64,000 nucleotides of DNA, taken from NCBI RefSeq assembly GCF_007018905.1, contig NZ_CP041402.1:4638001-4702000 (forward strand), given 5' to 3'. This document shows, in pieces, positions 1 through 64,000 of the stretch. This DNA is from Tardiphaga sp. vice304. GTDB taxonomy: Bacteria > Pseudomonadota > Alphaproteobacteria > Rhizobiales > Xanthobacteraceae. Within the stretch, counting starts at the first letter, position 1, and every line of letters starts with the position of its first letter. A program made the translations under genes and the position numbers. The notes under the pieces were generated by a model. The model ran no database searches. It was not told where the DNA came from and saw only the letters and a list, made by a program, of their open reading frames with translations.

Positions 1-738
1 GATTTCGGATTCGATTTTCGCAGAGATCGCCACGGCGACCGCGCCTTCCTTGGCGGCATGCTCCGCCACCAGCCTCGAATAGGCATTGCCCTCGCCAGCC
101 GCGCCTTCCTCGACGTTGCAAACGTAGAGCACCGGCTTCGAAGTCAGCAGGCCGAGCATGCCGAAGGCGCGCTCTTCTTCCGGCTTGCGCTCCAGGAAAC
201 GGGTCGGCTTGCCCTCACGCAGCAGCACCAGCGCACGCTGCACCAGATCGAGCTGCTCCTTGGCGTCCTTGTCGTTGCCCTTGGCCTTCTTGGTCAGGTT
301 GTCGACGCGCTTCTCGCAGGATTCGAGATCGGCGAGCATCAGCTCGGTCTCGATGATCTCGATGTCGGCGAGCGGATCGATCTTGCCTTCGACATGGGTG
401 ATGTCGTCATCGACGAAGCAGCGCACGACGTGCGCGATGGCATCGGTTTCGCGGATGGTGGCAAGGAACTGGTTGCCGAGGCCTTCGCCCTTGGAGGCGC
501 CCTTCACCAGACCCGCGATATCGACGAAGGTCAGCCGCGTCGGGATGATCTGCTGCGATTTGGCGATCTCGCACAATTTGTCGAGCCGCGAATCCGGCAC
601 TGCGACCTCGCCGACATTCGGCTCGATGGTGCAGAACGGATAGTTCGCCGCCTGGGCGGCCGCGGTTTCGGTGAGCGCATTAAAAAGCGTCGATTTGCCG
701 ACATTCGGCAGCCCGACGATACCGCATTTGAATCCCAT
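1..738 (-). CDS. ychF: YchF/OLA1-type ribosome-associated GTPase/ATPase (3' end outside window)
   Basis: The gene is read leftward from an ATG at 736-738 and is still open at base 1, so about 246 N-terminal residues are present of the roughly 365 usual in the family. The start reads MGFKCGIVGLPNVGKSTLFN, with a P-loop GLPNVGKST. It is followed by the switch region FVDIAGLVKGASKGEG, which is the YchF version of the G3 motif. YchF proteins bind ATP in preference to GTP and associate with ribosomes; that role is family knowledge. The start lies 24 bp beyond the pth stop, so rplY, pth and ychF probably form one leftward operon. The C-terminal TGS-like domain is not visible. Confidence 0.95.
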   Translation of the reverse strand, partial: MGFKCGIVGLPNVGKSTLFNALTETAAAQAANYPFCTIEPNVGEVAVPDSRLDKLCEIAKSQQIIPTRLTFVDIAGLVKGASKGEGLGNQFLATIRETDAIAHVVRCFVDDDITHVEGKIDPLADIEIIETELMLADLESCEKRVDNLTKKAKGNDKDAKEQLDLVQRALVLLREGKPTRFLERKPEEERAFGMLGLLTSKPVLYVCNVEEGAAGEGNAYSRLVAEHAAKEGAVAVAISAKIESEI

Positions 739-762
739 GACCTGTCCTGAATGGTTCGGCAC

Positions 763-1365
763 TTACGTGCCGGTGTCGTCTTTCGACGTGAAACCCTTGG
801 CCTGCATCGTCAGATGCACCTTGTTCTGAAACGTGGAGTCGCGGCCGTCGGCCAAGAGCGCCACATTGTCCGTCACCGCATCGACCAGCGCTTCGAGCTG
901 CGGTCGTTCGGCCTTGGCGAAGTCGCTGAGCACGTGGTTGTGCACCAGTTCCTTGGCGCCGGGGTGTCCGATGCCGAGCCGCACGCGGCGATACTCGTTG
1001 CCGACATGGGCAGACATCGAGCGCAGCCCGTTATGTCCGGCGATGCCGCCGCCGACCTTGACGCGCACTTTCGAGAACGGAAGTTCGAGTTCGTCGTGAA
1101 ACACCGCGATGTCACCGACCGCGATCTTGAAGAAAGAGGCTGCGGCCTGCACCGAGATGCCGGAATCGTTCATGAAGGTCAGCGGCCGCAGCAGGATGAC
1201 CCGCTCGCCGCCGAGATTGCCTTCCGAGGTCTCGCCCTGAAAGCGGCGGCGCCACGGGGCAAACCCGTGACGCCGCGCGATCTCGTCGAGAACCATGAAG
1301 CCGATATTGTGCCGGTTGCCCTGGTATTTCGCACCAGGGTTTCCGAGACCAACAAAGAGCTGCAT
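763..1365 (-). CDS. pth: Peptidyl-tRNA hydrolase
   Basis: This 200-residue protein has the usual size for bacterial Pth. It hydrolyses the ester bond of peptidyl-tRNAs released prematurely from ribosomes. The N-terminal motif [18 protein letters not shown] carries the conserved Asn9 and the catalytic His19. The motif FHDELELP carries the conserved Asp91, and [11 protein letters not shown] matches the family block LKPxTYMNxSG. It sits between rplY and ychF, all leftward, with 21 bp separating it from rplY. This order of L25/Ctc, Pth and YchF is common in Alphaproteobacteria. No odd features are seen. Confidence 0.97.
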
Positions 1366-1386
1366 GACGCGGGTGTCCGCGCCTGG

Positions 1387-2112
1387 TTACTTCTTCTTCG
1401 CCGGGGCGGCGGGTGCCTTGGCGGCAGCGGCCGGGGCTTTCGCACCAGCAGCGGGAGCCTTGGCGCCGGCGGCCGGAGCCTTGGCGGCAGCCGCAGGAGC
1501 GGCACCGGCAGCGGGAGCGGTGCCTGCGGCGGGTTCTTCGCCATAGCCCGACGGCGGCACGATCGTGACCAGAGTAACGTCTTCGGCACGCGCCAGCGTC
1601 TTGACGCCCTTCGGCAGCTTGATGTCGGTCAGATGCAGCGAACCACCGATATCCAGCGTCGACACGTCAGCTTCGACGAACTGCGGAATGCTGTCGGCCT
1701 CGGCTTCGAGTTCGAGCGTGTGGGTGACGACGTTGATGGTGCCGCCGCGCTTCACGCCCGGAGCGACATCGGCGCCCTTGAGGTGGAGGGGAACGCTGAC
1801 GCGGATGGTGGCGCCTTCGCCGAGGCGCAGGAAGTCGACATGCAGCGGGAAGTCCCTGACGGGATCGAGCGCGAAGTCGCGCGGAATCACGCGGTGCTTG
1901 GTGCCATCGAGATCGATGTCATAGATCGTGGTGAGGAAGCGGCCGGCCAGAATGCGCTGGCGCAATTCGGCATCATCGACCGAAATCGACACCGGGGGCT
2001 TGCTGTCACCATAGATTACTCCCGGAACTCGGCCGGTGCGCCGTACTGCCCGTGCGGCCCCCTTGCCGCCTGCCGAACGTACGGTCGCCTTCAATTCCTT
2101 GACGGTCGCCAT
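1387..2112 (-). CDS. rplY: 50S ribosomal protein L25/general stress protein Ctc with Ala-Pro-Lys tail
   Basis: The 241-residue product begins MATVKELKATVRSAGGKGAA and belongs to the long L25/Ctc (TL5-like) form that binds 5S rRNA. It has an N-terminal L25 domain (about residues 1-95) and a C-terminal beta domain (about 100-185) containing the block LHLTDIKLPKGV. The last 55 or so residues are a low-complexity tail built from repeated APAAGAK/APAAAAK units ending in three lysines. Family members with only the two folded domains are around 190-210 residues. The basic tail probably adds nonspecific RNA contact (inference). It is the first gene of the leftward rplY-pth-ychF group. Confidence 0.95.
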   Translation of the reverse strand: MATVKELKATVRSAGGKGAARAVRRTGRVPGVIYGDSKPPVSISVDDAELRQRILAGRFLTTIYDIDLDGTKHRVIPRDFALDPVRDFPLHVDFLRLGEGATIRVSVPLHLKGADVAPGVKRGGTINVVTHTLELEAEADSIPQFVEADVSTLDIGGSLHLTDIKLPKGVKTLARAEDVTLVTIVPPSGYGEEPAAGTAPAAGAAPAAAAKAPAAGAKAPAAGAKAPAAAAKAPAAPAKKK

Positions 2113-2336
2113 CGTTTAAGTCCTTGTTTTTCAAAAAGTTTAGGGCCGCCGCGCGGCCCGTGTCGTCGTCGCAGCAAGCCTCCAGGGGTGCGGGGGCTGC
2201 AGACGTGCCAGGCTTTTAACGCCAAAGGGGCGGAAAGACAAGGAAATGCAGGGGGATTTTGCGGAATGGTAGTGGTTTGGCCCGTCTTTCCCGCCGGAAT
2301 TTGTGGCACTTCTGGCCATCCAACCACCGGCAGGCG

Positions 2337-2531
2337 ATGAAAGTCCGCGACGCCATTCTATTGATCAAAGATGACGGCTGATCTCTGGTCGCTACCCGCG
2401 GCAGTCACCGTCAATACAAACATGCATCGAAGCCCGGCCGCGTAACGGTCGCCGGCAAGCCGTCCGATGACCTTGCACCGGGGACGTTTGCCAGTATTTT
2501 GAAGCAGGCTGGTCTGAAGGAACGACGCTGA
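2337..2531 (+). pseudogene. hicA: HicA-type mRNA interferase toxin gene with an in-frame TGA at codon 15
   Basis: Reading from the ATG at 2337 gives MKVRDAILLIKDDG, then TGA at 2379-2381. The same frame continues as SLVATRGSHRQYKHASKPGR and on to a stop at 2529-2531. The continuation is clearly HicA: GSHRQYKH holds the catalytic His (codon 24), followed by PGRVTVAGKPSDDLAPGT and SILKQAGL. The TGA falls where HicA proteins normally have Trp in 'DGW', so a single TGG-to-TGA change explains it. The full reading frame would be 64 residues, normal for HicA. The final stop overlaps the hicB ATG by one base (TGATG), the usual toxin-antitoxin coupling. The toxin is therefore probably not made, unless there is readthrough or a sequencing error. 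Confidence 0.85.
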
Positions 2532-2737
2532 TGCGATACGCGATAGTGATCGAGAAGGCCGACGGCAACTATTCGGCCTACGTGCCGGACCTGCCCGGCT
2601 GTGTGACGACCGGCGACACTATCAAAGCTGTCGAAGTCGAAATTCGCGATGCGATCCGGTTTCATATCGACGGGCTGAAAGAAGACGGCCTGCCGGTACC
2701 TGCCCCGACCAGCATCGCGGATTACGTCGAGGCGTAA
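2531..2737 (+). CDS. hicB: HicB-family antitoxin (short form), partner toxin broken
   Basis: This 68-residue protein starts MRYAIVIEKADGNYSAYVPD and continues LPGCVTTGDT. That is the HicB N-terminal partial-RNase-H fold, with the typical YVPDLPGC motif. Next comes IRDAIRFHIDGLKEDG and a short tail. It lacks an obvious C-terminal helix-turn-helix or ribbon-helix-helix domain, as in many short HicB antitoxins. It is translationally coupled to the upstream hicA frame through the TGATG overlap. Because hicA carries a nonsense codon, this antitoxin appears orphaned. It could still neutralise other HicA toxins in the genome (inference). Confidence 0.88.
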   Translation: MRYAIVIEKADGNYSAYVPDLPGCVTTGDTIKAVEVEIRDAIRFHIDGLKEDGLPVPAPTSIADYVEA

Positions 2738-2757
2738 CCAAACGCCCAACACTGACC

Positions 2758-3027
2758 TCAGATGCCGTTCGGTTCGCTGCCGGCCAGCGTTAATTCCAGC
2801 GCCGCGATGCGGGCCTTCAGGGTCTCGTTTTCCTCGCGGGCGAGGCGGGCCATGTCTTTGACAGCCTCGAATTCCTCGCGCTTGACGATGTCGAGGTCGC
2901 GCAGGATCTTTTCGGCCTGGTTGCGCACCACGGTGTCGACTTCGCGCTTGACGCCCTGGGCGGCGCCGGCGGCGTCGTTCATCAGGCGGCCGATCTCGTC
3001 GAGGAAGCGGTTGTTGGTCTGGGTCAT
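2758..3027 (-). CDS. UbiK-type accessory factor (BMFP/YqiC family)
   Basis: The start chosen is the ATG at 3025-3027, giving 89 residues beginning MTQTNNRFLDEIGRLMNDAA. An upstream in-frame ATG would add 11 residues with no family resemblance. The protein is an amphipathic helix followed by a coiled coil (REEFEAVKDMARLAREENET), the hallmark of the BMFP family. Members bind membranes and assist ubiquinone biosynthesis enzymes in proteobacteria, so a UbiK-like role is family inference. It converges with hicB, the two stops being 20 bp apart, and is divergent from lgt with a 172-bp spacer. Confidence 0.8.
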   Translation of the reverse strand: MTQTNNRFLDEIGRLMNDAAGAAQGVKREVDTVVRNQAEKILRDLDIVKREEFEAVKDMARLAREENETLKARIAALELTLAGSEPNGI

Positions 3028-3199
3028 GGCAGGAACTCCGGCCGTCAGGCCATCTCGCAAAAGGGATCTTCAGATCGACAATGGCGATCCCGGCGGCGCA
3101 GTTCAAGCCTGCTGATCGCCGGGAAGCCGCATTCCGGATGGCACGCAATCGTCATACAGTGGCGCTTTACTGCCGCCGCCCGGACCCGTAAGTCAGGCC

Positions 3200-4075
3200 A
3201 TGGCCTTTGCAGACATCCCCTTCCTGACCATCGCATTCCCGGTGTTCGATCCGATCGCCATCGCGCTCGGCCCGATCGTGATCCGCTGGTACGCGCTGGC
3301 CTATATCGGCGGCATCGTGCTGGGCTGGGTCTATGCCCGCGCGCTGATCAAGCGCGAGCGGCTGTGGGGCGGGCCGTCGCCGGTGTCCTTGCTGCAATTC
3401 GACGATTTCATCCTGTGGGTGACGCTCGGCATCATCCTGGGCGGCCGCACCGGCTACGTGCTGTTCTACAACCTCGACTTCTTCGTCGCCCATCCTGCCG
3501 AAATCCTCGAGCTGTGGAAGGGCGGCATGTCGTTCCACGGCGGCTTCCTCGGCTGCGTGGTGGCGGTGATGGCGTTCGCCTGGAAGCGCGGGATCTCGGT
3601 CCTGTCGCTCGGCGACATCACCTGCGCGGTCGGCCCGATCGGCCTGCTGCTTGGCCGGCTGGCCAATTTCATCAACAGCGAATTATGGGGCCGGCCGGCG
3701 GACGCCAGCGTGCCGTGGGCGATGGTGTTTCCCAATGGCGGGCCGCAGCCCCGCCATCCCAGCCAGCTCTACGAGGCCGGGCTCGAAGGCATCGTGCTGT
3801 TCCTGATCCTGGCGCTGATGATCCGCGCCGGCGCGCTGAAGCGGCCCGGCCTGATCCTCGGCGCCTTCATCTTCTTCTATGCCCTGGCGCGCATCACGGG
3901 CGAATTCTTCCGGGAGCCGGACCCGCAACTCGGCTTCCTGTGGGGCGGGCTGACGATGGGCATGCTGCTGTCGGTGCCGATGATTGTCGTGGGACTGGTG
4001 CTGATGGTGCTGGCCTGGCGCAAGCCGCCGCGGCATGCTGCGGTGAGCCCCGAACCGCAGCCCAGCAAGGCCTGA
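3200..4075 (+). CDS. lgt: Prolipoprotein diacylglyceryl transferase
   Basis: A 291-residue polytopic inner-membrane enzyme that transfers diacylglyceryl from phosphatidylglycerol to the lipobox cysteine of prolipoproteins. The Lgt signature is present as [19 protein letters not shown]. The conserved histidine region [11 protein letters not shown] and the arginine region WGGPSPVS to [11 protein letters not shown] are also visible, along with about seven hydrophobic segments. The start [20 protein letters not shown] matches the family, whose members begin with a short periplasmic or helical lead. It is followed after one base by a GTG-started methyltransferase gene, so the two are probably cotranscribed. 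LspA, the next enzyme of the pathway, is encoded at 39377. Confidence 0.97.
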
Positions 4076-4076
4076 C

Positions 4077-5207
4077 GTGACCGACATCTCGCCACCCTCC
4101 CCGCTCTCGGACGAAATCAAGCGCCTCATCAAATCCGCCGGCCCGATGCCGGTGTGGCGCTACATGGACCTGTGCCTGACGCATCCGCGCTACGGCTATT
4201 ACGTATCGCGCGACCCGCTGGGCCGCGAGGGCGATTTCACCACCGCGCCGGAAGTCAGCCAGATGTTCGGCGAGCTGATCGGGCTGTGGGCGGCCTCGGT
4301 CTGGCGCGCGATGGGATCGCCGCCGGTGCTGCACCTGATCGAGCTCGGCCCCGGCCGCGGCACCATGATGGCGGACGCGCTGCGCGCGCTGCGCGTGCTG
4401 CCGCCGCTGTATCAGGCGCTGCATGTCCATCTGGTCGAGATCAACCCGATGCTGCGCAGCAAACAGAAGGCGACCTTGTCCAACGTGCGCAAGATCAGCT
4501 GGCACACCAGCCTCGACGACGTCCCGGCCGGACCGTCGGTGATCCTGGCCAATGAATATTTCGACGTGCTGCCGGTGCACCAGGTGGTCCGGCACAGCAA
4601 CGGCTGGCACGAGCGCACCGTCGAGGTCGAGGAGGATGGCGGCTTCGGCTTTGGCGCGGCGCCCGAGCCGATGCCGCATTTCGAGCAGCTGCTGCCGCCT
4701 TTGGTGCGCGCCGCGCCGGTCGGCGCCGTGTTCGAATGGCGGCCGGATTCCGAGATGATGAAGATCGCCACCCGCGTCCGCGACGAGGGCGGCGCGGCGC
4801 TGGTGATCGACTACGGCCATACCCGCTCGGACGCCGGCGACACGCTGCAGGCAATCGCGCGGCACTCCTTCGCCGATCCGCTGCGCAATCCCGGCGAGGC
4901 CGACATCACCGCCCATGTCGATTTCGAGGCGCTGGGGCGCGCCGCCGAAGACGTCGGCGCCCGCGTCCACGGCCCTGTGACGCAGGGCGAATTCCTCAAG
5001 CGACTGGGCATCGAGACCCGCGCGCAGACCCTGACCGCCAAGGCCAGCCCGAAAGTCGTCGAAGACGTCACCAGCGCGCTGGCGCGGCTGGTCGACGGCG
5101 GCCAGGGCATGGGCTCGATGTTCAAGGTGATCGGCATTTCCGACCCGCAGCTCGAGACCCTGGTGGCGCTGAGCGACGACACCGGCCAGGAGCCAGCCAC
5201 AGCATGA
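4077..5207 (+). CDS. MidA/NDUFAF7-type class I SAM-dependent methyltransferase
   Basis: A 376-residue protein from a GTG one base after the lgt stop. The N-terminal segment MPVWRYMDLCLTHPRYGYYV, followed by GDFTTAPEVSQMFGELIGLW, is diagnostic of the COG1565 family. The SAM-binding glycine loop is LIELGPGRGTMM. The mitochondrial homologue NDUFAF7 methylates an arginine of a complex I subunit, so a bacterial role in respiratory complex I assembly is plausible but unproven. Its stop overlaps the start of the next gene (ATGA at 5204-5207), giving a tight lgt / methyltransferase / pgeF operon. Confidence 0.9.
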   Translation: MTDISPPSPLSDEIKRLIKSAGPMPVWRYMDLCLTHPRYGYYVSRDPLGREGDFTTAPEVSQMFGELIGLWAASVWRAMGSPPVLHLIELGPGRGTMMADALRALRVLPPLYQALHVHLVEINPMLRSKQKATLSNVRKISWHTSLDDVPAGPSVILANEYFDVLPVHQVVRHSNGWHERTVEVEEDGGFGFGAAPEPMPHFEQLLPPLVRAAPVGAVFEWRPDSEMMKIATRVRDEGGAALVIDYGHTRSDAGDTLQAIARHSFADPLRNPGEADITAHVDFEALGRAAEDVGARVHGPVTQGEFLKRLGIETRAQTLTAKASPKVVEDVTSALARLVDGGQGMGSMFKVIGISDPQLETLVALSDDTGQEPATA

Positions 5208-5971
5208 CCTTCACGTCCCCGAAACTCGCCGCGCTGCCGGGCCTGCGCCACGCCTTCTTCACCCGCGACGGCGGCGTCTCCGAAGGCATCTATGCCGGGC
5301 TGAACGGCGGGCTGGGCTCCCATGACGACCCCGCCCATGTCGCGGAAAACCGCCGCCGCATGGCCGCGGAGATCGGCGTCGATGCCGCGCATTTCCTGAC
5401 CGTGCACCAGGTGCATTCGCCGGATGTCGCACTCGCCACCGCGCCATGGGACACAGCCACCCGGCCGCGCGCCGATGCGATGGTGACCCGCGTCGAAGGC
5501 CTGGCGCTCGGCGTCACCACCGCCGATTGCGGCCCGGTCCTGTTTGCCGATCCCGATGCGCGGGTGATTGGCGCGGCGCATGCCGGCTGGAAGGGCGCGC
5601 TGACCGGCGTGCTGGAGGCCACCATCGACGCAATGGAAAAACTCGGCGCCGACCGCACCCGGATCCAGGTCGCGATCGGCCCCCTGATCCGGCAGCCGAG
5701 CTATGAGGTTGGCGCCGAATTCGTCGAGCGCTTCGTCCGCGAGGACGGCGAGAATTCGCTGTTCTTCATCCCCTCGGCAAACGACGGCCACGCCATGTTC
5801 GACCTCGCCGGCTATATCCGGATGCGGCTGACGCGCTCAGGCGTGGGCGGTATCGACGACACCGGTATCGACACCTACCCGGACGAGAAACTGTTCAGCT
5901 ATCGCCGCTCGGTGCATCGCGGCGAGCCGGATTATGGCCGGCAGATCCACGCCATCGTGCTGGAAGCCTGA
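5204..5971 (+). CDS. pgeF: Peptidoglycan-editing/purine nucleoside phosphorylase family protein (laccase domain, YfiH)
   Basis: The 255-residue protein starts at an ATG overlapping the previous stop by four bases. A longer in-frame extension into the upstream gene is ignored. The family core is visible: LRHAFFTRDGGVSEGIYAGL, then the three metal ligands, a His in VHQVHSPD, a Cys in TTADCGPVLF and a His in GAAHAGWKG. The family acts as zinc-dependent adenosine deaminase/purine nucleoside phosphorylase and, in E. coli, removes mis-incorporated L-Ser from UDP-MurNAc. Which activity matters here cannot be told. It ends the lgt operon and is followed by a strong hairpin at 6005-6023. Confidence 0.92.
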   Translation: MTFTSPKLAALPGLRHAFFTRDGGVSEGIYAGLNGGLGSHDDPAHVAENRRRMAAEIGVDAAHFLTVHQVHSPDVALATAPWDTATRPRADAMVTRVEGLALGVTTADCGPVLFADPDARVIGAAHAGWKGALTGVLEATIDAMEKLGADRTRIQVAIGPLIRQPSYEVGAEFVERFVREDGENSLFFIPSANDGHAMFDLAGYIRMRLTRSGVGGIDDTGIDTYPDEKLFSYRRSVHRGEPDYGRQIHAIVLEA

Positions 5972-6004
5972 TTGCCGTCAATTGAAGGCGAATTGTCGGC
6001 GTCC

Positions 6005-6023
6005 GGTGAGCGCTTCGCTCACC
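6005..6023. other. Perfect 8-bp hairpin after pgeF
   Basis: GGTGAGCG (6005-6012) pairs with CGCTCACC (6016-6023) around a 3-base loop, 34 bases after the pgeF stop. There is no T-run on the plus strand, so it is not a classical intrinsic terminator. It may protect the 3' end of the operon transcript or assist Rho-dependent ending (inference). Confidence 0.5.
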
Positions 6024-6128
6024 GCGTCCACACCTGTGTCGCCGCTGCCCTAGACCTTAACGCATTTTAACGATATCGCTCCGTCTGTCCGCGGCAGCTT
6101 GACGCCCGGACCGACGTCGGGATGTTGC

Positions 6129-6755
6129 ATGCGCCTTGCCACCTTCACCGCCCATCGAAAGCCGCGGCTTGCGTCCGCCGCGCTGCTGCTGGTGACGGCG
6201 CTGGGTCTCGGTGGCTGCGCCAACGTCGCCAACACCTCTTCCGCGTCCGGCCCTTCCGCCGCCTTCGCGCAGGCCCCAGGTGGCGCCACCGTTGCCTTTG
6301 AATCGATCGACGGCCCGCCGCCGCAAGTGTTCGACCGCCTCGTCAATTTGCTCGACAGCGAAGCCCGGCTTCGCAACATCGCCGTGGTGTCGCGGCAGGA
6401 CAGCGCCGCCTACCGGGTGCGCAGCTATCTCGCCGCCCAGATCCGTGGCGGCAAGACCTCCATTGCCTGGGTCTGGGACGTCTATGACCGCGACCAGCAA
6501 CGCGCCTTGCGGCTCACCGGCGAGGAGCCGACGGGGCGCGGCGGTGCCGACGCCTGGGCCACTGCCGACGACCTCGTTTTGCGCCGGATCGCCCAGGCCG
6601 GCCTCACAGGCCTCGGAGGCATCATCAACGGCACGACGCCCATCGCGCCCGAACCGTCCGCGGCACCGGCACGCGGCAATGGCCCGGCCATGGCGAACGC
6701 AACCGGTAGTGAACCGGCAGCCACGCAGATGGCTTTAGGGTTTAGCGACGATTAA
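6129..6755 (+). CDS. Predicted outer-membrane lipoprotein, function unknown
   Basis: The start chosen is the ATG at 6129, giving 208 residues with the lead MRLATFTAHRKPRLASAALL and the lipobox LGLGGC. Cys is therefore the predicted lipidation site and the mature protein starts CANVANTSS. A TTG start 30 bp upstream would put residues before the signal that fit poorly. The mature part contains a folded region (GPPPQVFDRLVNLLDSEA to VWDVYDRDQQRALRLTGEE) and a Pro/Ala-rich tail. It resembles conserved hypothetical lipoproteins of Bradyrhizobium relatives, but I recognise no enzymatic motif. It lies upstream of prs with a 154-bp gap, probably separately transcribed. Confidence 0.75.
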   Translation: MRLATFTAHRKPRLASAALLLVTALGLGGCANVANTSSASGPSAAFAQAPGGATVAFESIDGPPPQVFDRLVNLLDSEARLRNIAVVSRQDSAAYRVRSYLAAQIRGGKTSIAWVWDVYDRDQQRALRLTGEEPTGRGGADAWATADDLVLRRIAQAGLTGLGGIINGTTPIAPEPSAAPARGNGPAMANATGSEPAATQMALGFSDD

Positions 6756-6909
6756 CGACGAATGCTTGAATTTGCATCGGAAAACCGCTCTCGACGGGTT
6801 GCCAGCGAGCTGCCGTCCTTGATAACACCTCGCATGTTGAGACCATCAGTTCTTTAGGTAACCCGATATGCTGAACGTTGTATCCACCAAGCCGCGGGGA
6901 GACGCGTCG

Positions 6910-7863
6910 ATGTCGGGTAAAAACGGCTCCATCAAGCTGGTAGCCGGCAATTCCAACCCGGAGCTGGCGCAGGAGATCGCCTCCTGGCTGCAACTGTCGC
7001 TGACCAAGGCCAGCGTCCGGCGTTTCGCCGACATGGAAGTCTTCATCGAGATCCAGGAAAACGTCCGCGGCTCCGACGTCTTCATCATCCAGTCGACCTC
7101 CTATCCGGTCAACGACCACCTGATGGAGCTGCTGATCGCCACCGACGCGCTGCGCCGCGCCTCGGCCCGTCGCATCACCGCAGTGATTCCGTATTTCGGC
7201 TACGCCCGGCAGGATCGCAAGGTCGGCTCGCGCTCGCCGATTTCCGCCAAGCTGGTCGCGAACCTGATCACCAATGCCGGCGTGGACCGCGTCATGACGC
7301 TCGACCTGCATGCCGGACAGATCCAGGGCTTCTTCGACATCCCCACCGACAACCTGTTTGCCTCGCCGGTGATGGTGCGTGACATCAAGGAAAGGTTCGA
7401 CCTTTCCAAAGTGATGGTGATCTCGCCCGACGTCGGAGGCGTAGCGCGCGCGCGCGGCCTCGCCAAGCGCATCAACACGCCCCTGGCGATCGTCGACAAG
7501 CGCCGTGAACGCGCCGGCGAGTCCGAAGTGATGAACGTGATCGGCGACGTCGCCGGCTATACCTGCATCCTGGTCGACGACATCGTCGATTCCGGCGGCA
7601 CGCTGGTCAACGCGGCCGATGCGCTGCTCGCCAACGGCGCCACCGAAGTCTACGCCTACATCACCCACGGCGTGCTGAGTGGCGGCGCGGCAGCGCGCAT
7701 CACCAATTCGAAGCTCAAGGAACTGGTGATCACGGACTCTATCCAGCCGACGGATGCCGTGAAGAACTCGCCGAACATCCGCGTGCTGTCGATCGCGTCG
7801 CTGATCGCCGAAGCGATCGGCCGCACCGCGTCGGAAGAGTCGGTGTCGAGCCTGTTCGACTGA
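6910..7863 (+). CDS. prs: Ribose-phosphate pyrophosphokinase (PRPP synthase)
   Basis: The 317-residue enzyme makes PRPP from ribose 5-phosphate and ATP, feeding purine, pyrimidine, histidine, tryptophan and NAD synthesis. The start at the ATG at 6910 ([20 protein letters not shown]) matches the family length. An in-frame ATG at 6868 adds 14 atypical residues. Motifs seen are the ATP-binding flexible-loop region [11 protein letters not shown], the divalent-cation/PRPP region [14 protein letters not shown] and the PRPP loop [15 protein letters not shown]. It is a single gene with a repeat element directly downstream (7871-7958). Confidence 0.97.
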
Positions 7864-7870
7864 ATTAGGC

Positions 7871-7958
7871 GTAGCCCGGATGAAGCGAAGCGCAATCTGG
7901 GGAAAGCATCTAAACTGACGGACCGGCCCCGGATTGCGCTTCGCTTCATCCGGGCTAC
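7871..7958. repeat. Palindromic repeat, family A ('GTAGCCCGGATG' type)
   Basis: The element opens GTAGCCCGGATGAAGCGAAG and closes with the near-exact inverted copy ending CTTCATCCGGGCTAC, separated by a short unrelated core. Three other copies lie at 10814-10901, 22453-22531 and 63344-63450. All are intergenic or at gene ends. It looks like a REP/RIME-type non-coding palindrome and sits between the convergent prs and ribH-like genes. Confidence 0.85.
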
Positions 7959-7968
7959 AAGAAGCGCC

Positions 7969-8475
7969 TTACACAATCCCCGCGGCGACCTGGCCGCGCA
8001 GCCGCTCGAGGCTGAGCAGCGTGTTGGCGCAGGCTTCGGCGACTTCGACGCCCTTGGTCGCGAAGTTCTTGCTGAGGAAATCGAGGCATCCTTCCGTCTC
8101 GTCGAAATCGGTGGGCGTCACCACCGCCGAGAACACCGGCACCTCGGTGCGCAGCTGCACATCCATCAAGGCGCGGATCACGGTGTCGGCGACGAAGCCG
8201 CGCACGCCGCTGTCGACGACCAGACCCGCCGCCACGATCGCGGTGTAGCGCCGGGTCTTGGCGAGGACCTGCACATGCAGTGGAATCTCGAACGAGCCCG
8301 GCACCTCGAACACATCGACCTGCGATGGCGCGATGTGACGCGCCTCGATCTCGGTCATGAACGCCGTGCGGCACGACCCGACAATGTCGCGGTGCCATGC
8401 CGATTGCACGAAGGCGATGCGCTGCGGCTTGGCGAAGCGCGGATGCCCGGCGGGTTCGGACGACTGGTCGGTCAT
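7969..8475 (-). CDS. ribH: Type II 6,7-dimethyl-8-ribityllumazine synthase homologue, catalytic His segment altered
   Basis: A 168-residue protein from the ATG at 8473-8475. The segments RIAFVQSAWHRDIV, FEVPGSFEIPLHVQVLAKT and VQLRTEVPVFSAVVTP align with RibH2-type lumazine synthases such as the Brucella decameric enzyme. The family converts a pyrimidinedione and dihydroxybutanone phosphate to lumazine, the riboflavin precursor. In recalled RibH2 sequences the loop after the VVxDGG block contains RHDFVA with the catalytic His. Here residues 88-97 read DSGVRGFVAD, with no His, and TPHHFHE is TPTDFDE. Activity is therefore in doubt and another role is possible. It is divergent from the YbjN gene across the GANTC-rich gap. 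Confidence 0.85.
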   Translation of the reverse strand: MTDQSSEPAGHPRFAKPQRIAFVQSAWHRDIVGSCRTAFMTEIEARHIAPSQVDVFEVPGSFEIPLHVQVLAKTRRYTAIVAAGLVVDSGVRGFVADTVIRALMDVQLRTEVPVFSAVVTPTDFDETEGCLDFLSKNFATKGVEVAEACANTLLSLERLRGQVAAGIV

Positions 8476-8957
8476 GACGATACTTTCTAAGGCTCGGGCG
8501 CCGACTATGGCGAAACGGCACGGACGCGGCAAGAAGCAACCCGACAGCCCTGCTGTCCAAACCATCCACAGGCTGCACGAGCGCCATGACGAGACTCTTG
8601 GGAGTCCCGAAAAGCGCCGTGCCGAATCAATGGTTAACGCCGAATTCCGACTCGCGGCACGCGAGCGCCACACGCCGGACTCGCATGCCGGACTCGCATG
8701 CCGGACTCGCATGCCGGGAATCCGATTCCGGTTTGTTCTCATCACTTCGCGATCAGCTGTGGATGAAGGGGTGTTTGTCTGTGGATGGATTCGTGACGGC
8801 GTTGCGCCGATTCCGCAAATCACATCACTTCAAACTCGCAAGTCTGGATCTCGCTACCACATCGACCCGGACCTGCAGCGTGCAGCGGCTCTCTTAATTT
8901 TTCGCGTACCGGCCGGTTGCATGCGGTTCATCACATACACAGCAAGGTCGCGACGGC
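8476..8957. other. 482-bp divergent intergenic region with 11 GANTC sites and short repeats
   Basis: No convincing gene is seen here. GANTC, the CcrM methylation site, occurs at 8593, 8602, 8624, 8649, 8678, 8691, 8704, 8718, 8724, 8788 and 8809, that is 11 sites in 221 bp where about one is expected by chance. The nonamer CTGTGGATG or its complement occurs at 8563-8571, 8757-8765 and 8779-8787 and weakly resembles a DnaA box. Promoters for the ribH-like gene (leftward) and the YbjN gene (rightward) must lie here. Confidence 0.8.
8675..8713. repeat. Three perfect tandem copies of a 13-bp unit
   Basis: The unit CCGGACTCGCATG is repeated exactly three times (8675-8687, 8688-8700, 8701-8713). 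Each copy carries one GACTC site, so the tandem array spaces three GANTC sites 13 bp apart. It lies inside the GANTC-rich gap. Confidence 0.95.
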
Positions 8958-9458
8958 ATGTCACTTCTCGAAGGCACTATCGATTCACGGATCAACCCGC
9001 TTGGTGTTGTCGAGGACATCGCTGCCGATCACAACTGGGCGTTCGAGCGCTCCGGCGAAGACGAAGTCACCATCGTCTCGAAGGGCGACTGGACCGACTA
9101 TCAACTCTCATTCACCTGGATGAACGAGATCGAGGCGCTGCATCTGGCCTGCGCCTTCGACATGAAGATTCCGACCGCGCGCCGCGCCGAAGTGCAGCGC
9201 CTGATCGCTGCGATCAACGAGCAGATGTGGGTCGGCCATTTCGATATCTGGACCCACACCGGCATGGTGATGTATCGCCAGGCCTTGATCCTGCCGGACG
9301 GCCTCACCGCCTCTACCGCGCAGTGCGAGACCATGCTGGTGTCTGCGATCCATTCCTGCGAGCGCTACTATCCGGCGTTCCAGTTCGTGGTGTGGGCCGG
9401 CAAGACCGCCGCCGAAGCGATGTCGGCCGCGATGTTCGATACGATGGGCGAAGCGTAG
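8958..9458 (+). CDS. YbjN domain-containing protein
   Basis: A 166-residue protein beginning MSLLEGTIDSRINPLGVVED. It has the YbjN-family alpha/beta arrangement resembling type III secretion chaperones, with the central block EALHLACAFDMKIP and a later block LILPDGLTASTAQCETML. It has no signal peptide or membrane segment, so it is cytoplasmic. YbjN proteins influence motility, stress response and gene expression in enterobacteria, but no biochemical function is settled. It is followed after four bases by a GTG-started GNAT gene and then proC, and such a YbjN-proC neighbourhood is familiar in Rhizobiales. Its upstream region is the GANTC cluster. Confidence 0.85.
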   Translation: MSLLEGTIDSRINPLGVVEDIAADHNWAFERSGEDEVTIVSKGDWTDYQLSFTWMNEIEALHLACAFDMKIPTARRAEVQRLIAAINEQMWVGHFDIWTHTGMVMYRQALILPDGLTASTAQCETMLVSAIHSCERYYPAFQFVVWAGKTAAEAMSAAMFDTMGEA

Positions 9459-9462
9459 TCGC

Positions 9463-9894
9463 GTGTCCGCGCATCCCGACATATTCATTCCGGACGCGCC
9501 GGACGATACGCATCGCGACGTCGTCTGGAAGGCGCTGGTCGAATATAACGACAGCAAGGTCGGCCCGTCCGGCTTCCAGCCGCTGGCGATCCTGGTCAAC
9601 GATCCCGTCACCGGCGAACCGGCCGGCGGGCTGTGGGGCAAGACGGCGTACAACTGGTGCTTCGTCGAACTGTTCGTGATCCCCGCATCATGCCGCGGCC
9701 AGGACCTCGGCTCGAAAGTGCTGGCGCAGGCCGAGGACATCGCGCGGACGCGCGGCTGCATCGGGCTGTGGCTCGACACCTACTGGTTTCAGGCGCCGGA
9801 ATTCTACAAGAAGCAAGGCTACGAGGTCGTCGGCACCCTGCCCGATTATCCGCGCGGCGGCCCGCGCTACTTCCTGAAAAAGAGCCTGGTCTAG
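9463..9894 (+). CDS. GNAT-family N-acetyltransferase
   Basis: A 143-residue protein from a GTG four bases after the YbjN stop. The acetyl-CoA-binding motif A is seen as VIPASCRGQDLGSKVLAQAE, where R-G-x-x-L-G is the pyrophosphate loop. It is followed by the C-terminal block TYWFQAPEFYKKQGYEV, typical of GNAT beta6-beta7. The substrate cannot be predicted. The alternative is that translation starts at a later codon, but no ATG with a better ribosome-binding site is present and the N-terminus is needed for the fold. It is probably cotranscribed with the YbjN gene and perhaps proC, 70 bp downstream. Confidence 0.85.
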   Translation: MSAHPDIFIPDAPDDTHRDVVWKALVEYNDSKVGPSGFQPLAILVNDPVTGEPAGGLWGKTAYNWCFVELFVIPASCRGQDLGSKVLAQAEDIARTRGCIGLWLDTYWFQAPEFYKKQGYEVVGTLPDYPRGGPRYFLKKSLV

Positions 9895-9964
9895 GCCGCC
9901 ACCGGCTGCACACGCGGCGCCACAGTGATACGGTCCGGCACCTTTCGCCTTCCGGGACCATGCC

Positions 9965-10798
9965 ATGACCTCCTCGACCAATCCCCTGCCACTTGCCGAT
10001 CTCCGCGGCACAATCGTGCTCGCCGGCGCCGGCAAGATGGGCGGCGCCATGCTGACCGGCTGGCTGGCCCGCGGCCTCGATCCAAAGCGCGTCGTAGTGA
10101 TCGATCCGTTCGCGCCTGACACGATCAAGGCGTTGAGCATGACCGGCGTCCGCATCAATCCCGAAGCCAATACGATCGGCCGTGTCGAAACGCTGGTGAT
10201 CGCGGTGAAGCCGCAGATGTTTCGCGAGGCCGGCCCGGCATTGCGCGAACTGGCCGGCTCCGCGCTGGTGGTTTCGATCATGGCGGGCGCAACGATTGCC
10301 GCAATCTCCGAAGTGTGCGGCGGCCATGTCGTTCGTGCGATGCCGAATACGCCGGCCGCGATCGGCCGCGGCATCACGGTGGCGGTAGCCGCTGGTGACG
10401 TCAGCGCCCAGCAACGCGACACGGCCGACGCGCTGCTGCGTGCGACCGGCTCGGTGGAGTGGACCCTCGACGAGAGCCTGATGGATGCCGTGACCGCGCT
10501 GTCGGGCTCCGGCCCGGCCTATGTATTTTTGCTGGCCGAGGAAATGGCGCGCGCCGGCGTCGCGGCCGGGCTGCCGGTGGAGCTGGCGACCAAGCTGGCG
10601 CGCGAGACCGTGTCGGGATCGGGCGAGCTGCTGCATCGCTCGGAACTAGACTCCGCAACCTTGCGCAAGAACGTGACGTCGCCCGGCGGCACGACGGCCG
10701 CGGCGCTCGACGTGCTGATGGGCGCGGAGGGTTTCGAGCCGCTGCTGACGAAAGCGATTGCGGCAGCGACCAAGCGCTCGAAGGAACTGGCGAAGTAA
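9965..10798 (+). CDS. proC: Pyrroline-5-carboxylate reductase
   Basis: A 277-residue enzyme catalysing the NAD(P)H-dependent reduction of pyrroline-5-carboxylate to proline. The N-terminal Rossmann motif is TIVLAGAGKMGGAMLTGWLA. The C-terminal family signature is complete: ALSGSGPAYVFLLAEEMARA near residues 177-196, and later VTSPGGTTAAAL. Length is normal. An alternate longer frame is ruled out by the start MTSSTNPLPLADLRG at 9965. It ends immediately before a family A palindromic repeat, which separates it from the convergent histidine kinase gene. Confidence 0.97.
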   Translation: MTSSTNPLPLADLRGTIVLAGAGKMGGAMLTGWLARGLDPKRVVVIDPFAPDTIKALSMTGVRINPEANTIGRVETLVIAVKPQMFREAGPALRELAGSALVVSIMAGATIAAISEVCGGHVVRAMPNTPAAIGRGITVAVAAGDVSAQQRDTADALLRATGSVEWTLDESLMDAVTALSGSGPAYVFLLAEEMARAGVAAGLPVELATKLARETVSGSGELLHRSELDSATLRKNVTSPGGTTAAALDVLMGAEGFEPLLTKAIAAATKRSKELAK

Positions 10799-10813
10799 TA
10801 ATATGCGCCATGC

Positions 10814-10901
10814 GTAGCCCGGATGCAGCGAAGCGCAATCCGGGGCCCGCAAATTGATTGAGACGCCGTTCCCGGATTGCGCTTCGCTGCATCCGGGCTA
10901 C
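10814..10901. repeat. Palindromic repeat, family A
   Basis: It opens GTAGCCCGGATGCAGCGAAG and closes CGCTGCATCCGGGCTAC. The arms differ from the 7871 copy only at a compensated position (GAAG/CTTC changed to GCAG/CTGC), so the stem is conserved. It lies between the convergent proC and histidine kinase genes. Confidence 0.85.
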
Positions 10902-10908
10902 AGAGTAG

Positions 10909-12297
10909 CTACACCGGCACCCTTACCGTCGCGCGCAGCCCGCCCATCGGGCTCTCTCCCAGGCTGATATCCCCGCCGTGCGAACGCGCGATATCGCGGG
11001 CGATCGCCAATCCCAGACCGGTGCCGCCCTCGTCCTGGTTGCGGGCGTCGTCGAGCCGCAGGAACGGCTTGAACACCTCTTCGCGCATGTCGGGCGGGAT
11101 GCCGGGGCCGTCGTCATCCACCGTCACCGTCAGATAGCGATGGTCGCGGTGGCCGGTGATGGCGATGTCGTTCGCATGCCGCGCGGCATTCGAGACCAGA
11201 TTGCCGAGGCAGCGCTTGAACGAGGCCGGCTTCACCGTGACGATCGGCAGGCCGTGGAAGGTGACGGTGGCCTTGTGGCCGTTGCGCTCGGCATCCGAGC
11301 GCAGTTCTTCCAGTGCCGCCGCCATGTCGGTCGGCTGCGCCTGCTCGCCGGAATCGCCGCGCGCAAAGGCGAGATAGGCCTCGAGCATGCCGGCCATTTC
11401 GTTGACATCCTTTCGCATGTCCTCGACTTCCGGGCTGTCCTCGAGCAGCGCCAGTTCCAGCTTGAAGCGGGTCAGGATGGTGCGCAAATCGTGGCTGACG
11501 CCGGCCAGCATCGCGGTGCGCTGCTCGATCGAGCGTTCGATGCGGACCTTCATCTCGATGAAGGCGTTCGCGGCGCGACGCACTTCGCGCGCCCCGCGCG
11601 GCCGGAAATTCGGCGCGTCGCGGCCCTTGCCGAAACTTTCGGCGGCGTCTGCCAGCCGAAGGATCGGGCGGATCTGGTTGCGCAGGAACAGGATCGCGAC
11701 CAGCAGCAGGATCGACGAGGTGCCGAGCATCCAGAACAGGAAGATCTCGGAATTCGACGCATAGGCCGCGCTGCGCTGCGCGAAGATCCGCATCACCGCA
11801 TCGTCGAGCTGGATGCGGATCTCGACCAGGTTGGAGCGGCCGACAGTATCGATCCAGAACGGCTTGATGATCTGCCGGCCGATCTGCGCCGACAGCGCCT
11901 GGTCGAGCAGCGAGAAGAACGGTTTTGGACCGGGCGGCGGCATGTCGCCGATCGGCAGGAAGTCCACCACCAGATTGAGGCGCTGCTGCGCGATCGTCTT
12001 GATCTGGGTGCGGTCCTTGTCCTGCGGGTAGATCTTGTAGACGTCGATCAGCGCCGCGATGTCCTGCACCACCGCCTGCGACAGGCGCCGCGTCACCGTG
12101 TTCCAGTGCCGCTCCATGAACACGAAGGCGACCACCGACTGCAGCAGCACCATCGGCACGATCATGATCAGCAGGGTGCGGGCGTAGAGACCCTTCGGCA
12201 TGAAATTGTTGAAGCGCCGCCCCATCCAGTTGTTGGCCGCCGACACCCTTCCTGCGGCGGTGCGGATCATCGTCAGGCCGCTGTCGAGCGTGCTCAT
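10909..12297 (-). CDS. EnvZ-like membrane sensor histidine kinase
   Basis: The 462-residue kinase starts at the ATG at 12295-12297; the frame remains open upstream only through a repeat element. The order is a transmembrane segment (LLIMIVPMVLLQSVVAFVF), a periplasmic sensor of about 130 residues, a second transmembrane segment (FWMLGTSSILLLVAILF), HAMP, the H-box AGVSHDLRTILTRFKLELAL, and an ATPase domain with N-box GNLVSNAARHA, DDDGPGIP and GGTGLGLAIA. The H-box has Ile where EnvZ-type kinases have Pro (HDLRTPLTR). It follows the response regulator gene but is separated from it by 214 bp containing a family B repeat. Confidence 0.93.
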   Translation of the reverse strand: MSTLDSGLTMIRTAAGRVSAANNWMGRRFNNFMPKGLYARTLLIMIVPMVLLQSVVAFVFMERHWNTVTRRLSQAVVQDIAALIDVYKIYPQDKDRTQIKTIAQQRLNLVVDFLPIGDMPPPGPKPFFSLLDQALSAQIGRQIIKPFWIDTVGRSNLVEIRIQLDDAVMRIFAQRSAAYASNSEIFLFWMLGTSSILLLVAILFLRNQIRPILRLADAAESFGKGRDAPNFRPRGAREVRRAANAFIEMKVRIERSIEQRTAMLAGVSHDLRTILTRFKLELALLEDSPEVEDMRKDVNEMAGMLEAYLAFARGDSGEQAQPTDMAAALEELRSDAERNGHKATVTFHGLPIVTVKPASFKRCLGNLVSNAARHANDIAITGHRDHRYLTVTVDDDGPGIPPDMREEVFKPFLRLDDARNQDEGGTGLGLAIARDIARSHGGDISLGESPMGGLRATVRVPV

Positions 12298-12320
12298 AAG
12301 CCTGCCACCTGCGCCGACCT

Positions 12321-12466
12321 CACCTCTCCCCAGCGGGGAGAGGTCGACGTCGTGCGCAGCGCGATGTCGGGTGAGGGGGGCTGTCTGGTGAGCCGCGAAC
12401 ACCCCCTCACCCGGCTCGAAAGCACTACGCGCTTTCGAGCCGACCTCTCCCCGCATGGGAGAGGTG
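12321..12466. repeat. Palindromic repeat, family B ('CCTCTCCCC...GGGGAGAGG' type)
   Basis: A hairpin CACCTCTCCCCAGCGGGGAG begins the element. It is followed by GTGAGGGGG and its complement, and the element closes with CCTCTCCCCGCATGGGAGAGG. The ends are inverted copies of each other. It lies between response regulator and kinase, and so would be transcribed within the operon. Confidence 0.8.
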
Positions 12467-12511
12467 AAGAAAGGCGGCCGAGACGGCGGCAATTGTGAAA
12501 AAACACAAACC

Positions 12512-13237
12512 TCATGGCGAGGCCACGAGACGATAACCGATGCCGCGCACGGCCTGCAGGAACAAGGGATTGGCCGGATCGGTCTCGATCTTGCGGCGCA
12601 GGCGGTTGATCTGCACATCGACGGCGCGTTCGTTGACGGTGCCGTCGCCGCCGGTCAGCTCGCCGCGCGGCACGGTCTCGCCCGGCGACGCCGCCAGCAC
12701 GCGCAGCATGTCGCGCTCGCGGTCGGTCAAGTGGATGATCTCGTCGCCCTGGCGCAATTCGCCGCGCTGCAGGTGATAGACGTAAGGACCGAACTGCAGC
12801 GACTCGGTGCGCTCGACCACGACCGGCGCGAGGCGCTTGAGGATGTTGCCGATCCGCAGCACCAGCTCGCGCGGCTCGAACGGCTTGGCGACGTAGTCGT
12901 CGGCGCCGATCTGCAGGCCCTCGATGCGGCTCTCGGCCTCGTCGCGCGCGGTCAGCATGATGATCGGCACCACCGAACTGGTGCGGATGAAACGCGCCAG
13001 CTCGAAGCCGGTCTCGCCCGGCATCATCACATCGAGGATCAGCATGTCGAAATTCAGCCCGAGCAGCTTGGCGCGGGCGTCCTTGGCACTGGCCGCCGTC
13101 GTGACCCGGTAGCCCTCGCCGGCGAGGAAGCGCGACAGCAGGTCGCGAATCCGGCGGTCGTCATCGACCAGCAGCAGATGCGGCGCATCGTCGGACGGCT
13201 CGACAGGCACTCGCTTGGCAGCGGCGGCAAGGATCAT
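12512..13237 (-). CDS. OmpR-family response regulator
   Basis: A 241-residue two-domain protein. The receiver has the acidic pair in LLLVDDDRRIRDLL, the phospho-acceptor Asp in MLILDVMMPGETGFE, and Lys in DDYVAKPFEPRELV. The C-terminal winged helix is complete (HLTDRERDMLRVLAASPGET to VDVQINRLRRKIE). Its ATG overlaps the stop of the upstream MarR gene by four bases, so the two are translationally coupled. The MarR plus OmpR arrangement resembles the petP-petR pair of Rhodobacter; that homology is a suggestion only. The partner kinase is the gene downstream at 10909-12297. Confidence 0.94.
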   Translation of the reverse strand: MILAAAAKRVPVEPSDDAPHLLLVDDDRRIRDLLSRFLAGEGYRVTTAASAKDARAKLLGLNFDMLILDVMMPGETGFELARFIRTSSVVPIIMLTARDEAESRIEGLQIGADDYVAKPFEPRELVLRIGNILKRLAPVVVERTESLQFGPYVYHLQRGELRQGDEIIHLTDRERDMLRVLAASPGETVPRGELTGGDGTVNERAVDVQINRLRRKIETDPANPLFLQAVRGIGYRLVASP

Positions 13238-13800
13238 TCTCGTATTTTCCCACTGGCAGCGCCAGCCTTGTCATGACCCAGAATGGCCTGCAGCACCTTG
13301 TCAGGATCGTCGCGATCGATCATCCCGGAGAGAAACCGGCCGATCGCATCGACCTCGTTCGGGGCCATCCCCCGCAGCGCCCGATTGATCCGGTCGGTCT
13401 GCAGCCCCGCCAGTTCCGCTACCAGAGCCTCGCCCTTTGCCGTGGCGAAAAGCAGGCGCTGGCGGCGATCCGCCGCGCCGGACTTCTGCACGATATACCC
13501 TTCGTCGAGCAATTGCTTGAGAACCCGGCCCAGCGACTGCTTGGTGATCCGCAGCACCTCCAGCAGGTCCGCGACCTTGAGGCCGGGATAGCGATGTACA
13601 AAATGCACGACGCGGTGATGCGCCCGGCCGAAGCCGAACTGGCCCAACACATGGTCGGGATCGCCGACAAAGTCTCGATAGGCGAAGAACAAAAGTTCGA
13701 TGATGTCCCAGCTGGGCTGCGGGTCCGCTGCGACCGCGGCACGCGACGGCTCCGCCTCAAGCGATCGTGACGGCTCGTTCGTGAAATTTATGTCAGCCAT
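13234..13800 (-). CDS. MarR-family transcriptional regulator
   Basis: The start at the ATG at 13798-13800 gives 188 residues; an in-frame extension upstream is not family-like. The winged-helix core reads HRVVHFVHRYPGLKVADLLE, then ITKQSLGRVLKQLLDEGYIV and the wing AADRRQRLLFATAKGEAL, all typical MarR. The N-terminal 40 residues are a variable lead. It is the first gene of a leftward MarR / response regulator / kinase group and is divergent from ilvE across 270 bp, so it may regulate itself, the two-component genes or ilvE (inference). Confidence 0.9.
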   Translation of the reverse strand: MADINFTNEPSRSLEAEPSRAAVAADPQPSWDIIELLFFAYRDFVGDPDHVLGQFGFGRAHHRVVHFVHRYPGLKVADLLEVLRITKQSLGRVLKQLLDEGYIVQKSGAADRRQRLLFATAKGEALVAELAGLQTDRINRALRGMAPNEVDAIGRFLSGMIDRDDPDKVLQAILGHDKAGAASGKIRE

Positions 13801-14070
13801 ATTGACACATCTTGGTTTCAATCTTACAAAACGGACCACCGCGACGAAACAATAGAACTTTCGCTGCGGGAGGGCTACACCAGTCCGACACGATGAACAC
13901 GTCGTATGTCTGTCTGTTCTCCACCGGCGATTGCCCCGGCAACCGGCCAAACATTACTGAATTTCGGGCCTCCGCAATACCATGCCGTCCAGCCGTTGTG
14001 ACGGGCCGCGAAGTTGACGTAGAACCACCGGCGGCGCCAGTCGCGGCGCCGTACGCCAGGAGCAAGGTCC

Positions 14071-15183
14071 ATGGGAATTTCGTTCGACAAAATCGATGGC
14101 GCAGCCTGGCTGACGTTCGATGTGCAGCCCTCCGAGAATCCGGTCATCGAGACCGAGCGCACGACGAAGCTGGAAAACCCCGGCTTCGGCCGCGTCTTCA
14201 CCGATCACATGGCGATCGTCCGCTACAACCCGACCGAGGGCTGGCACGGTGCGCGGATCGGAACCCGCGCCAGTTTCCCGCTCGATCCGGCCACCGCCGT
14301 GCTGCATTACGCGCAGGAAATCTTCGAGGGCCTGAAGGCCTACAAGCGCGAAGACGGCGGCGTGAACCTGTTCCGCCCCGACGCCAATGCGAAGCGCTTC
14401 CGCAATTCGGCCGACCGCATGGCGATGGCCCCACTGCCCGAACCGATCTTCATCGAAGCCGTCGAGCAACTGGTTCGGCTCGACCGCGACTGGATTCCCG
14501 GCGGCGAGGGCAGCCTGTATCTGCGCCCGTTCATGATCGCGACCGAGATCTTCCTCGGCGTGAAGCCCTCCGCCGAATATATCTTTGGCGTGATCGCCTC
14601 GCCGGTCGGCTCATACTTCAAGGGCGGCCCTGCCCCGGTGTCGATCTGGGTGTCGGAAAACTACACCCGCGCCGCGGTCGGCGGCACCGGCGCCGTGAAA
14701 TGCGGCGGCAACTACGCAGCCTCGCTGCGCGCCCAGGCCGAAGCGATGGACAAAGGCTGCGACCAGGTGGTGTTCCTCGACGCGGTCGAGCGCCGCTACA
14801 TCGAGGAGCTCGGCGGCATGAACATCTTCTTCGTGTTCGAGGACGGTTCACTGTCGACGCCGCCGCTCGGCACCATCCTGCCCGGCATCACCAGGGATTC
14901 GATCATCGCGCTGGCGCGCGATGCCGGCAAGACCGTGCGTGAAGAGCTCTACACGCTGGCGCAGTGGCGCGAAGACGCCGCCAGCGGACGCCTGAAGGAA
15001 GCGTTTGCCTGCGGCACCGCGGCGGTGATCTCGCCGATCGGCCAGGTGCGCTCGGCGAATGGCGATTTCAGCATCAATGGCGGCGAGGCCGGCCCCGTCG
15101 CGATGGGCCTGCGCAAGCAGCTCGTCGACATCCAGTACGGCCGCGCGCCGGATCCGCACAACTGGATCCGCAAGGTGATCTGA
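14071..15183 (+). CDS. ilvE: Branched-chain amino acid aminotransferase
   Basis: A 370-residue class IV PLP aminotransferase that interconverts Leu, Ile and Val with their 2-oxo acids. The PLP-binding Lys lies in GTGAVKCGGNYAASL. The substrate and fold region YAQEIFEGLKAYKREDGGVN and the C-terminal ACGTAAVISPIG phosphate-binding block are present. The long form (about 355-370 residues) with LRPFMIATE is the type II BCAT found in many Alphaproteobacteria. It is divergent from the MarR gene and followed by a family B repeat. Confidence 0.96.
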   Translation: MGISFDKIDGAAWLTFDVQPSENPVIETERTTKLENPGFGRVFTDHMAIVRYNPTEGWHGARIGTRASFPLDPATAVLHYAQEIFEGLKAYKREDGGVNLFRPDANAKRFRNSADRMAMAPLPEPIFIEAVEQLVRLDRDWIPGGEGSLYLRPFMIATEIFLGVKPSAEYIFGVIASPVGSYFKGGPAPVSIWVSENYTRAAVGGTGAVKCGGNYAASLRAQAEAMDKGCDQVVFLDAVERRYIEELGGMNIFFVFEDGSLSTPPLGTILPGITRDSIIALARDAGKTVREELYTLAQWREDAASGRLKEAFACGTAAVISPIGQVRSANGDFSINGGEAGPVAMGLRKQLVDIQYGRAPDPHNWIRKVI

Positions 15184-15200
15184 ACGAGACCTTGCTTACT

Positions 15201-15358
15201 TCCCTCTCCCCCGCGCGAAGCGGAGCTTCGCTAGGTGGGAGAGGGTGGACGCGCGATAGCGCGGCCGGGTGAGGGGTAGCCACAAGCGCCGAGCCTCTCG
15301 CTACCCCTCATCCGTCTTCGCTTCGCGAAGACACCTTCTCCCACAAGGGGAGAAGGAA
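15201..15358. repeat. Palindromic repeat, family B
   Basis: It begins TCCCTCTCCCCCGCGCGAAG and ends CCACAAGGGGAGAAGGAAGA. Internal sub-hairpins include GCGAAGCGGAGCTTCGC, and a GGGTGAGGGGTAG / CTACCCCTCATCC pair. It lies between the convergent ilvE and MATE genes. Confidence 0.8.
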
Positions 15359-15372
15359 GAAAGAGCACGCAA

Positions 15373-16767
15373 CTACACTCTCACCAATCCCAACCGCTCG
15401 CGCATCGTCCAGCGCCAGACCATCACGATCGCCACCGCCAGCAATCCGGCGGCCAGGCCGATCCAGATGCCCCGCCCGCCGAAGCCGAGCGTGAAGGCGA
15501 GCAGCAGGCTGAGCGGCATGCCGAATCCCCAATAGCCGACCAGCGCAAAGATCATCGGCATCCGCGTGTCCTGCAGCCCGCGCAGCATGCCGGCGGCGAC
15601 GCCCTGTGCGCCGTCGGCGATCTGGAACACTGCCGCAAAGAACAGGAACGAGATCGCCAGTTCAACCACCGCCGCATTGGCAGCGTCGCCGACATCGATG
15701 AAAGCGCCGATCAACGCCAACGGCGCCAACAGCATCAGCGCGCTCATCAAAGCCATGAAGCCGACGCCGAGCGCGAACGCGGTCCAGCCGGCGCGGGTGA
15801 TGGCGTCGCGGTCGCCGGCGCCATAGGCCTGGCCGACGCGCACGGTGGCGGCCTGGCTGAGGCCCATCGGCACCATGAAGGACACCGAGGCGATCTGGAT
15901 GACGATGGTATGCGCGGCCAGCGCCGCGGTCCCGAACTGGCCCATCAGGAACACCGCGGCGTTGAACACGGTGATCTCGAACGCCATCGTGGCGCCGATC
16001 GGCACGCCGAGCCGCCACAGCTTCGCAAAGCGCGGCCAGTCGGCGCGCCACCAGCGGCCGAACAGATGATAGCGCCGGAATTTGCGGTGATAGATCGCCA
16101 CCAGCGCGAAACTGACAAACAGGAACAGGTTCGACAGCGTGGTGGCGAGGCCGGAGCCGCGCAGCCCCATTTCCGGCAGGCCGAGATGGCCGAACACCAG
16201 CACCCAATTGGCTGCAATGTTGAACAGGATCGTGATGCCGGTGACCACCAGCGCCCATTTCGGCTGCTGCAGCGCCGCTACGAAGGAGCGCAGCGCGATG
16301 AAGCCAAGCGTCGGCAGGAAGCCCCATTGCAGCATGTGCATGAAGGTCTGCGCGTCCGCGGCGGCCTGCGCTTCCTGCCCGAACGCCAGCATGATCGCCT
16401 CGGTGTGCCACAGCACGATCCACGCCGGCACCGTGATCATCACGGCGGACCACAGCCCCTGGCGAAAGGTGCGCCGGATCTCGCGCACGACATGCAGCCG
16501 GCGGACGATCGCCTCCGCCATCATCGGCGAAGTCGCGGTAATCAGGCCGATCGCGAAGATCAGGATAGCGAGATAGAGATTGACGCCAAGCGCCCCCGCC
16601 GCCAGCGCCTCGGCGCTGACGCGGCCGAGCACGATCACGTCAGTGGTGGTGAGCGCGATCTGCGCGATGTTGGTGAGCACCAGCGGCCAGCCGAGCGCCA
16701 GCATCGCGCGCAGTTCGGCGAGACAGGCGGCGCGGCTGAAGGCGGAGGTGGGGTGGGTCATCAACAT
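15373..16767 (-). CDS. MATE-family multidrug/cation antiporter (NorM-like)
   Basis: A 464-residue integral membrane protein with twelve predicted hydrophobic segments in two homologous halves (PF01554 type). Segments such as LGWPLVLTNIAQIALTTTDV (helix 1) and GVPIGATMAFEITVFNAAVF (helix 7) fit the MATE repeat. It would export cationic drugs by Na+ or H+ antiport; the substrate is unknown. The start could be the ATG at 16767 or one two codons later, and neither has a clear ribosome-binding site. Family B repeats flank the gene on both sides. Confidence 0.92.
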   Translation of the reverse strand: MLMTHPTSAFSRAACLAELRAMLALGWPLVLTNIAQIALTTTDVIVLGRVSAEALAAGALGVNLYLAILIFAIGLITATSPMMAEAIVRRLHVVREIRRTFRQGLWSAVMITVPAWIVLWHTEAIMLAFGQEAQAAADAQTFMHMLQWGFLPTLGFIALRSFVAALQQPKWALVVTGITILFNIAANWVLVFGHLGLPEMGLRGSGLATTLSNLFLFVSFALVAIYHRKFRRYHLFGRWWRADWPRFAKLWRLGVPIGATMAFEITVFNAAVFLMGQFGTAALAAHTIVIQIASVSFMVPMGLSQAATVRVGQAYGAGDRDAITRAGWTAFALGVGFMALMSALMLLAPLALIGAFIDVGDAANAAVVELAISFLFFAAVFQIADGAQGVAAGMLRGLQDTRMPMIFALVGYWGFGMPLSLLLAFTLGFGGRGIWIGLAAGLLAVAIVMVWRWTMRERLGLVRV

Positions 16768-16820
16768 GGGAGCTTGTAGGATGGCGAGCCCGGTTAAGAA
16801 ACCCGTCGATCGCTCTTACT

Positions 16821-16956
16821 TCCCTCTCCCCTTGTGGGAGAGGGTGGACGCGCGTCAGCGCGGCCGGGTGAGGGGTGCCGCGCGCGCCGAGCCTAGTAAC
16901 CCCTCATCCGTCACGGACTTCGTCCGTGCCACCTTCTCCCACAAGGGAGAAGGAAG
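16821..16956. repeat. Palindromic repeat, family B
   Basis: It opens TCCCTCTCCCCTTGTGGGAG and closes CTCCCACAAGGGAGAAGGAA. An internal GGACTTCGTCC hairpin is also present. It lies between prmB and the MATE gene, which run in the same leftward direction. Confidence 0.8.
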
Positions 16957-16966
16957 AAAGAGGCGC

Positions 16967-17938
16967 CTACTCGGCCGCCGGCAGCCAGAATACTTCGCCT
17001 TCGGAATCTTCGCTGTCGAGCCACAGGAAGCCCGCATCGGGATAGGCCTGTTCCAGCGCCGGCTGGCAGCGGCCGACTTCGCACAGGAGGCCGCCGCCGG
17101 GATTGAGGTGATCGCCGGCCTCTTCGACGATGCGCCGCACCAGATCGATGCCATCATCGCCGCCGTCAAACGCCATCGCCGGCTCGTGCCGGCACTCTTC
17201 CGGGAGATCCGCCATGCCCTGGGCGTCGACATAGGGCGGGTTGGTGATGATCAGATCGTAGCGGGTATCGCCGATCGGCGCGAACAGGTCGCCCTTGTAC
17301 AGAGTGATGCGGTCCTCGAGCCCGTAATCGGCGACGTTTCGCGCGGCGACCGCGAGCGCGTCGCCCGACAGATCCACCGCGTCGATCCGCGCATTGGGGA
17401 ACGCACGCGCCGCCAAAATTGGCAGGCAGCCGGAGCCGGTGCAGAGCTCCAGCACGGATTCCACCGCGAGCGGATCGTCGATCAGCGAGCCGTCCTCACC
17501 GGTGAAATGCGATTCCAGCAATTCACCGATGAAGGAGCGCGGCACGATCACGCGCTCGTCGACATAGAACGGCAGGCCGCGCATGTAGATCTTGTTGACG
17601 AGATAGGCCGCCGGCTTGCGCGTGGCGACGCGGGCATCGATCACCGCGAGGATCTTGCGGCCCTCGGCAGCGGTGACGCGGGCGATGGCAAAGGTCTCGA
17701 ACTGGTCGGGATGCAGATGCAGCAGCTCGCAGACGATGAAGGCGGCCTCAGCGACGGGATCGGTGGTGCCGTGGGCGAAAGCCAGCTTGGCCTCGATGAA
17801 GCGGCTGGTGGCATAGCGGACGTAGTCCAGCAGCGTGACGAGTTCGCCGGCGCCCACCTTCATCGGCCTGGCGACCACGGGCTTGCGCTTTTGCACCGCC
17901 GCTTTCGCGGGTGCCTTTTTAACCGTTTTCTTGGCCAT
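16967..17938 (-). CDS. prmB: 50S ribosomal protein L3 N5-glutamine methyltransferase
   Basis: A 323-residue class I SAM-dependent methyltransferase of the HemK/PrmB group. The catalytic motif is LIITNPPYVDAQGM, and the SAM loop is VLELCTGSGCLPILAA. GGGLLCEVG follows. The sequence between ERVIVPRSFIGELLE and the SAM loop is characteristic of PrmB rather than PrmC. The N-terminus adds a short Lys/Ala-rich lead (KKTVKKAPAKAAVQKRK) that may bind rRNA (inference). Its ATG overlaps the moaE stop by one base, so it is coupled to moaE at the end of the uvrC-pgsA-moaD-moaE-prmB leftward run. Confidence 0.93.
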   Translation of the reverse strand: MAKKTVKKAPAKAAVQKRKPVVARPMKVGAGELVTLLDYVRYATSRFIEAKLAFAHGTTDPVAEAAFIVCELLHLHPDQFETFAIARVTAAEGRKILAVIDARVATRKPAAYLVNKIYMRGLPFYVDERVIVPRSFIGELLESHFTGEDGSLIDDPLAVESVLELCTGSGCLPILAARAFPNARIDAVDLSGDALAVAARNVADYGLEDRITLYKGDLFAPIGDTRYDLIITNPPYVDAQGMADLPEECRHEPAMAFDGGDDGIDLVRRIVEEAGDHLNPGGGLLCEVGRCQPALEQAYPDAGFLWLDSEDSEGEVFWLPAAE

Positions 17939-18414
17939 TACTTCTCGTCCCAGCGCGCGGCGGCTTCATCGTCGTCGGCCTTGGCGGCGACCCAGCCGGC
18001 GCCATCGGCGGTTTCCTCACGCTTCCAGAACGGCGCGTGGGCCTTCAGATAGTCCATCAGGAATTCGGCGGCCTGGAACGCGGCCTGACGGTGCGCGGAG
18101 GCCGTCAGCACCACCATGATGTTTTCGCCGGGCACGATGCGGCCTACGCGGTGCACGATGGTGATGCCGGTCAGCGGCCAGCGCGTCATGGCCTGTTCGG
18201 CGTGGCGCGTGATCTCGGCCTCGGCCATGCCGGGATAGTGCTCCAGCGTCAGCGCCTCGGTGGCGTCGCCGCCCGCTGAATTTTCTTGGCCGCGGCAAAT
18301 GCCGGAAAAGGTGACGACCGCGCCGATGTCGATGCGGCTGGCGGTTAGGGCCGCGATCTCGCGTGCGAGGTCGAAATCGGCGGTCTGGATGCGGATGGTG
18401 ACCGGGCTGGTCAT
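17938..18414 (-). CDS. moaE: Molybdopterin synthase catalytic subunit
   Basis: A 158-residue MoaE protein, the large subunit of molybdopterin synthase, which inserts dithiolene sulfurs carried by MoaD into precursor Z (cPMP). Visible blocks are VVTFSGICRGQENSAGGDA, LEHYPGMAEAEI, ITIVHRVGRIVPGE and the catalytic Lys region LMDYLKAHAPFWKREET. Length is typical. It is preceded by moaD with a 7-bp gap and overlaps prmB by one base. Confidence 0.96.
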   Translation of the reverse strand: MTSPVTIRIQTADFDLAREIAALTASRIDIGAVVTFSGICRGQENSAGGDATEALTLEHYPGMAEAEITRHAEQAMTRWPLTGITIVHRVGRIVPGENIMVVLTASAHRQAAFQAAEFLMDYLKAHAPFWKREETADGAGWVAAKADDDEAAARWDEK

Positions 18415-18421
18415 GACAGGA

Positions 18422-18673
18422 TCAGCCGCCGGTCATCGGCGGAAAGAACGCAATCTCGCGCGCGCCCGCGATCGCCGTGTCGGGTCGCACATGGGTATGA
18501 TCGATGGCGGCGCGGATCACCTTTGGCGTCTCGAAGGCGTGGGCGTATTCCTCGCCGCGCGTGGCGAGCCAGCCGATCAGCTCACCGACCGTCGTCACCG
18601 CGGCCGGGGGCTCAATCACTTCCTCAGTCTTTCCGATGCGCTCGCGCACCCAGGCGAAATACAACAGCTTCAT
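18422..18673 (-). CDS. moaD: Molybdopterin synthase sulfur-carrier subunit
   Basis: The 83-residue protein starts at the ATG at 18671-18673, which overlaps the pgsA stop (ATGA). A longer overlapping frame that reads through pgsA is a shadow. The ubiquitin-like fold starts MKLLYFAWVRERIGK and ends with the required double glycine, PPMTGG, which is adenylated and thiocarboxylated by MoeB. VGELIGWLATRGEEY is the central helix. It pairs with moaE immediately downstream. Confidence 0.95.
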   Translation of the reverse strand: MKLLYFAWVRERIGKTEEVIEPPAAVTTVGELIGWLATRGEEYAHAFETPKVIRAAIDHTHVRPDTAIAGAREIAFFPPMTGG

Positions 18674-19281
18674 ACATCCTCCGCGATGAGGTGATGAATG
18701 CCGGCGCGGAAATAGTCGTAGCCCGTGTAGATCGTGAACAGCGCCGACAGCCAGAGCAGCAGCAGTCCGAGCTGGGTGGTGAAGGGGATCACCTGGTCGC
18801 CGGCCTCGCCGGCCAAGAGGAAGCCGATCGCAACCAGCTGCGCCGTGGTCTTCCACTTCGCCAGCTTCGTCACGGGCACGCTGACGCGCAGGGCGGCGAG
18901 ATATTCGCGCAGGCCCGAGACCAGGATCTCGCGGCACAGGATGACGATGGCGGCCCACAGCGTCCAGCCGTGGATGATGCCGTCGGCCGCCAGCATCAAG
19001 AGGCAGGACGCCACCAGCAGCTTGTCGGCGATCGGATCGAGCATGCGGCCGAAGGCCGAATGCTGGTTCCAGATCCGGGCATAATAGCCGTCGAGAAAAT
19101 CGGTGACCGCAGCCGCGATGAACACCGCCAGCGCGACCCAGCGCAGCCACAGCGGGCCGTCCATGATCGACTGCGCATAGACGCAGCCGACCACCACCGG
19201 GATCGCGGCGATCCGGGCATAGGTCAGCATGTTCGGCAGGTTCGTCGCGGAGTTCGCGGCCCGTCTGGTTGTCACTGTCAT
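18670..19281 (-). CDS. pgsA: CDP-diacylglycerol--glycerol-3-phosphate 3-phosphatidyltransferase
   Basis: A 203-residue inner-membrane enzyme of phosphatidylglycerol synthesis. The CDP-alcohol phosphotransferase motif D-x2-D-G-x2-A-R-x8-G-x3-D-x3-D is complete: DFLDGYYARIW followed by GRMLDPIADK. The start is taken at the ATG at 19279-19281 (MTVTTRRAANSATNLPN); an ATG four codons upstream is also in frame. Several hydrophobic segments follow. It overlaps moaD by four bases and lies 107 bp downstream of uvrC. Confidence 0.96.
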   Translation of the reverse strand: MTVTTRRAANSATNLPNMLTYARIAAIPVVVGCVYAQSIMDGPLWLRWVALAVFIAAAVTDFLDGYYARIWNQHSAFGRMLDPIADKLLVASCLLMLAADGIIHGWTLWAAIVILCREILVSGLREYLAALRVSVPVTKLAKWKTTAQLVAIGFLLAGEAGDQVIPFTTQLGLLLLWLSALFTIYTGYDYFRAGIHHLIAEDV

Positions 19282-19388
19282 GGCTTCTACCAATACTCCC
19301 CGGACGCGTTGGTCAACCGCCGTAGCTCACCGGCTGCCAGATTACCATCAAACCATTCCCGCCATGCGGCAGCGACATGACAACCCCT

Positions 19389-21464
19389 TCATCGCGGCGC
19401 GGGCTGGGCATGGAAAAAATCGAAAATTTTTCGCGCGTTCTCCGTCGAGATACCGGGAACCTTGCCGAGGTCGCCGACCGAGGCGCGCTCGATGGCTTTC
19501 AGGGTTCCAAAATGGTGCAGCAGCGCCCGTTTGCGGGTCGGGCCGATGCCGGGAATTTCCTGCAGGCCGGCCTCGCGGATATCCTTCTTGCGCAGCGTGC
19601 GGTGCGAACCGATCACGAATCGATGCGCCTCGTCGCGCAGCCGCTGGATGAAATACAGCACGGGATCGCGCGGCTGCAGCTTGATCGCCGGGCGGTCCGG
19701 CATGAACAGCGTCTCCTGGCCGGCGTCGCGCTCCGGCCCCTTGGCGACCGACATCAGCGTCACCTGCTTGAGCTCCAGCGCGTCGAAGATTTCCTTCACC
19801 GCGTTGAGCTGGCCGCGGCCGCCGTCGATGATGACGAGATCCGGCCATTGCGGCACGTCGTCGTCCTGGACCTTGGGCTTGGCCGCGTCGCCCTCCGCCG
19901 GGGGCGCCAGCAGGCGCTTGAAGCGGCGCTGCAGCACCTCCTTCATCATCGCGTAGTCGTCGCCCGGCGTCAGGCCTTCCGACTTGATGTTGAACTTGCG
20001 GTACTGGTTTTTCAGGAATCCGTCCGGCCCCGCCACGATCATCGCGCCGACCGCATTGGTGCCCTGGATGTGGCTGTTGTCGTAGACCTCGATCCGCTTC
20101 GGGACCCCCGGCAGGCCGAGCGTGGTGCAGATGCCCTGCAGCAGCCGGGCCTGGGTCGCGGTGTCGGCCAGCTTGCGGCCGAGCGCCTCGCGGGCGTTGG
20201 TCAGCGCGTGCGCCACCAGTTCCTTCTTCTCGCCGCGCTGCGGAGTGAGGACCTCGACCTTGAAACCGGCCTTGATTGACAGCGCCGACGCCATCAGCTC
20301 GGCATCCTCGATGGCATGCGACAGCAGGATCATCTTCGGCGGCGGCTTGTCGTCGTAGAATTGCGACAGGAACGAGGACAGCACCTCCTCCGGCGTGAAG
20401 CTTTTCTCCGCTCGCGGGAAATAGGCGCGGTTGCCCCAGTTCTGGCCGGTGCGGAAGAAGAACACCTCGACGCAGGAATAGCCGCCATCCTGGTGGATGG
20501 CGAACACGTCGGCCTCCTCCACGGTGCGCGGGTTGATGCCCTGCTGCGACTGGATCGCCGACAGCGCGGCAAGCCGGTCGCGGTACAGCGCCGCGCGCTC
20601 GAACTCCATTTCGCTGGAGGCTTTTTCCATCTCGCCGGCGAGCTGCTGTTTCACCGCCCGCGAACGGCCGGACAGGAAGTCCTTGGCCTCTTTCACCAGC
20701 TCGGTATAGCCGGGGAAATCGATCTCGCCGGTGCACGGGCCAGAGCAGCGCCGGATCTGGTACAGCAGGCACGGCCTCGTCCGGCTCTCGAAAAACGAAT
20801 CCGTGCACGAGCGCACGAGGAACGCACGCTGCAGCGCGGTGATGGTGCGGTTGACCGAGCCGACCGAGGCGAACGGGCCGAAATAGCGCCCCGGCCGCGA
20901 CTGCGCGCCGCGATGCTTGACGATCTGCGGCGCCCAATGGTCGCCGGTGAGCAGGATATAGGGGAACGACTTGTCGTCGCGCAGCAGCACGTTGAAGCGC
21001 GGCCGCAACTGCTTGATCAGGTTGGCCTCGAGCAGCAGCGCCTCGGTCTCGGTCGCCGTCGAGATGATCTCGACCATCACGGTCGCCGCGATCATCCGCG
21101 CGATCCGCATCACGTGGCCGGTCGGCCGGGCGTAGGACGACAGGCGCTTCTTCACGTTCTTGGCCTTGCCGACGTAGAGCACGTCATTGGCGGCATTCAG
21201 CATACGATAGACGCCCGGCGAGTGCGGGGCGTGCTTCACGGCATGCTCGATCGCGGCGCGGCCGAGCGCCAGCGGGCCTTCCAGCACCGGCTCGCCGGAA
21301 TCATCCTCGGCGACGTCCGGCAGCGCGCCATCTTCCTCGTCGTCGGCGGCGCTGTCGGTATCCAGTTCGGGGGCGGTCGCTGGCGGCAGGTCGGAAGAAG
21401 CCGCCTCGGGTTCCGGAGCGGGCTCAGCCGGAATCGGCGGCAGGTCGGTGGGGTCTTGAATCAT
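19389..21464 (-). CDS. uvrC: UvrABC excinuclease subunit C
   Basis: A 691-residue nucleotide-excision-repair nuclease. Following the N-terminal lead come the GIY-YIG domain ([20 protein letters not shown]), the UVR/UvrB-binding segment [20 protein letters not shown], the RNase H-like C-terminal nuclease ([33 protein letters not shown]) and helix-hairpin-helix motifs ([16 protein letters not shown]). The first 80 or so residues form an acidic Pro/Glu/Asp-rich extension absent from E. coli UvrC and common in Rhizobiales. It begins the leftward operon with pgsA, moaD, moaE and prmB. Confidence 0.97.
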
Positions 21465-21633
21465 GGGCCTGATTTAAGCGTTGCCGCGCCTGATCGCCAG
21501 CATCGGATTCGAGGTCCGGGTTGCGGAAGCGGCCATAAGACGACGAACCGCATCCGGGAAGCGAGAGCCCGAGTTTCGCCCGATCCATGCCAAAAGTAAG
21601 ACTTTTTTAACGGCGATAGAGCGCCGAACCGCC

Positions 21634-21654
21634 GAATTAAGATTTGCTTAATTC
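21634..21654. promoter_or_regulatory. 8-bp perfect inverted repeat upstream of the outer-membrane protein gene
   Basis: GAATTAAG (21634-21641) and CTTAATTC (21647-21654) form a perfect dyad with a 5-base spacer, inside an AT-rich stretch about 105 bp before the ATG at 21761. It could be an operator or a promoter-proximal regulatory site. No matching regulator is visible nearby. Confidence 0.45.
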
Positions 21655-21760
21655 AAAACTCCCACAAATCGTCTCAAGAAAAGATCGAATTCCGTAACCC
21701 TAAGGCTTCGTTCGAAACAGGTCCGGGTTGCGGCAGTACAGCGTTTTTGGAGAGTTTGAG

Positions 21761-22387
21761 ATGAGCAAGTGTGCGTTCGCGGCAGTCGCCGTTCTTCTGG
21801 CGGGTGTGGTTTCGGCCGAGGCGGCGGATCTGCCCTATCGTTCGCGCCAGCCCTACACCGTGAACCAGCCGCTCAATGGCTATAGCTGGGCCGGCCCCTA
21901 TCTCGGCGGCACGCTCGGCTACGAATGGGGCAACGTTTCCAATTCCGGCGCCAAGCCGTCCGGTTTCGTCGGCGGCGTGACCGGCGGCTACAACTGGCAG
22001 AGCGGCAACGTGGTGTTCGGTATCGAAGGCGACATGCAGGGCTCCACCGCGGATGACCGCTTCGCCAATTACAAGTTCTCGAACCCGTGGTTCGGCACCG
22101 TGCGCGGCCGTATCGGCTATGCCTTCAACAACGTGCTGATCTACGGCACCGGCGGCCTCGCCTTCGGCAGCCTGGAGACGGAATCGCTCATCACCGGTCT
22201 GCAGCAGTCGAAGACGTCGGCCGGCTACGCCGTCGGCGTCGGTGCCGAAGTCGGCATCTACCAGAACTGGACCGCGAAGATCGAGTATCTCTACGTCAAC
22301 CTGTCCGCCAACGACTACACGCTCACCAGCGCACGGAACGGCCTCGACTTCGGCACCGTCCGCCTCGGCGTGAACTACCACTTCTAA
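21761..22387 (+). CDS. Outer-membrane beta-barrel protein (Omp25/RopB-like porin family)
   Basis: The start at the ATG at 21761 is supported by TTTGGAGAG about 10 bases upstream and by the signal peptide MSKCAFAAVAVLLAGVVSAE, cleaved near AEAADLPYR. The 208-residue protein has alternating beta strands: WAGPYLGGTLGYEWGN, GFVGGVTGGYNWQSGNVVFG, RGRIGYAFNNVLIYGTGGLA, and a C-terminal strand ending in NYHF with terminal aromatic Phe, the BamA recognition feature. This is the Bradyrhizobium/Brucella Omp25-Omp31 type. It is a single gene with its own terminator at 22418-22446. Confidence 0.93.
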   Translation: MSKCAFAAVAVLLAGVVSAEAADLPYRSRQPYTVNQPLNGYSWAGPYLGGTLGYEWGNVSNSGAKPSGFVGGVTGGYNWQSGNVVFGIEGDMQGSTADDRFANYKFSNPWFGTVRGRIGYAFNNVLIYGTGGLAFGSLETESLITGLQQSKTSAGYAVGVGAEVGIYQNWTAKIEYLYVNLSANDYTLTSARNGLDFGTVRLGVNYHF

Positions 22388-22417
22388 TCCAACCAAGAGA
22401 CGACACGGCAACAACCT

Positions 22418-22446
22418 CCCGGCCGTTCACGCGGCCGGGATTTTTG
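22418..22446 (+). terminator. Rho-independent terminator of the outer-membrane protein gene
   Basis: CCCGGCCG (22418-22425) pairs with CGGCCGGG (22432-22439) around a 6-base loop and is followed by ATTTTTG. The 8-bp GC stem plus five T residues is a classical intrinsic terminator, 31 bases after the stop codon. Confidence 0.9.
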
Positions 22447-22452
22447 TCGTCT

Positions 22453-22531
22453 GTAGCCCGGATGACAATCCGGGGCCGGCGCTTCGATGATGCAAAGATT
22501 CCCGGATTGCGCTTCGCTCCATCCGGGCTAC
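22453..22531. repeat. Palindromic repeat, family A (short left arm)
   Basis: It opens GTAGCCCGGATG but then goes directly to ACAATCCGGGG, so the left arm has lost about 10 bases (GAAGCGAAGC) seen in other copies. The right arm GCTCCATCCGGGCTAC is intact. It lies just after the porin terminator and just before the convergent cold-shock gene. Confidence 0.85.
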
Positions 22532-22538
22532 GCACGCC

Positions 22539-22754
22539 TCACGCCATCACCACCAGATTGACCGCCTTCGGCCCCTTGCCCTTCTTGTCGGGCTCGACTT
22601 CGAAGGTGATGCGCTGGCCCTCGTTCAGGTCCTTCAGGCCGGCGCGTTCGACTGCGGTGATGTGCACGAACACATCGCGTCCGCCGTCGTCCGGCTTGAT
22701 GAAGCCGTAGCCGCGCTCGCCGTTGAAAAATTTGATCGTACCCGTCATGGCCAT
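22539..22754 (-). CDS. CspA-family cold-shock protein
   Basis: A 71-residue single CSD protein. The start at the ATG at 22752-22754 is fixed by GGAGAGGAG about 7 bases upstream; a longer in-frame lead is ignored. RNP1 is GYGFIKPDD and RNP2 is DVFVHITAV, preceded by MTGTIKFFNGERGYGF. It binds single-stranded RNA and DNA as an RNA chaperone. The typical RNP1 KGFGFI is GYGFI here, a common alphaproteobacterial variant. It appears monocistronic with a 285-bp upstream gap, which in csp genes usually contains a long 5' UTR. Confidence 0.95.
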   Translation of the reverse strand: MAMTGTIKFFNGERGYGFIKPDDGGRDVFVHITAVERAGLKDLNEGQRITFEVEPDKKGKGPKAVNLVVMA

Positions 22755-23039
22755 CGGGAAACTCCTCTCCCCGCACTGCTCCCCCGCAGCGCTCACGCGC
22801 CGCGACCGACCGGACATTCACTGTCGTCGGAAAGCTTGGCCTTGTTCGACGGGCGCTTGTTTCCGCGCCATTTCATGCATCGAGGCCTTGTCACTCCGCC
22901 GCCCCCATTCGCGGAAGCGGAACGTAAAGCCAGTCCCAATCGAGGCAGCATAATACGGTTCCCCGCGGATTGCCTACGGGAAATACAGCTTTGGCGTGCG
23001 ACGTTTGGTAGTTAGCTACTGGATGGTTCAGAAGCGTAC

Positions 23040-23900
23040 TTACGGTTTGACCGTCTCGAGCCGGAAGCGCCCGGCGCCACCTAGGCCGAGCGGCTTCTCC
23101 AGCTCGGGCAGGATCGCCTTCAGCTCGGCCATCAGTTTCCATGGCGGGTTGACGATCAGCAGGCCGGCCGAGGTCAGACCGCCGTCCGCCTCCTGCGGCG
23201 CGACGCTGAATTCGAGCCGCAGCACCTTGCCCGGGGTTGGGGCGGCGGCGGCCGTCGCGGCGACATGCTGCGCCAGCGTGTCGGTGGCACGGCGGCTTTT
23301 CACCGGGTACCACATCACGAAAATGCCGGTCGCCCATTTGGCAAAGGCCTCGTCGAAGCCGTAAGCCATCCGCTCGAACTCGTCCTTCTTCTCGAACGGC
23401 GGATCGATCAACACCAGGCCGCGACGCTCGTTCGGCGGCACGAAGGCGGGCAGCCCGACCCAGCCGTCGATGTCGACGACGCGGGCCTGCTTGTCGCGGC
23501 GCAGCGCCGAGATCAGATGCTTTCGCGCCGTCGGCTCCAGTTCGCAGGCGACCATGCGGTCCTGCGGCCGCATCAGCCGGCGGGCGATCAATGGCGAGCC
23601 GGGATAGACCTTCAGCTCGCGCGGCTTGTTGAAGGCGCGCACGATCTCGAGATAGGGCTCGACCAGCGGCACGGTGGATTCGGTGAAGCGCGCCTGCATC
23701 GCGCGCGCGATGCCGGTGGTCCATTCCCCGGTGCGCGTCGCCTCGTCGCCATGCAGGTCATAGACCCCGGCGCCGGCATGGCTGTCGATGACGCGGAACG
23801 GCGCCTCCTTCTCGCGCAGATGCATGAGAATGCGGACCAGCACGATGTGCTTGATGACGTCGGCAAAGTTACCGGCGTGAAAGGCGTGGCGATAATTCAT
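23040..23900 (-). CDS. rlmJ: 23S rRNA (adenine(2030)-N6)-methyltransferase
   Basis: The start at the second in-frame ATG (23898-23900) gives 286 residues beginning MNYRHAFHAGNFADVIKHIV, the diagnostic RlmJ N-terminus. Further motifs are VIDSHAGAGVYDL (SAM loop), LIDPPFEKKDEFERM (catalytic DPPF) and FVMWYPVK. The enzyme methylates A2030 of 23S rRNA. It is a single leftward gene, with a family B repeat between it and the next gene downstream of its start side. Confidence 0.95.
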   Translation of the reverse strand: MNYRHAFHAGNFADVIKHIVLVRILMHLREKEAPFRVIDSHAGAGVYDLHGDEATRTGEWTTGIARAMQARFTESTVPLVEPYLEIVRAFNKPRELKVYPGSPLIARRLMRPQDRMVACELEPTARKHLISALRRDKQARVVDIDGWVGLPAFVPPNERRGLVLIDPPFEKKDEFERMAYGFDEAFAKWATGIFVMWYPVKSRRATDTLAQHVAATAAAAPTPGKVLRLEFSVAPQEADGGLTSAGLLIVNPPWKLMAELKAILPELEKPLGLGGAGRFRLETVKP

Positions 23901-23950
23901 GGCCGAAGCCATACGCTATGCGGGGGACCGAGCAAAGGGCGGCTTGCTTC

Positions 23951-24084
23951 ACCTCTCCCCAGCGGGGAGAGGTCGGAGCCTCGCGCCAGCGAGGGTTCGG
24001 GTGAGGGGGAGCCCCACACTCCCAGCCCAGCCCCCTCACCCGCCCGGGCTTCGCCCGGTCGACCTCTCCCCAACGGGGAGAGGT
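23951..24084. repeat. Palindromic repeat, family B
   Basis: It opens CACCTCTCCCCAGCGGGGAG and closes GACCTCTCCCCAACGGGGAG, each end being a hairpin itself, with GGGTGAGGGGG and its complement in the core. It lies between rlmJ and the RNase T2 gene, upstream of rlmJ. Confidence 0.8.
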
Positions 24085-24091
24085 AAAAAAA

Positions 24092-24772
24092 CTACCCGCC
24101 GCGCATGGGCGGCATCACGACCTGGTCCCGGCGGCAGGCGCGGCGGTCGATTTCCTCGCAGGCGCGGAACTGGAGGTCCTTGCTCAGGCAGATCCGGACC
24201 TCGCTGAGCCTCGTGCGATCGCAGGTGACCGCGATCGCCGACTGGCTGAGCCCCGGATTGACCTTGATGAAGGCCTCCTCGATCGCCGCCGGTGAGACCG
24301 TCTTGACGCTGGCGAGGTCGAGATATTCCTCGGGGATCTTGATGCCGGCCCGCGCCTTGCGGACGGCCTCGAAATAGCCCCGCGCGCTTAAGCCCGAACA
24401 GGTGCCGTGCTTGTCCCATTCGTTGAAGATCAGACCCGGCGCCGGCATCAGGTCAAGCATCGAGGTCATGATGTTGCGGTCGAGCCGCGGCGACGGGCGC
24501 TGGCAGTAATCCGGGAAGCCGCGCTCATATTGCGGCCACAGCCCGTGCACCACGAAAGCGTAGGGCCGGCCGCCGCACTGCATCTGCTGCGAGCGTCCGC
24601 CGTTGTTGCGCTCCTGTGCCGCCTCGCAAAACGACGGCGACCACGATAGCGCCAGCACGTAGAAATCGAATTCGCCGGGCGCGCTCTGCCGGCGGTCTTG
24701 CGCCTGGGCCATGCCCAGCAATGTCGCCCACACCAGCCCGACGGCCAGCGTGATTCGCAATAGATATGACAT
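24092..24772 (-). CDS. Ribonuclease T2 family protein, secreted
   Basis: A 226-residue protein with the signal peptide MSYLLRITLAVGLVWATLLG and cleavage near AQAQD. Both RNase T2 active-site blocks are present: CAS I YAFVVHGLWPQYERGFP and CAS II FNEWDKHGTCSG, which hold the catalytic His and Glu/Lys/His residues. Cys residues before each block fit conserved disulfides. It would cleave RNA in the periplasm. The stop lies 8 bp beyond a family B repeat. Confidence 0.92.
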   Translation of the reverse strand: MSYLLRITLAVGLVWATLLGMAQAQDRRQSAPGEFDFYVLALSWSPSFCEAAQERNNGGRSQQMQCGGRPYAFVVHGLWPQYERGFPDYCQRPSPRLDRNIMTSMLDLMPAPGLIFNEWDKHGTCSGLSARGYFEAVRKARAGIKIPEEYLDLASVKTVSPAAIEEAFIKVNPGLSQSAIAVTCDRTRLSEVRICLSKDLQFRACEEIDRRACRRDQVVMPPMRGG

Positions 24773-24843
24773 GACGCCCCGCCCCCTGAATGGCGCGAGC
24801 CTAGTCAGGCCCCCGCTTCAATTCAAGAACCGTCTGCGCGAGC

Positions 24844-25326
24844 TTATTTCCTGGCCGCGCGGCAGGAGGGATTGTAGGCCCAGTCGCGATCGAGGCCGAC
24901 GACACACCATTCGACGCCCTGGCCAAAGCCGGCGAAGCCGCCATCCTCGATGATCGAGTAGTTGACCTGACGCGCCTTGCCGTCGTTCAGCATTGCATGT
25001 GCGGTGCAATAGCGACGCGGGATGTTGTTGGATGCCCAGGGGCGGAAGGCGGTCTCGTGGACGCGGTCATAGCCGGTGATCACAAGGGCCGAATTCCAGA
25101 AGGTGCTTTCCTTCTCCTGGAACTGCGACGAGATGGTCTGCAGCGCCGCCGCGCAATCAGCGACGCGTCCGTCATATTTCGGGCCGGACAGCCAGAAGTT
25201 CAGCTCCAGCGGATTGGCGGCCTGCGCGCCCGGCGCCAGGGCCAGCAGCCCGAACACGGCACCGGCGATCGCCGCCAAAACGGCTTTCCTTCCGGCTTTC
25301 TTCCAGGATGAAATGAGGTCGCGCAT
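24844..25326 (-). CDS. Small secreted protein of unknown function
   Basis: The start at the ATG at 25324-25326 gives 160 residues. The N-terminal lead MRDLISSWKKAGRKAVLAAI is a signal peptide with cleavage near AQAANPLELN. The mature part has four or five cysteines, including DGRVADCAAALQTIS, RRYCTAHAML and GVEWCVVGLDRDWAYNPSC, suggesting disulfides, and is rich in Trp and Tyr. I recognise no named domain. It resembles conserved hypothetical proteins of the Bradyrhizobium group. Its upstream neighbour on the other strand is another small secreted protein. Confidence 0.8.
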   Translation of the reverse strand: MRDLISSWKKAGRKAVLAAIAGAVFGLLALAPGAQAANPLELNFWLSGPKYDGRVADCAAALQTISSQFQEKESTFWNSALVITGYDRVHETAFRPWASNNIPRRYCTAHAMLNDGKARQVNYSIIEDGGFAGFGQGVEWCVVGLDRDWAYNPSCRAARK

Positions 25327-25477
25327 GGGGAATCCGCCGGCTGTTGTGATGTTCCCAACGGTGCCGCGAAGGCTGCGCGGGGTCAAGTGCGCCGCGGCAA
25401 CACCCGGAGCACAACTCTGTCATGGGCGCTGCCCGTTCTTTTCAGCGTCGCCATAGCCCTCTAAGGTGCGACCAACG

Positions 25478-25777
25478 ATGGAGATGACGATGTTCATGAT
25501 TCGGCCAGCGATGGTACTGGCAATACTGACACTGCTGGCGGGCACAGCGAACGCCGACACGGTTCCCACGTTCAAGGGCAACGACACCGGCGGCATCATC
25601 AGCACCCAGCTGGTCAGCCAGACCGATGTCCGTCAGCTTGCGGTCGACCATTGTGCGCAATACGGCAAGGTGGTCAAATTCCTCGGCGCGCAGAACACCT
25701 ATGGCGGCTACGTTTCGTTTGCCTGCCGCTGGGTGCCGTACGGTTCGTCGGACCGGCCGTTGCGCGTCCGCTACTGA
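25478..25777 (+). CDS. Small secreted protein of unknown function
   Basis: It begins at one of four closely spaced in-frame ATGs (25478, 25484, 25490, 25496); a GTG at 25466 is also in frame. The 25478 start gives 99 residues. The segment MIRPAMVLAILTLLAGTANA is a signal peptide. The mature part (DTVPTFKGNDTGGIISTQ, then VDHCAQYGKVVKFL and FACRWVP) has two cysteines that could form a disulfide. No function is recognised. It precedes a DUF3617 gene by 47 bp and may be cotranscribed with it. Confidence 0.72.
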   Translation: MEMTMFMIRPAMVLAILTLLAGTANADTVPTFKGNDTGGIISTQLVSQTDVRQLAVDHCAQYGKVVKFLGAQNTYGGYVSFACRWVPYGSSDRPLRVRY

Positions 25778-25824
25778 AGCTTCGAGGCCAGCTGAGCGCC
25801 TCATCTGCACCGGGAGAGCGGAGC

Positions 25825-26352
25825 ATGATGCGACTGACCGTGTTGAGTATCGCCGCGCTGTGCACCGCTGCGACGGCGGCCCAGTCCGTCGAGCTGCCGA
25901 CCCGCAAGGCCGGGCTGTGGGAGCTGAAGATGCTCCGCCCCGGCGGCACGACACCCGAAGTCACGATGCAGCACTGCACCGCCGAGGCCACCGACAAGCA
26001 GATGACGGCGAATTTTTCGCCGATGGCCAAGCAGAACTGTAGCAAGAACGACACCACGCAGACCGCTACCGGCTATGTGACCGATTCCGTCTGCAGCTTC
26101 GGTGGCGCGACGCTGACCTCGCATAGCGAGATCACCGGCGACTTCAATGTCGGCTATGCGATGAAGGTGATTTCGAGCAGCGACAAGCCGGTCGCCGCCG
26201 GCGTGCCGGCCGACAGCACGGTGATGCTGGAAGCCAAGTGGCTCGGCGCCTGCGCCGCCGACCAGCGCCCCGGCGACATCGTGATGCCCGGCGGCTTCCG
26301 CATGAACATCAAGGACATGGAAAAGCTCAAGGGCTTGCTGCCGAAGCAGTAG
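25825..26352 (+). CDS. DUF3617-type secreted protein
   Basis: The 175-residue protein starts at the ATG at 25825 with GGGAGAGCGGAG just upstream. The signal peptide is MMRLTVLSIAALCTAATAAQ. The mature region, starting VELPTRKAGLWELKMLRPGG, matches the DUF3617 pattern 'R.G.WE'. It has paired cysteines (MQHCTAEATDK, KQNCSKND, SVCSFGG and LGACAADQ). Function is unknown; the fold is probably a periplasmic beta-rich domain. It is possibly in one transcript with the preceding small secreted protein. Confidence 0.82.
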   Translation: MMRLTVLSIAALCTAATAAQSVELPTRKAGLWELKMLRPGGTTPEVTMQHCTAEATDKQMTANFSPMAKQNCSKNDTTQTATGYVTDSVCSFGGATLTSHSEITGDFNVGYAMKVISSSDKPVAAGVPADSTVMLEAKWLGACAADQRPGDIVMPGGFRMNIKDMEKLKGLLPKQ

Positions 26353-26358
26353 CTCGCT

Positions 26359-26505
26359 GTCATTCCGGGGCGCGAGCGCACCAGCGCGAGCGAACCTCAG
26401 CCACTCCAATTGGAGTGGCGGGGAATCTCGAGATGGGACGATGAACATTCCGGGGTTCCGGGTCTCCATCGGCCGGCTTCGCCGTCCGCTGCATCCCGGA
26501 ACGAC
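26359..26505. repeat. Palindromic repeat, family D ('GTCATTCCGGGGCGCGAGCG' type)
   Basis: It opens GTCATTCCGGGGCGCGAGCG and closes CTGCATCCCGGAACGAC. The inner part reads GAACATTCCGGGGTTCCGGGTCTCC. A second copy, in inverted orientation, lies at 59307-59428 and shares the segments CATTCCGGG, GGGTCTCC and GCCGGCTTCGCCG. Confidence 0.8.
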
Positions 26506-26587
26506 AGATGGGGGCGCGCCGAACGCATGTTTCCCATCCCCCGCATATCCGCTATAGATGACGCCTATCATATATAGCGGAGGCCCC

Positions 26588-27379
26588 ATGACCGACTTCA
26601 CCGAATTGATGCACAGCCTGACGCCCGCCGAGGACGGCTTCAGCGTCACCGTGAGCGACGACTGGCTGCAGGGCCGCACCGTCTATGGCGGGCTGGCCGC
26701 CGCGCTGTGCCTGCAAAGCGCGCGTGCCTCCTTCGAAGGTCTGCCGCCGCTGCGCTCGGCGCAGATCGCCTTCATCGGCCCGGCCACCGGCAAGCTGCAG
26801 GTGGCGCCCCGCGTGCTGCGCAAGGGCAAGTCGACGGTATTCGTCGGCGTCGATCTGACCGGCGAGGCCGGCCTCGCCACCCGCGCCACGTTCTGTTTCG
26901 GCGCGGCGCGCGCCTCGGCGTTCGCGCACAATGTCATGATGGCGCCGGACGCGCCGGCGCCCGAGAGCTGCCGCGATTTCTTCCGCAACGCCCCGCCGGG
27001 ACTGAGCTTCGTGCAGCATTTCGACGGCCGCTTCGTCGGCGGCGCGCTGCCATTCAGCGGCGCCGAGCATCCGGAGATGACGCTGTGGCTGCGGCATCGC
27101 TCGACAGCCAAGGCATCGCCGCTGGTGGCGCTGCTGGCGCTGGCCGACGCGCCGCCGCCGGCGGCCTCGACGATGGCGAGCGCGCCGTCGCCGATCAGCA
27201 CCATGACCTGGTCGGTCGATCTGTTGACCGACCGGATCGAGACCACCGACGGCTGGTGGCTGCTGCGCACCAGCGCCGAACAGATCGGCGACGGCTATTC
27301 CAGCCAGGCGATGACGGTGTGGAACGCGAACGGCACGGCGGTGATGGCCGCCCGACAGAATATTGCGGTGTTCGGGTGA
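26588..27379 (+). CDS. Acyl-CoA thioesterase, double hot-dog (TesB-like) family
   Basis: The start at the ATG at 26588 gives 263 residues (MTDFTELMHSLTPAEDGFSV). An upstream in-frame ATG adds ten residues without resemblance. The first hot-dog has WLQGRTVYGGLAAALCLQSA, typical of the PF13622 double-hot-dog thioesterases. The second half contains TWSVDLLTDRIETTDGWWLL and EQIGDGYSSQAMTVWN. These enzymes hydrolyse acyl-CoA; the chain length is unknown. It is monocistronic, flanked by repeat elements. Confidence 0.85.
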   Translation: MTDFTELMHSLTPAEDGFSVTVSDDWLQGRTVYGGLAAALCLQSARASFEGLPPLRSAQIAFIGPATGKLQVAPRVLRKGKSTVFVGVDLTGEAGLATRATFCFGAARASAFAHNVMMAPDAPAPESCRDFFRNAPPGLSFVQHFDGRFVGGALPFSGAEHPEMTLWLRHRSTAKASPLVALLALADAPPPAASTMASAPSPISTMTWSVDLLTDRIETTDGWWLLRTSAEQIGDGYSSQAMTVWNANGTAVMAARQNIAVFG

Positions 27380-27386
27380 TCTTGCT

Positions 27387-27548
27387 TCCTTCTCCCCCGC
27401 GCGAAGCGAAGCTTCGCTAGCTGGGAGAAGGTGGCCGCGCGTAGCGCGGTCGGATGAGGGGTATCGCCGGTTCGGAGCCTCGGCACCCCTCACCCGTCTC
27501 GAACCGCTATGCGGTTCGATCCACCCTCTCCCACAAGGGGAGAGGGGA
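27387..27548. repeat. Palindromic repeat, family B
   Basis: It begins TTCCTTCTCCCCCGCGCGAA and ends CTCTCCCACAAGGGGAGAGG. Internal GCGAAGCGAAGCTTCGC and GAACCGCTATGCGGTTC hairpins are present. It lies between the convergent thioesterase and tautomerase genes. Confidence 0.8.
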
Positions 27549-27563
27549 AGCCAGAGCGTGCGT

Positions 27564-27770
27564 CTACTTCTTCGCGGCTTCGGCCTTGCGCTCGATGAAG
27601 GTCTTGCCGCCCTTCATCTTGTTGTTGTGCTGAGCCTCGTTGATCTGGATCACGACGGCTTCGGCATCGACACCGAAATGCTTCATCATCGAATGCGTGA
27701 TGTCGAGCATGACCGCCTTCTTGGCTTCTTCGGTGCGGCCGGCGGCCAGGCTGATGGTGACTTCAGGCAT
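27564..27770 (-). CDS. 4-oxalocrotonate tautomerase family protein
   Basis: A 68-residue protein starting MPEVTISLAAGRTEEAKKAV. Removal of Met exposes the catalytic Pro1. Family members of 60-70 residues form hexamers and tautomerise 2-hydroxymuconate or related enols. The core block EAVVIQINEAQHNNKMKGGK is recognisable, but a 4-OT Arg11-type residue is R12 here, so the natural substrate is uncertain. It is followed, on the same strand upstream, by hisS with 35 bp between. Confidence 0.88.
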   Translation of the reverse strand: MPEVTISLAAGRTEEAKKAVMLDITHSMMKHFGVDAEAVVIQINEAQHNNKMKGGKTFIERKAEAAKK

Positions 27771-27805
27771 TTCAAACTCCCAATGCGTTGATTATCGCGA
27801 GTGGA

Positions 27806-29338
27806 TTAATTCCACTTCACGCCGTGTCTGTCGAGGATCCTACGCACGCCCTCGACGAGATCCGCTTCCGCGACCTTGACCTGCGCCTCGCTCTGCTTGG
27901 CGAGATATTCGTCGCGGTCGCCTTCCAGCTTCGACAGCTCGGCGCCGAGGATCAGGTCCTTCAGCAGCACCACGCCCTCGGCCTGCTCGTCGCCGCCCTG
28001 GATGATGACGCAGGGCGAGTTGCGGCGGTCGGCATATTTGAGCTGGTTGCCCATGTTCTTCGGATTGCCAAGGTAGAGTTCGGCGCGGATGCCGGCATTG
28101 CGCAACGTCGCGACCATCTTCTGGTAGTCGGCGATGCGCGCTCTATCGAACACGGTGACGACGACGGGACCGGCGGCCGGCGTGGTGTCGAGCTTGCCCA
28201 GCATGGTGAGCGCAGCCTGCAGCCGCGACACGCCGATCGAGAACCCGGTCGCCGGCACCGGCTCACCGCGAAAGCGCGAGACGAGGCCGTCATAACGACC
28301 ACCGCCACCGACCGAGCCGAACCGCACGGGGCGGCCTTTTTCGTCTTCCGTCGGGATAGTCAGTTCTACCTCGTAGACCGGGCCAGTGTAGTATTCGAGG
28401 CCGCGGACCACGGAGGGATCGATGACGATGCGTCCATCGTAACCTGATGCACTCGCAATCGCATCGATTTGCGTGAGCTCCGAGATGCCTTCGCGACCAA
28501 TGCTGCTTTCTCCAACGGCACTCTCGAAGTTGGCAAGCGTGACGGCATTCGACGATACGGTGCTTTCTGCGCCAGACGGCTCTCCCGGCGTCCCCGTGAC
28601 AGCGAGAATGCGTGTGATTTGAGATCCGTCCAGGCCTGCGCCTTTGGTGAAATCACCTTTGCCCTCTTCGCCACCATCCCATCGGCCTGGACCGAGCAAC
28701 TTCTCGATCTCGGCAACAGAGAACTTGTCCAGCTTATCGATGGCCCGCATGACCGTGAGCCACTGGGCATCATCAGTGATAGCAAGCTGCTCGCGCAAAC
28801 CGTCGAAGATCTTTCGGTTGTTGACCCTGACGACGTACTGCCCGGTCAGCCCCAGCTTCTCCATCGCGTCCGCCGCCATCATGCACATCTCAGCATCTGC
28901 GGCGGGCGACGCGCTGCCCACCGTGTCGGCGTCGAACTGCATGAACTGGCGGAAGCGGCCGGGGCCGGGCTTTTCGTTGCGATAGACATAGCCCGCGCGG
29001 TAGCTGCGATACGGCTTCGGCAGATGGTCAAAATTCTCCGCGACGTAGCGCGCCAAGGGCGCCGTCAAATCGTAGCGCAGGCTGATCCACTGCTCGTCAT
29101 CGTCCTGGAACGAGAACACGCCTTCGTTGGGCCGGTCCTGATCGGGGAGGAATTTGCCGAGCGCGTCGGTGAATTCCATCGTCGGGGTCTCGACCGGCTC
29201 GAAGCCGTAGCGCTCATAGACCTCGCGGATCGTCTCGGTCATGCGCCTCGTGGCGGCGATCTCCGCCGGACCGCGGTCGCCGAGGCCGCGCGGCAGGCGG
29301 GCGCGGAGTTTCTGGGGCTTCTTCGGTTTGTCGGCCAT
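27806..29338 (-). CDS. hisS: Histidyl-tRNA synthetase
   Basis: A 510-residue class II synthetase. Motif 2 is [20 protein letters not shown], with the HisRS motif [13 protein letters not shown] before it. The HisA motif [11 protein letters not shown] and motif 3 [15 protein letters not shown] follow, then the anticodon-binding domain to residue 510. The segment between motif 2 and motif 3 (about 28360-28800) includes a long insert found in Rhizobiales HisRS. It uses more AGT, GGA, GCA and TCA codons than the rest of the gene, hinting at a mosaic origin. It stands alone on the strand with the tautomerase downstream. Confidence 0.96.
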
Positions 29339-29511
29339 GTCGTCAGCAATTCGTTGGATGTCACGCGGGATCCACGCGGGTTACCAGCGCCGGCCCGCAG
29401 CGGCAAGCCAGACCCGTTCCCTGGACGCGGCGCGGCGCGCCCTGGTGCGGGCGTGGCGCCTCCTGCCGCGGAACCTTACCCCCGTGTTGTCGTTCCATTT
29501 GCGGCGCAGCC

Positions 29512-30168
29512 ATGGCGCCTGTCGAGAACGAGGCTCCCCCGATGCATCCCCTTGCGATTGCCCTGTTGCGAACCGGGCTGGCGCTCAAGATCAGTCAGGT
29601 CAAGCGCGCGACCGAATCCTATGCGCGAGACCGGGTCGAGCAGACCCAGGGTACGGCGGTTTCCTACGCGGTTGCGGGCGGGCTGTACGCCGCGGCCGGC
29701 ATCTTCGCCATCGCGCTGCTGCTGGTCGGCGCCACCGCCCTGTTCCGCTGGATCGAGATCAGTTACGGCCTGTTTCAGGCGTTTGGAGCGACGGCAGCCA
29801 TGCTGCTGGTGCTGGCCATCATATGCGCTGCGCTGGCCGCGAGCCGGCTGAAGCAGCCCGCCAAACGCTTTCCCAGCCTTGGCAGCCGCCTGCGCGTGGC
29901 GATCTCTGCCACGCCCGGCAAGCAACCGCCAACCCCCATTGCGCAGGCGCGCAACACGGCGGCGGAAGTGCTCTCCCAGCCGGCGTCTCCCCACGCGGCG
30001 CCCTTCGGCAGCAATTCGACCCGCAAGCCGCGGCCGACCTCGCCGTCGCTGACGCTGCCCACACAGGCCAAAGCAGGCCTGGTGTTGGCCGCCGCGCTGG
30101 CCGCCTGGGCGATGGCCCGGCGCCGGAGCATTCGACCGCGGCGCCCGGCGGGGAAAGCTTCCGTCTGA
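29512..30168 (+). CDS. Phage-holin-superfamily-like membrane protein
   Basis: A 218-residue protein from the ATG at 29512. It has two closely spaced hydrophobic helices, AVAGGLYAAAGIFAIALLLV and AFGATAAMLLVLAIICAALA, separated by a short turn (PF07332-like, Holin_3_6). A long Pro/Ser/Thr-rich cytoplasmic part follows, then a third helix, KAGLVLAAALAAWAMARRR. Despite the family name this is not evidence for a prophage. The last base of its stop overlaps the next gene's ATG (TGATG), indicating coupling to the YihY gene. Function is unknown, possibly envelope-related. Confidence 0.7.
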   Translation: MAPVENEAPPMHPLAIALLRTGLALKISQVKRATESYARDRVEQTQGTAVSYAVAGGLYAAAGIFAIALLLVGATALFRWIEISYGLFQAFGATAAMLLVLAIICAALAASRLKQPAKRFPSLGSRLRVAISATPGKQPPTPIAQARNTAAEVLSQPASPHAAPFGSNSTRKPRPTSPSLTLPTQAKAGLVLAAALAAWAMARRRSIRPRRPAGKASV

Positions 30169-31319
30169 TGGCTACCAGACGCCCCGACGTGGAAAACCTG
30201 GCGCTGCTCGCGGCCGGCGCCTTCGCCGCCTGGGCAGTGCAGAGCTATCTGGCGGGCCAGACCGCGCAGGCGAGACTTCCAGCCGCGCCGGACGCGCCGT
30301 CCAACGAGTTGGCTCCGATGGTGGGTGACACCTCGGTGCCGCCGCCGCGCGCCTTCCACCGCGAACTGGTCCAGCGCGGCCGCGGCCGGCGCTCGACCCA
30401 TCCGCTCCAGATTCCCTGGGCGGGCTGGAAGGATATCCTGTGGCGGACCTATGAGCGCACCAATGAGGACCGCCTGCTGGCGATCGCCGCCGGCGTGGTA
30501 TTCTTCGGCCTGCTCGCCGTCTTCCCGGCGATCACCGCGCTGGTTTCCAGCTACGGCCTGTTTGCCGATCCCGCCACCATTTCCGACAATCTGCGGACGC
30601 TGGCCTATATGTTGCCGGACGGCTCGTACCAGATCGTGCAGGACCAGATCGCGCGGGTGCTGGGCAACGGCCAGACCCGGCTCGGCTTTACCTTCCTGTT
30701 CGGTCTGGCGCTGGCGCTGTGGAGCGCCAATGCCGGCGTCAAGGCGGTGATCGACGCCCTCAACGTGGTCTATGGCGAGCGCGAAAAGCGCAGCTTCATC
30801 AAGCTCAACCTGCTGTCGCTGACCTTCACCACCTGCGCCATCGCGGGGCTGATGCTGATGGTCGGCGGCGTCGTGGCGCTGCCGCTGATGCTGGACCGGG
30901 TCGGGCTGGCCTATGACAGCCAGGTCGTCGTCAGCCTCGTGCGCTGGCCGCTTCTGCTGGCGCTGCTGATCTTGTCGCTCGGCATTCTCTACCGCTTCGG
31001 GCCGAGCCGGCCGGGCGCGCGCTGGCAGTGGCTCGGCGTCGGCACGGTGGTCGCAGCCCTGCTGTGGATCGCGGGTTCCTCGCTGCTGTCCTGGTACCTG
31101 TCGAATTTCGGCAATTACAGCGCTACCTATGGTTCGCTGGGCGCCGCCATCGGCCTGATGACCTGGATGTGGATGTCGTCGATCATCGTGCTGGTCGGCG
31201 CCGAGCTGAATTCGGAAATCGAGCACCAGACCGCGATCGATACCACCGTCGGCCCCGGCCTGCCGATGGGGTCGCGCGGCGCGACGATGGCCGATACGCT
31301 CGGCAAAGCCACGGGCTGA
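30168..31319 (+). CDS. YihY/BrkB-family inner-membrane protein
   Basis: The start ATG at 30168 overlaps the preceding stop, giving 383 residues. After a hydrophobic stretch (ENLALLAAGAFAAWAVQSYL) and a proline-rich linker comes the YihY/UPF0761 domain. It shows the block NEDRLLAIAAGVVFFGLLAVFPAIT, split over several helices, then LGFTFLFGLALALWSANAGV and SLGAAIGLMTWMWMSSIIVL near the C-terminus. YihY proteins are six-helix membrane proteins, suggested to be transporters, and their function is unsettled. It is cotranscribed with the holin-like gene. Confidence 0.88.
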   Translation: MATRRPDVENLALLAAGAFAAWAVQSYLAGQTAQARLPAAPDAPSNELAPMVGDTSVPPPRAFHRELVQRGRGRRSTHPLQIPWAGWKDILWRTYERTNEDRLLAIAAGVVFFGLLAVFPAITALVSSYGLFADPATISDNLRTLAYMLPDGSYQIVQDQIARVLGNGQTRLGFTFLFGLALALWSANAGVKAVIDALNVVYGEREKRSFIKLNLLSLTFTTCAIAGLMLMVGGVVALPLMLDRVGLAYDSQVVVSLVRWPLLLALLILSLGILYRFGPSRPGARWQWLGVGTVVAALLWIAGSSLLSWYLSNFGNYSATYGSLGAAIGLMTWMWMSSIIVLVGAELNSEIEHQTAIDTTVGPGLPMGSRGATMADTLGKATG

Positions 31320-31413
31320 ACCTTTTCCGGTGTGCAAGCCGGGTAGGTCCGGCTTGCCGAATCAACTTAAATGCTACGCTTGCCAACGCCTCGATTTCAG
31401 GCGCCGAGGACCT

Positions 31414-32907
31414 ATGCGCGTCATGATCCGGATTTCGACGATTTTCATCGCCATCTGCATGGTGCTGATCTCGGCCTCGCTCGGCACCGTGCTGTATGCG
31501 ATGGCCGGCATCAGCGGGCCGGAATCCGCCATCGTGGCTCTGGCCACGCTGACCTTCATGATCCTCTATAATGCGGTGTCGATGCGGTTGCGCGACCGCT
31601 CCGAGGCCGGCGGTCAGATCGCCGACCTGTCGCGCGGCACCGTCGATCTGGCCCGCCAGGTCACCGAATTCGGCCGCCGGCTCCAGGCGCTGGAAGCCAA
31701 AATGGCGCAGGATACCAAAGTGGCTGCAACGAATAACGGCCCGGACCGCCTGCAGTCGGTAATCGGGGAAATCGGCGAGCTCGGCGCGCTGGTCACCCAG
31801 TTGGCCTCCACGGTCGCGACCCATGAGGACCTGCTTACCGCGGAGGACAGGCCGTCACCTGCCCCGGTGACCGCAACCGCCGCCATCGCGCCCCCGGTAC
31901 CGCCGCAGCTTCGGCCGCAGGCCCCGGCCCCCGATCTGCCGCTCGCCGCCGATATTGCCGAAGACACCGTTACAAAGGTTTCCCCGCTGGCGCTGGCGCC
32001 GGCGCAACCACGCAACGACGCCTTGATGCTGGCGACCGTCACCGGCGCGATCAACGCCAACCGGATCGACATCTATCTTCAGCCGATGGTGACGCTGCCG
32101 CAGCGCAAGGTGCGCTTTTACGAGGCGGTGACCCGGCTGCGCGACGACAAGGACCAAGTGATCGTCGCCGATGATTTCATCGCCGCCGCGGACGCCGCCG
32201 GGCTGATGGGCCAGATCGACCATACCGTGATGCTGCGCTGCATGCAGGTGCTGCGCCGGCTGATGGTGCGCAACAAGGAGGTCGGCGTGTTCTGCAATGT
32301 CGCGGCCTCGACGCTGTCGAACGCCGACAGCTTCGCGCAATGCATCGATTTTCTCGACGCCAACCGCGCGCTGGCCTCGTCCTTCGTGCTGGAATTCAAG
32401 CAGGCGACGTTTCGCGCGCTCGGGCCGATCGAGAGCGAGCATCTCGCCGCTCTGGCGCAGCGCGGCTACCGGTTCTCGATCGACCACGTCACCGATCTGC
32501 GGATCGAGCCGCGCGAACTCGCCGACCGCGGCGTCCGCTTCATCAAGGTGCCGGCGCGGCTGCTGCTCGACCCCGCACAGAATGCCGGCTCCGATATTCA
32601 TCCGGCCGATCTGTCCGACCTCTTGGGCCGCTTCGGCATCGACCTGATCGCCGAGCGCATCGAGGGCGAGCGCGCGGTCATCGACCTGCTCGACTTCGAC
32701 GTCCGTTTCGGGCAAGGGTTTTTGTTCGCGGCGCCGCGTCCGCTGCGGCCGGAAGCCCCGGCTGCGGGAGCCGCGACGCCACCCGCCAAGGCGTCGTCAT
32801 CAGCAGCGGGAGCCAACGGCGCCGGCCGCCGCAGCGACGCTCCGAAAATCGATCCGCCGCGCGTAAGCGGCAGTGCCGCGCTCGCCCGCCGCGCCGGCAC
32901 GAACTGA
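31414..32907 (+). CDS. Membrane-anchored degenerate EAL-domain protein
   Basis: The start at the ATG at 31414 (MRVMIRISTIFIAICMVLIS) gives 497 residues. Two N-terminal hydrophobic segments (5-31 and 37-55) are followed by a helical region and a Pro/Ala-rich linker. The EAL domain spans about 200-445. Active-site positions visible are E237 (in YEAVTRL), N295 (FCNVAAS), E327 (FVLEFKQ), D357, K378 (FIKVPAR), E414 and Q434. The second Asp of the canonical DDFG is replaced by His (SIDHVTDL), so metal coordination and c-di-GMP hydrolysis are doubtful. It may act as a binder or adapter, or use another substrate. A disordered Ala/Pro tail ends it. Confidence 0.85.
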   Translation: MRVMIRISTIFIAICMVLISASLGTVLYAMAGISGPESAIVALATLTFMILYNAVSMRLRDRSEAGGQIADLSRGTVDLARQVTEFGRRLQALEAKMAQDTKVAATNNGPDRLQSVIGEIGELGALVTQLASTVATHEDLLTAEDRPSPAPVTATAAIAPPVPPQLRPQAPAPDLPLAADIAEDTVTKVSPLALAPAQPRNDALMLATVTGAINANRIDIYLQPMVTLPQRKVRFYEAVTRLRDDKDQVIVADDFIAAADAAGLMGQIDHTVMLRCMQVLRRLMVRNKEVGVFCNVAASTLSNADSFAQCIDFLDANRALASSFVLEFKQATFRALGPIESEHLAALAQRGYRFSIDHVTDLRIEPRELADRGVRFIKVPARLLLDPAQNAGSDIHPADLSDLLGRFGIDLIAERIEGERAVIDLLDFDVRFGQGFLFAAPRPLRPEAPAAGAATPPAKASSSAAGANGAGRRSDAPKIDPPRVSGSAALARRAGTN

Positions 32908-32922
32908 ACGGCTTTCACTCTT

Positions 32923-33777
32923 ATGACAGAACTTCGATTCGCCGAACGCCTGCGCGACCTCGTGTCCGGCGTGGACGTCATCCTCAGCGACATCTGGGGC
33001 GTCGTGCATAACGGCCTGGAGTCATTCCCGGACGCGCGCGAGGCGCTGCACACGTTTCGCGCGAATGGTGGCACTGTGATCCTGATCACCAACGCGCCGC
33101 GCCCGGCCGATTCCGTGCAGCGCCAGCTGCGCAAGCTCGGCGTCGCCGACGACATCTATGACGCGATCGTGTCGTCGGGCGACCTGACGCGGAATTTCAT
33201 CAAAAGCCGGCTCGGCCAGTCGATGTACTGGATCGGGCCGCAGCGCGACAATTCGATCCATCGCGACCTCGACGCCAAATTCGCGCCGCTCGCCGAGGCC
33301 GATTACATCGTCTGCACCGGGCCGTTCGACGACGAGGTCGAGACCGCGGAAGACTATCGCGAGACGCTGACGCAGGCGCTGTCGCGAAAACTGACGCTGG
33401 TCTGCGCCAACCCGGACATCCTCGTCGAGCGCGGCGACCGCCTGATCTACTGCGCCGGCGCGATCGCCGAGCTGTACCGTGAACTCGGCGGCGACGTGGA
33501 ATTCTACGGCAAGCCGCACCGCCCGATCTACGACCGCGCGATGGCGCTGGCGAAGGCGAAAACCGGGAAAGACACCCCGCGGGAGCGCGTGCTGGCGATC
33601 GGCGATTCCGTCCGCACGGATCTCGTCGGCGCGCATGCCTACGGCATCGATTGCCTGTTCGTCGCCCGCGGCATTCATGCCGGCGAGCTCGAAGGCATCG
33701 AGCAGATGGAAGAAGCGGCCGTGACGGAACTGTTCGGGCATCCGCCGAAGGCGTTGATGCGCGAATTGAAGTGGTAG
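32923..33777 (+). CDS. HAD-superfamily class IIA hydrolase (TIGR01459 type)
   Basis: A 284-residue protein starting 15 bp after the EAL gene stop. Motif I is VILSDIWGVVHNGLE: the nucleophile Asp is present, and the acid/base Asp two residues on is replaced by Trp, as I recall for this subfamily. Motif II is ILITNAPRP, the cap contains YWIGPQRDNSIHRDL, motif III is YGKPHRPIYD and motif IV is LAIGDSVRTDLVGAH. It is related to the NagD/pyridoxal phosphatase type IIA branch. Substrate is unknown. Confidence 0.85.
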   Translation: MTELRFAERLRDLVSGVDVILSDIWGVVHNGLESFPDAREALHTFRANGGTVILITNAPRPADSVQRQLRKLGVADDIYDAIVSSGDLTRNFIKSRLGQSMYWIGPQRDNSIHRDLDAKFAPLAEADYIVCTGPFDDEVETAEDYRETLTQALSRKLTLVCANPDILVERGDRLIYCAGAIAELYRELGGDVEFYGKPHRPIYDRAMALAKAKTGKDTPRERVLAIGDSVRTDLVGAHAYGIDCLFVARGIHAGELEGIEQMEEAAVTELFGHPPKALMRELKW

Positions 33778-33804
33778 CGCACAAGCAACAGACGGCGCCT
33801 TACG

Positions 33805-33955
33805 TCCCTCGCCCCGCCTGCGGGAAGAGGGTGGCTCGAAGGACCGAAGGTCGTTCGATACGGCTGAGGGGGGCCCGCGAGTGAAACACTGGCAGCCCCT
33901 CACCCGAAGCCGAGCTGACGCTCGGCTGCGACCTCTCCCCAACGGGGAGAGGTGA
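33805..33955. repeat. Palindromic repeat, family B
   Basis: It starts TCCCTCGCCCCGCCTGCGGG and ends CTCTCCCCAACGGGGAGAGG, with GGCTGAGGGGGGCC and CAGCCCCTCACC in the core, and CGAAGCCGAGC / GCTCGGCTGCG. It lies between the convergent HAD and cheY genes. Confidence 0.78.
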
Positions 33956-33965
33956 AGAAAGTGCC

Positions 33966-34361
33966 TTATGCCGGGACGCTGTCCGGGAACACGGCTTCGA
34001 TCTTGGTCTTCAAGGTCGCAGCGTTGAACGGCTTGACGATGTAGTTGTTCACGCCGGCCTTCTTGGCCGCAATCACGTTCTCGGTCTTGGATTCGGCCGT
34101 GATCATGATGAACGGGGTCTGCGACAGGTTGGCGTCGGCGCGCACTTCCTTGAGCAGGTCGTAGCCGGTCATCGGCTCCATGTTCCAGTCCGAGATCACC
34201 AGACCATATTTCTTTGTACGCATCTTCTCCAGCGCCGCCGAACCATCGGCAGCATCATCAATGTGCTCGAAACCGAGCTGCTTGAGAAGATTGCGAATGA
34301 TACGGATCATGGTGTTGTAGTCATCCACCACCAGCACCGTCATCGACAAATCAACCGCCAT
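33966..34361 (-). CDS. cheY: CheY-type single-domain response regulator
   Basis: The start at the ATG at 34359-34361, with GGGGGA at the right distance upstream, gives 131 residues (MAVDLSMTVLVVDDYNTMIR). It is a single receiver domain: acidic pair VVDDYN, phospho-acceptor in LVISDWNMEPMTGYDLL, Thr/Ser switch FIMITAESKTENV and Lys in NYIVKPFNAATL. The WNMEPMxG block is the hallmark of chemotaxis CheY. No other che gene is near, so it is an orphan copy. Other start ATGs lie up to 18 codons upstream. Confidence 0.9.
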   Translation of the reverse strand: MAVDLSMTVLVVDDYNTMIRIIRNLLKQLGFEHIDDAADGSAALEKMRTKKYGLVISDWNMEPMTGYDLLKEVRADANLSQTPFIMITAESKTENVIAAKKAGVNNYIVKPFNAATLKTKIEAVFPDSVPA

Positions 34362-35021
34362 CTTCATTCCCCCTGAAACCGACACGTGCATGGTCTGGAC
34401 ATTTGCCGGTAGCAAATTTGCCCGGGCGCAGCATCTGCCAAACGTGCTGGCTGCGGCCCGTCTGCAGAATTAGCAGCTGCGATTAAACAGCTCGTTAATC
34501 CGGAAGATATTGATTTCATTGTTGCAGTTACGATGGTGCGGAGACACCGAAGAGCGCTTTGGCGCGCAGTCGGGTACCCAATGGCGGCCGTTTCGGGATC
34601 TAGGCGTTCATATCCAGCCGGGTCGGACGCGGCGGCGGACGCCTGCGATAGACCTCACGGGCCATTTACGCGTCGAGAATCGCGTTGCGACGCCGGGCTG
34701 CGCGGGGGGCTTACGACCTCCTCGACCGCCTCAACCTGTTCGACAAGGATGGTTAGCGCTTCGCTCATAGCGCCAGAACCATTGGATTGATCGATCGATC
34801 CGCACCGCTCAAAGCGTGGTTAATAACGCCTTAACAGTTCTCTCGAATGTTTCGCTGAATTGAAGCAAGGCCCTGTTACATCGACATAAAACTCTCCTTT
34901 GACGTTGCCTGTAACCGGTCCGGCGGAGGTGTCGGTGTCCGGCGGCTTGACTTCGCCGCCGCCGTCGCGCCACCGTCCCGTGCCCGCCCCGCCGTTTCCA
35001 GATCATAAGCGAATCCATCCC
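34362..35021. other. 660-bp intergenic region, no gene supported
   Basis: Between the divergent cheY and ribF genes. Several open frames of 60-90 codons cross it in different phases, but none shows family resemblance or codon bias, so none is called. It is less GC-rich near 34440-34540 and 34760-34900. It must contain the promoters of cheY (leftward) and ribF (rightward). No tRNA, terminator or repeat element was recognised. Confidence 0.6.
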
Positions 35022-35993
35022 ATGCCGCCTGGCTTTGCCGTTATCCGCGACTCCACACCCTTGTCCGACATTCCACGCGGGACCGTGGTCGCCATGGGCA
35101 ACTTCGATGGCGTGCATCTCGGCCATCGCGCCGTGATCCAGGCCGCGCTGGACATGGCGAAGCTGCGGGGCACCACGGCGATGGCGGTGACGTTCGAGCC
35201 GCATCCGCGCAGCTATTTCAGCCCGAATACGCCGCAGTTCCGGCTCACCGACGAGACCGGCAAATTGCGGCTGCTGGCAGGGACGGGGCTCGCCGGCGCC
35301 GTCGTCATGACCTTCGACCAGGGCCGCGCCGGCACCCCGGCGCAGGATTTCATTCACCATGACCTGATCGAACGGCTGGGCATCTGCGGCATTGCCGTCG
35401 GTTACGACTTCCATTTCGGCAAGGGCCGCATCGGCTCGCCCAGCCTGCTGGTCGCCGAGGCGCCGCGACTGGGCATCGAGGTCGATGTGCAGCCGCATGT
35501 CGATTTTGCCGATCGCCCGGTGTCCTCCAGCGCGATCCGGGCGGCGCTGGCCGAGGGTCAGATCGACCAGGCCACCAACATGCTCGACGGCCCGTGGTTC
35601 GTCACCGGCGAGGTGATCCATGGCCGCAAGCTCGGCCGCGATCTCGGCTACCCAACCGCCAATATTCGCCTGCCCGACAGTTGCGGCCTCAGGCATGGCG
35701 TCTATGCCGTGCGGGTCGGCCGCGGCGCCGAGCGTTTCGACGCGGTGGCCAGCTTCGGCCGCCGCCCGACCTTCGACAACGGCGCGCCGCTGCTGGAAGT
35801 GTTCCTGTTCGATTTTGCAGGCGACCTGTACGGCCAGACGCTCGACATCGCCTTCATCGCCTTTCTCCGCGGCGAGTTGAAATTCGACGGCATCGAGCCC
35901 TTGATCCGGCAGATGGACGACGACAGCGCCCGCGCCCGCGCCGCCCTTGCCGCAGCGCCGGAGGCGTTTCCGAAGCTGGGCCCCCCAGGCTAG
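35022..35993 (+). CDS. ribF: Bifunctional riboflavin kinase/FAD synthetase
   Basis: The start at the ATG at 35022 (MPPGFAVIRDSTPLSDIPRG) gives 323 residues; an in-frame lead of 41 codons is not family-like. The N-terminal FMN adenylyltransferase has the nucleotidyltransferase motif GNFDGVHLGHRAVIQ and the later VGYDFHFGKGRIG and VSSSAIRAAL. The C-terminal flavokinase has GRKLGRDLGYPTANI and LRHGVYAVRVG. It converts riboflavin to FMN and FAD. It is followed by ileS after 198 bp, and the ribF-ileS-lspA order is widely conserved. Confidence 0.96.
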   Translation: MPPGFAVIRDSTPLSDIPRGTVVAMGNFDGVHLGHRAVIQAALDMAKLRGTTAMAVTFEPHPRSYFSPNTPQFRLTDETGKLRLLAGTGLAGAVVMTFDQGRAGTPAQDFIHHDLIERLGICGIAVGYDFHFGKGRIGSPSLLVAEAPRLGIEVDVQPHVDFADRPVSSSAIRAALAEGQIDQATNMLDGPWFVTGEVIHGRKLGRDLGYPTANIRLPDSCGLRHGVYAVRVGRGAERFDAVASFGRRPTFDNGAPLLEVFLFDFAGDLYGQTLDIAFIAFLRGELKFDGIEPLIRQMDDDSARARAALAAAPEAFPKLGPPG

Positions 35994-36191
35994 CGCAGCC
36001 GGCCGGAGCCTACAGGGCTTTGCGCTTCGCCATCCGGCTGCTATTGAGGGCCGATGTTCGCACGGCGGCCCATATCTCGCATTATCGGCCCGGCTTCCGC
36101 CTGAGCTTTGCTCGGCGCAAGACCGGGACCGTTGCCGTTCGCCGCGCATCTTGCGCGTTTCCTCGCTTTTTCAGCCGAGCCAGAGCCTTTC

Positions 36192-39100
36192 ATGTCCGAC
36201 AAGCCCGCCAAATCCGACGCACCGAAGTCCGACGCCCACGATTATTCCAGCACGCTTTATTTGCCGCAGACCGAGTTTCCGATGCGCGCCGGCCTGCCGC
36301 AGGCCGAGCCGAAGCTGCTGGAGCGCTGGCAGGAGATCGACCTCTACGGCACCCTGCGCAAGCAATCGAAGGGCAAGCCGAAATTCGTGCTGCATGACGG
36401 CCCGCCCTACGCCAATGGCAACATCCATATCGGGCACGCGCTCAACAAGATCCTCAAGGACGTCGTCACCAAGAGCCAGCAGATGCTCGGCTTCGACTCT
36501 AATTACGTGCCGGGCTGGGACTGCCACGGCCTGCCGATCGAATGGAAGATCGAGGAGGAGAACTACCGCTCGAAGGGCAAGCCGAAGCCGGACTTCAAGG
36601 ATTCTGCCGCGATGGTCGCATTCCGCCAGGAATGCCGCGCCTATGCCGGCCGCTGGCTCGACGTGCAGCGCAGCGAATTCAAGCGGCTCGGCATCGTCGG
36701 AGACTGGGACGGCCGCTACGCCACCATGGACTTCTTCGCGGAGGCGCAGATTGCCCGCGAACTGATGAAGTTCGCCGCTAACGGCACGCTGTACCGCGGC
36801 TCCAAGCCGGTGATGTGGAGCGTGGTGGAAAAGACCGCGCTGGCCGAAGCCGAAGTGGAGTACGAGGACTACACGAGCGATACGGTGTGGGTGAAGTTTC
36901 CGGTCAAGGCCGAGTTCGGCCGGCTGGCGAAAGCATCCGTGGTGATCTGGACCACCACGCCGTGGACGCTGCCAGGCAACCGCGCGATCTCGTTCTCCAA
37001 CAAGATTTCCTACGGCCTCTACAAGGTCACCGACGCGCCGGAAGACAACTGGGTGAAGCCCGGCGAACTGCTGATCCTCGCCGATGCGCTGGCCGAGAGC
37101 GTGTTCAAGCAGGCCCGCGTTACCGCCTATGAAAAGAGCGGCGATGTCGACGCCGGCATCCTCGACGCGCTGGAATGCCGCCATCCGCTGGCCGGCCTCA
37201 GTGGCGGCTATGAATTCACCGTGCCGCTGATCGAAGGCGACCATGTCACCGACGATACCGGTACCGGCTTCGTGCACACCGCGCCGGGCCACGGCCGCGA
37301 GGATTTCGAGGCCTGGATGGCGAACGGCCGCCAGCTCGAGGCGCGCGGCATCTCGTCGGTGATCCCCTACACGGTGGATGAAAACGGCGCGCTCACCGAG
37401 CAGGCGCCGGGCTTCGTCGGCGAGCGCGTCATCAACGACAAGGGCGAGAAGGGCGGCGCCAACGAGGCCGTCATCAAGGCTCTGATGGCCGCCGGCATGC
37501 TGCTGGCGCGCTCGCGCCTCAAGCACCAGTATCCGCATTCCTGGCGCTCCAAGAAGCCGATCATCTATCGCAACACGCCGCAGTGGTTCATCGCGATGGA
37601 CAAGGACATCCGCGACGACGGCGTCGCCAAGCCCGCTGACACGCTGCGCCATCGCGCACGCGAGGCCATCAAGGCCACGCAGTGGGTGCCGCCGATGGGC
37701 CAGAACCGTATCAACGGCATGATCAACACCAAGCCCGACTGGGTGATCTCGCGGCAGCGCGCCTGGGGCGTGCCGATCGCGGTGTTCGTGCGCGAGAAGG
37801 GCGACGGCTCCGCCGAGCTGCTGAATGATGCCGCCGTCAACAAGCGCATCGCCGACGCCTTCGAGGCCGAAGGGGCGGACGCGTGGTATGCCGAAGGCGC
37901 GCGCGAGCGTTTCCTCGGCACGCTGTCGAACGAAACCTGGAAGAAGGTCGACGATATCTGCGACGTCTGGTTCGATTCAGGCTCGACCCATGCCTTCGTG
38001 CTGGAAGACCCCGTGCACTTCCCGGGCCTTGCCGGCATCCACCGCAAGGTCGATGGCGGCGCGGACACCGTGATGTATCTGGAAGGCTCCGACCAGCACC
38101 GCGGCTGGTTCCAGTCGTCGCTGCTGGAGAGCTGCGGCACCCGCGGCCGCGCGCCTTACGACGTCGTGCTGACGCACGGCTTCACGCTCGACGAGAACGG
38201 CCGCAAGATGTCGAAATCGGTCGGCAACACCGTCGAACCGCAGAAGGTGATCGCGCAGTCCGGCGCCGACATTTTGCGGCTCTGGGTCTGCGCCACCGAC
38301 TATGCCGACGACCAGCGCATCGGCCCGGAAATCCTCAAGACCACGATCGAGACCTATCGCAAGCTGCGCAACTCGATCCGCTGGATGCTCGGCACGCTCG
38401 CCCACTACAAGCCGGAAGACGCGGTCGCCTTCGCCGACATGCCGGAGCTCGAAAGGCTGATGCTGCACCAGCTCGCGGTTCAGGACGCCGTCGTGCGCGA
38501 GGCCTATACCGGTTACGACTACAAGACTGTGGTCGCCTCGCTGTCGACCTTCATGAACACCGAACTGTCGGCGTTCTATTTCGACATCCGCAAGGACACG
38601 CTGTATTGCGACGCGCCGTCGTCGCTGGCGCGCAAGGCCGCACTCACCACCATCGACCTGCTGTGCAATGCGATCCTGAAATGGCTGGCGCCGATCCTGT
38701 CCTTCACCGCGGAAGAAGCCTGGCGGATGTACCGGCCGGATGCCGAGCCATCCGTGCATCTCACCGAGTTTCCGGAAGGGATTGGCGCCTATCGCAACGA
38801 CGAACTCGCCGTGAAGTGGGCCTCGATCCGCGACGTCCGCCGTGTCGTCACCGGGGCGCTGGAAGTCGAGCGCGCCGCCAAGCGGATCGGTTCCTCGCTG
38901 GAAGCTTCGCCGCTGGTCTACGTCAACGATCCCGCGATCTTCGCAGTGCTCGCCGATATCGATCTGGCCGAAGTGTTCATCACGTCGAATGCCATGATGA
39001 CCAATGACGACGCGCCGGAAGGTGCCTTCGCGCTGCATGACGTGCCAGGCGTCGCGGTCGTGGTCGAGAAGGCCATCGGCACCAAATGCGCGCGGTCCTG

Positions 39101-39200
39101 GAAGATCCTGCCTACGGTGGGCGAGGACAAGGAATATCCCGACGTCACCCCGCGGGATGCTGCGGCGTTGCGCGAATGGAAGAAACTGGGCGTCGGCTAG
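36192..39200 (+). CDS. ileS: Isoleucyl-tRNA synthetase
   Basis: The start at the ATG at 36192 ([20 protein letters not shown]) gives 1002 residues; a frame upstream is open but not family-like. The class Ia HIGH motif is [18 protein letters not shown], and KMSKS is [10 protein letters not shown]. The editing domain (CP1) has [28 protein letters not shown] block is present. The C-terminus stops soon after the anticodon-binding region (REWKKLGVG) without the Cys4 zinc knuckle of E. coli IleRS, as in other Alphaproteobacteria. lspA follows 176 bp later, beyond a repeat element. Confidence 0.97.
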
Positions 39201-39226
39201 CGATCGTCGCCGCCCGCCAAGTTCAT

Positions 39227-39352
39227 CGTCGTCCCCGCGAAAGCGGGGATCCATAGCCTCCGTCCTCCCGGTTCGGGCTCAGGGTTCGCCATGTCTTTTT
39301 CGCCCGGATTGTTTCGACAGCGTGTATGGGTCGCCGCTTTAGCGGGGACGAC
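39227..39352. repeat. Palindromic repeat, family E ('CGTCGTCCCCGCGAAAGCGGGG' type)
   Basis: It opens CGTCGTCCCCGCGAAAGCGG and closes CGCTTTAGCGGGGACGAC, an imperfect inverted copy. Inner TCCATAGCC / GTGTATGGGT segments are also related. One copy is seen in the window. It separates ileS and lspA and would be transcribed if they share an operon. Confidence 0.75.
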
Positions 39353-39376
39353 ACGGCGTTGTGGGCGGGCGGCGGC

Positions 39377-39880
39377 ATGACGACCTCCCCTGCCCTTCGC
39401 ACCGGCATCCTGGCCGCGCTCGCCACCCTGGTGCTCGATCAGGCGTCGAAGCTCTGGCTCTTGTATGTGTTCGACATTTCCCGCCGCGGCGCGGTGGCGG
39501 TGACGCCGTTCTTCGACCTGGTGCTGGCCTGGAATACCGGCATCTCCTATGGCTGGTTTTCCGATTCCGGCCCCACCGGCCAGGCGGTGCTGATTGCCGT
39601 CAAGGCGCTCGCGGTGGTGGCGCTGGCGGTCTGGATGGCCAAGTCGCAGACCAAACTGGCCACCGTCGCGCTCGGGCTGATCATCGGCGGCGCGATCGGC
39701 AATGCGATCGACCGCTTTGCGTGGGGTGCGGTGGTCGATTTCGCCCTGCTGCACGTCGAAATCGCCGGCAAGACCTACAACTGGTACGTGTTCAACCTCG
39801 CCGATGTCGCCATCGTTGCCGGGGTTGGCGCCCTGCTGTATGACTCCTTCTTCAACGTCCCCGCCGCAAAAGCGCCCTGA
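39377..39880 (+). CDS. lspA: Lipoprotein signal peptidase (signal peptidase II)
   Basis: The start at the ATG at 39377 (MTTSPALRTGILAALATLVL) gives 167 residues; the frame upstream runs through the repeat. Four hydrophobic segments are seen. Both catalytic Asp regions are present: GNAIDRFAWGAVVDFALLH and YVFNLADVAIVAG, preceded by LDQASKLWLL and VLAWNTGISYGWF. It cleaves the signal peptide from diacylglyceryl-modified prolipoproteins after Lgt (3200-4075). It is part of the ileS-lspA-39958-M16-M16 rightward run. Confidence 0.95.
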   Translation: MTTSPALRTGILAALATLVLDQASKLWLLYVFDISRRGAVAVTPFFDLVLAWNTGISYGWFSDSGPTGQAVLIAVKALAVVALAVWMAKSQTKLATVALGLIIGGAIGNAIDRFAWGAVVDFALLHVEIAGKTYNWYVFNLADVAIVAGVGALLYDSFFNVPAAKAP

Positions 39881-39957
39881 TCACGGCCGATACGAACCCC
39901 AAGGGCGAAGCGAGCGGACTGCGCCGGAAACGGCGATCCGCGAGACATTTGAACAGG

Positions 39958-40674
39958 ATGAACCCGATGCGCGAGACCAACACGAGCGTCTCATTGGTGC
40001 ACCCTTCCAACGGACTGAAGCGCAACCTGCGGCTGGCGGTCGCGATGCTCGGTATCGGCCTGGTGATGTCGGCCGGCGTCGCCCGCGCCGCGGACGAGGA
40101 AGACGACTCGTCGTTCGAAGACAAGGTTATCAAGAACATCATGTCGGGCCTTGGCGGCACCAACATGGAAAACCAGGGCATCGACTACCGCGAGCGCTCG
40201 CCGCTGGTGGTACCGCCCAAGATCACGCTGCCGCCGCCGGATGCCACCCCCGCCAACGTGCCGAACTGGCCGAAGGACCCCGACGTCCAGCAGCGCAACG
40301 CCGCGCGCCAGGCCCGTCTGGCCCCGAAGGGCGACCCGCGCGATTACCCCCGCTCGTTGACCCCGAAGGAAATGGAGCTGCAGCGCTCCAGGCCCACCGT
40401 TTCCGAAAGCTCCATTCCCGGCGATCCCAACAAGAACATCGTGTTGAGCCCCTCGCAGCTCGGCTATTCCGGCGGGCTGTTCAAGAACCTGTTCGGCAGC
40501 AGCAACAAGGGCGAGACCGCCGAATTCAAGGGCGAGCCGACGCGCGAGTCGCTGACCCAGCCGCCGGTCGGCTATCAGACGCCGGCCTCCGGCTACGCCT
40601 ATGGCACCGGGCCGAAGGAAGTCCTGCGCAATGCGTCCGAACGCAACATCATGAGCGACAAGCCGCAGCCGTGA
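39958..40674 (+). CDS. Secreted protein of unknown function (beside the M16 pair)
   Basis: The ATG at 39958 gives 238 residues; a TTG at 39949 and an ATG at 39967 are alternative starts. A hydrophobic signal LRLAVAMLGIGLVMSAGVAR is cleaved near ARAADEEDD. The mature protein is Pro-rich and polar, with segments FEDKVIKNIMSGLGGTNMEN, RSPLVVPPKITLPPPDATPA and YPRSLTPKEMELQRSR. No domain is recognised. It sits between lspA and the M16 peptidases, as in related genomes, and may be a periplasmic accessory factor (inference). Confidence 0.75.
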   Translation: MNPMRETNTSVSLVHPSNGLKRNLRLAVAMLGIGLVMSAGVARAADEEDDSSFEDKVIKNIMSGLGGTNMENQGIDYRERSPLVVPPKITLPPPDATPANVPNWPKDPDVQQRNAARQARLAPKGDPRDYPRSLTPKEMELQRSRPTVSESSIPGDPNKNIVLSPSQLGYSGGLFKNLFGSSNKGETAEFKGEPTRESLTQPPVGYQTPASGYAYGTGPKEVLRNASERNIMSDKPQP

Positions 40675-40797
40675 GCCTATCGGGCGCCGCTACGGCGTGA
40701 CTGTTCGTTCCGTACCCCTTGAATTGCCCGTGATCGGCCAACACCTGAAAAGGGTTGGCCGACATTTCTCTGCTGCCGAGGAGCCATTAGCCCCGTC

Positions 40798-42180
40798 ATG
40801 ACCCCCACATCCCGATTGGCCGTGCGCTCCGCCGCGGCGCTGGCGCTTCTGTTCACCCTCGCGCCCGCCGGCGCGCAGACCATCACCGCGCCGCCGCCTG
40901 CCACCTTCACGCTGGGCAACGGGATGCGGGTCGTGGTGATCCCCGACCACCGCACCCCCGTGGTCACGCAGATGGTCTGGTACAAGGTCGGCTCGGCCGA
41001 CGAGACCCCAGGCAAATCCGGCCTCGCGCATTTCCTCGAACATCTGATGTTCAAGGGCACCGCCAAACACCCGGTCGGCGAATTCTCGCAGACCGTGCTG
41101 CGGATCGGCGGCAACGAGAACGCCTTCACCTCCACCGACTATACCGGCTACTTCCAGCGCGTGCCGCGCGACAAGCTCGCCACGATCATGGAGTTCGAGG
41201 CCGACCGCATGACCGGCCTCGTGCTCAAGGACGAGAACGTGCTGCCGGAGCGCGACGTCGTGCTGGAAGAATACAACATGCGCGTCGCCAACAGCCCGGA
41301 CGCGCGTCTGTCCGAGCAGATCATGGCGGCGCTGTATCTCAACCATCCCTACGGTCGCCCAGTGATCGGCTGGCACTCCGAGATCGAGAAGCTGGACCGC
41401 GAGGACGCGCTGGCCTTCTACAAGCGCTTCTACGCCCCGAACAACGCCACTTTGGTGATCGCCGGCGACGTCGACGCCACCGAGATCCGGCCGACCATCG
41501 AGCGCACCTATGGCGCGATTCCGGCACAGCCGGCGATCGGCGCGCCGCGCATCCGCCCGAAGGAGCCGGAGCCCGCCGGTCCGCGCACCGTGACGCTGGC
41601 CGATCCCCGCGTCGAGCAGAACAGCCTGCGCCGCTATTACCTGGTGCCGTCCGCCACCACTGCCGCGGCCGGCGAAAGCCCCGCGCTTGACGTGCTCGCC
41701 CAGTTGATCGGCGGCGGCAGCAATTCGTACCTGTACCGCGCGCTGGTGATCGACAAGCCGCTCGCGATCAATGCCGGCGCCGGCTATCAGGGCACCGCAC
41801 TCGATAACTCGCAGTTCATGATCTCGGCGACCCCGCGCCCCGGCGTCGAATTCGCCGACATCGAAAAGACGATCGATGCCGTGATCGGTGAGGTCGCCAC
41901 CAACGCGGTGCCTGCCGCCGACCTCGAACGCGTCAAGACCCAGCTGGTGGCCGAGGCGATCTACGCGCAGGACAACCAGGCCACGCTGGCGCGCTGGTAT
42001 GGCGCGGCGCTCACCACCGGGCTGTCCGTCGAGGACATCCGCAGCTGGCCGGACCGCGTTAAGGCGGTGACCGCCGCACAGGTCCGCGATGCCGCGCAAA
42101 AATGGCTCGACAAGAAACGTTCGGTCACCGGCTATCTGATCAAGGACACCGCGCCGAAGCGCGAGGAGAAGCGCTCGTGA
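40798..42180 (+). CDS. M16-family zinc metallopeptidase (catalytic member), secreted
   Basis: A 460-residue protein with the signal peptide MTPTSRLAVRSAAALALLFT and cleavage near AGAQT. The inverted zinc motif HxxEH is SGLAHFLEHLMFKG (H78, E81, H82). The downstream Glu ligand region is PERDVVLEEYNMR, and a second M16 domain follows in the C-terminal half (LRRYYLVPSATTAAAGESPA). M16 peptidases often work as a pair, the catalytic one with HxxEH and a partner with the R/Y pair. That partner is the next gene, starting two bases later. Confidence 0.95.
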   Translation: MTPTSRLAVRSAAALALLFTLAPAGAQTITAPPPATFTLGNGMRVVVIPDHRTPVVTQMVWYKVGSADETPGKSGLAHFLEHLMFKGTAKHPVGEFSQTVLRIGGNENAFTSTDYTGYFQRVPRDKLATIMEFEADRMTGLVLKDENVLPERDVVLEEYNMRVANSPDARLSEQIMAALYLNHPYGRPVIGWHSEIEKLDREDALAFYKRFYAPNNATLVIAGDVDATEIRPTIERTYGAIPAQPAIGAPRIRPKEPEPAGPRTVTLADPRVEQNSLRRYYLVPSATTAAAGESPALDVLAQLIGGGSNSYLYRALVIDKPLAINAGAGYQGTALDNSQFMISATPRPGVEFADIEKTIDAVIGEVATNAVPAADLERVKTQLVAEAIYAQDNQATLARWYGAALTTGLSVEDIRSWPDRVKAVTAAQVRDAAQKWLDKKRSVTGYLIKDTAPKREEKRS

Positions 42181-42182
42181 AC

Positions 42183-43544
42183 ATGATCCGCCTCACCCGC
42201 CGCGCGGCGCTAGCTTTCGTCACCACGGTCGCCTTCGCCGGCCTCACCGCCGCCCCCTCGCTTGCCGCGGCCAAGATCCAGCGCCTGGTGTCGCCGGGCG
42301 GCATCGAGGCGTGGTTCGTGCAGGACGCCACCGTGCCCCTGATCGCGATGGAATATGCCTTCGGCGGCGGCGCGGCGCAGGACCCGGCCGACAAGCCCGG
42401 CACCGCCAACATGGTCGCCAGCCTGATGGACGAGGGCGCGGCCGACCTGGACTCCAAGACCTTTCACGAGCGGCTGGAGCGCCGCGCCATCGAGCTCAGC
42501 TACAACGCGCAGCGCGACGCGTTTCGCGGCTCGCTGCGGATGCTGAAGGACCACCGCGACGAGGCCTTCGATCTGTTGCGGCTGTCGCTGTCGCAGCCGC
42601 GTTTCGACGCCGTCGACGTCGAGCGCATCCGTAACCAGGTGCTATCCAATCTGCGCCGCGAGAGCAGCAATCCGAGCTCGATCGCCAGCCGCAAATTCCT
42701 CGAAGTGGCGTTCGGCAGCCATCCCTACAGCCGGCCGTCGAATGGCACGTTGCAAAGCGTGCCGACCATCACCGTCGACGACATCAAGGCCTACAAGAGC
42801 CGCATCATCGCGAAGGACACGCTGAAGATCGCGGTGGTCGGTGACGTCGATCCCGACACGCTCGGCAAGTTGCTCGACCAGACCTTCGGCGGGTTGCCGG
42901 CGAAGGCCGATCTGGTGCCGGTCCCCGAAATCGTCGCGAGCAAGCCGCCGCAGAAAGTGTCCGTCACGCTCGACGTGCCGCAGACGGTAGTGACGTTCGG
43001 CTCGCCCGGCATCAAGCGCGACGACCCGAACTTCATGGCGGCCTATATCGTCAACCACATCCTCAGCGGTGGCACGCTGTCGTCGCGGCTCTATCACGAA
43101 GTGCGCGAGAAGCGCGGCCTGGCCTATGGCGTGTCGGGCTCGCTGCTGTGGATGCAGCATTCCGGCATCTACATCGGCAATACGGCAACCCGCGCCGACC
43201 GCGCCACCGAAACCGTCGACACCGTCGCTTCGGAAGTCAAGCGGATGGCCGAGGAAGGCCCCACGCAGATCGAGCTCGACGAGGCCAAATCCTATCTCAA
43301 GGGCTCGCAGATGCTGGCGCTGGACTCTTCCTCGAAGCTGGCCACCGCGCTGCTGCAGTACCAGATCGACAAGCAGCCGATCGACTACATCGAGAAGCGC
43401 AACGCCGTGGTCGATGCCGTTACGCTCGACCAGGCGAAGGCCGCAGCGAAGAATATCTGGGGCGACGGCCTGCTCACCGTCGTCGTCGGCCGCGCCCCGC
43501 AGGCCGCCGTGGCACCGACCGCGGTGGCACCGAAGGCGAACTGA
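42183..43544 (+). CDS. M16-family peptidase homologue without HxxEH (partner subunit)
   Basis: The ATG at 42183 gives 453 residues; a GTG at 42177 is an alternative and overlaps the preceding stop. The N-terminal signal is RRAALAFVTTVAFAGLTAAP. At the position of HxxEH the sequence is GTANMVASLMDEGAADLDSK, so zinc ligands are missing. The C-terminal half has the substrate-binding arginine/tyrosine motif HEVREKRGLAYGVSGSL. It would form a heterodimer with the upstream gene product in the periplasm (family knowledge and adjacency). Confidence 0.94.
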   Translation: MIRLTRRAALAFVTTVAFAGLTAAPSLAAAKIQRLVSPGGIEAWFVQDATVPLIAMEYAFGGGAAQDPADKPGTANMVASLMDEGAADLDSKTFHERLERRAIELSYNAQRDAFRGSLRMLKDHRDEAFDLLRLSLSQPRFDAVDVERIRNQVLSNLRRESSNPSSIASRKFLEVAFGSHPYSRPSNGTLQSVPTITVDDIKAYKSRIIAKDTLKIAVVGDVDPDTLGKLLDQTFGGLPAKADLVPVPEIVASKPPQKVSVTLDVPQTVVTFGSPGIKRDDPNFMAAYIVNHILSGGTLSSRLYHEVREKRGLAYGVSGSLLWMQHSGIYIGNTATRADRATETVDTVASEVKRMAEEGPTQIELDEAKSYLKGSQMLALDSSSKLATALLQYQIDKQPIDYIEKRNAVVDAVTLDQAKAAAKNIWGDGLLTVVVGRAPQAAVAPTAVAPKAN

Positions 43545-43567
43545 GTTCAGAAGTTACCCCACCACCG

Positions 43568-43683
43568 CCGTCATCCTGAGGCGCGCGCATACTTCATGCG
43601 CGCCTCGAAGGATGGCCGCAACCTCAGCGCCCGCCTCCATCCTTCGAGGCCCGCCGAAGACGGCGGGCGCCTCAGGATGACGG
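43568..43683. repeat. Palindromic repeat, family C ('CCGTCATCCTGAGG' type)
   Basis: It opens CCGTCATCCTGAGGCGCGCG and closes GCGCCTCAGGATGACGG. The inside holds GCGCGCATACTTCATGCGCGC and GCCCGCCGAAGACGGCGGGC hairpins, and TCGAAGGATGG / CCATCCTTCGA. A second copy lies at 50383-50497. It sits between the second M16 gene and arfB. Confidence 0.85.
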
Positions 43684-43770
43684 GGAGTGTGCTTCGGCAA
43701 AGCAAAACTACGCCAAATCCGATATTATGCGATTTGCCGATTCCCGTCCCGGAGATCGCTTTGGTGCCCC

Positions 43771-44190
43771 ATGCTGCGGATCGCGCGAAATCTTTCCATC
43801 GACGAGGACGACATCGAGGTGACGTTCGTGCGCGCGTCGGGTCCCGGCGGGCAGAACGTCAACAAGGTCTCGACCGCGGCGCAACTGCGCTTCGACAGCC
43901 GCAAGCTGGATATCCCCGAGGACATGGCGATCCGGCTGCGCGTCGCGGCCGGCCAGCGCATGACCAAGGACGGCGTGATCGTGATCCACGCCCAGCGCTT
44001 CCGCTCCCAGGATCGTAACCGCGCCGACGCCATCGAGCGGCTCACCGAACTGCTGGCCGAGGCCGCGTTCCGCCCCGTGACGCGGCGGCCGACCAAGCCG
44101 ACTTTGGGCTCGAAGACCCGCCGGCTGGAAGGCAAGAAGCGCCGCAGCGACGTCAAGTCGAAGCGCGGCTCCGGCGGTTACGACGACTGA
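43771..44190 (+). CDS. arfB: Alternative ribosome-rescue factor ArfB (peptidyl-tRNA hydrolase, YaeJ)
   Basis: The 139-residue protein starts at the ATG at 43771 (MLRIARNLSIDEDDIEVTFV). The catalytic GGQ motif is ASGPGGQNVNKVSTAAQLRF, as in release factor domain 3. The C-terminal tail is highly basic (TRRLEGKKRRSDVKSKRG), which inserts into the mRNA entry tunnel of stalled ribosomes. An in-frame longer lead lies partly in the repeat and is ignored. ArfB hydrolyses peptidyl-tRNA on non-stop ribosomes. The downstream hairpin belongs to the opposite strand. Confidence 0.94.
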   Translation: MLRIARNLSIDEDDIEVTFVRASGPGGQNVNKVSTAAQLRFDSRKLDIPEDMAIRLRVAAGQRMTKDGVIVIHAQRFRSQDRNRADAIERLTELLAEAAFRPVTRRPTKPTLGSKTRRLEGKKRRSDVKSKRGSGGYDD

Positions 44191-44201
44191 CGTAGCATTC
44201 G

Positions 44202-44230
44202 AAAACGGCCCTTCCTTGCGGAAGGGCCGT
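44202..44230 (-). terminator. Intrinsic terminator for the leftward gene at 44276-44608
   Basis: ACGGCCCTTCC (44205-44215) pairs perfectly with GGAAGGGCCGT (44220-44230) across a 4-base loop. Reading leftward, the stem is followed by TTTT, as needed for a minus-strand terminator. There is no T-run on the plus strand, so it serves the gene ending at 44276 and may also end arfB transcripts as a hairpin. Confidence 0.85.
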
Positions 44231-44275
44231 GGTCGCGCTCGCGTTGGCCGCGAGCCATCCTGGCGTCAGATCGCG

Positions 44276-44608
44276 CTAATGGCGTTTGGTCGTCGATGCG
44301 GCACCGCCGGCGTCGAGTCCGTTGGGCGCAGCCTCCGGCGCCGCTCGGCCTGTCGCGCCGGCCGTGCCGCGCGCCGTTCCGCCGCTGCCGGAGCCTACCG
44401 TGCCCTTGGTCGCAGCCCCCGCCTTGGCGCCGGGCGTCTGGGCATTCATTTCGGTGTCGGCGCCTCCGGCCGGGCCGCGCTGCATGGCGCCGCCCTGCTG
44501 CGTCATCCCTGAGGGTGGCGTTGTCGATCCGGCGCCCTGCGCCAGAACAGGGCCGGCCAGCATGGCCGAAAGCGTAAAGGCGATCGCCGAAGTTTTCACA
44601 ATCTTCAT
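44276..44608 (-). CDS. Small secreted Gly/Ala/Thr-rich protein
   Basis: The start at the ATG at 44606-44608 is fixed by AGGAGA upstream. The 110-residue product has the signal peptide MKIVKTSAIAFTLSAMLAGP, cleaved near LAQGAGST. The mature part is low-complexity, with stretches such as GGAMQRGPAGGADTEM and KGTVGSGSGGTARGTAGATG, and no cysteines. Function is unknown. It resembles small periplasmic hypothetical proteins of the Bradyrhizobium group. The gene has its own intrinsic terminator. Confidence 0.75.
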   Translation of the reverse strand: MKIVKTSAIAFTLSAMLAGPVLAQGAGSTTPPSGMTQQGGAMQRGPAGGADTEMNAQTPGAKAGAATKGTVGSGSGGTARGTAGATGRAAPEAAPNGLDAGGAASTTKRH

Positions 44609-44904
44609 TCGATTCTCCTGGGTTGGTCGCGCGAGGACAGTGCCGCAGAAATTGCGCCGCCCACCGGTGGCGGGACCGTCGATCGCACGAGCATGTCTTG
44701 CGGGCGACGCAAGGCTCAAGGAAGTCCCCGCATGTGTCCGCAGTGCAGACAGGATGCGGTCATTGCGCGACGGTTTGCCCGGCTGCGTCATATATGCGGC
44801 GAAGCCCCCGCCGGCCGACGCTGGTTTGTTCGCTCCGACAACAGCCCGCTACTACCACTGCGGTCGCGCCGCGACCTAGGCTCTGCGCCATGAACGGTGA
44901 TATC

Positions 44905-45303
44905 ATGATGCGGCGCACCCTCTTTCCGACGATGCTGACATTTCTCAGCGCAGTGCTGACGATCGACGTGGCCGTCGCGCAGATGGCGCTGCCATCGGCC
45001 AAGCCGCTCGATGACGCCGCTTTGTTCAAGCAGCAATGCGCCACCTGTCACACCACCAATCTGAGCGACCCGCCGCGTCAGGGACCGGCCTTGCACAAGG
45101 TCGTCGGCCGCGAGGCCGGCAAGCAGGACGGCTTTCGCTACTCGCCGGCGCTGGCGCAGGCGCATTTCGTCTGGGACGAAAGCCGGCTCGATGCCTGGCT
45201 CACCAATCCGCAGGCGGTCGTCGCCGGCAGCAGCATGGCCTACCGCCAGTCGAAGCCGGAGATTCGCGCCGCCGTGATTAACTATCTCAAGGGACTGAAC
45301 TGA
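44905..45303 (+). CDS. Class I c-type cytochrome, periplasmic
   Basis: The start is probably the ATG at 44905 (MMRRTLFPTMLTFLSAVLTI), 132 residues; an in-frame ATG at 44890 adds five. The signal peptide ends near VAVAQMALP. Heme attachment is CATCHTTNLS, with the typical proximal His. The distal region has AGSSMAYRQSKPEIRAAV, where the M-x-Y/Y-R block resembles cytochrome c class I Met ligand loops. It could accept electrons from the GMC dehydrogenase encoded three genes downstream. The VOC gene begins immediately after the stop. Confidence 0.88.
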   Translation: MMRRTLFPTMLTFLSAVLTIDVAVAQMALPSAKPLDDAALFKQQCATCHTTNLSDPPRQGPALHKVVGREAGKQDGFRYSPALAQAHFVWDESRLDAWLTNPQAVVAGSSMAYRQSKPEIRAAVINYLKGLN

Positions 45304-45699
45304 ATGGCCAAGCCTGTGCATTCGATGATCCGCGTGCTTGACGAAACCCGGGCGCTGGATTTTTACGTCCGCGCCTTCGGTCTTGAAATCGCCGAGCGAC
45401 TGGCGTGGCCGGATTTCGCGCTGATCTATCTGCGCCACCCCTCGTCGCCGTTCGAGCTGGAACTGACGGTGAATTTCGACCGCAAGGAGCCCTATGTAAT
45501 CGGCGACGGCTACGGCCATCTCGCCGTCGTCGTCGACGACGTCGATGCCGAGCACGCGCGCTTCGAAAGCGAAAGACTTTCGCCGGGACCGCTGCGCGAC
45601 TTCAAGCATGACGGCCGCACCATGGCGCGGTTCTTCTTCGTCAGCGATCCCGATGGCTACAAGATCGAGGTGATCGAGAAGGGCGGGCGTTTCGGATAA
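45304..45699 (+). CDS. VOC-superfamily protein (glyoxalase I-like)
   Basis: A 131-residue protein whose ATG directly follows the cytochrome stop, so the two are cotranscribed. The two betaalphabetabetabeta halves are seen: MIRVLDETRALDFYVRAFGL and GHLAVVVDDVDAEHARFESE. FFVSDPDGYKIEVIEK closes the second. It is like lactoylglutathione lyase family members. The metal ligands are plausibly His7, Glu54, His91 and Glu125, but a glyoxalase activity is not proven. It lies inside the cytochrome/GMC dehydrogenase group. Confidence 0.85.
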   Translation: MAKPVHSMIRVLDETRALDFYVRAFGLEIAERLAWPDFALIYLRHPSSPFELELTVNFDRKEPYVIGDGYGHLAVVVDDVDAEHARFESERLSPGPLRDFKHDGRTMARFFFVSDPDGYKIEVIEKGGRFG

Positions 45700-45741
45700 G
45701 ACGAAAATTACAACAACCAGGAACTATTCAGGGAGGATCAC

Positions 45742-46284
45742 ATGAGAGAAGTCGATCGACGCGGCCAGTACAGCCGCCGGATCTTTCTGCAGGGCGCAGC
45801 GACCGCCGTGCCGGTGGTCGCCGCCATCGGCGCCGCCGGCATCGAGGACGCCTGGGCCGCCGACGCCACCGCGCTTGCGCCCGCCACGCTGAAGACCATG
45901 GTAAAGGTCGCGCGCGACATCTATCCGCACGATTTCCTCGGCGACAGCTACTACATCACCGCCATCAAGCCATGGGATGGCAAGGCCGCCGCCGAACCAG
46001 CCGTCAAGGCGATGCTGGAAGACGGCGTGCGCCGGCTCGATGCCGACGCCAAGGACCGCCACAAGGTCGCCTATGCGCAGGTGCCGTGGGAGGCCGACCG
46101 CGTCGTGCTGCTGCAGGGCATCGAGCAGACCGCGTTCTTCATGACCTTGCGCGGCGACCTCGTGGTGTCGCTCTACAACCAGGAGCAGCTGTGGCCGAAA
46201 TTTGGCTACGAGGGCTCCTCGGCCGAACATGGCGGCTACATCAAGCGCGGCTTCAACGACATCGACTGGCTGCCGAAAGCCTGA
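45742..46284 (+). CDS. Tat-exported small subunit of a GMC dehydrogenase (gluconate 2-dehydrogenase subunit 3 type)
   Basis: A 180-residue protein with a twin-arginine signal (RRGQYSRRIFLQGAATAVPV), needed to co-export the folded FAD subunit. The mature part is helical, with KTMVKVARDIYPHDFLGDSY and VAYAQVPWEADRVVLLQGIE. It belongs to the gluconate 2-dehydrogenase subunit 3/gamma group. An AGGGAGG-like ribosome-binding site precedes the ATG. It lies 36 bp upstream of the large subunit gene, forming a GMC dehydrogenase operon with the cytochrome and VOC genes upstream. Confidence 0.88.
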   Translation: MREVDRRGQYSRRIFLQGAATAVPVVAAIGAAGIEDAWAADATALAPATLKTMVKVARDIYPHDFLGDSYYITAIKPWDGKAAAEPAVKAMLEDGVRRLDADAKDRHKVAYAQVPWEADRVVLLQGIEQTAFFMTLRGDLVVSLYNQEQLWPKFGYEGSSAEHGGYIKRGFNDIDWLPKA

Positions 46285-46320
46285 ACGACATCGCGCAACA
46301 ATTGGTTGGGAGGATACAGC

Positions 46321-47889
46321 ATGGCTAAATTCGATCTCAATGACGATGGCGTGGTAGTAATTGTCGGCTCCGGCGCCGGCGGCGGCACGCTCGGCAACGA
46401 ACTGGCGCAGAAGGGCATCAAGGTGGTGATCCTGGAGGCCGGTGCGCGTAACGAAATCCAGGACTTCGTCAACAACGAATGGGAGAGCTTCACGCAGCTC
46501 GCCTGGACCGACATGCGCACCACCTCTGGTTCTTGGCGCGTCGCGAAAGACTTCGCCAACCTGCCGGCCTGGATCGTCAAGTCGGTCGGCGGCTCCACCG
46601 TGCACTGGGCCGGCGCGTCGCTGCGCTTCGACGAGCATGAATTCCGCACCCGCACGATCTATGGCGCCGTGCCCGGCGCCAACCTGCTGGACTGGCCGCT
46701 CACGCTCGCCGAGCTGGAGCCGTGGTACGCCAAGGCCGAAAACAAGATGGGCGTGACCCGCACCAACAACATCCCCGGCCTGCCCGGCAACAACAACTAC
46801 AAGGTCATGGAGGCCGGCGCCAAGAAGGTCGGCTACAAGGATGTCCATACCGGCCGCATGGCGATCAACAGCGAGCCGCGCGACGGCCGCGGCGCCTGCC
46901 AGCAGATCGGCTTCTGCTTCCAGGGGTGCAAGTCCGGCGCCAAGTGGTCGACGCTGTACACCGAAATTCCCAAGGGCGAAGCCACCGGCAATCTCGAAGT
47001 ACGGCCGGGCTGCATGGCGCTGAAGATCGAGCACGACGCCTCCGGCAAGGTCACCGCGGTGGTCTACGCCGACGAGGCCGGCAAGACGCAGCGTCAGCGC
47101 GCCCGCATCATCGCGGTGGCCGGCAACTCGATCGAGAGCCCGCGCCTGCTGCTCAACAGCGCCTCGAACATGTTCAGCGACGGCCTCGCCAACTCCTCCG
47201 GCCAGGTCGGCCGCAACTACATGCGGCATATGACCGGCAGCGTCTATGCCGCGTTCGAGAAGTCGGTGCACATGTATCGCGGCACCACCATGGCCGGCAT
47301 TATCCGCGACGAAGCGCGGCATGACCCGTCACGCGGCTTCCTCGGCGGCTACGAGATGGAGACCTTGTCGCTCGGCCTCCCGTTCATGGCGGCGTTCCTC
47401 AATCCCGGCGCCTGGGGCCGGCCATTCACCAGCGCGATGGAGCAATATCCGCGGATGGCCGGGATGTGGCTGGTCGGCGAGGACATGGCGCAGGAAACCA
47501 ACCGCATCACGCTCGATCCGAAGGCCAAGGACAAGTTCGGCATGCCGGTGGCCAGCGTGCATTACGATGACCACCCCAACGACATCGCGATGCGCGACCA
47601 CGCCTACCGACAGGGCGCGGCGGTCTATGAGGCGATCGGCGCCACCGTGACCTATCCGACCACGCCCTATCCGAGCACCCACAACATGGGCACCAACCGG
47701 ATGAGCGCCAAAGCGCGCGACGGCGTCGTCAACAAGTTCGGCCAGAGCCACGACATCAAGAACCTGTTCGTCTCCGACGGCAGCCAGTTCACGTCGGGTG
47801 CGGCGTGCAACCCGACCCTGACCATCGTCGCTTTGGCGATCCGCCAGGCCGACCACATCGCCGGCGCGATGCAGAAGAAGGAGATATGA
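46321..47889 (+). CDS. GMC-family FAD-dependent dehydrogenase, large subunit
   Basis: The start at the ATG at 46321 (MAKFDLNDDGVVVIVGSGAG) gives 522 residues; GGGAGGA precedes it. The FAD loop is VIVGSGAGGGTLGNELA with VVILEAG. A cysteine cluster, GACQQIGFCFQGCKSGAKWS, spaced C-x5-C-x3-C may bind an iron-sulfur cluster or form a structural site, as in bacterial FAD dehydrogenases. The C-terminal block HNMGTNRMSAKARDGVVN is the GMC_oxred_C start, and NLFVSDGSQFTSGAACNPTL is the typical end. It has no signal peptide and is presumably co-exported with the Tat subunit. Substrate is unknown (sugar, polyol or alcohol). Confidence 0.9.
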   Translation: MAKFDLNDDGVVVIVGSGAGGGTLGNELAQKGIKVVILEAGARNEIQDFVNNEWESFTQLAWTDMRTTSGSWRVAKDFANLPAWIVKSVGGSTVHWAGASLRFDEHEFRTRTIYGAVPGANLLDWPLTLAELEPWYAKAENKMGVTRTNNIPGLPGNNNYKVMEAGAKKVGYKDVHTGRMAINSEPRDGRGACQQIGFCFQGCKSGAKWSTLYTEIPKGEATGNLEVRPGCMALKIEHDASGKVTAVVYADEAGKTQRQRARIIAVAGNSIESPRLLLNSASNMFSDGLANSSGQVGRNYMRHMTGSVYAAFEKSVHMYRGTTMAGIIRDEARHDPSRGFLGGYEMETLSLGLPFMAAFLNPGAWGRPFTSAMEQYPRMAGMWLVGEDMAQETNRITLDPKAKDKFGMPVASVHYDDHPNDIAMRDHAYRQGAAVYEAIGATVTYPTTPYPSTHNMGTNRMSAKARDGVVNKFGQSHDIKNLFVSDGSQFTSGAACNPTLTIVALAIRQADHIAGAMQKKEI

Positions 47890-47901
47890 AGCGCTCTTCC
47901 T

Positions 47902-48046
47902 TCACCTCTCCCGCTTGCGGGAGAGGTCGGAGCCTCGCGTCAGCGAGGCTTCGGGTGAGGGGAAGCCACGGGCTCGCTGCCGCCCTCACCCGTCTCGAAC
48001 ACGCGACGCGTGTCCGATCCACCCTCTCCCGCAAGCGGGCGAGGGT
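47902..48046. repeat. Palindromic repeat, family B
   Basis: It opens CACCTCTCCCGCTTGCGGGA and closes ACCCTCTCCCGCAAGCGGGC, with CGTCAGCGAGGCTTCGGGTG and CTCACCCGTCTCGAACACGC in the core. It lies between the convergent GMC dehydrogenase and RHH genes. Confidence 0.8.
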
Positions 48047-48061
48047 AAAAAGCGCGCTTTC

Positions 48062-48370
48062 CTACTCCGCCGCAGCCATCATCTGCGCGGGGTCGAAGGC
48101 CGCGGGCATCGCGGCGCGCGCGCGGTAGATCAGGCATGAACAGCGCAGCAAGGAGGCAAAGTTGCTGACCTCGCCGCGGTGATCGAGCACCTCGTCGTGC
48201 AGCATGGTGCAGAATTTGGCGAGGCTGAGCCCCTGCTGGGCGGCGATTTCCTCCAGCGTGTCCCAGAACGCCATCTCGAGCCGGATCGAGGTGCAATGAC
48301 CGCCAATCCGCAAGGAGCGGGTTTGCGACTCGTAGTCGCGCGACGGCTGGTGGGCGAACAGCGTGCACAT
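48062..48370 (-). CDS. Ribbon-helix-helix domain protein (RHH_4 type)
   Basis: A 102-residue protein with the RHH core SLRIGGHCTSIRLEMAFWDT then LEEIAAQQGLSLAKFCTMLH, matching the PF13467 pattern SxRIxGHxTSxRLExxFW. Such proteins are predicted DNA-binding regulators, sometimes annotated as arylsulfate sulfotransferase-associated. The C-terminus (FASLLRCSCLIYRARAA) is a variable extension. It stands alone and has a 183-bp gap to mutL on the opposite strand. Confidence 0.85.
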   Translation of the reverse strand: MCTLFAHQPSRDYESQTRSLRIGGHCTSIRLEMAFWDTLEEIAAQQGLSLAKFCTMLHDEVLDHRGEVSNFASLLRCSCLIYRARAAMPAAFDPAQMMAAAE

Positions 48371-48553
48371 GGCGTTTCCCTGACGTTTTTAGAGCTTTTC
48401 CAAACGATATACCCGGTCGTGCGCCGTCACAATAAATTCGCTGTGTTCGGCGCACGGAACGGGGCGCGATAACACCGGGGAGAGATCGCCGCCGGCCCTC
48501 CCTTTGCCCGGCCATACCGCCTAAATTGACTCTCCCAGTTCCCGAGTCGAACC

Positions 48554-50374
48554 ATGCCCGTCCGCCAGCTGCCCGAAACCATCGTCAACCGCATCGCCGC
48601 CGGCGAAGTAGTGGAGCGGCCGGCCAGCGTGGTGAAGGAGCTGGTCGAGAACGCGATCGACGCCGGCGCGACGAGGATCGACATCTTCACGGACGGCGGC
48701 GGCCGCAGGCGGATCGGCATCACCGACGACGGCGCCGGCATGACCCATGCCGACCTTTCGCTTGCCACCGACCGCCATGCCACGTCCAAGCTCGACGACG
48801 AGGACCTCCTGGCGATCCGCACGCTCGGCTTCCGAGGCGAGGCGCTGCCCTCGATCGGCTCGGTGGCGCGATTGGGCATCACGACGCGGCATGCCTCGGA
48901 GCCCCACGCCTGGTCGCTCCATGTCGACGCCGGCGACAAATCCCCGATCGTGCCGGCGGCGCTGAGCCAGGGCACCCGCGTCGAGGTCAGCGATCTCTTT
49001 TATGCCACGCCCGCACGGCTGAAATTTCTCAAGACCGATCGCACCGAGGCGGAAGCCATTCGTGAAGTCGTGCGGCGACTCGCGATGGCGCGGCCGGACG
49101 TCGCCTTCTCGATGGCCGGCGAGGAGCGCGCGCCCGTGACCTGGGCCGCCGCACTCCCCGGCCCGGCCGGGCAATTGACCCGGCTCGGCGACATTCTGGG
49201 TGCGGAGTTTCGCCTCAGCGCCATCGAGGTCCGCAGCGCGCGCGAAGGCGTGATGGTCGAGGGCTTTGCCGCCGCCCCCTCGCTGACGCGGGCGAACGCG
49301 CTCGGGCAATACCTGTTCGTCAACGGCCGCCCGGTGCGCGACAAGCTGATCATCGGCGCGGTGCGCGCCGCCTATTCCGACTATCTGCCGCGCGATCGCC
49401 ATCCAATAGTGGCTTTGTTCGTGACGCTGGACCCGCAGGAGGTCGATGCCAATGTGCATCCGGCCAAGACCGAGGTGCGCTTCCGCAATGCCGGCTTGGT
49501 GCGCGGGCTGATCGTGCATGCGCTGAAGGAAGGCCTGGCCCGCGAGGGCCGCCGCACGGCTGCTAATAGTGACGGCGCGGTGCTGGATTCCTTCCGACCG
49601 AATTTTTCGCCGAACTTTCCGCCGCGGCGGGACGCCAACTGGGACTGGCGGCAATCGCCGTCCTATCCCGTCGGCCCGATGCCCTCCTTCGATGGCTCGG
49701 CGGCGCTCGCCGAGCCAGGACAAGCTGCCTTCGACGTGGGCGGGCCTTCCGCCGACATGCGCTTAGAGGCGGCGCCGAACAACGACCTGATCGACCGGCC
49801 GCTGGGCGCCGCGCGCGCGCAATTGCACGAGAACTACATCGTGTCGCAGACTCGCGACGGCATGATCGTGGTCGACCAGCACGCCGCGCATGAGCGCATC
49901 GTCTATGAGCGGCTGAAGGCGTCGATTGCCGCGAACGGCGTGCAGCGGCAATTGCTGCTGATCCCGGAGATCGTCGAGATGGACGAGGCGACTGTCGAGC
50001 AGTTGCTCGACCGCGCGGAAGAACTGGCCGGCTTCGGCCTGGCGATCGATTCCTTCGGGCCGGGGGCGGTCGCGGTGCGCGAGACGCCGTCGCTGCTCGG
50101 CAAGACCAATGCCGGATCGCTGCTGCGCGATCTGGCCGAGCACATGGCGGAATGGGACGAGGCGCTGCCGCTGGAGCGCCGGCTGATGCACGTCGCGGCC
50201 ACCATGGCCTGCCACGGCTCGGTGCGTTCGGGACGACGGCTGAAGCCGGAAGAGATGAACGCGCTATTGCGCGAGATGGAAGACACGCCGAACTCCGGCC
50301 AGTGCAACCACGGCCGCCCGACCTATGTCGAACTGAAGCTCAGCGACATCGAGAAGCTGTTCGGGAGAAGATAG
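48554..50374 (+). CDS. mutL: DNA mismatch repair protein MutL
   Basis: A 606-residue MutL. The N-terminal GHL ATPase shows ETIVNRIAAGEVVERPASVV, ELVENAIDAGATRIDI, ITDDGAGMTHADL and RHATSKLDDEDLL then TLGFRGEALPSIGSVA. The C-terminal dimerisation domain includes IVSQTRDGMIVVDQHAAHER and CHGSVRSGRRLKPEEMN. The classical MutL endonuclease motif DQHAxHERIxYE reads DQHAAHERIVYER here, so this MutL is the nuclease-proficient type found outside the E. coli lineage (family knowledge). A family C repeat follows its stop. Confidence 0.96.
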   Translation: MPVRQLPETIVNRIAAGEVVERPASVVKELVENAIDAGATRIDIFTDGGGRRRIGITDDGAGMTHADLSLATDRHATSKLDDEDLLAIRTLGFRGEALPSIGSVARLGITTRHASEPHAWSLHVDAGDKSPIVPAALSQGTRVEVSDLFYATPARLKFLKTDRTEAEAIREVVRRLAMARPDVAFSMAGEERAPVTWAAALPGPAGQLTRLGDILGAEFRLSAIEVRSAREGVMVEGFAAAPSLTRANALGQYLFVNGRPVRDKLIIGAVRAAYSDYLPRDRHPIVALFVTLDPQEVDANVHPAKTEVRFRNAGLVRGLIVHALKEGLAREGRRTAANSDGAVLDSFRPNFSPNFPPRRDANWDWRQSPSYPVGPMPSFDGSAALAEPGQAAFDVGGPSADMRLEAAPNNDLIDRPLGAARAQLHENYIVSQTRDGMIVVDQHAAHERIVYERLKASIAANGVQRQLLLIPEIVEMDEATVEQLLDRAEELAGFGLAIDSFGPGAVAVRETPSLLGKTNAGSLLRDLAEHMAEWDEALPLERRLMHVAATMACHGSVRSGRRLKPEEMNALLREMEDTPNSGQCNHGRPTYVELKLSDIEKLFGRR

Positions 50375-50382
50375 CTCCCCGT

Positions 50383-50497
50383 CGTCATCCTGAGGTGGGC
50401 GCCCGCAGGGCGCACCTCGAAGGATGCGGCGACGATTTCCGGCGCTCGCGGCCATCCTTCGAGGCCGTCGCAAGAGCGACGGCACCTCAGGATGACG
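50383..50497. repeat. Palindromic repeat, family C
   Basis: It opens CGTCATCCTGAGGTGGGCGC and closes GGCACCTCAGGATGACG. Inner GTGGGCGCCCGCAGGGCGCAC and GCCGTCGCAAGAGCGACGGC hairpins vary relative to the 43568 copy, while TCGAAGGATG and CCATCCTTCGA are kept. It lies between mutL and the convergent VOC gene. Confidence 0.85.
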
Positions 50498-50520
50498 GAG
50501 GTGTTTGTTGCGCGATCAGC

Positions 50521-50907
50521 TCACTGATACTTCGCGTCGCGATCCAGCAGCTCGATCGAGATGCCGAGCGGCCCGCGGATGAAGCACACCCGCACGCCCG
50601 GGCGGATCGTGGTCGGCTCCTTCGTGAACTCGATACCCTTCGCCTTCAAGGACGCAGCAACCGTATCGATGTCCTTCACCGCCAGGCCGATGTGATCGAG
50701 ACCCTGATACGGCGTCACCGGCGGCGGGTTGACGCTTGAAGGGGCTTCCGCGAGGAAGATGATGCCGCCGCCGAGCTTGATGTCGGTCCGCGCCGGTCCC
50801 CGCACGATCTCGGCGCCCAGCGTGTCGGCGAACCACTGCGCCATCGCCTGGACGTCGGGCGTGCGAATATGGACGTGATCCCAAGTATAGTTCGGATAGG
50901 TAGACAT
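50521..50907 (-). CDS. VOC-superfamily protein
   Basis: The start at the ATG at 50905-50907 is supported by CAGGA nine bases upstream, giving 128 residues (MSTYPNYTWDHVHIRTPDVQ). The second half has YQGLDHIGLAVKDIDTVAAS and ends LGISIELLDRDAKYQ. The metal ligands are plausibly His11 and the Glu of SIELLD, as in glyoxalase or methylmalonyl-CoA epimerase types; the substrate is unknown. It lies 60 bp downstream of the NAD-kinase-like gene on the same strand, so it may or may not be cotranscribed with it. Its composition is more GC-rich than that module. Confidence 0.82.
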   Translation of the reverse strand: MSTYPNYTWDHVHIRTPDVQAMAQWFADTLGAEIVRGPARTDIKLGGGIIFLAEAPSSVNPPPVTPYQGLDHIGLAVKDIDTVAASLKAKGIEFTKEPTTIRPGVRVCFIRGPLGISIELLDRDAKYQ

Positions 50908-50967
50908 CGATATTTTCCTGCTCATTCGTCATAGTGGGACCTCTCGGTCACCTGACAAACCCATCTG

Positions 50968-51906
50968 TCAAGCAACCAAGAGCCCCACACGTTCAGCAAC
51001 TTCGATCGTGGCCTGGGTACCGGCATTGAATTCAAGGAAGTCAATCTCGAGGCCATCGCTGAAAATAACACCATGTTCAGCCATCTCGGAAACGATGGTT
51101 ACGGGATTTTGCGGAATAATTCGGCCAACCACGAGGGAGGCGCCCGTCGTTTTGCTGGGGAAAGGCTCACGAACAAAAAAATTAAGAAAATTGGCATCCC
51201 AGGGAAATGAGGCATCAGGAGCCCGCGCCGGCATCTCCGTTCCGAAGGTGTCCGCCGCGGCTGTCCAGCCCGCATACAGGCTCTTCAGCCAGCCTGTCGA
51301 CCCCATGCCCGTCGAGACGATGATTCCGCTGGAAGATTGACGCTCCTCGCGATCACCGACCTTGATTGTATAACGGGCCGAAACGTGGCTGCGTGGACCA
51401 ATGAAAAGATCGTTGACTGCGTAGAGCACTGAGCCGGTATTGAGCGAGGCCTTGGCCATTGTCACCCGCCGTATCGGTCGGCGGTTAGCAATCTCCTCGA
51501 GCATGACCTTGCGCAGATCCCCCGAGCAAAATGGCAGCAGCACGCCGTCCCACCGCTTTGGATCGGGGTTCACGCCTACCACGTGTTGGCGGTCCAGATA
51601 TTTGAGTGTGTTCGCCACCAAACCGTCCTGGCCCAGGACCACCACGATATCATCAGCCCCGAAAATAAAATTACCAAGGTACTGTCGGTCGACACGCTGA
51701 ACCCGTCCGACAGTTCTCAGAATGGCTTCGACTTCACCCGTGGCGGCGCGGTACTGGCTGTGTTCGGTCAGATAATCCCCGAAGTCGGCACCGAGATGCT
51801 CCACATAAAATTGGGCCTGCTGGACGGTGTTGAACCGTGTGATCAGTTCGTCAAGCCGGGTTGGACGAATAATCAGAACGATCTTGCGGGTGTCTGAAGC
51901 GTCCAT
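50968..51906 (-). CDS. NAD-kinase-like (NADK/diacylglycerol-kinase fold) protein of the SPFH-NrtR cassette
   Basis: A 312-residue protein. The N-terminal domain contains VVVLGQDGLVANTLKYLD, where the GGDG nucleotide loop of NAD kinases reads GQDG (92-95); the essential Asp is kept. The NE motif position is NDLFIG (ND at 165-166), and the glycine-rich block is SSSGIIVSTGMGSTGWLKSL, matching STGSTAY of NAD kinases. The C-terminal beta-sandwich is recognisable (VTIVSEMAEHGVIFSDGLEI). It is longer at the N-terminus than classical NadK. It starts 4 bp after the SPFH stop. Real activity is unknown: NAD(H) kinase, or another nucleotide kinase. Confidence 0.82.
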   Translation of the reverse strand: MDASDTRKIVLIIRPTRLDELITRFNTVQQAQFYVEHLGADFGDYLTEHSQYRAATGEVEAILRTVGRVQRVDRQYLGNFIFGADDIVVVLGQDGLVANTLKYLDRQHVVGVNPDPKRWDGVLLPFCSGDLRKVMLEEIANRRPIRRVTMAKASLNTGSVLYAVNDLFIGPRSHVSARYTIKVGDREERQSSSGIIVSTGMGSTGWLKSLYAGWTAAADTFGTEMPARAPDASFPWDANFLNFFVREPFPSKTTGASLVVGRIIPQNPVTIVSEMAEHGVIFSDGLEIDFLEFNAGTQATIEVAERVGLLVA

Positions 51907-51910
51907 GGCG

Positions 51911-52930
51911 TCACCGGGATGCCTCTGGACGTATCATTTCCCTTAGCAGGTCTGGCGATACGTTGAGCTGTCCAATTTTGGCAGCATTGTCAGCGAAATC
52001 CCCGAAGGCGAGCGCCATAAGCTGTCCTGCATCCATACCGACGGAAGCCAGCACCTGAAGGATCTTGGGGTCCGAGCCGCCGAAGGAGCGCATCATTGCT
52101 GCAACGTTCGCAGCCTTGGTTTCCGCCTCTTCGCGCGAGTTGAGCGATGCCAGGGCAACCAGTGCCTTATTCTGCTCCTCAAGCTCGATCCTTCCGGACA
52201 TTTGCTCGCGCTCCATTTGCAGCCTTCGTTCCTGGACCGAACGCTCCGCGTCCATCTGTGCTTCGCGTACCTGCCTCTTCTTGTTTTCGACCGCAATCTC
52301 GGTGGCCAGTTCATTCTCCTTGATCATGCGCTCTTGCTCCACAGCAGCATTACGGCGCGAATACACGGCCTCGTCAGCACGGCGCAGCAGCGCCTCACGG
52401 GCTTCCGCCTCAAGAGCCTTGGCCGTTTCGAGCTTTGGTTTGACAGCGAGCAGCGAGAGGCCAAGCAACTCCAGGCCAAGCGCCTCCACCGTTGGATGGG
52501 TTTGCAACTGTTCTGCGACCCGGCCGACTAGCGCCTGTCCTGACGCAAGAACTTCCTTGAGGGTCAACGCCTGCACCTCGGCACGCATGGCGACCTGAAC
52601 CTGCCCGATCAGACGCTGGGAGAGCTTCTGGGGATCCTCGGAGATATAGCCGCCCTTGGAATCCAGCGTGAAATTGAGAAGCTTCGCCGTTCGGTGCGGA
52701 TCCGCAACCCGAAAGGTGATCTGGCCCTGTATCGTGACCTCCTGGAAATCAGCGGTAACTTCCGGGAAGATAAAGGGCTCGTTCACGCTCGCCGTTGGCA
52801 CCACGACGATCGAGGCGGATGGCGCGAAGTACCAAAATGCCAGCCCGGCACCCTCTCGGCTGGGCCGACCGTTCCTGTACTGGATCACATACTGGGTTGG
52901 CTGCGTCTTGACGAAACGAAAACCTAACAT
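51911..52930 (-). CDS. SPFH/Band-7 domain protein, cytosolic flotillin-like
   Basis: The start at the ATG at 52928-52930, with GGGAGG just upstream, gives 339 residues. The SPFH domain spans about 1-180 (MLGFRFVKTQPTQYVIQYRN, NEPFIFPEVTADFQEVTIQG, ITFRVADPHRTAKLLNF). A long charged coiled coil follows (AEAREALLRRADEAVYSRRN to MEREQMSGRIELEEQNKALV), then a helical C-terminus. No transmembrane segment or signal is seen, so membrane association, if any, is peripheral. It is the first gene of a leftward pair with the NAD-kinase-like gene and is divergent from the NrtR-type gene. Confidence 0.88.
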   Translation of the reverse strand: MLGFRFVKTQPTQYVIQYRNGRPSREGAGLAFWYFAPSASIVVVPTASVNEPFIFPEVTADFQEVTIQGQITFRVADPHRTAKLLNFTLDSKGGYISEDPQKLSQRLIGQVQVAMRAEVQALTLKEVLASGQALVGRVAEQLQTHPTVEALGLELLGLSLLAVKPKLETAKALEAEAREALLRRADEAVYSRRNAAVEQERMIKENELATEIAVENKKRQVREAQMDAERSVQERRLQMEREQMSGRIELEEQNKALVALASLNSREEAETKAANVAAMMRSFGGSDPKILQVLASVGMDAGQLMALAFGDFADNAAKIGQLNVSPDLLREMIRPEASR

Positions 52931-52984
52931 GTCCGCCTCCCTGTGGTTTGGCAGCCGGGCACCGGCCAGAAGTAAAAAATACCA

Positions 52985-53007
52985 CTTATTGTATATTGTC
53001 AATTAAG
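52985..53007. promoter_or_regulatory. Imperfect AT-rich inverted repeat spanning divergent -35 elements (candidate NrtR operator)
   Basis: The 23-bp sequence at 52985-53007 begins CTTA and ends TAAG, with paired positions at both arms, inside a 60-bp stretch with only 16 G/C. It contains TTGTCAA at 52997-53003. Read leftward this gives TTGACA, followed after 15-17 bases by TATTTTTT toward the SPFH gene. Read rightward it gives TTGTCA, followed by TACACT toward the Nudix regulator gene. One protein bound here would control both directions. Confidence 0.55.
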
Positions 53008-53052
53008 ATAGTTTTTAATTTACACTAAGAAGGAGACTGATTAGGCTGGGCC

Positions 53053-53742
53053 ATGAATTTGGATGAAAACCATGCGAGGCCGATCGTCTCGGTCGATCTG
53101 GCGATTTTTGCGCTGTCGCAGGCCGGCCTCGAAGTCTTGCTCATTCGGCGTTCTGCCGAACCATTTGCTCGTCAGTGGGCGCTCCCAAGCGGATGGATTC
53201 ATGTCGACGAGGATCTCGATATTGAAACCACCGCGCGCCGCGTGCTGACCGAGAAAACGGGTATCGAGACGCCATATCTGGAGCAGTTGCAGACGATAGG
53301 GAACGCCACACGAGATCCACGAGGCTGGACCGTGAGCGTCGTCTATGTGGCCTTGATCTCGGCCGATGACGTTCGTTCGCGTGAAGAGTACAGCGCCGAT
53401 TTCGCTTGGTGGCCTGTCAGAGGTGACACGACGGAGGTGGCTGTCGCGTTCGACCATGCCGATATCGTTCGCGCGGCGCTAACCCGGATCAGGAACAAGG
53501 TCGAATATTCAACATTGCCTGTGCATCTTCTGCCCGCCGCATTTACACTGAGCGAATTGCAGTCCGTCTACGAGCAAATCCTCGGTCGTCGTATCGACAA
53601 GTCGGCTTTTCGCAAGCGCATGGCAGAAGCTGATTTCGTGGAACCTATACAAGGGGAGATGCGGCGCGCAAGCAATCGTCCAGCACAGATCTATCGTTTG
53701 AAATCCGGCGGCACGACCATGTTCTTCGATCGAACGATATGA
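53053..53742 (+). CDS. NrtR-type Nudix-related transcriptional regulator
   Basis: A 229-residue two-domain protein. The N-terminal Nudix fold (about 10-145) has the box region GWIHVDEDLDIETTARRVLT EKTG at 47-70. The catalytic R-E-U-x-E-E is R-V-L-T-E-K, so hydrolysis is unlikely, as in NrtR regulators. The C-terminal winged helix (about 160-229) starts LPAAFTLSELQSVYEQILGR, followed by DKSAFRKRMAEADF. NrtR proteins sense ADP-ribose and repress NAD-metabolism genes. Here the likely target is the divergent SPFH / NAD-kinase-like pair. No strong ribosome-binding site is seen; the only AAGGAG is 17 bases upstream. Confidence 0.87.
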   Translation: MNLDENHARPIVSVDLAIFALSQAGLEVLLIRRSAEPFARQWALPSGWIHVDEDLDIETTARRVLTEKTGIETPYLEQLQTIGNATRDPRGWTVSVVYVALISADDVRSREEYSADFAWWPVRGDTTEVAVAFDHADIVRAALTRIRNKVEYSTLPVHLLPAAFTLSELQSVYEQILGRRIDKSAFRKRMAEADFVEPIQGEMRRASNRPAQIYRLKSGGTTMFFDRTI

Positions 53743-53904
53743 TGTTACAATGATGGCGAGCGAGCCAGCGCCGCCCTCAGTTCTGCTCTAAGCAGAACCG
53801 TCCATTTTCTGCTTGTTTCGCGATTTAACGCGAACCAGAAACGACTTCGTTCGAAAAAGGTCCGAGCCAAGTTTAACGGCCCTGATGTGTCGCTGGCTTC
53901 GGGA

Positions 53905-54459
53905 TCAAATAATTCGCAGAAAAGTGAACTCGGTATCGTCATAGGCGCGGCGTTCGAGTTCTTCAAAGCGCTCGGGCGCCTTGAACTCGGCACTCTTGGC
54001 CTCCTCCACCACCAGCAAAGCGTCCGGCGTCAGCCAGCCGCCGTCGCGCAACGAGGCCAGCGCCTTTTCGGCGAGCTTCATGCGGTACGGCGGATCGAGG
54101 AAGACGAGCGAGAATGGCTCGACCGGATGCGCCGGGCCGAGATTGGCGGCATCGCGGCGATAGACTTTGGTGGTGCCGCCGAGCCCCAGCGCCTCGACAT
54201 TGTTGCGCAACAGCGCGCGCGCCTCGGCGCCGTTGTCGACGAACAGCGTGAAGCCCGCCCCGCGCGACACCGCCTCGATGCCGAGCGCGCCGGTGCCGGC
54301 GAACAGGTCGAGCACGCGGGCATCCTGCACCGGATTGTCATAGGCATGGATCAGAATGTTGAACAGCGCCTCGCGCAGCCGGTCCGCGGTGGGACGAATC
54401 GCCTGCGTCGTAGGAGATGCAATGTTGCGGCCCTTCAGCCGCCCACCGACGACGCGCAT
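53905..54459 (-). CDS. rsmD: 16S rRNA (guanine(966)-N2)-methyltransferase
   Basis: The start at the ATG at 54457-54459 gives 184 residues (MRVVGGRLKGRNIASPTTQA). An ATG eight codons upstream is also in frame. The N-terminal RPTADRLREALFNIL, the SAM loop VLDLFAGTGALGIEAVSRGA and the catalytic VFLDPPYRMKLAEKAL are diagnostic. The enzyme methylates G966 in the 30S subunit. It is next to the mutL/VOC/SPFH cluster on one side and the pseudouridine synthase, 214 bp upstream, on the other; in relatives mutL and rsmD are often neighbours (recalled, not checked). Confidence 0.95.
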   Translation of the reverse strand: MRVVGGRLKGRNIASPTTQAIRPTADRLREALFNILIHAYDNPVQDARVLDLFAGTGALGIEAVSRGAGFTLFVDNGAEARALLRNNVEALGLGGTTKVYRRDAANLGPAHPVEPFSLVFLDPPYRMKLAEKALASLRDGGWLTPDALLVVEEAKSAEFKAPERFEELERRAYDDTEFTFLRII

Positions 54460-54505
54460 CAGGAAGCCCGCTTGAGTTGGCAAGGCGTCGCTGCAAACGC
54501 TGTCA

Positions 54506-54608
54506 GCCCCCCTCCCCCTTGCGGGGAGGGGTCGGGGGTGGGGGCGCCACAGGCTCGGGGCTTGCGGCTACCCCCCTCCCCGACCCTCCCCCGCAAGGGG
54601 GGAGGGAG
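54506..54608. repeat. Palindromic repeat, variant of family B
   Basis: It opens GCCCCCCTCCCCCTTGCGGG and closes CTCCCCCGCAAGGGGGGAGG. Its core has GGGTCGGGGGTGGGGGC and the partly complementary CCCCCCTCCCCGACCCTC. Arms are CCTCCCCCTTGCGGGGAGGG, distinct from but related to the other family B copies. It lies between rsmD and the pseudouridine synthase gene. Confidence 0.75.
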
Positions 54609-54672
54609 CACTACTGCCGCCGCGTCACACAAAGATCGAACGTCGCTCATGGCTAAGCCCAGCACAGCAAAC

Positions 54673-56988
54673 TCAGTCCTTTCGGGGCGTGATGTCGCGC
54701 TTGCCGTGATAGCCGCGCTTCGGGCGTTTCGGCGGGCCGTAGCCTGACGCTTCTTCCTCATTGCGAGTACGCGATTCTTCCGAGCCGGTGCGCTGCACCA
54801 GCACACGGCGGCCCTTGCGGTCCTCCGTGGTCGAGCGTTTGAACTCCGGCTTCTTGACGATGATCGGATCGTCCGACGGATCGCCCTTGCTGGGAATCTG
54901 CCGCGCAAAATCCGCACCCGACGCTTCCGCGATCTTCTCGCCGAGCTGCTCGCGCAGCACGCGGGTCTTAACTTCCTCGACGCCGCCTTCTTCCAGCTCG
55001 CCGAGCTGGAACGGGCCGTAGGAAATCCGGATCAGGCGGTTCACTTCGAGGCCGAGATGCGCCAGCACGTTACGGACTTCGCGGTTCTTGCCTTCGCGGA
55101 TTGCGAACACCAGCCAGACATTGGCGCCCTGGTCGCGTTCCAACGTCGCATCGATCGAGCCGTACTTGACGCCGTCGACCTCGACGCCGTGCTTGAGCTG
55201 ATCGAGTTGCGACTGCGTGACTTCGCCATGCGCGCGGACGCGGTAGCGGCGCAGCCAGCCGGTGTCGGGTAGTTCGAGCGTGCGCGCGAGGCCGCCATCA
55301 TTGGTGAGAAGCAGCAGGCCTTCGGTGTTGAAATCCAGCCGGCCGATCGAGATCAGCCGCGGCAGATGCTCGGGCAGATGGTCGAACACGGTCGGCCGTC
55401 CCTCGGGATCGGCATGCGTGGTCATCAGGCCGCGCGGCTTGTGATACATGAACAGCCGCGTGCGCTCGGGTGCGGGCAACGGCTTGCCATCGACGGTGAT
55501 GACGTCGCGGGTGGTGACGTCGAGCGCCGGCGAATTGATGATACGGCCGTTGACCGCGACGCGGCCCTGCGTGACCCAGTCCTCGGCATCGCGGCGCGAG
55601 CACAGGCCAGCGCGCGACACGACTTTCGCGACGCGCTCGCCGTCCTTCTTCGGGGCCGGCGGGCGCGGCGGACGGCGTTCTTCCGGCTTGCGCTCGCGAT
55701 AGTCGCCGCGGCCGCCGAAAGCGGGGCGCTTGGCGAAGATGCGGCTGTCATCCTCGTTGTCGCGACGCGGCCGCTCGAGGCCGGAATTGTTGCGCGGATG
55801 TTCGTGGAAGTCGTTGCTCGGGCGCTCGCGCGGCCGGTCGAATTTCGGACGGGCCTCGCTGGCGCGCTCGAAGCGCGGACGCTCTTCATGCACGCGGGGA
55901 AACTCGGTGCGCTCGAACTTCGGACGCTCGTATTGACGGGCGCCGTCGCGCGACGGACGCGCATTGCGATCACCCTCCTCGCGCTTCTGCCACGGCTTGG
56001 ATTCGCCGCGATCCGCGCCGCGATCGGGCCGGTCGCCGAACGTCTTGCGCGGACCGCCGCGATCCGGCGCGCCACGGGAAAACTTCTTGTCGCCACCGAA
56101 TTTGGAGCCGCCGCTGAAGGGACGATCGCCCTGCGGGCGGTCCGAACGCGGACGATCATTGTCGCGCGACGGGCGCGCGCTGTAAGGACGGTCGCCAGAA
56201 GGGCGCGGCCGGTCGCCGCCGTCGCGCGGCGTATAGGGGCGCTTGTCGCCGCCATCGCGGGACTGGTACGGGCGCTTCTCGCCACCACCGTCGCGCGGGG
56301 TGTACGGACGCTTCTCGCCGAACTTCCTGTCGTCGGAACGGCCGGCCGGCCGGGCATCACTGCGAGGCGCACGGTCATCGCGGTTGAAAGTGGGACGGTC
56401 GCCACGCGGGCTATAGGGACGCTTCTCGCCGCCGCCTTCGCGCGGGGTGTAGGGGCGCTTTTCGCCACCGCCGTCACGCGGCGTGTAGGGGCGCTTCTCA
56501 CCGCCACCGTCACGGGACTGGTACGGACGCTTGTCGCCACCCGCAGGGCGCGGCGAATACGGCCGCTTCTCGCCACCGCCGTCGCGCGGCGTATAGGGGC
56601 GCTTCTCGCCGCCACCGTCGCGGGACTGGTACGGGCGCTTGTCGCCGCCGCTGCGCTCGGGGCGATCGCCGCCGAAGCTGCGGGCGGGACGCGGCGCGTC
56701 GCCATAATCGCGGCGCGGGGCGCGGTCGTCGTCGCGGCGCGGGGCTGCGCCCTCGCGCTTGCCGGCATAGGGCTTGCCCGGGCCGGAATAGGGTTTGGCG
56801 CCATAGGTCTTGCGCTCGCCGGCTGCACCGGCATCGTGCGGCTTCGGCGCGTAGGTACCGTCGCGCTTGGCGAATTTCTTCTCGGGGCCGCGCGCCGCGC
56901 CGGAGCGGCCCTTGCTGGCGCCACCGCCGGACTTGCCGGGCGGACGGCCGCGCGAGGGGCCGTTATTTCGATCGTTGTCGCGGGGCAT
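54673..56988 (-). CDS. rluB: RluB-type rRNA pseudouridine synthase with a long repetitive disordered N-terminus
   Basis: A 771-residue protein. The C-terminal third is a canonical RsuA/RluB enzyme: S4 domain (RVAKVVSRAGLCSRRDAEDW), the catalytic Asp in IGRLDFNTEGLLLLTNDGGL and the later EGKNREVRNVLAHLGLEVNR. It isomerises uridine in 23S rRNA. The first 470 or so residues are Arg/Gly/Asp/Pro-rich and contain many copies of GGGEKRPYTPRD, GGDKRPYQSRD and similar units, plus an RGG-like region. Most RluB proteins are about 250-350 residues. Very long open frames on the opposite strand over this segment reflect its composition. It is divergent from tadA. Confidence 0.93.
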   Translation of the reverse strand: MPRDNDRNNGPSRGRPPGKSGGGASKGRSGAARGPEKKFAKRDGTYAPKPHDAGAAGERKTYGAKPYSGPGKPYAGKREGAAPRRDDDRAPRRDYGDAPRPARSFGGDRPERSGGDKRPYQSRDGGGEKRPYTPRDGGGEKRPYSPRPAGGDKRPYQSRDGGGEKRPYTPRDGGGEKRPYTPREGGGEKRPYSPRGDRPTFNRDDRAPRSDARPAGRSDDRKFGEKRPYTPRDGGGEKRPYQSRDGGDKRPYTPRDGGDRPRPSGDRPYSARPSRDNDRPRSDRPQGDRPFSGGSKFGGDKKFSRGAPDRGGPRKTFGDRPDRGADRGESKPWQKREEGDRNARPSRDGARQYERPKFERTEFPRVHEERPRFERASEARPKFDRPRERPSNDFHEHPRNNSGLERPRRDNEDDSRIFAKRPAFGGRGDYRERKPEERRPPRPPAPKKDGERVAKVVSRAGLCSRRDAEDWVTQGRVAVNGRIINSPALDVTTRDVITVDGKPLPAPERTRLFMYHKPRGLMTTHADPEGRPTVFDHLPEHLPRLISIGRLDFNTEGLLLLTNDGGLARTLELPDTGWLRRYRVRAHGEVTQSQLDQLKHGVEVDGVKYGSIDATLERDQGANVWLVFAIREGKNREVRNVLAHLGLEVNRLIRISYGPFQLGELEEGGVEEVKTRVLREQLGEKIAEASGADFARQIPSKGDPSDDPIIVKKPEFKRSTTEDRKGRRVLVQRTGSEESRTRNEEEASGYGPPKRPKRGYHGKRDITPRKD

Positions 56989-57191
56989 GAAGGTCTCACT
57001 GCAGCTTAAGGCTGAATTGCGGTTGAGTGCGGAACAGGGCTGGCGGAACGAGTTGCGCGCTCAATTTTCGGGCGCATTCACGCAAAAACCGGTATCCACT
57101 CGTGCTGAACGCACAGCCCTAGCAGAGTTCGACGCAAAGTGCGATCAGCAAAAGCGGAACTGGCGGCGATCGCCTCACCCCCGAAGACAAG

Positions 57192-57638
57192 ATGACCTCA
57201 TTTTCGTTCATGAATCTGGCGCTGCAGGCCGCCGCAGACGCCGCGACGGCCGGCGAGGTGCCGATCGGCTGCGTTATCGTCCGGAACAACGAGGTAATCG
57301 CGACCGCGGCCAACCGCACCATCCGCGACAATGACCCGACCGCCCATGCCGAAATCCTGGCGATCCGCCAGGCCGCGGGCCGGCTTGGCAACCAGCGCCT
57401 CGATGGTTGCGACCTCTACGTCACGCTGGAGCCGTGCACGATGTGCGCCGGCGCCATTTCGTTCGCGCGGATCAGGCGGCTGTATTTCGGCGCCGCCGAT
57501 CCGAAAGGCGGCGGCGTCGATTCCGGCGTGCGGTTCTTTGCGCAGCCGACCTGCCACCACGCGCCGGAGGTTTATTCCGCAGTTGGCGAAAGCGAGGCGG
57601 CGAGCCTGCTACGAGCGTTTTTTCAGGCGCGGCGCTAA
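57192..57638 (+). CDS. tadA: tRNA-specific adenosine deaminase
   Basis: A 148-residue zinc deaminase that makes inosine 34 in tRNA-Arg(ACG). The zinc/catalytic motifs are THAEILA-like (TAHAEILAIRQAAGR) and LEPCTMCAGAISFARI, each with the expected His-Ala-Glu and Pro-Cys-x2-Cys. The substrate-binding GAADPKGGGVDSGV block is present. It starts at the ATG at 57192, divergent from the pseudouridine synthase across 203 bp. Its 3' end overlaps the convergent small gene at 57609 by 30 bp. Confidence 0.96.
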   Translation: MTSFSFMNLALQAAADAATAGEVPIGCVIVRNNEVIATAANRTIRDNDPTAHAEILAIRQAAGRLGNQRLDGCDLYVTLEPCTMCAGAISFARIRRLYFGAADPKGGGVDSGVRFFAQPTCHHAPEVYSAVGESEAASLLRAFFQARR

Positions 57639-57854
57639 CGTCGCCTCGTTCTCGGCGGGTACGTCCACCTGCATGACTTCATGGCCATCCTCGCGGACGA
57701 TACACACTCGGCGGGTATGCTGATCCGGCTTGGCCGCGATCTCTTCGGCAATACGCTTGGCCTGGGCAACGGCTTCGAGGTCGCTCTTCAGATCAAGTCC
57801 ACGATGGTCGCGCTTGGTAATGCCGTTCTTCACGTCGAAATAATACTGGGTCAT
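57609..57854 (-). CDS. DUF6894-type small protein
   Basis: An 81-residue protein from the ATG at 57852-57854; a second ATG one codon upstream is also possible, and GGAG precedes them. It begins MTQYYFDVKNGITKRDHRGL and continues DLKSDLEAVAQAKRIAEEIA, the typical pattern for the small proteins annotated DUF6894 in Bradyrhizobium. It is cytoplasmic and its function is unknown. Its 3' 30 bp overlap the convergent tadA end. Confidence 0.75.
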   Translation of the reverse strand: MTQYYFDVKNGITKRDHRGLDLKSDLEAVAQAKRIAEEIAAKPDQHTRRVCIVREDGHEVMQVDVPAENEATLAPRLKKRS

Positions 57855-57945
57855 CATTGTCTCCAGTACTACCAATGTGCGGCTCGCCGTGCGGTTCCTC
57901 ATCTCAGGTTGTTAGTAGACTTAGTGCCTTAACTTTGGTGTCAAG

Positions 57946-59229
57946 CTACCTTTTTGCACGTTCCCGCGCCACTGCCTGCCAGCCGATGTCGCGGCGGCAG
58001 AAGCCTTCGGGCCAGTTGATCAACCCGATCGCCTCATAGGCGCGGCGCTGCGCCTCGGCGACACTCTTGCCGGATGCCGTGACGTTGAGCACGCGACCGC
58101 CATTGGACAGAATCCAGTCACCGGAGGCCTTGGTGCCCGCGTGGAAAATCTCGACGCCCTCGATCTTCGCCGCACGATCGAGGCCGGCGATGCGGGTGCC
58201 TTTCTCGTAAGACCCGGGATAGCCCTTCGCGGCCATCACCACGGTCAGCGCCGGATCGGGAAACCAGCGCAGGTCGAAATTCTTGAGCTGGCCATCGGCA
58301 GAGGCGATCAGCGCCGGCAGCAGGTCCGACATCAGGCGGATCATCAGGACCTGGGTCTCGGGATCGCCGAACCGGCAATTATATTCGATCAGCTTCGGGC
58401 CATCCTCGGTGATCATCAGACCGGCGAACAGCACGCCTTTATAGGGCGCGCCCATCGCGCTCATCGCCCGCAGCGTCGGGTAAATGATCTCGTCCATCGC
58501 ACGCTGGCACATCGCCTCCGTCATAACGGGTGCGGGCGAATAGGCGCCCATGCCGCCGGTATTGGGGCCGTTGTCGCCGTCATATGCGCGCTTGTGGTCC
58601 TGCGCGCTGGCCAGCGCCAGCGCGTGCTCGCCGTCGCACAGCACGAAGAACGAGGCCTCCTCGCCGACCAGAAATTCCTCGACCACGGCCTCTGCACCCG
58701 CCTCGCCGAACCCGCCCGACAGCATCATGTCGATGGCGTCGAGCGCGTCCTTCAACGTTTCGGCGACGACCACGCCCTTGCCGGCGGCGAGGCCATCGGC
58801 CTTGATGACGATCGGGGCGCCCTGCTCGCTTATATAGGCCTTGGCCTTGTCCGCATCGGTGAAGCGCTGATAGGCGGCGGTCGGGATGTCGTTGGCCTGG
58901 CAGAGGTCCTTGGTGAAGCCCTTGGAGCCTTCCAGCCGGGCCGCAGCCCTGCTCGGCCCGAACGCCTTGATGCCGGCGGCCGCGAGATCGTCGACGATGC
59001 CGGCCGCCAGCGGCGCCTCCGGCCCGACCACGACGAACTCCACGGCGTTATCGCGGCAGAATGCGATCACCGCGGCATGGTCGGCCGTATCCAGCGCGAC
59101 GCATTCGGCCTCCTCGGCGATGCCGGCATTGCCCGGCGCGCACCACAGCTTCGTCACCAGTGGCGACGACGAGAGCTTCCATGCCAGCGCGTGCTCGCGC
59201 CCGCCGGAACCGAGAAGGAGAATGTTCAT
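57946..59229 (-). CDS. purD: Phosphoribosylamine--glycine ligase (GAR synthetase)
   Basis: A 427-residue ATP-grasp enzyme, second step of purine biosynthesis. The N-terminal block is [20 protein letters not shown]. The ATP-grasp region holds [20 protein letters not shown] and the PurD signature [20 protein letters not shown]; the catalytic [11 protein letters not shown] follows. Length is normal. It is leftward, with a family D repeat and a separate hydrolase operon between it and xseA. In related genomes purD and xseA are neighbours, so the region 59432-61291 is a likely insertion (inference). Confidence 0.97.
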
Positions 59230-59306
59230 GAATGCAGCCCGTCCGGAAGATGCGGATAAGCGCAGGGTTTAACCTCGCGCGGTGGACGTCGCAACCGCAG
59301 CACACC

Positions 59307-59428
59307 GTCATTCCGGGATGCGGCAGACGGCGAAGCCGGCTGACGGAGACCCGGAATCCGGACATGTTCATCGTCCCACCCCGGGATTCCGGGTTCGCTC
59401 AAGCTGCGCTCTCGCGCCCCGGAATGAC
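59307..59428. repeat. Palindromic repeat, family D
   Basis: It begins GTCATTCCGGGATGCGGCAG and ends GCGCCCCGGAATGAC. It contains GGCGAAGCCGGCTGACGGAG and GAACATGTCC-type segments that match the 26359-26505 copy in inverted order. It lies between purD and the winged-helix gene. The 3' end of the winged-helix gene is 4 bp away. Confidence 0.8.
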
Positions 59429-59431
59429 AGT

Positions 59432-59731
59432 TCAATCCCCCGCCCCGGCGATGATCTCGCGCAACGTGGCAACATGGCGGGCGAACGCGCCCCGCCCGGC
59501 CACCGTTGCGGTCACCGTGGTCTGCGGTTTCTTGCCGACGAAGGCCTTGGCGACATCGACATAGCCGGCCTTGGACAGCGTCTCGATATGGGCACCGAGA
59601 TTGCCGTCGGTGGCGCCGGTGAGCTTCTTCAGCCGGGGGAAATCCATGCCCTGCGCTTCCGGCAGCGCCGTCAGCGCGGCCATGATGCGCAGCCGCAGCG
59701 GCTGGTGAATAATATCGTCGAGCCCGGCCAT
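59432..59731 (-). CDS. Winged-helix DNA-binding protein (ArsR/MarR-like, PF13601 type)
   Basis: A 99-residue single-domain protein starting MAGLDDIIHQPLRLRIMAAL. The helix-turn-helix is FPRLKKLTGATDGNLGAHIE, followed by LSKAGYVDVAKAFVGKKPQT, the wing. This matches the small 'winged helix DNA-binding domain' family, in which IHQPxRLRIMAxL is typical. It is the last gene of the hydrolase / membrane protein / regulator group, starting one base after the membrane protein stop. It is the best candidate to bind the palindrome at 61316-61344. Confidence 0.85.
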   Translation of the reverse strand: MAGLDDIIHQPLRLRIMAALTALPEAQGMDFPRLKKLTGATDGNLGAHIETLSKAGYVDVAKAFVGKKPQTTVTATVAGRGAFARHVATLREIIAGAGD

Positions 59732-59732
59732 G

Positions 59733-60287
59733 TCAGCTCCGCCGCATCCAGATGCCGCCGAGCAGCAGTCCGCCGCCGTTCACCACCGCCATCCACAATT
59801 CGAACCACGGCCCGGTGAGGACATAGCCGACCAGCGTCAGCGCGATGATGCCAAGGCCGATGGCGACGAAGGCCGCGCCAAGCCATAGCCCCGCGACGCT
59901 GTAGACGAGCATGAAATAGATCGGCCAGAACGCGCCGAGCTGGCGCGGCGTCAACTGCACGATGCCGATGCTCCACAACAGGCCGAAGCCGAAGAACATC
60001 GCCAGCGCGGCGAGTACCCGTCCATCGAAGCCGCGTTGGCCGGACCGGGCGCGATTGCGCGCGCTGATGGCGAGGGACCCGGCGACGCCGATGAGGTCGA
60101 TCAGCACCCAGCCATATCCGGCATAGCGCGGCCACGACCACGACACCACGTAACCCAGCGCGATGAGCGGTCCCCAGAGCATGAGCATCAGGCTGGCGAG
60201 CTGATAGCTGCGGGAGCGTTTGACGCGCTGGACGATGTCGTCGATGTCATGCAGCGCGGCGGCAGCCTCGCGGCGGTCGATACTCAT
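59733..60287 (-). CDS. Predicted integral membrane protein, function unknown
   Basis: A 184-residue protein with an N-terminal cytoplasmic lead MSIDRREAAAALHDIDDIVQ and about five hydrophobic segments, including LASLMLMLWGPLIALGYVVS, VLAALAMFFGFGLLWSIGIV, FMLVYSVAGLWLGAAFVAIG and IALTLVGYVLTG. It overlaps the upstream hydrolase gene by four bases (ATGA) and is one base from the regulator gene. Small proteins of this kind often accompany PF13601 regulators in an operon. No enzymatic motif is seen. Confidence 0.75.
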   Translation of the reverse strand: MSIDRREAAAALHDIDDIVQRVKRSRSYQLASLMLMLWGPLIALGYVVSWSWPRYAGYGWVLIDLIGVAGSLAISARNRARSGQRGFDGRVLAALAMFFGFGLLWSIGIVQLTPRQLGAFWPIYFMLVYSVAGLWLGAAFVAIGLGIIALTLVGYVLTGPWFELWMAVVNGGGLLLGGIWMRRS

Positions 60288-61291
60288 CGCGAACTCACTT
60301 CGGATTTGACGACATCGTCGGCAATAGCCGACACGGCGCGGGCGTCGGCGACGATACCCATGTGATTGATGCTCGGCAGCAGCCTGACCTTGATGGACGG
60401 CAATACGCTGCGCATCGCCGCTTCATATCTACCCGAATCCATCAATTCGTCAGCACTGCCGGAAAACAGAGTGATCGGTCTGCTGACGGCAGCCAGATCG
60501 GTGCGGAAGTCAGGATGGGTGCCGAAATTGCTGCGCAGTCTTTCGCTGTAGGTCGCCACCAGCCTGTTCGTGGAACCGGGCGGCACCGCGAAGGCGACCA
60601 CCGGCAGGTGGTCGCAGCAGGTGATTCCAAGCTTGGCAAGCGCCAGCAATCCGATGATCCGCGGGACGTCCGCGCGCGCCCAGCCGCCGTCCGGCTGGTT
60701 GGTCGGTGCATCGTAACCCAGATAGGGCGCGAGCAGAACCGTGCGATCGAACAGGTTCTGCATGGCGGAGCCTGCGATCCGCAACGCAAAGCCGCCCCCG
60801 GATGAGTGGCCAATCAGCGTCAGCGGCGCCGTCGGGTTGTCTTGCCTGACCACGGCCACCAGATTGGCAAGGTCGTCCTCGAGCTGGCCGACATAACCGA
60901 TGTCGCCTCGCGTGCCCGATGCGCCGTGGCCGCGAATATCCACCGCGTAGGTCTGCACGCCACGCTCCATCAGGGCCGACGACAGGGCGTGGATGGTGCC
61001 GCCGCTGGACCCCGACGAGCCGTGCACGACGATGGCGATGCGGTCGGTAGAGGCCTGCACCGGGCGATAATGCCGATAGGCCAGCGCCGTGCCATCGCTT
61101 CCTGCGTAGCGCTGCAGAACCGGCAGGTTGCTCAGGTCCACGAATTTACGGGCTTCCGAAATGGATGGAAGCTCCGGCGGATGATGCAGCGGCGTAGCGA
61201 TCAGCCCAGCCAGTAAAAGCGCAACGAGCCCGGCTGCGGCCAGCCCCCTGACAACGACGCGAACACCGAAGGAAAGGATCTTCCTGACCAT
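60284..61291 (-). CDS. Alpha/beta hydrolase with N-terminal membrane anchor
   Basis: A 335-residue protein. The N-terminal segment VRGLAAAGLVALLLAGLIAT is a signal anchor. The fold follows: oxyanion region VVHGSSGSSGG, nucleophile elbow LIGHSSGGGFALRI (Ser), acid Asp in FSGSADELMDSG and His in SINHMGIVADA. The cap is small. It resembles monoacylglycerol lipase-like hydrolases; the substrate is unknown. It is the first gene of a leftward three-gene operon. The 11-bp palindrome lies 25 bases upstream of its ATG. Confidence 0.85.
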   Translation of the reverse strand: MVRKILSFGVRVVVRGLAAAGLVALLLAGLIATPLHHPPELPSISEARKFVDLSNLPVLQRYAGSDGTALAYRHYRPVQASTDRIAIVVHGSSGSSGGTIHALSSALMERGVQTYAVDIRGHGASGTRGDIGYVGQLEDDLANLVAVVRQDNPTAPLTLIGHSSGGGFALRIAGSAMQNLFDRTVLLAPYLGYDAPTNQPDGGWARADVPRIIGLLALAKLGITCCDHLPVVAFAVPPGSTNRLVATYSERLRSNFGTHPDFRTDLAAVSRPITLFSGSADELMDSGRYEAAMRSVLPSIKVRLLPSINHMGIVADARAVSAIADDVVKSEVSSR

Positions 61292-61315
61292 GACCAGCCT
61301 CCCACCATGAATTTA

Positions 61316-61344
61316 CAGATAACTCTTTAATCCAGAGTTATCTG
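61316..61344. promoter_or_regulatory. Perfect 11-bp inverted repeat, probable operator
   Basis: CAGATAACTCT (61316-61326) is followed by a 7-base spacer and its exact reverse complement AGAGTTATCTG (61334-61344). There is no T-run, and the stem is only moderately GC-rich, so it is not a terminator. It lies between the alpha/beta hydrolase ATG (25 bp away) and xseA (73 bp away). Its position and symmetry fit a dimeric winged-helix repressor, plausibly the product of the gene at 59432-59731. Confidence 0.75.
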
Positions 61345-61416
61345 AATTACAAGCTTCGATTGGCAATCCCGCGTTAAAAACCCTACCTTCGCTGCATTCC
61401 AGAGAACCGAGATTCG

Positions 61417-63012
61417 ATGCCCAGATCCCCCGCTGCCCTGTCCAACTCGTCCGAATTCACCGTCACCGAGCTGTCCTCGGCACTGAAGCGGACGGTGGAG
61501 GACGCCTATGGTCATGTCCGGGTGCGCGGCGAGATCTCCGGTTTTCGCGGCGCGCATTCCTCCGGGCACTGCTATTTCGCGCTGAAGGACGAGGGCGCCA
61601 AGATCGAGGCGGTGATCTGGAAAGGCGTGCACGGCAAGATGCGGTTCAAGCCGCAAGAGGGCCTCGAGGTCATCGCCACCGGCAAGCTGACCACCTACCC
61701 CGGCTCCTCCAAATACCAGATCGTCATCGAATCGATCGAGCCGGCCGGCGTCGGCGCGCTGATGGCCTTGATGGAAGAGCGCAAGCGCAAGCTGTCAGCC
61801 GAAGGCCTGTTCGACGAATCGCGAAAACAGCTATTGCCGTGGCTGCCGGAGGTGATCGGCGTGGTGACCTCGCCGACCGGCGCCGTCATTCGCGATATTC
61901 TCCACCGCCTCGCCGATCGCTTTCCGCGCCGCGTGCTGGTTTGGCCGGTCAAGGTGCAGGGCGAAGGCTCGGCCGAGCAGATCGCCGCGGCCATCCATGG
62001 CTTCAACGCGCTGCCCGAGGGCGGCAAGATCCCCCGCCCCGACCTCCTGATCGTGGCGCGCGGCGGCGGCTCGCTGGAAGATTTGTGGTCGTTCAACGAG
62101 GAGATCGTGGTCCGCGCCGCCGCCGAAAGCATGATCCCGCTGATCTCCGCGGTCGGCCACGAGACCGACATCACGCTGATCGATTTCGCCAGTGACAAGC
62201 GCGCACCGACGCCGACCGCCGCCGCCGAAATGGCGGTGCCGGTGCGCGCCGAACTGTTCGTCGAAATCTCGGCCTATGAGCGCCGCATGATGCTGTGCTG
62301 GCAGCGCGGCCAGGAACGCCGCCGCACCGAGCTGCGCGCTGCCACCCGCGCGCTGCCATCCTTGAGCGAGTTGCTGGCGATCCCGCGGCAACGCCTGGAC
62401 GGCGCCGGCGCCTCGCTGCCGCGCGCGCTGAAGGCCAATACGAGTTCGCATCACCGCCGCTTCGCGCAGGCTTCTGCAGGTCTCACGCTGCGCGTGCTGC
62501 GCGGCCAGATCGCGCAGGCTACGCATCGCTTCACAGTGTCCGGCGAGCGGCTGACGCTGGCGTCGCGCGCGGCTCTGCGGCAGCGCCGCGATCGCTTTGC
62601 CGGGCTGTCGATCCGCCTGCAGGCCTCCAAAGTTGCCAATGCGCAGGCGCAACGCAACGCGCTGGCGCGCGACCGCGAACGCGCGCAGCGATTGAGCGAG
62701 CGCGCCCGTCGCGCGCTGGCCACATTGGTGCAGCGCCAGCAGGCCCGCGTGCTGGCCTCCGGGCAGTTGCTGGCGGCCTTGTCGTATCGCAGCGTGCTGG
62801 CGCGCGGCTTCGCGCTGGTGCGCGACGCCGACGGCGCCGCGCTGCATGCCGCGGCGAATATCGGCCCCGGCGCCCGCCTCAGCCTGGAGTTTGCCGACGG
62901 CCGCGTCGGCGTCACCGCAGATATGGACCGCGCGGCCGTGGCGCCCCGGGAGGTAAAGCCAGCCGCGCCGAAGCGCACGACAAAACCGGTCGATCAGGGC
63001 ACGCTGTTCTAG
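61417..63012 (+). CDS. xseA: Exodeoxyribonuclease VII large subunit
   Basis: A 531-residue protein. The N-terminal OB-fold reads [35 protein letters not shown]. The nuclease core has [40 protein letters not shown] and [20 protein letters not shown], the family active-site blocks. A long Arg/Ala-rich coiled-coil C-terminus follows. With XseB it degrades single-stranded DNA to oligonucleotides. xseB is not in this window. The DUF2093 gene follows 95 bp downstream. Confidence 0.96.
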
Positions 63013-63107
63013 CCGCCTTTAACCGGCGACGGCGGATCCCCATTTATGCTAGGAATTCACCGACACCCTCTGCCCGGCTGCGGCCGGATGATCTAAGGAA
63101 TACCATT

Positions 63108-63332
63108 GTGCTGAACAAATTCGGCCCCTCCGGCAGCGGCCAGGCGCAGCTGCAATATCTCGACGGCGATTTTCGCGTGGTGTCGCCTGGTACCTTCGTG
63201 AATTGCGCCATCACCGGCGAACGCATTCCGCTCGACGAGCTAAAATACTGGAGCGTCGATCTGCAGGAGGCCTATGCGATGCCGACGGCGGTATTGCAGC
63301 GTCATTATCCCAAGGCGCTGAAGGCCAGCTGA
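63108..63332 (+). CDS. DUF2093-family protein
   Basis: A 74-residue protein from a GTG at 63108 with CTAAGGAAT about 8 bases upstream; no ATG fits. The family core is NKFGPSGSGQAQLQYLDGDF, RVVSPGTFVNCAITGERIPL and DELKYWSVDLQEAYAMP. Such short conserved proteins are found next to xseA and lpxK in Rhizobiales. The single Cys and the compact beta pattern suggest a zinc-ribbon-like or small beta fold, but function is unknown. The frame is contiguous with a long shadow frame of xseA, which is ignored. Confidence 0.88.
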   Translation: MLNKFGPSGSGQAQLQYLDGDFRVVSPGTFVNCAITGERIPLDELKYWSVDLQEAYAMPTAVLQRHYPKALKAS

Positions 63333-63343
63333 GGCGCGAATCC

Positions 63344-63450
63344 GTAGCCCGGATGAAGTCGCCACGTCGCTGGCGGCGCGGCGACGCAATCCGGGCCGGA
63401 TTTCAATGGATCGGCCGGCCCCGGATTTCGCTACGCTCCATCCGGGCTAC
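63344..63450. repeat. Palindromic repeat, family A, partly inside the lpxK reading frame
   Basis: It opens GTAGCCCGGATGAAGTCGCC and closes CGCTCCATCCGGGCTAC, with an inner CGCTGGCGGCGCGGCGACGC segment. The right arm covers the last 20 bases of lpxK and its stop. It lies between the convergent DUF2093 and lpxK genes. Confidence 0.85.
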
Positions 63451-64000
63451 GATTTGAAGCTCGCCCGCGCGCGATATTCAGCCGTTCCATCACGAACATT
63501 CGCAACGCCGCCGCGTCATCGAACGCCAGCGTCACGGCAAATGGCACGATACCTTCCGCGCCCGGCAGGCCGCGCAGTTTCACCATGTCCTTTTCCGTCG
63601 TCACCAGCGTCAGCGCGTCGCGCTTTGCCTGTGCCAGCAGTGCTGCAATGTCATCGGCCGTATAGGGATGATGGTCGGCAAACGCCTGCTCCGCTGCGAC
63701 ATCGACACCGGCGCCGCGCAGCGTGCGGAAGAAACGCACGGGGTCGCCGATTCCCGCAAAGGCCAGCACGCGGCGGCCGTGCAAGGCTTTGAGCGATGCC
63801 GCGTCCGGCGCAAGTTGCGCACGAAACACCGGCGCGCCTTTGGCCGCGACTTGCCTTGCCACGCCGTCCGCCGCGCGGCCCGTGCCGACAATCACCAGCG
63901 CATCGGTTCGCGCCACCTGCAGATCGAGCGGCGCGCGCATCGGACCGGCCGGCATCCCACGGCCATTGCCGAGGCCGCGGTCGCCGTCGATCACGATGAT
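63431..64000 (-). CDS. lpxK: Tetraacyldisaccharide 4'-kinase (5' end outside window)
   Basis: The frame is open at base 64000 and runs leftward to a stop at 63431, so about 189 C-terminal residues of a 330-residue enzyme are present. The lipid A 4'-kinase block IIVIDGDRGLGNGRGMPAGP and PLRAPL-like MRAPLDLQ, the AFAGIGDPVRFF segment and TLVTTEKDMVKLRG are typical LpxK. It phosphorylates the tetraacyldisaccharide in the inner membrane. The P-loop is beyond the window. Its last few codons (SNRSPDGA) are encoded by a family A palindromic repeat. Confidence 0.93.
   Translation of the reverse strand: MIVIDGDRGLGNGRGMPAGPMRAPLDLQVARTDALVIVGTGRAADGVARQVAAKGAPVFRAQLAPDAASLKALHGRRVLAFAGIGDPVRFFRTLRGAGVDVAAEQAFADHHPYTADDIAALLAQAKRDALTLVTTEKDMVKLRGLPGAEGIVPFAVTLAFDDAAALRMFVMERLNIARGRASNRSPDGA

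Follow-up and report, generated by a model that had tools for sequence, protein, structure and literature searches.

The window, a 64,000-nucleotide stretch of Tardiphaga sp. vice304 DNA, carries a compact three-gene cassette at the mutL-VOC-rsmD site (Table 1). The SPFH gene is read on the minus strand from its ATG at 52930 to its stop at 51911, the NAD-kinase-like gene begins 4 bp later on the same strand, and the gene of an NrtR-type regulator diverges from this pair. The gene coordinates, the 4-bp and 122-bp gaps and the orientations of the initial annotation were all reproduced, as were its G+C counts for 51061-51120 (25/60), 52981-53040 (16/60) and mutL at 50041-50100 (46/60). The GC and codon comparison that it had called for gave GC3 values of 0.62-0.69 for the three cassette genes vs. 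0.81-0.86 for six other nearby genes, and profile matches upheld the three families that it had named (SPFH, NrtR-type Nudix and, weakly, NAD-kinase-like).

Table 1. Features of the cassette (window positions)
Feature	Position	Strand	Description
NADK2-like kinase-fold protein	50968..51906	-	312 aa; GQDG-type NAD-kinase fold
SPFH/Band 7 protein	51911..52930	-	339 aa; Band_7 1.3e-15; SPFH domain, then predicted long helix (residues 167-282)
NrtR-type regulator	53053..53742	+	229 aa; Nudix-like sensor domain (catalytic motif impaired) and NrtR winged helix
Divergent control region	52931..53052		122 bp, between SPFH gene and regulator gene
Predicted operator	52985..53029		Two tandem 23-bp sites, partly palindromic (8-N7-8), offset 22 bp
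Inserted DNA	50941..53912		Approximate extent relative to the empty site of genus relatives; edges by eye

The SPFH and kinase-like families were found in the same 12 of 398 Pseudomonadota genomes, with their genes adjacent, and at the thresholds used neither family occurred alone in any of the 398. The pair was also adjacent in 79 of 80 named loci spread over about ten phyla (the automatic ORF rule scores SPFH as upstream in 78, the 79th being L077, where the kinase ORF was modelled overlong; L058 is ended by a contig edge). It is thus well supported that the SPFH-kinase pair is one unit, in line with the earlier proposal of a single system. An NrtR-type gene lay beside the pair in 8 of the 12 genomes, the NrtR winged helix being absent genome-wide from 4 of the 12; across the named loci, 29 of 80 had an NrtR-type gene and 51 had none within the stretch examined.

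rsmD was matched in 16 genus relatives, none of which had the cassette at that site; in 15 of them mutL, VOC and rsmD followed one another without interruption. The cassette is lower-GC DNA acquired between genes that are direct neighbours in these relatives. It had been suggested to be a mobile or transferred module: the empty site supported transfer, and with no mobility gene noticed within the inserted DNA, mobility was not borne out. Plasmid copies also occur. The low G+C of 52981-53040 was considered as a sign of transfer and then replaced by an operator reading. Since 45 of these 60 bases belong to the predicted operator, the 16/60 count alone is no evidence of transfer, which is provided by the empty site in relatives.

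The kinase-like protein matched no Pfam family at E<=1, PF01513 (NAD_kinase) included, and NCBIfam NAD-kinase models recognised it weakly (best 4.1e-6, 26 bits vs. a cut-off of 211). Hence, "NAD-kinase-like" is apt and "NAD kinase" is not established, and on these profiles the protein is not filed as an NAD kinase here. Its fold is nevertheless that of NAD kinases, and human mitochondrial NADK2 is its nearest relative in both fold and sequence. The two differ in that the window protein is bacterial, has an SPFH operon partner and carries a GQDG instead of a GGDG loop. Conservation was followed in a set of 81 rows (A4: the window protein and 80 of 83 listed kinase ORFs; sets A6 and A7 held 64 and 59 rows). 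The second loop position was Gln in 77 of the 81 rows, with G92, D94 and G95 invariant. The final Leu of GQDGL was also considered as unusual; the NAD kinase of the host genome itself reads GGDGL, so only the Gln is distinctive. The N-E/D motif, a mark of the NAD kinase family, was present as Asn165 (81/81 rows) followed by Asp (78) or Glu (3) at position 166, and the Ser-Ser-Gly segment was invariant as well. The family is large, comprising at least 8000 clusters at E<=0.001, of which the unlisted tail may include ordinary NAD kinases; the best 120 of 8000, where named, are called "NAD kinase," "sugar kinase" or "hypothetical protein."

The SPFH protein matched PF01145 (Band_7) with 58.4 bits (cut-off 23.6), in agreement with its nearest folds, HflK/C and stomatin. 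It shares the Band_7 domain and a long helix with HflK/C, stomatin and QmcA, and differs from them in having a kinase-fold partner and no clear N-terminal membrane anchor in a simple hydropathy scan (19-residue maximum of 1.42, at residue 290). No analysis supports the idea of a membrane-microdomain scaffold. On the same simple scale, 17 of 59 SPFH relatives scored at least 1.6, and in the five highest listed the peak fell within residues 63-152. Known SPFH proteins have proteases and NfeD as partners, which also appear in structure-entry titles.

The regulator showed both NUDIX (PF00293, 6.4e-9) and NrtR_WHD (PF21906, 5.2e-23) domains above cut-off, and its best solved relative was 3gz5 (3.7e-44), of the same family as 3gz6, listed as a Shewanella NrtR-DNA entry (PMC6800001). 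With 232 bits against a cut-off of 400 for the NCBIfam NtrR equivalog, it is placed by its profile in the wider NrtR family and outside that equivalog. The Nudix catalytic motif is given as REUXEEXGU (PMC4666351). By hand alignment the regulator reads R63-V-L-T-E-K-T-G-I there, two Glu being replaced by Val64 and Lys68, which suggests that its Nudix domain is a sensor and not a hydrolase. The NrtR proteins of Shewanella oneidensis and Mycobacterium smegmatis likewise combine a Nudix-like sensor of impaired motif with a winged helix. The window regulator differs from known NrtR in facing an SPFH-kinase pair, in its predicted tandem operator of different sequence and in falling below the equivalog cut-off. 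Its effector cannot be assumed, because the Corynebacterium glutamicum homologue is described as binding DNA better with NAD and AraR, of the same family, as answering to arabinose.

The predicted operator has the 23-bp, 8-N7-8 layout given for the M. smegmatis NrtR operator (PMC6800001). Its tandem score of 23/32 was reached by none of 300 shuffles, each site being degenerate (12/16 and 11/16), and a pattern built from the site itself found no second genomic copy at <=3 mismatches. Counting the window, 18 divergent loci were listed and 16 scored, two having been dropped for their ORF models (L077, and L086, where the model ran through the promoter); the tandem operator class was absent from two of the 16 divergent regions (L025, L028). 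A generic 8-N7-8 palindrome scan of 19 other upstream regions gave three at p<0.05 (0.033, 0.043 and 0.043, uncorrected); it was set aside as evidence in favour of a consensus scan. The latter, whose consensus came from L102 alone, counts the site of L102 itself among its 20 sites and leaves the window (12/16) outside. Of the 87 loci scanned, 12 had on-target sites, so the operators or regulators must be different ones in most lineages. The same predicted site class also lay between SPFH-kinase operons and NadV/Prs or ADP-ribosylglycohydrolase genes, and at L041 it adjoins NAD-salvage genes, as with known NrtR.

Core NAD-salvage or ADP-ribose genes were found in 17 of the 80 named loci, the other 63 having no core NAD gene; L083 (a contig-cut isochorismatase-type gene), L096 (Prs only), L064 (Nudix only) and L073 (RNA repair) were left out of the 17. 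NAD-making genes (NadV, PncA, PncB, PnuC, NadR, NadD, NadM) occurred in 10 of these 17, and macrodomain and ADP-ribosylglycohydrolase neighbours in 11. Paenibacillaceae loci had neither an NrtR-type gene nor a core NAD gene. With the seven query-supplying loci excluded, NAD genes were present in 10 of 73 loci vs. 1 of 37 control stretches, which are mostly from Alphaproteobacteria (Fisher p 0.095; of 40 controls requested, one was nonexistent and two, L176 and L177, were excluded as holding or adjoining the pair). Taking the NrtR-type regulator, the predicted operator and this minority of neighbours together, a link of the module to NAD/ADP-ribose is well supported. This bears out the NAD part of the suggested response to NAD(P) status or damage; no analysis supports a response to DNA damage or to phage exposure.

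We favour, at a probability of about 0.5, an accessory NAD(P) module in which an ADP-ribose-induced NAD(H)-kinase-like enzyme acts with an SPFH oligomer. The NrtR-type protein would use the tandem sites of the shared promoter region to repress both the SPFH-kinase operon and the regulator gene itself, and ADP-ribose from NAD breakdown would relieve this repression by binding to the Nudix domain. The SPFH protein would then oligomerise into a ring or cage. The kinase-like protein, probably translationally coupled to it, would be a phosphotransferase working with this assembly, its most likely substrate being NAD(H) or a close NAD/ADP-ribose nucleotide, so that it would restore NADP(H) or handle a turnover product. 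The major vault protein was among the SPFH-model matches, one entry title being a vault cage with PARP4 and another with ADP-ribose. A bolder and unlikely version would have a cytosolic SPFH ring or cage, with the NADK2-like kinase as cargo or lid, built when ADP-ribose signals NAD turnover; the vault particle with PARP4 is eukaryotic and far larger, and serves as an analogy only.

It is possible, if rather unlikely, that the kinase-like protein clears or recycles a different product of NAD/ADP-ribose turnover by phosphorylating it, for example ADP-ribose, an ADP-ribose phosphate, NMN or NR. The Gln in the loop and the lack of a Pfam NAD_kinase match mean that its activity may differ or be lost. 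The host genome carries a separate NAD kinase, as did all 15 pair-bearing genomes examined, and macrodomain/ADP-ribosylglycohydrolase neighbours agree with such a substrate; however, NAD-making genes are about as frequent, and the closest relative, NADK2, is an NAD kinase. The same departure from the glycine-rich loop would fit a non-catalytic NAD(P)(H) sensor controlling SPFH assembly, for which the predicted long helix would be suited. We consider this improbable, since the invariant loop aspartate, Asn165 and Ser-Ser-Gly point to chemistry, or at least to tight nucleotide binding.

Equally doubtful is an anti-phage or anti-toxin NAD-defence module that would restore NADP(H) or clear ADP-ribose after a NAD-depleting attack. 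Its patchy spread (12/398 genomes), the transfer at the mutL-VOC-rsmD site, the plasmid copies and the NAD/ADP-ribose theme would suit such a role. ARG-centred systems with Nudix/WYL regulators have been proposed to counter ADP-ribosylation (Iyer et al. 2022, PMC9503650); they group genes for an ADP-ribosylglycohydrolase, a macrodomain and a Nudix regulator together, as some SPFH-kinase loci do. Those systems also have phosphatase and chaperone partners, and the main text of that paper contains no mention of SPFH, Band-7 or NAD kinase. Against defence, PADLOC models matched none of the three proteins to any family, the flanking genes here are housekeeping ones, and a non-systematic reading of the ORF listings noticed no nuclease or effector partner. 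Phage records held no relative of the kinase-like or SPFH protein, by which a phage origin was rejected, and 26 pattern matches in viral contigs yielded no confirmed relative. The regulator alone matched 23 phage records. ORFs 138 and 139 of the T4-like phage RB43, listed as Nudix-cytidylyltransferase and SPFH (PMC1524935), are a parallel only because the window SPFH protein matches no phage record. Finally, a chance neighbourhood of three unrelated genes, favoured by nothing except the 51 loci lacking a regulator, is hardly credible: it is already refuted for the pair by the identical distribution and adjacency of its genes, and an NrtR-type gene adjoins the pair in 8 of the 12 pair-bearing Pseudomonadota genomes.

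We found no description of an SPFH-kinase operon in the open-access library searched. The module recurs in many phyla and seems to be an undescribed component of cellular NAD management. A large kinase-like family thereby gains a testable place in NAD/ADP-ribose metabolism. The module also connects an SPFH scaffold with a nucleotide enzyme and provides relatives of human NADK2 in bacteria. If the ADP-ribose switch is true, it would extend the outputs of NrtR-type regulators and offer a way into the bacterial response to NAD breakdown. If the cage also holds, bacteria would carry out NAD(P) chemistry in a vault-like compartment, with NADK2 relatives placed in a dedicated ADP-ribose-response regulon.

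The three-gene arrangement proposed by the initial annotation was reproduced in coordinates, strands and both intergenic gaps, and its spot G+C counts were exact on recount. The composition shift also held against flanking genes, the third-position G+C being 0.62-0.69 in the three cassette genes vs 0.81-0.86 in six other nearby genes. The flank names (mutL, VOC, rsmD, rluB, tadA and purD) were given by eye or by the initial annotation, with only VOC scanned. Imperfectly palindromic repeats, of a dispersed intergenic type, were seen by eye on both sides of the region (window 50374-50520 and 54500-54610).

Features of the SPFH-kinase region (positions in the window unless a contig is named)
Feature	Coordinates	Strand	Remarks
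Window contig	G000:C1:4638001-4702000		Part of single 5.79-Mb contig (vice304)
SPFH gene	52930-51911	minus	Intact
NAD-kinase-like gene	51906-50968	minus	Intact; 4 bp from SPFH gene
Nudix regulator gene	53053-53742	plus	Intact; divergent from SPFH across 122 bp
Predicted operator	52985-53029		Degenerate tandem version, 23/32 matches

We have compared this site across the genus, where an rsmD match was present in 17/18 genomes, vice304 included. The DNA of the SPFH, kinase-like and regulator genes was absent at the site in the 16 relatives with an rsmD match; mutL, VOC and rsmD were consecutive in 15 of them, and mutL was followed by rsmD in one (L127). By eye, VOC and rsmD were tens of bases apart in most of ten relative stretches printed, with a longer spacer and repeat-like filler in L113. 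The insert spans ~3 kb (roughly 50941-53912), is filled nearly wholly by the three cassette genes and has the rsmD 3' end as its edge; the final rsmD codons (~53905-53915) appeared by eye unlike those of relatives because the insert supplies the last codons, including the stop. The empty site in 16 relatives agreed with a transferred module, as initially suggested; no transposase or integrase that would mark it as mobile was noticed within the insert. Strong kinase-like matches occurred in only 4 of 101 genomes searched (vice304 included), the other 18 matches being weak (E 1e-5 to 1e-3). In the tree, Acetobacteraceae and Rhizobium rows share a group with the window's protein (support 100/98).

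The SPFH-kinase pair is a unit. In a tool-drawn sample of 398 Pseudomonadota genomes, the kinase-like (E<=1e-30) and SPFH (E<=1e-20) families were found in the same 12 and in none of the other 386, with adjacent coordinates on one strand in 12/12, which upheld the one-system claim for these two genes. No orphan SPFH-family member was detected in this sample by the SPFH profile, which was made from pair-adjacent proteins and is biased toward that subfamily. A scan of representative genomes gave at least 591 pattern matches and 588 confirmed relatives, the best 80 being kept as named loci; in 79 of these 80, a co-directional SPFH gene directly precedes the kinase-like gene, and the other locus is cut by a contig end. 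The 64 tree rows covered ten phyla (Pseudomonadota, Bacillota, Verrucomicrobiota, Acidobacteriota, Planctomycetota, Chloroflexota, Calditrichota, Spirochaetota, Lentisphaerota and Hydrogenedentota). Over 58 rows, the pairwise distances of the SPFH and kinase-like proteins correlated with r 0.69, where permutation reached at most 0.18, as expected if the genes were inherited together.

The SPFH protein belongs to Band_7 (Pfam). Its structure model (pLDDT 83, pTM 0.55; poorly predicted C-terminus from ~residue 285) comprised an SPFH domain and a single helix of ~115 residues, with HflK/C and stomatin as closest folds and the vault protein lower in the list. A simple scan found no N-terminal hydrophobic anchor in it. 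By analogy with its relatives, we infer that it may assemble into a ring or cage.

In the plasmid collection 70 records had a match, 57 covering >=80% of the query protein and a few being weak (e.g., Leptospira NAD kinases at 24% identity). The divergent Nudix-SPFH-kinase layout recurred in Rhizobium etli p42f, Methylomonas, Moraxella and Providencia records; in those of Treponema and Kitasatospora, no Nudix gene was annotated next to the pair. Shorter matches occurred in Psychrobacter, Actinobacillus, Mannheimia, Moellerella and Wohlfahrtiimonas plasmid records. In Moraxella pNP7-1 (L028:5001-7862), the kinase-like gene stops 2 bp before a tetR(H)-tet(H) unit, and a Proteus record (L183:5001-7828) has tet(J) downstream. 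The tet resistance unit may have spread out from beside the SPFH-kinase operon.

The regulator, whose closest solved relative is 3gz5 (3.7e-44), carries an NrtR winged helix, scores below the NCBIfam equivalog cut-off and is the sole match to the winged-helix model in vice304. Such a helix was found in 88/398 Pseudomonadota genomes. By coordinate comparison it lay beside the pair in 8/12 pair-bearing genomes (vice304, G206, G128, G246, G347, G158, G291 and G340) and was absent from the other four. NrtR-type genes were present in 29 of the best 80 loci (in two pieces in L062) and in 0/37 control stretches; 13 adjoined the pair divergently and 9 from upstream in the same direction, 4 lay downstream and 3 were spaced. 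In the genus relative G010 (C2:69020-69202) and several family members, the helix sits in ~320-390-aa open frames, compared with 336 aa for NadQ in the PDB.

Two CTTAGTTG-N7-CAACTAAG sites, 22 or 23 bp apart, were predicted in 14/16 divergent regions scored, the window included and also L102, from which alone the consensus was taken. Their tandem score was reached by 0/300 shuffles in each of the 14 regions; L025 and L028 failed. A 45-base pattern made from the window site found no second copy in vice304. The 8-N7-8 layout is that reported for M. smegmatis NrtR (PMC6800001), and tandem sites are reported for the related AraR (PMC4666351). Scanning 87 pair loci with this one-locus consensus (>=13/16) detected 20 sites, spread over 13 loci; all but one (19, in 12 loci) lay <=260 bp from the start of a regulator, SPFH or NAD/ADP-ribose gene, and 703 kb of control had none at that threshold. 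Three sites link the pair directly to NAD or Nudix genes. They lie between Prs-NadV-macrodomain and NrtR-SPFH-kinase genes in L041 (Undibacterium; families by Pfam), between an ADP-ribosylglycohydrolase and NrtR-SPFH-kinase genes in L042 (Collimonas; BLAST grouping with the Pfam-confirmed L040 gene), and upstream of a Nudix hydrolase gene (by Pfam) heading NrtR-SPFH-kinase genes in L064.

We scanned 19 neighbouring proteins and the L040 regulator against Pfam (20 in all), which confirmed NAMPT/NadV, Prs-like, macrodomain, isochorismatase, ADP-ribosylglycohydrolase, PnuC, NadR-type, NadD-type, NadM-Nudix and NAPRTase neighbours, with no match for one (L058). We read the isochorismatase-family neighbour as nicotinamidase PncA. 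By similarity to Pfam-confirmed genes, core NAD/ADP-ribose genes occurred in 17 of the best 80 loci (35 genes, 917 kb), vs a single, weak PncA-like match across the 37 control stretches (703 kb; Fisher p 0.011); of the 17 loci, 10 had NAD-making genes and 11 had macrodomain or glycohydrolase genes. Excluding the seven query-supplying loci left 10/73 (p 0.095), so the per-locus enrichment test is modest by itself. The proposed NAD link was favoured by these 17 loci and by the 29 with an NrtR-type gene. The 63/80 loci without core genes, Paenibacillaceae included, are the main remainder that it leaves unexplained.

In a Clostridia locus (L073:1850-10989), regulator, methyltransferase, SPFH, kinase, Hen1 and Pnkp genes are co-directional, the pair adjoining RNA-repair genes. 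A methyltransferase-domain protein flanks the module in three loci (L040:1787-3406, 539 aa; L073:2881-4974, 697 aa; L055:28 onward). In PMC1524935, the consecutively numbered ORFs 138 and 139 of the T4-like phage RB43 are listed as a Nudix-cytidylyltransferase (NadM-like) and an SPFH protein, perhaps an independent SPFH-NAD pairing.

We found no description of the SPFH-kinase operon in the open-access literature searched; ARG-Nudix systems (PMC9503650, section 3.8) are related, but their account lacks this operon. The most economical mechanism would be that the NrtR-type regulator senses ADP-ribose, leading to derepression and, in turn, to accessory NAD(H) phosphorylation on an SPFH assembly; within it, genomic evidence is limited to the regulator, the predicted operator and the context. 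Overall, the analysis supports an SPFH-kinase operon that is conserved, has spread horizontally and, over part of its range, is linked to NrtR-type control and to NAD/ADP-ribose metabolism.
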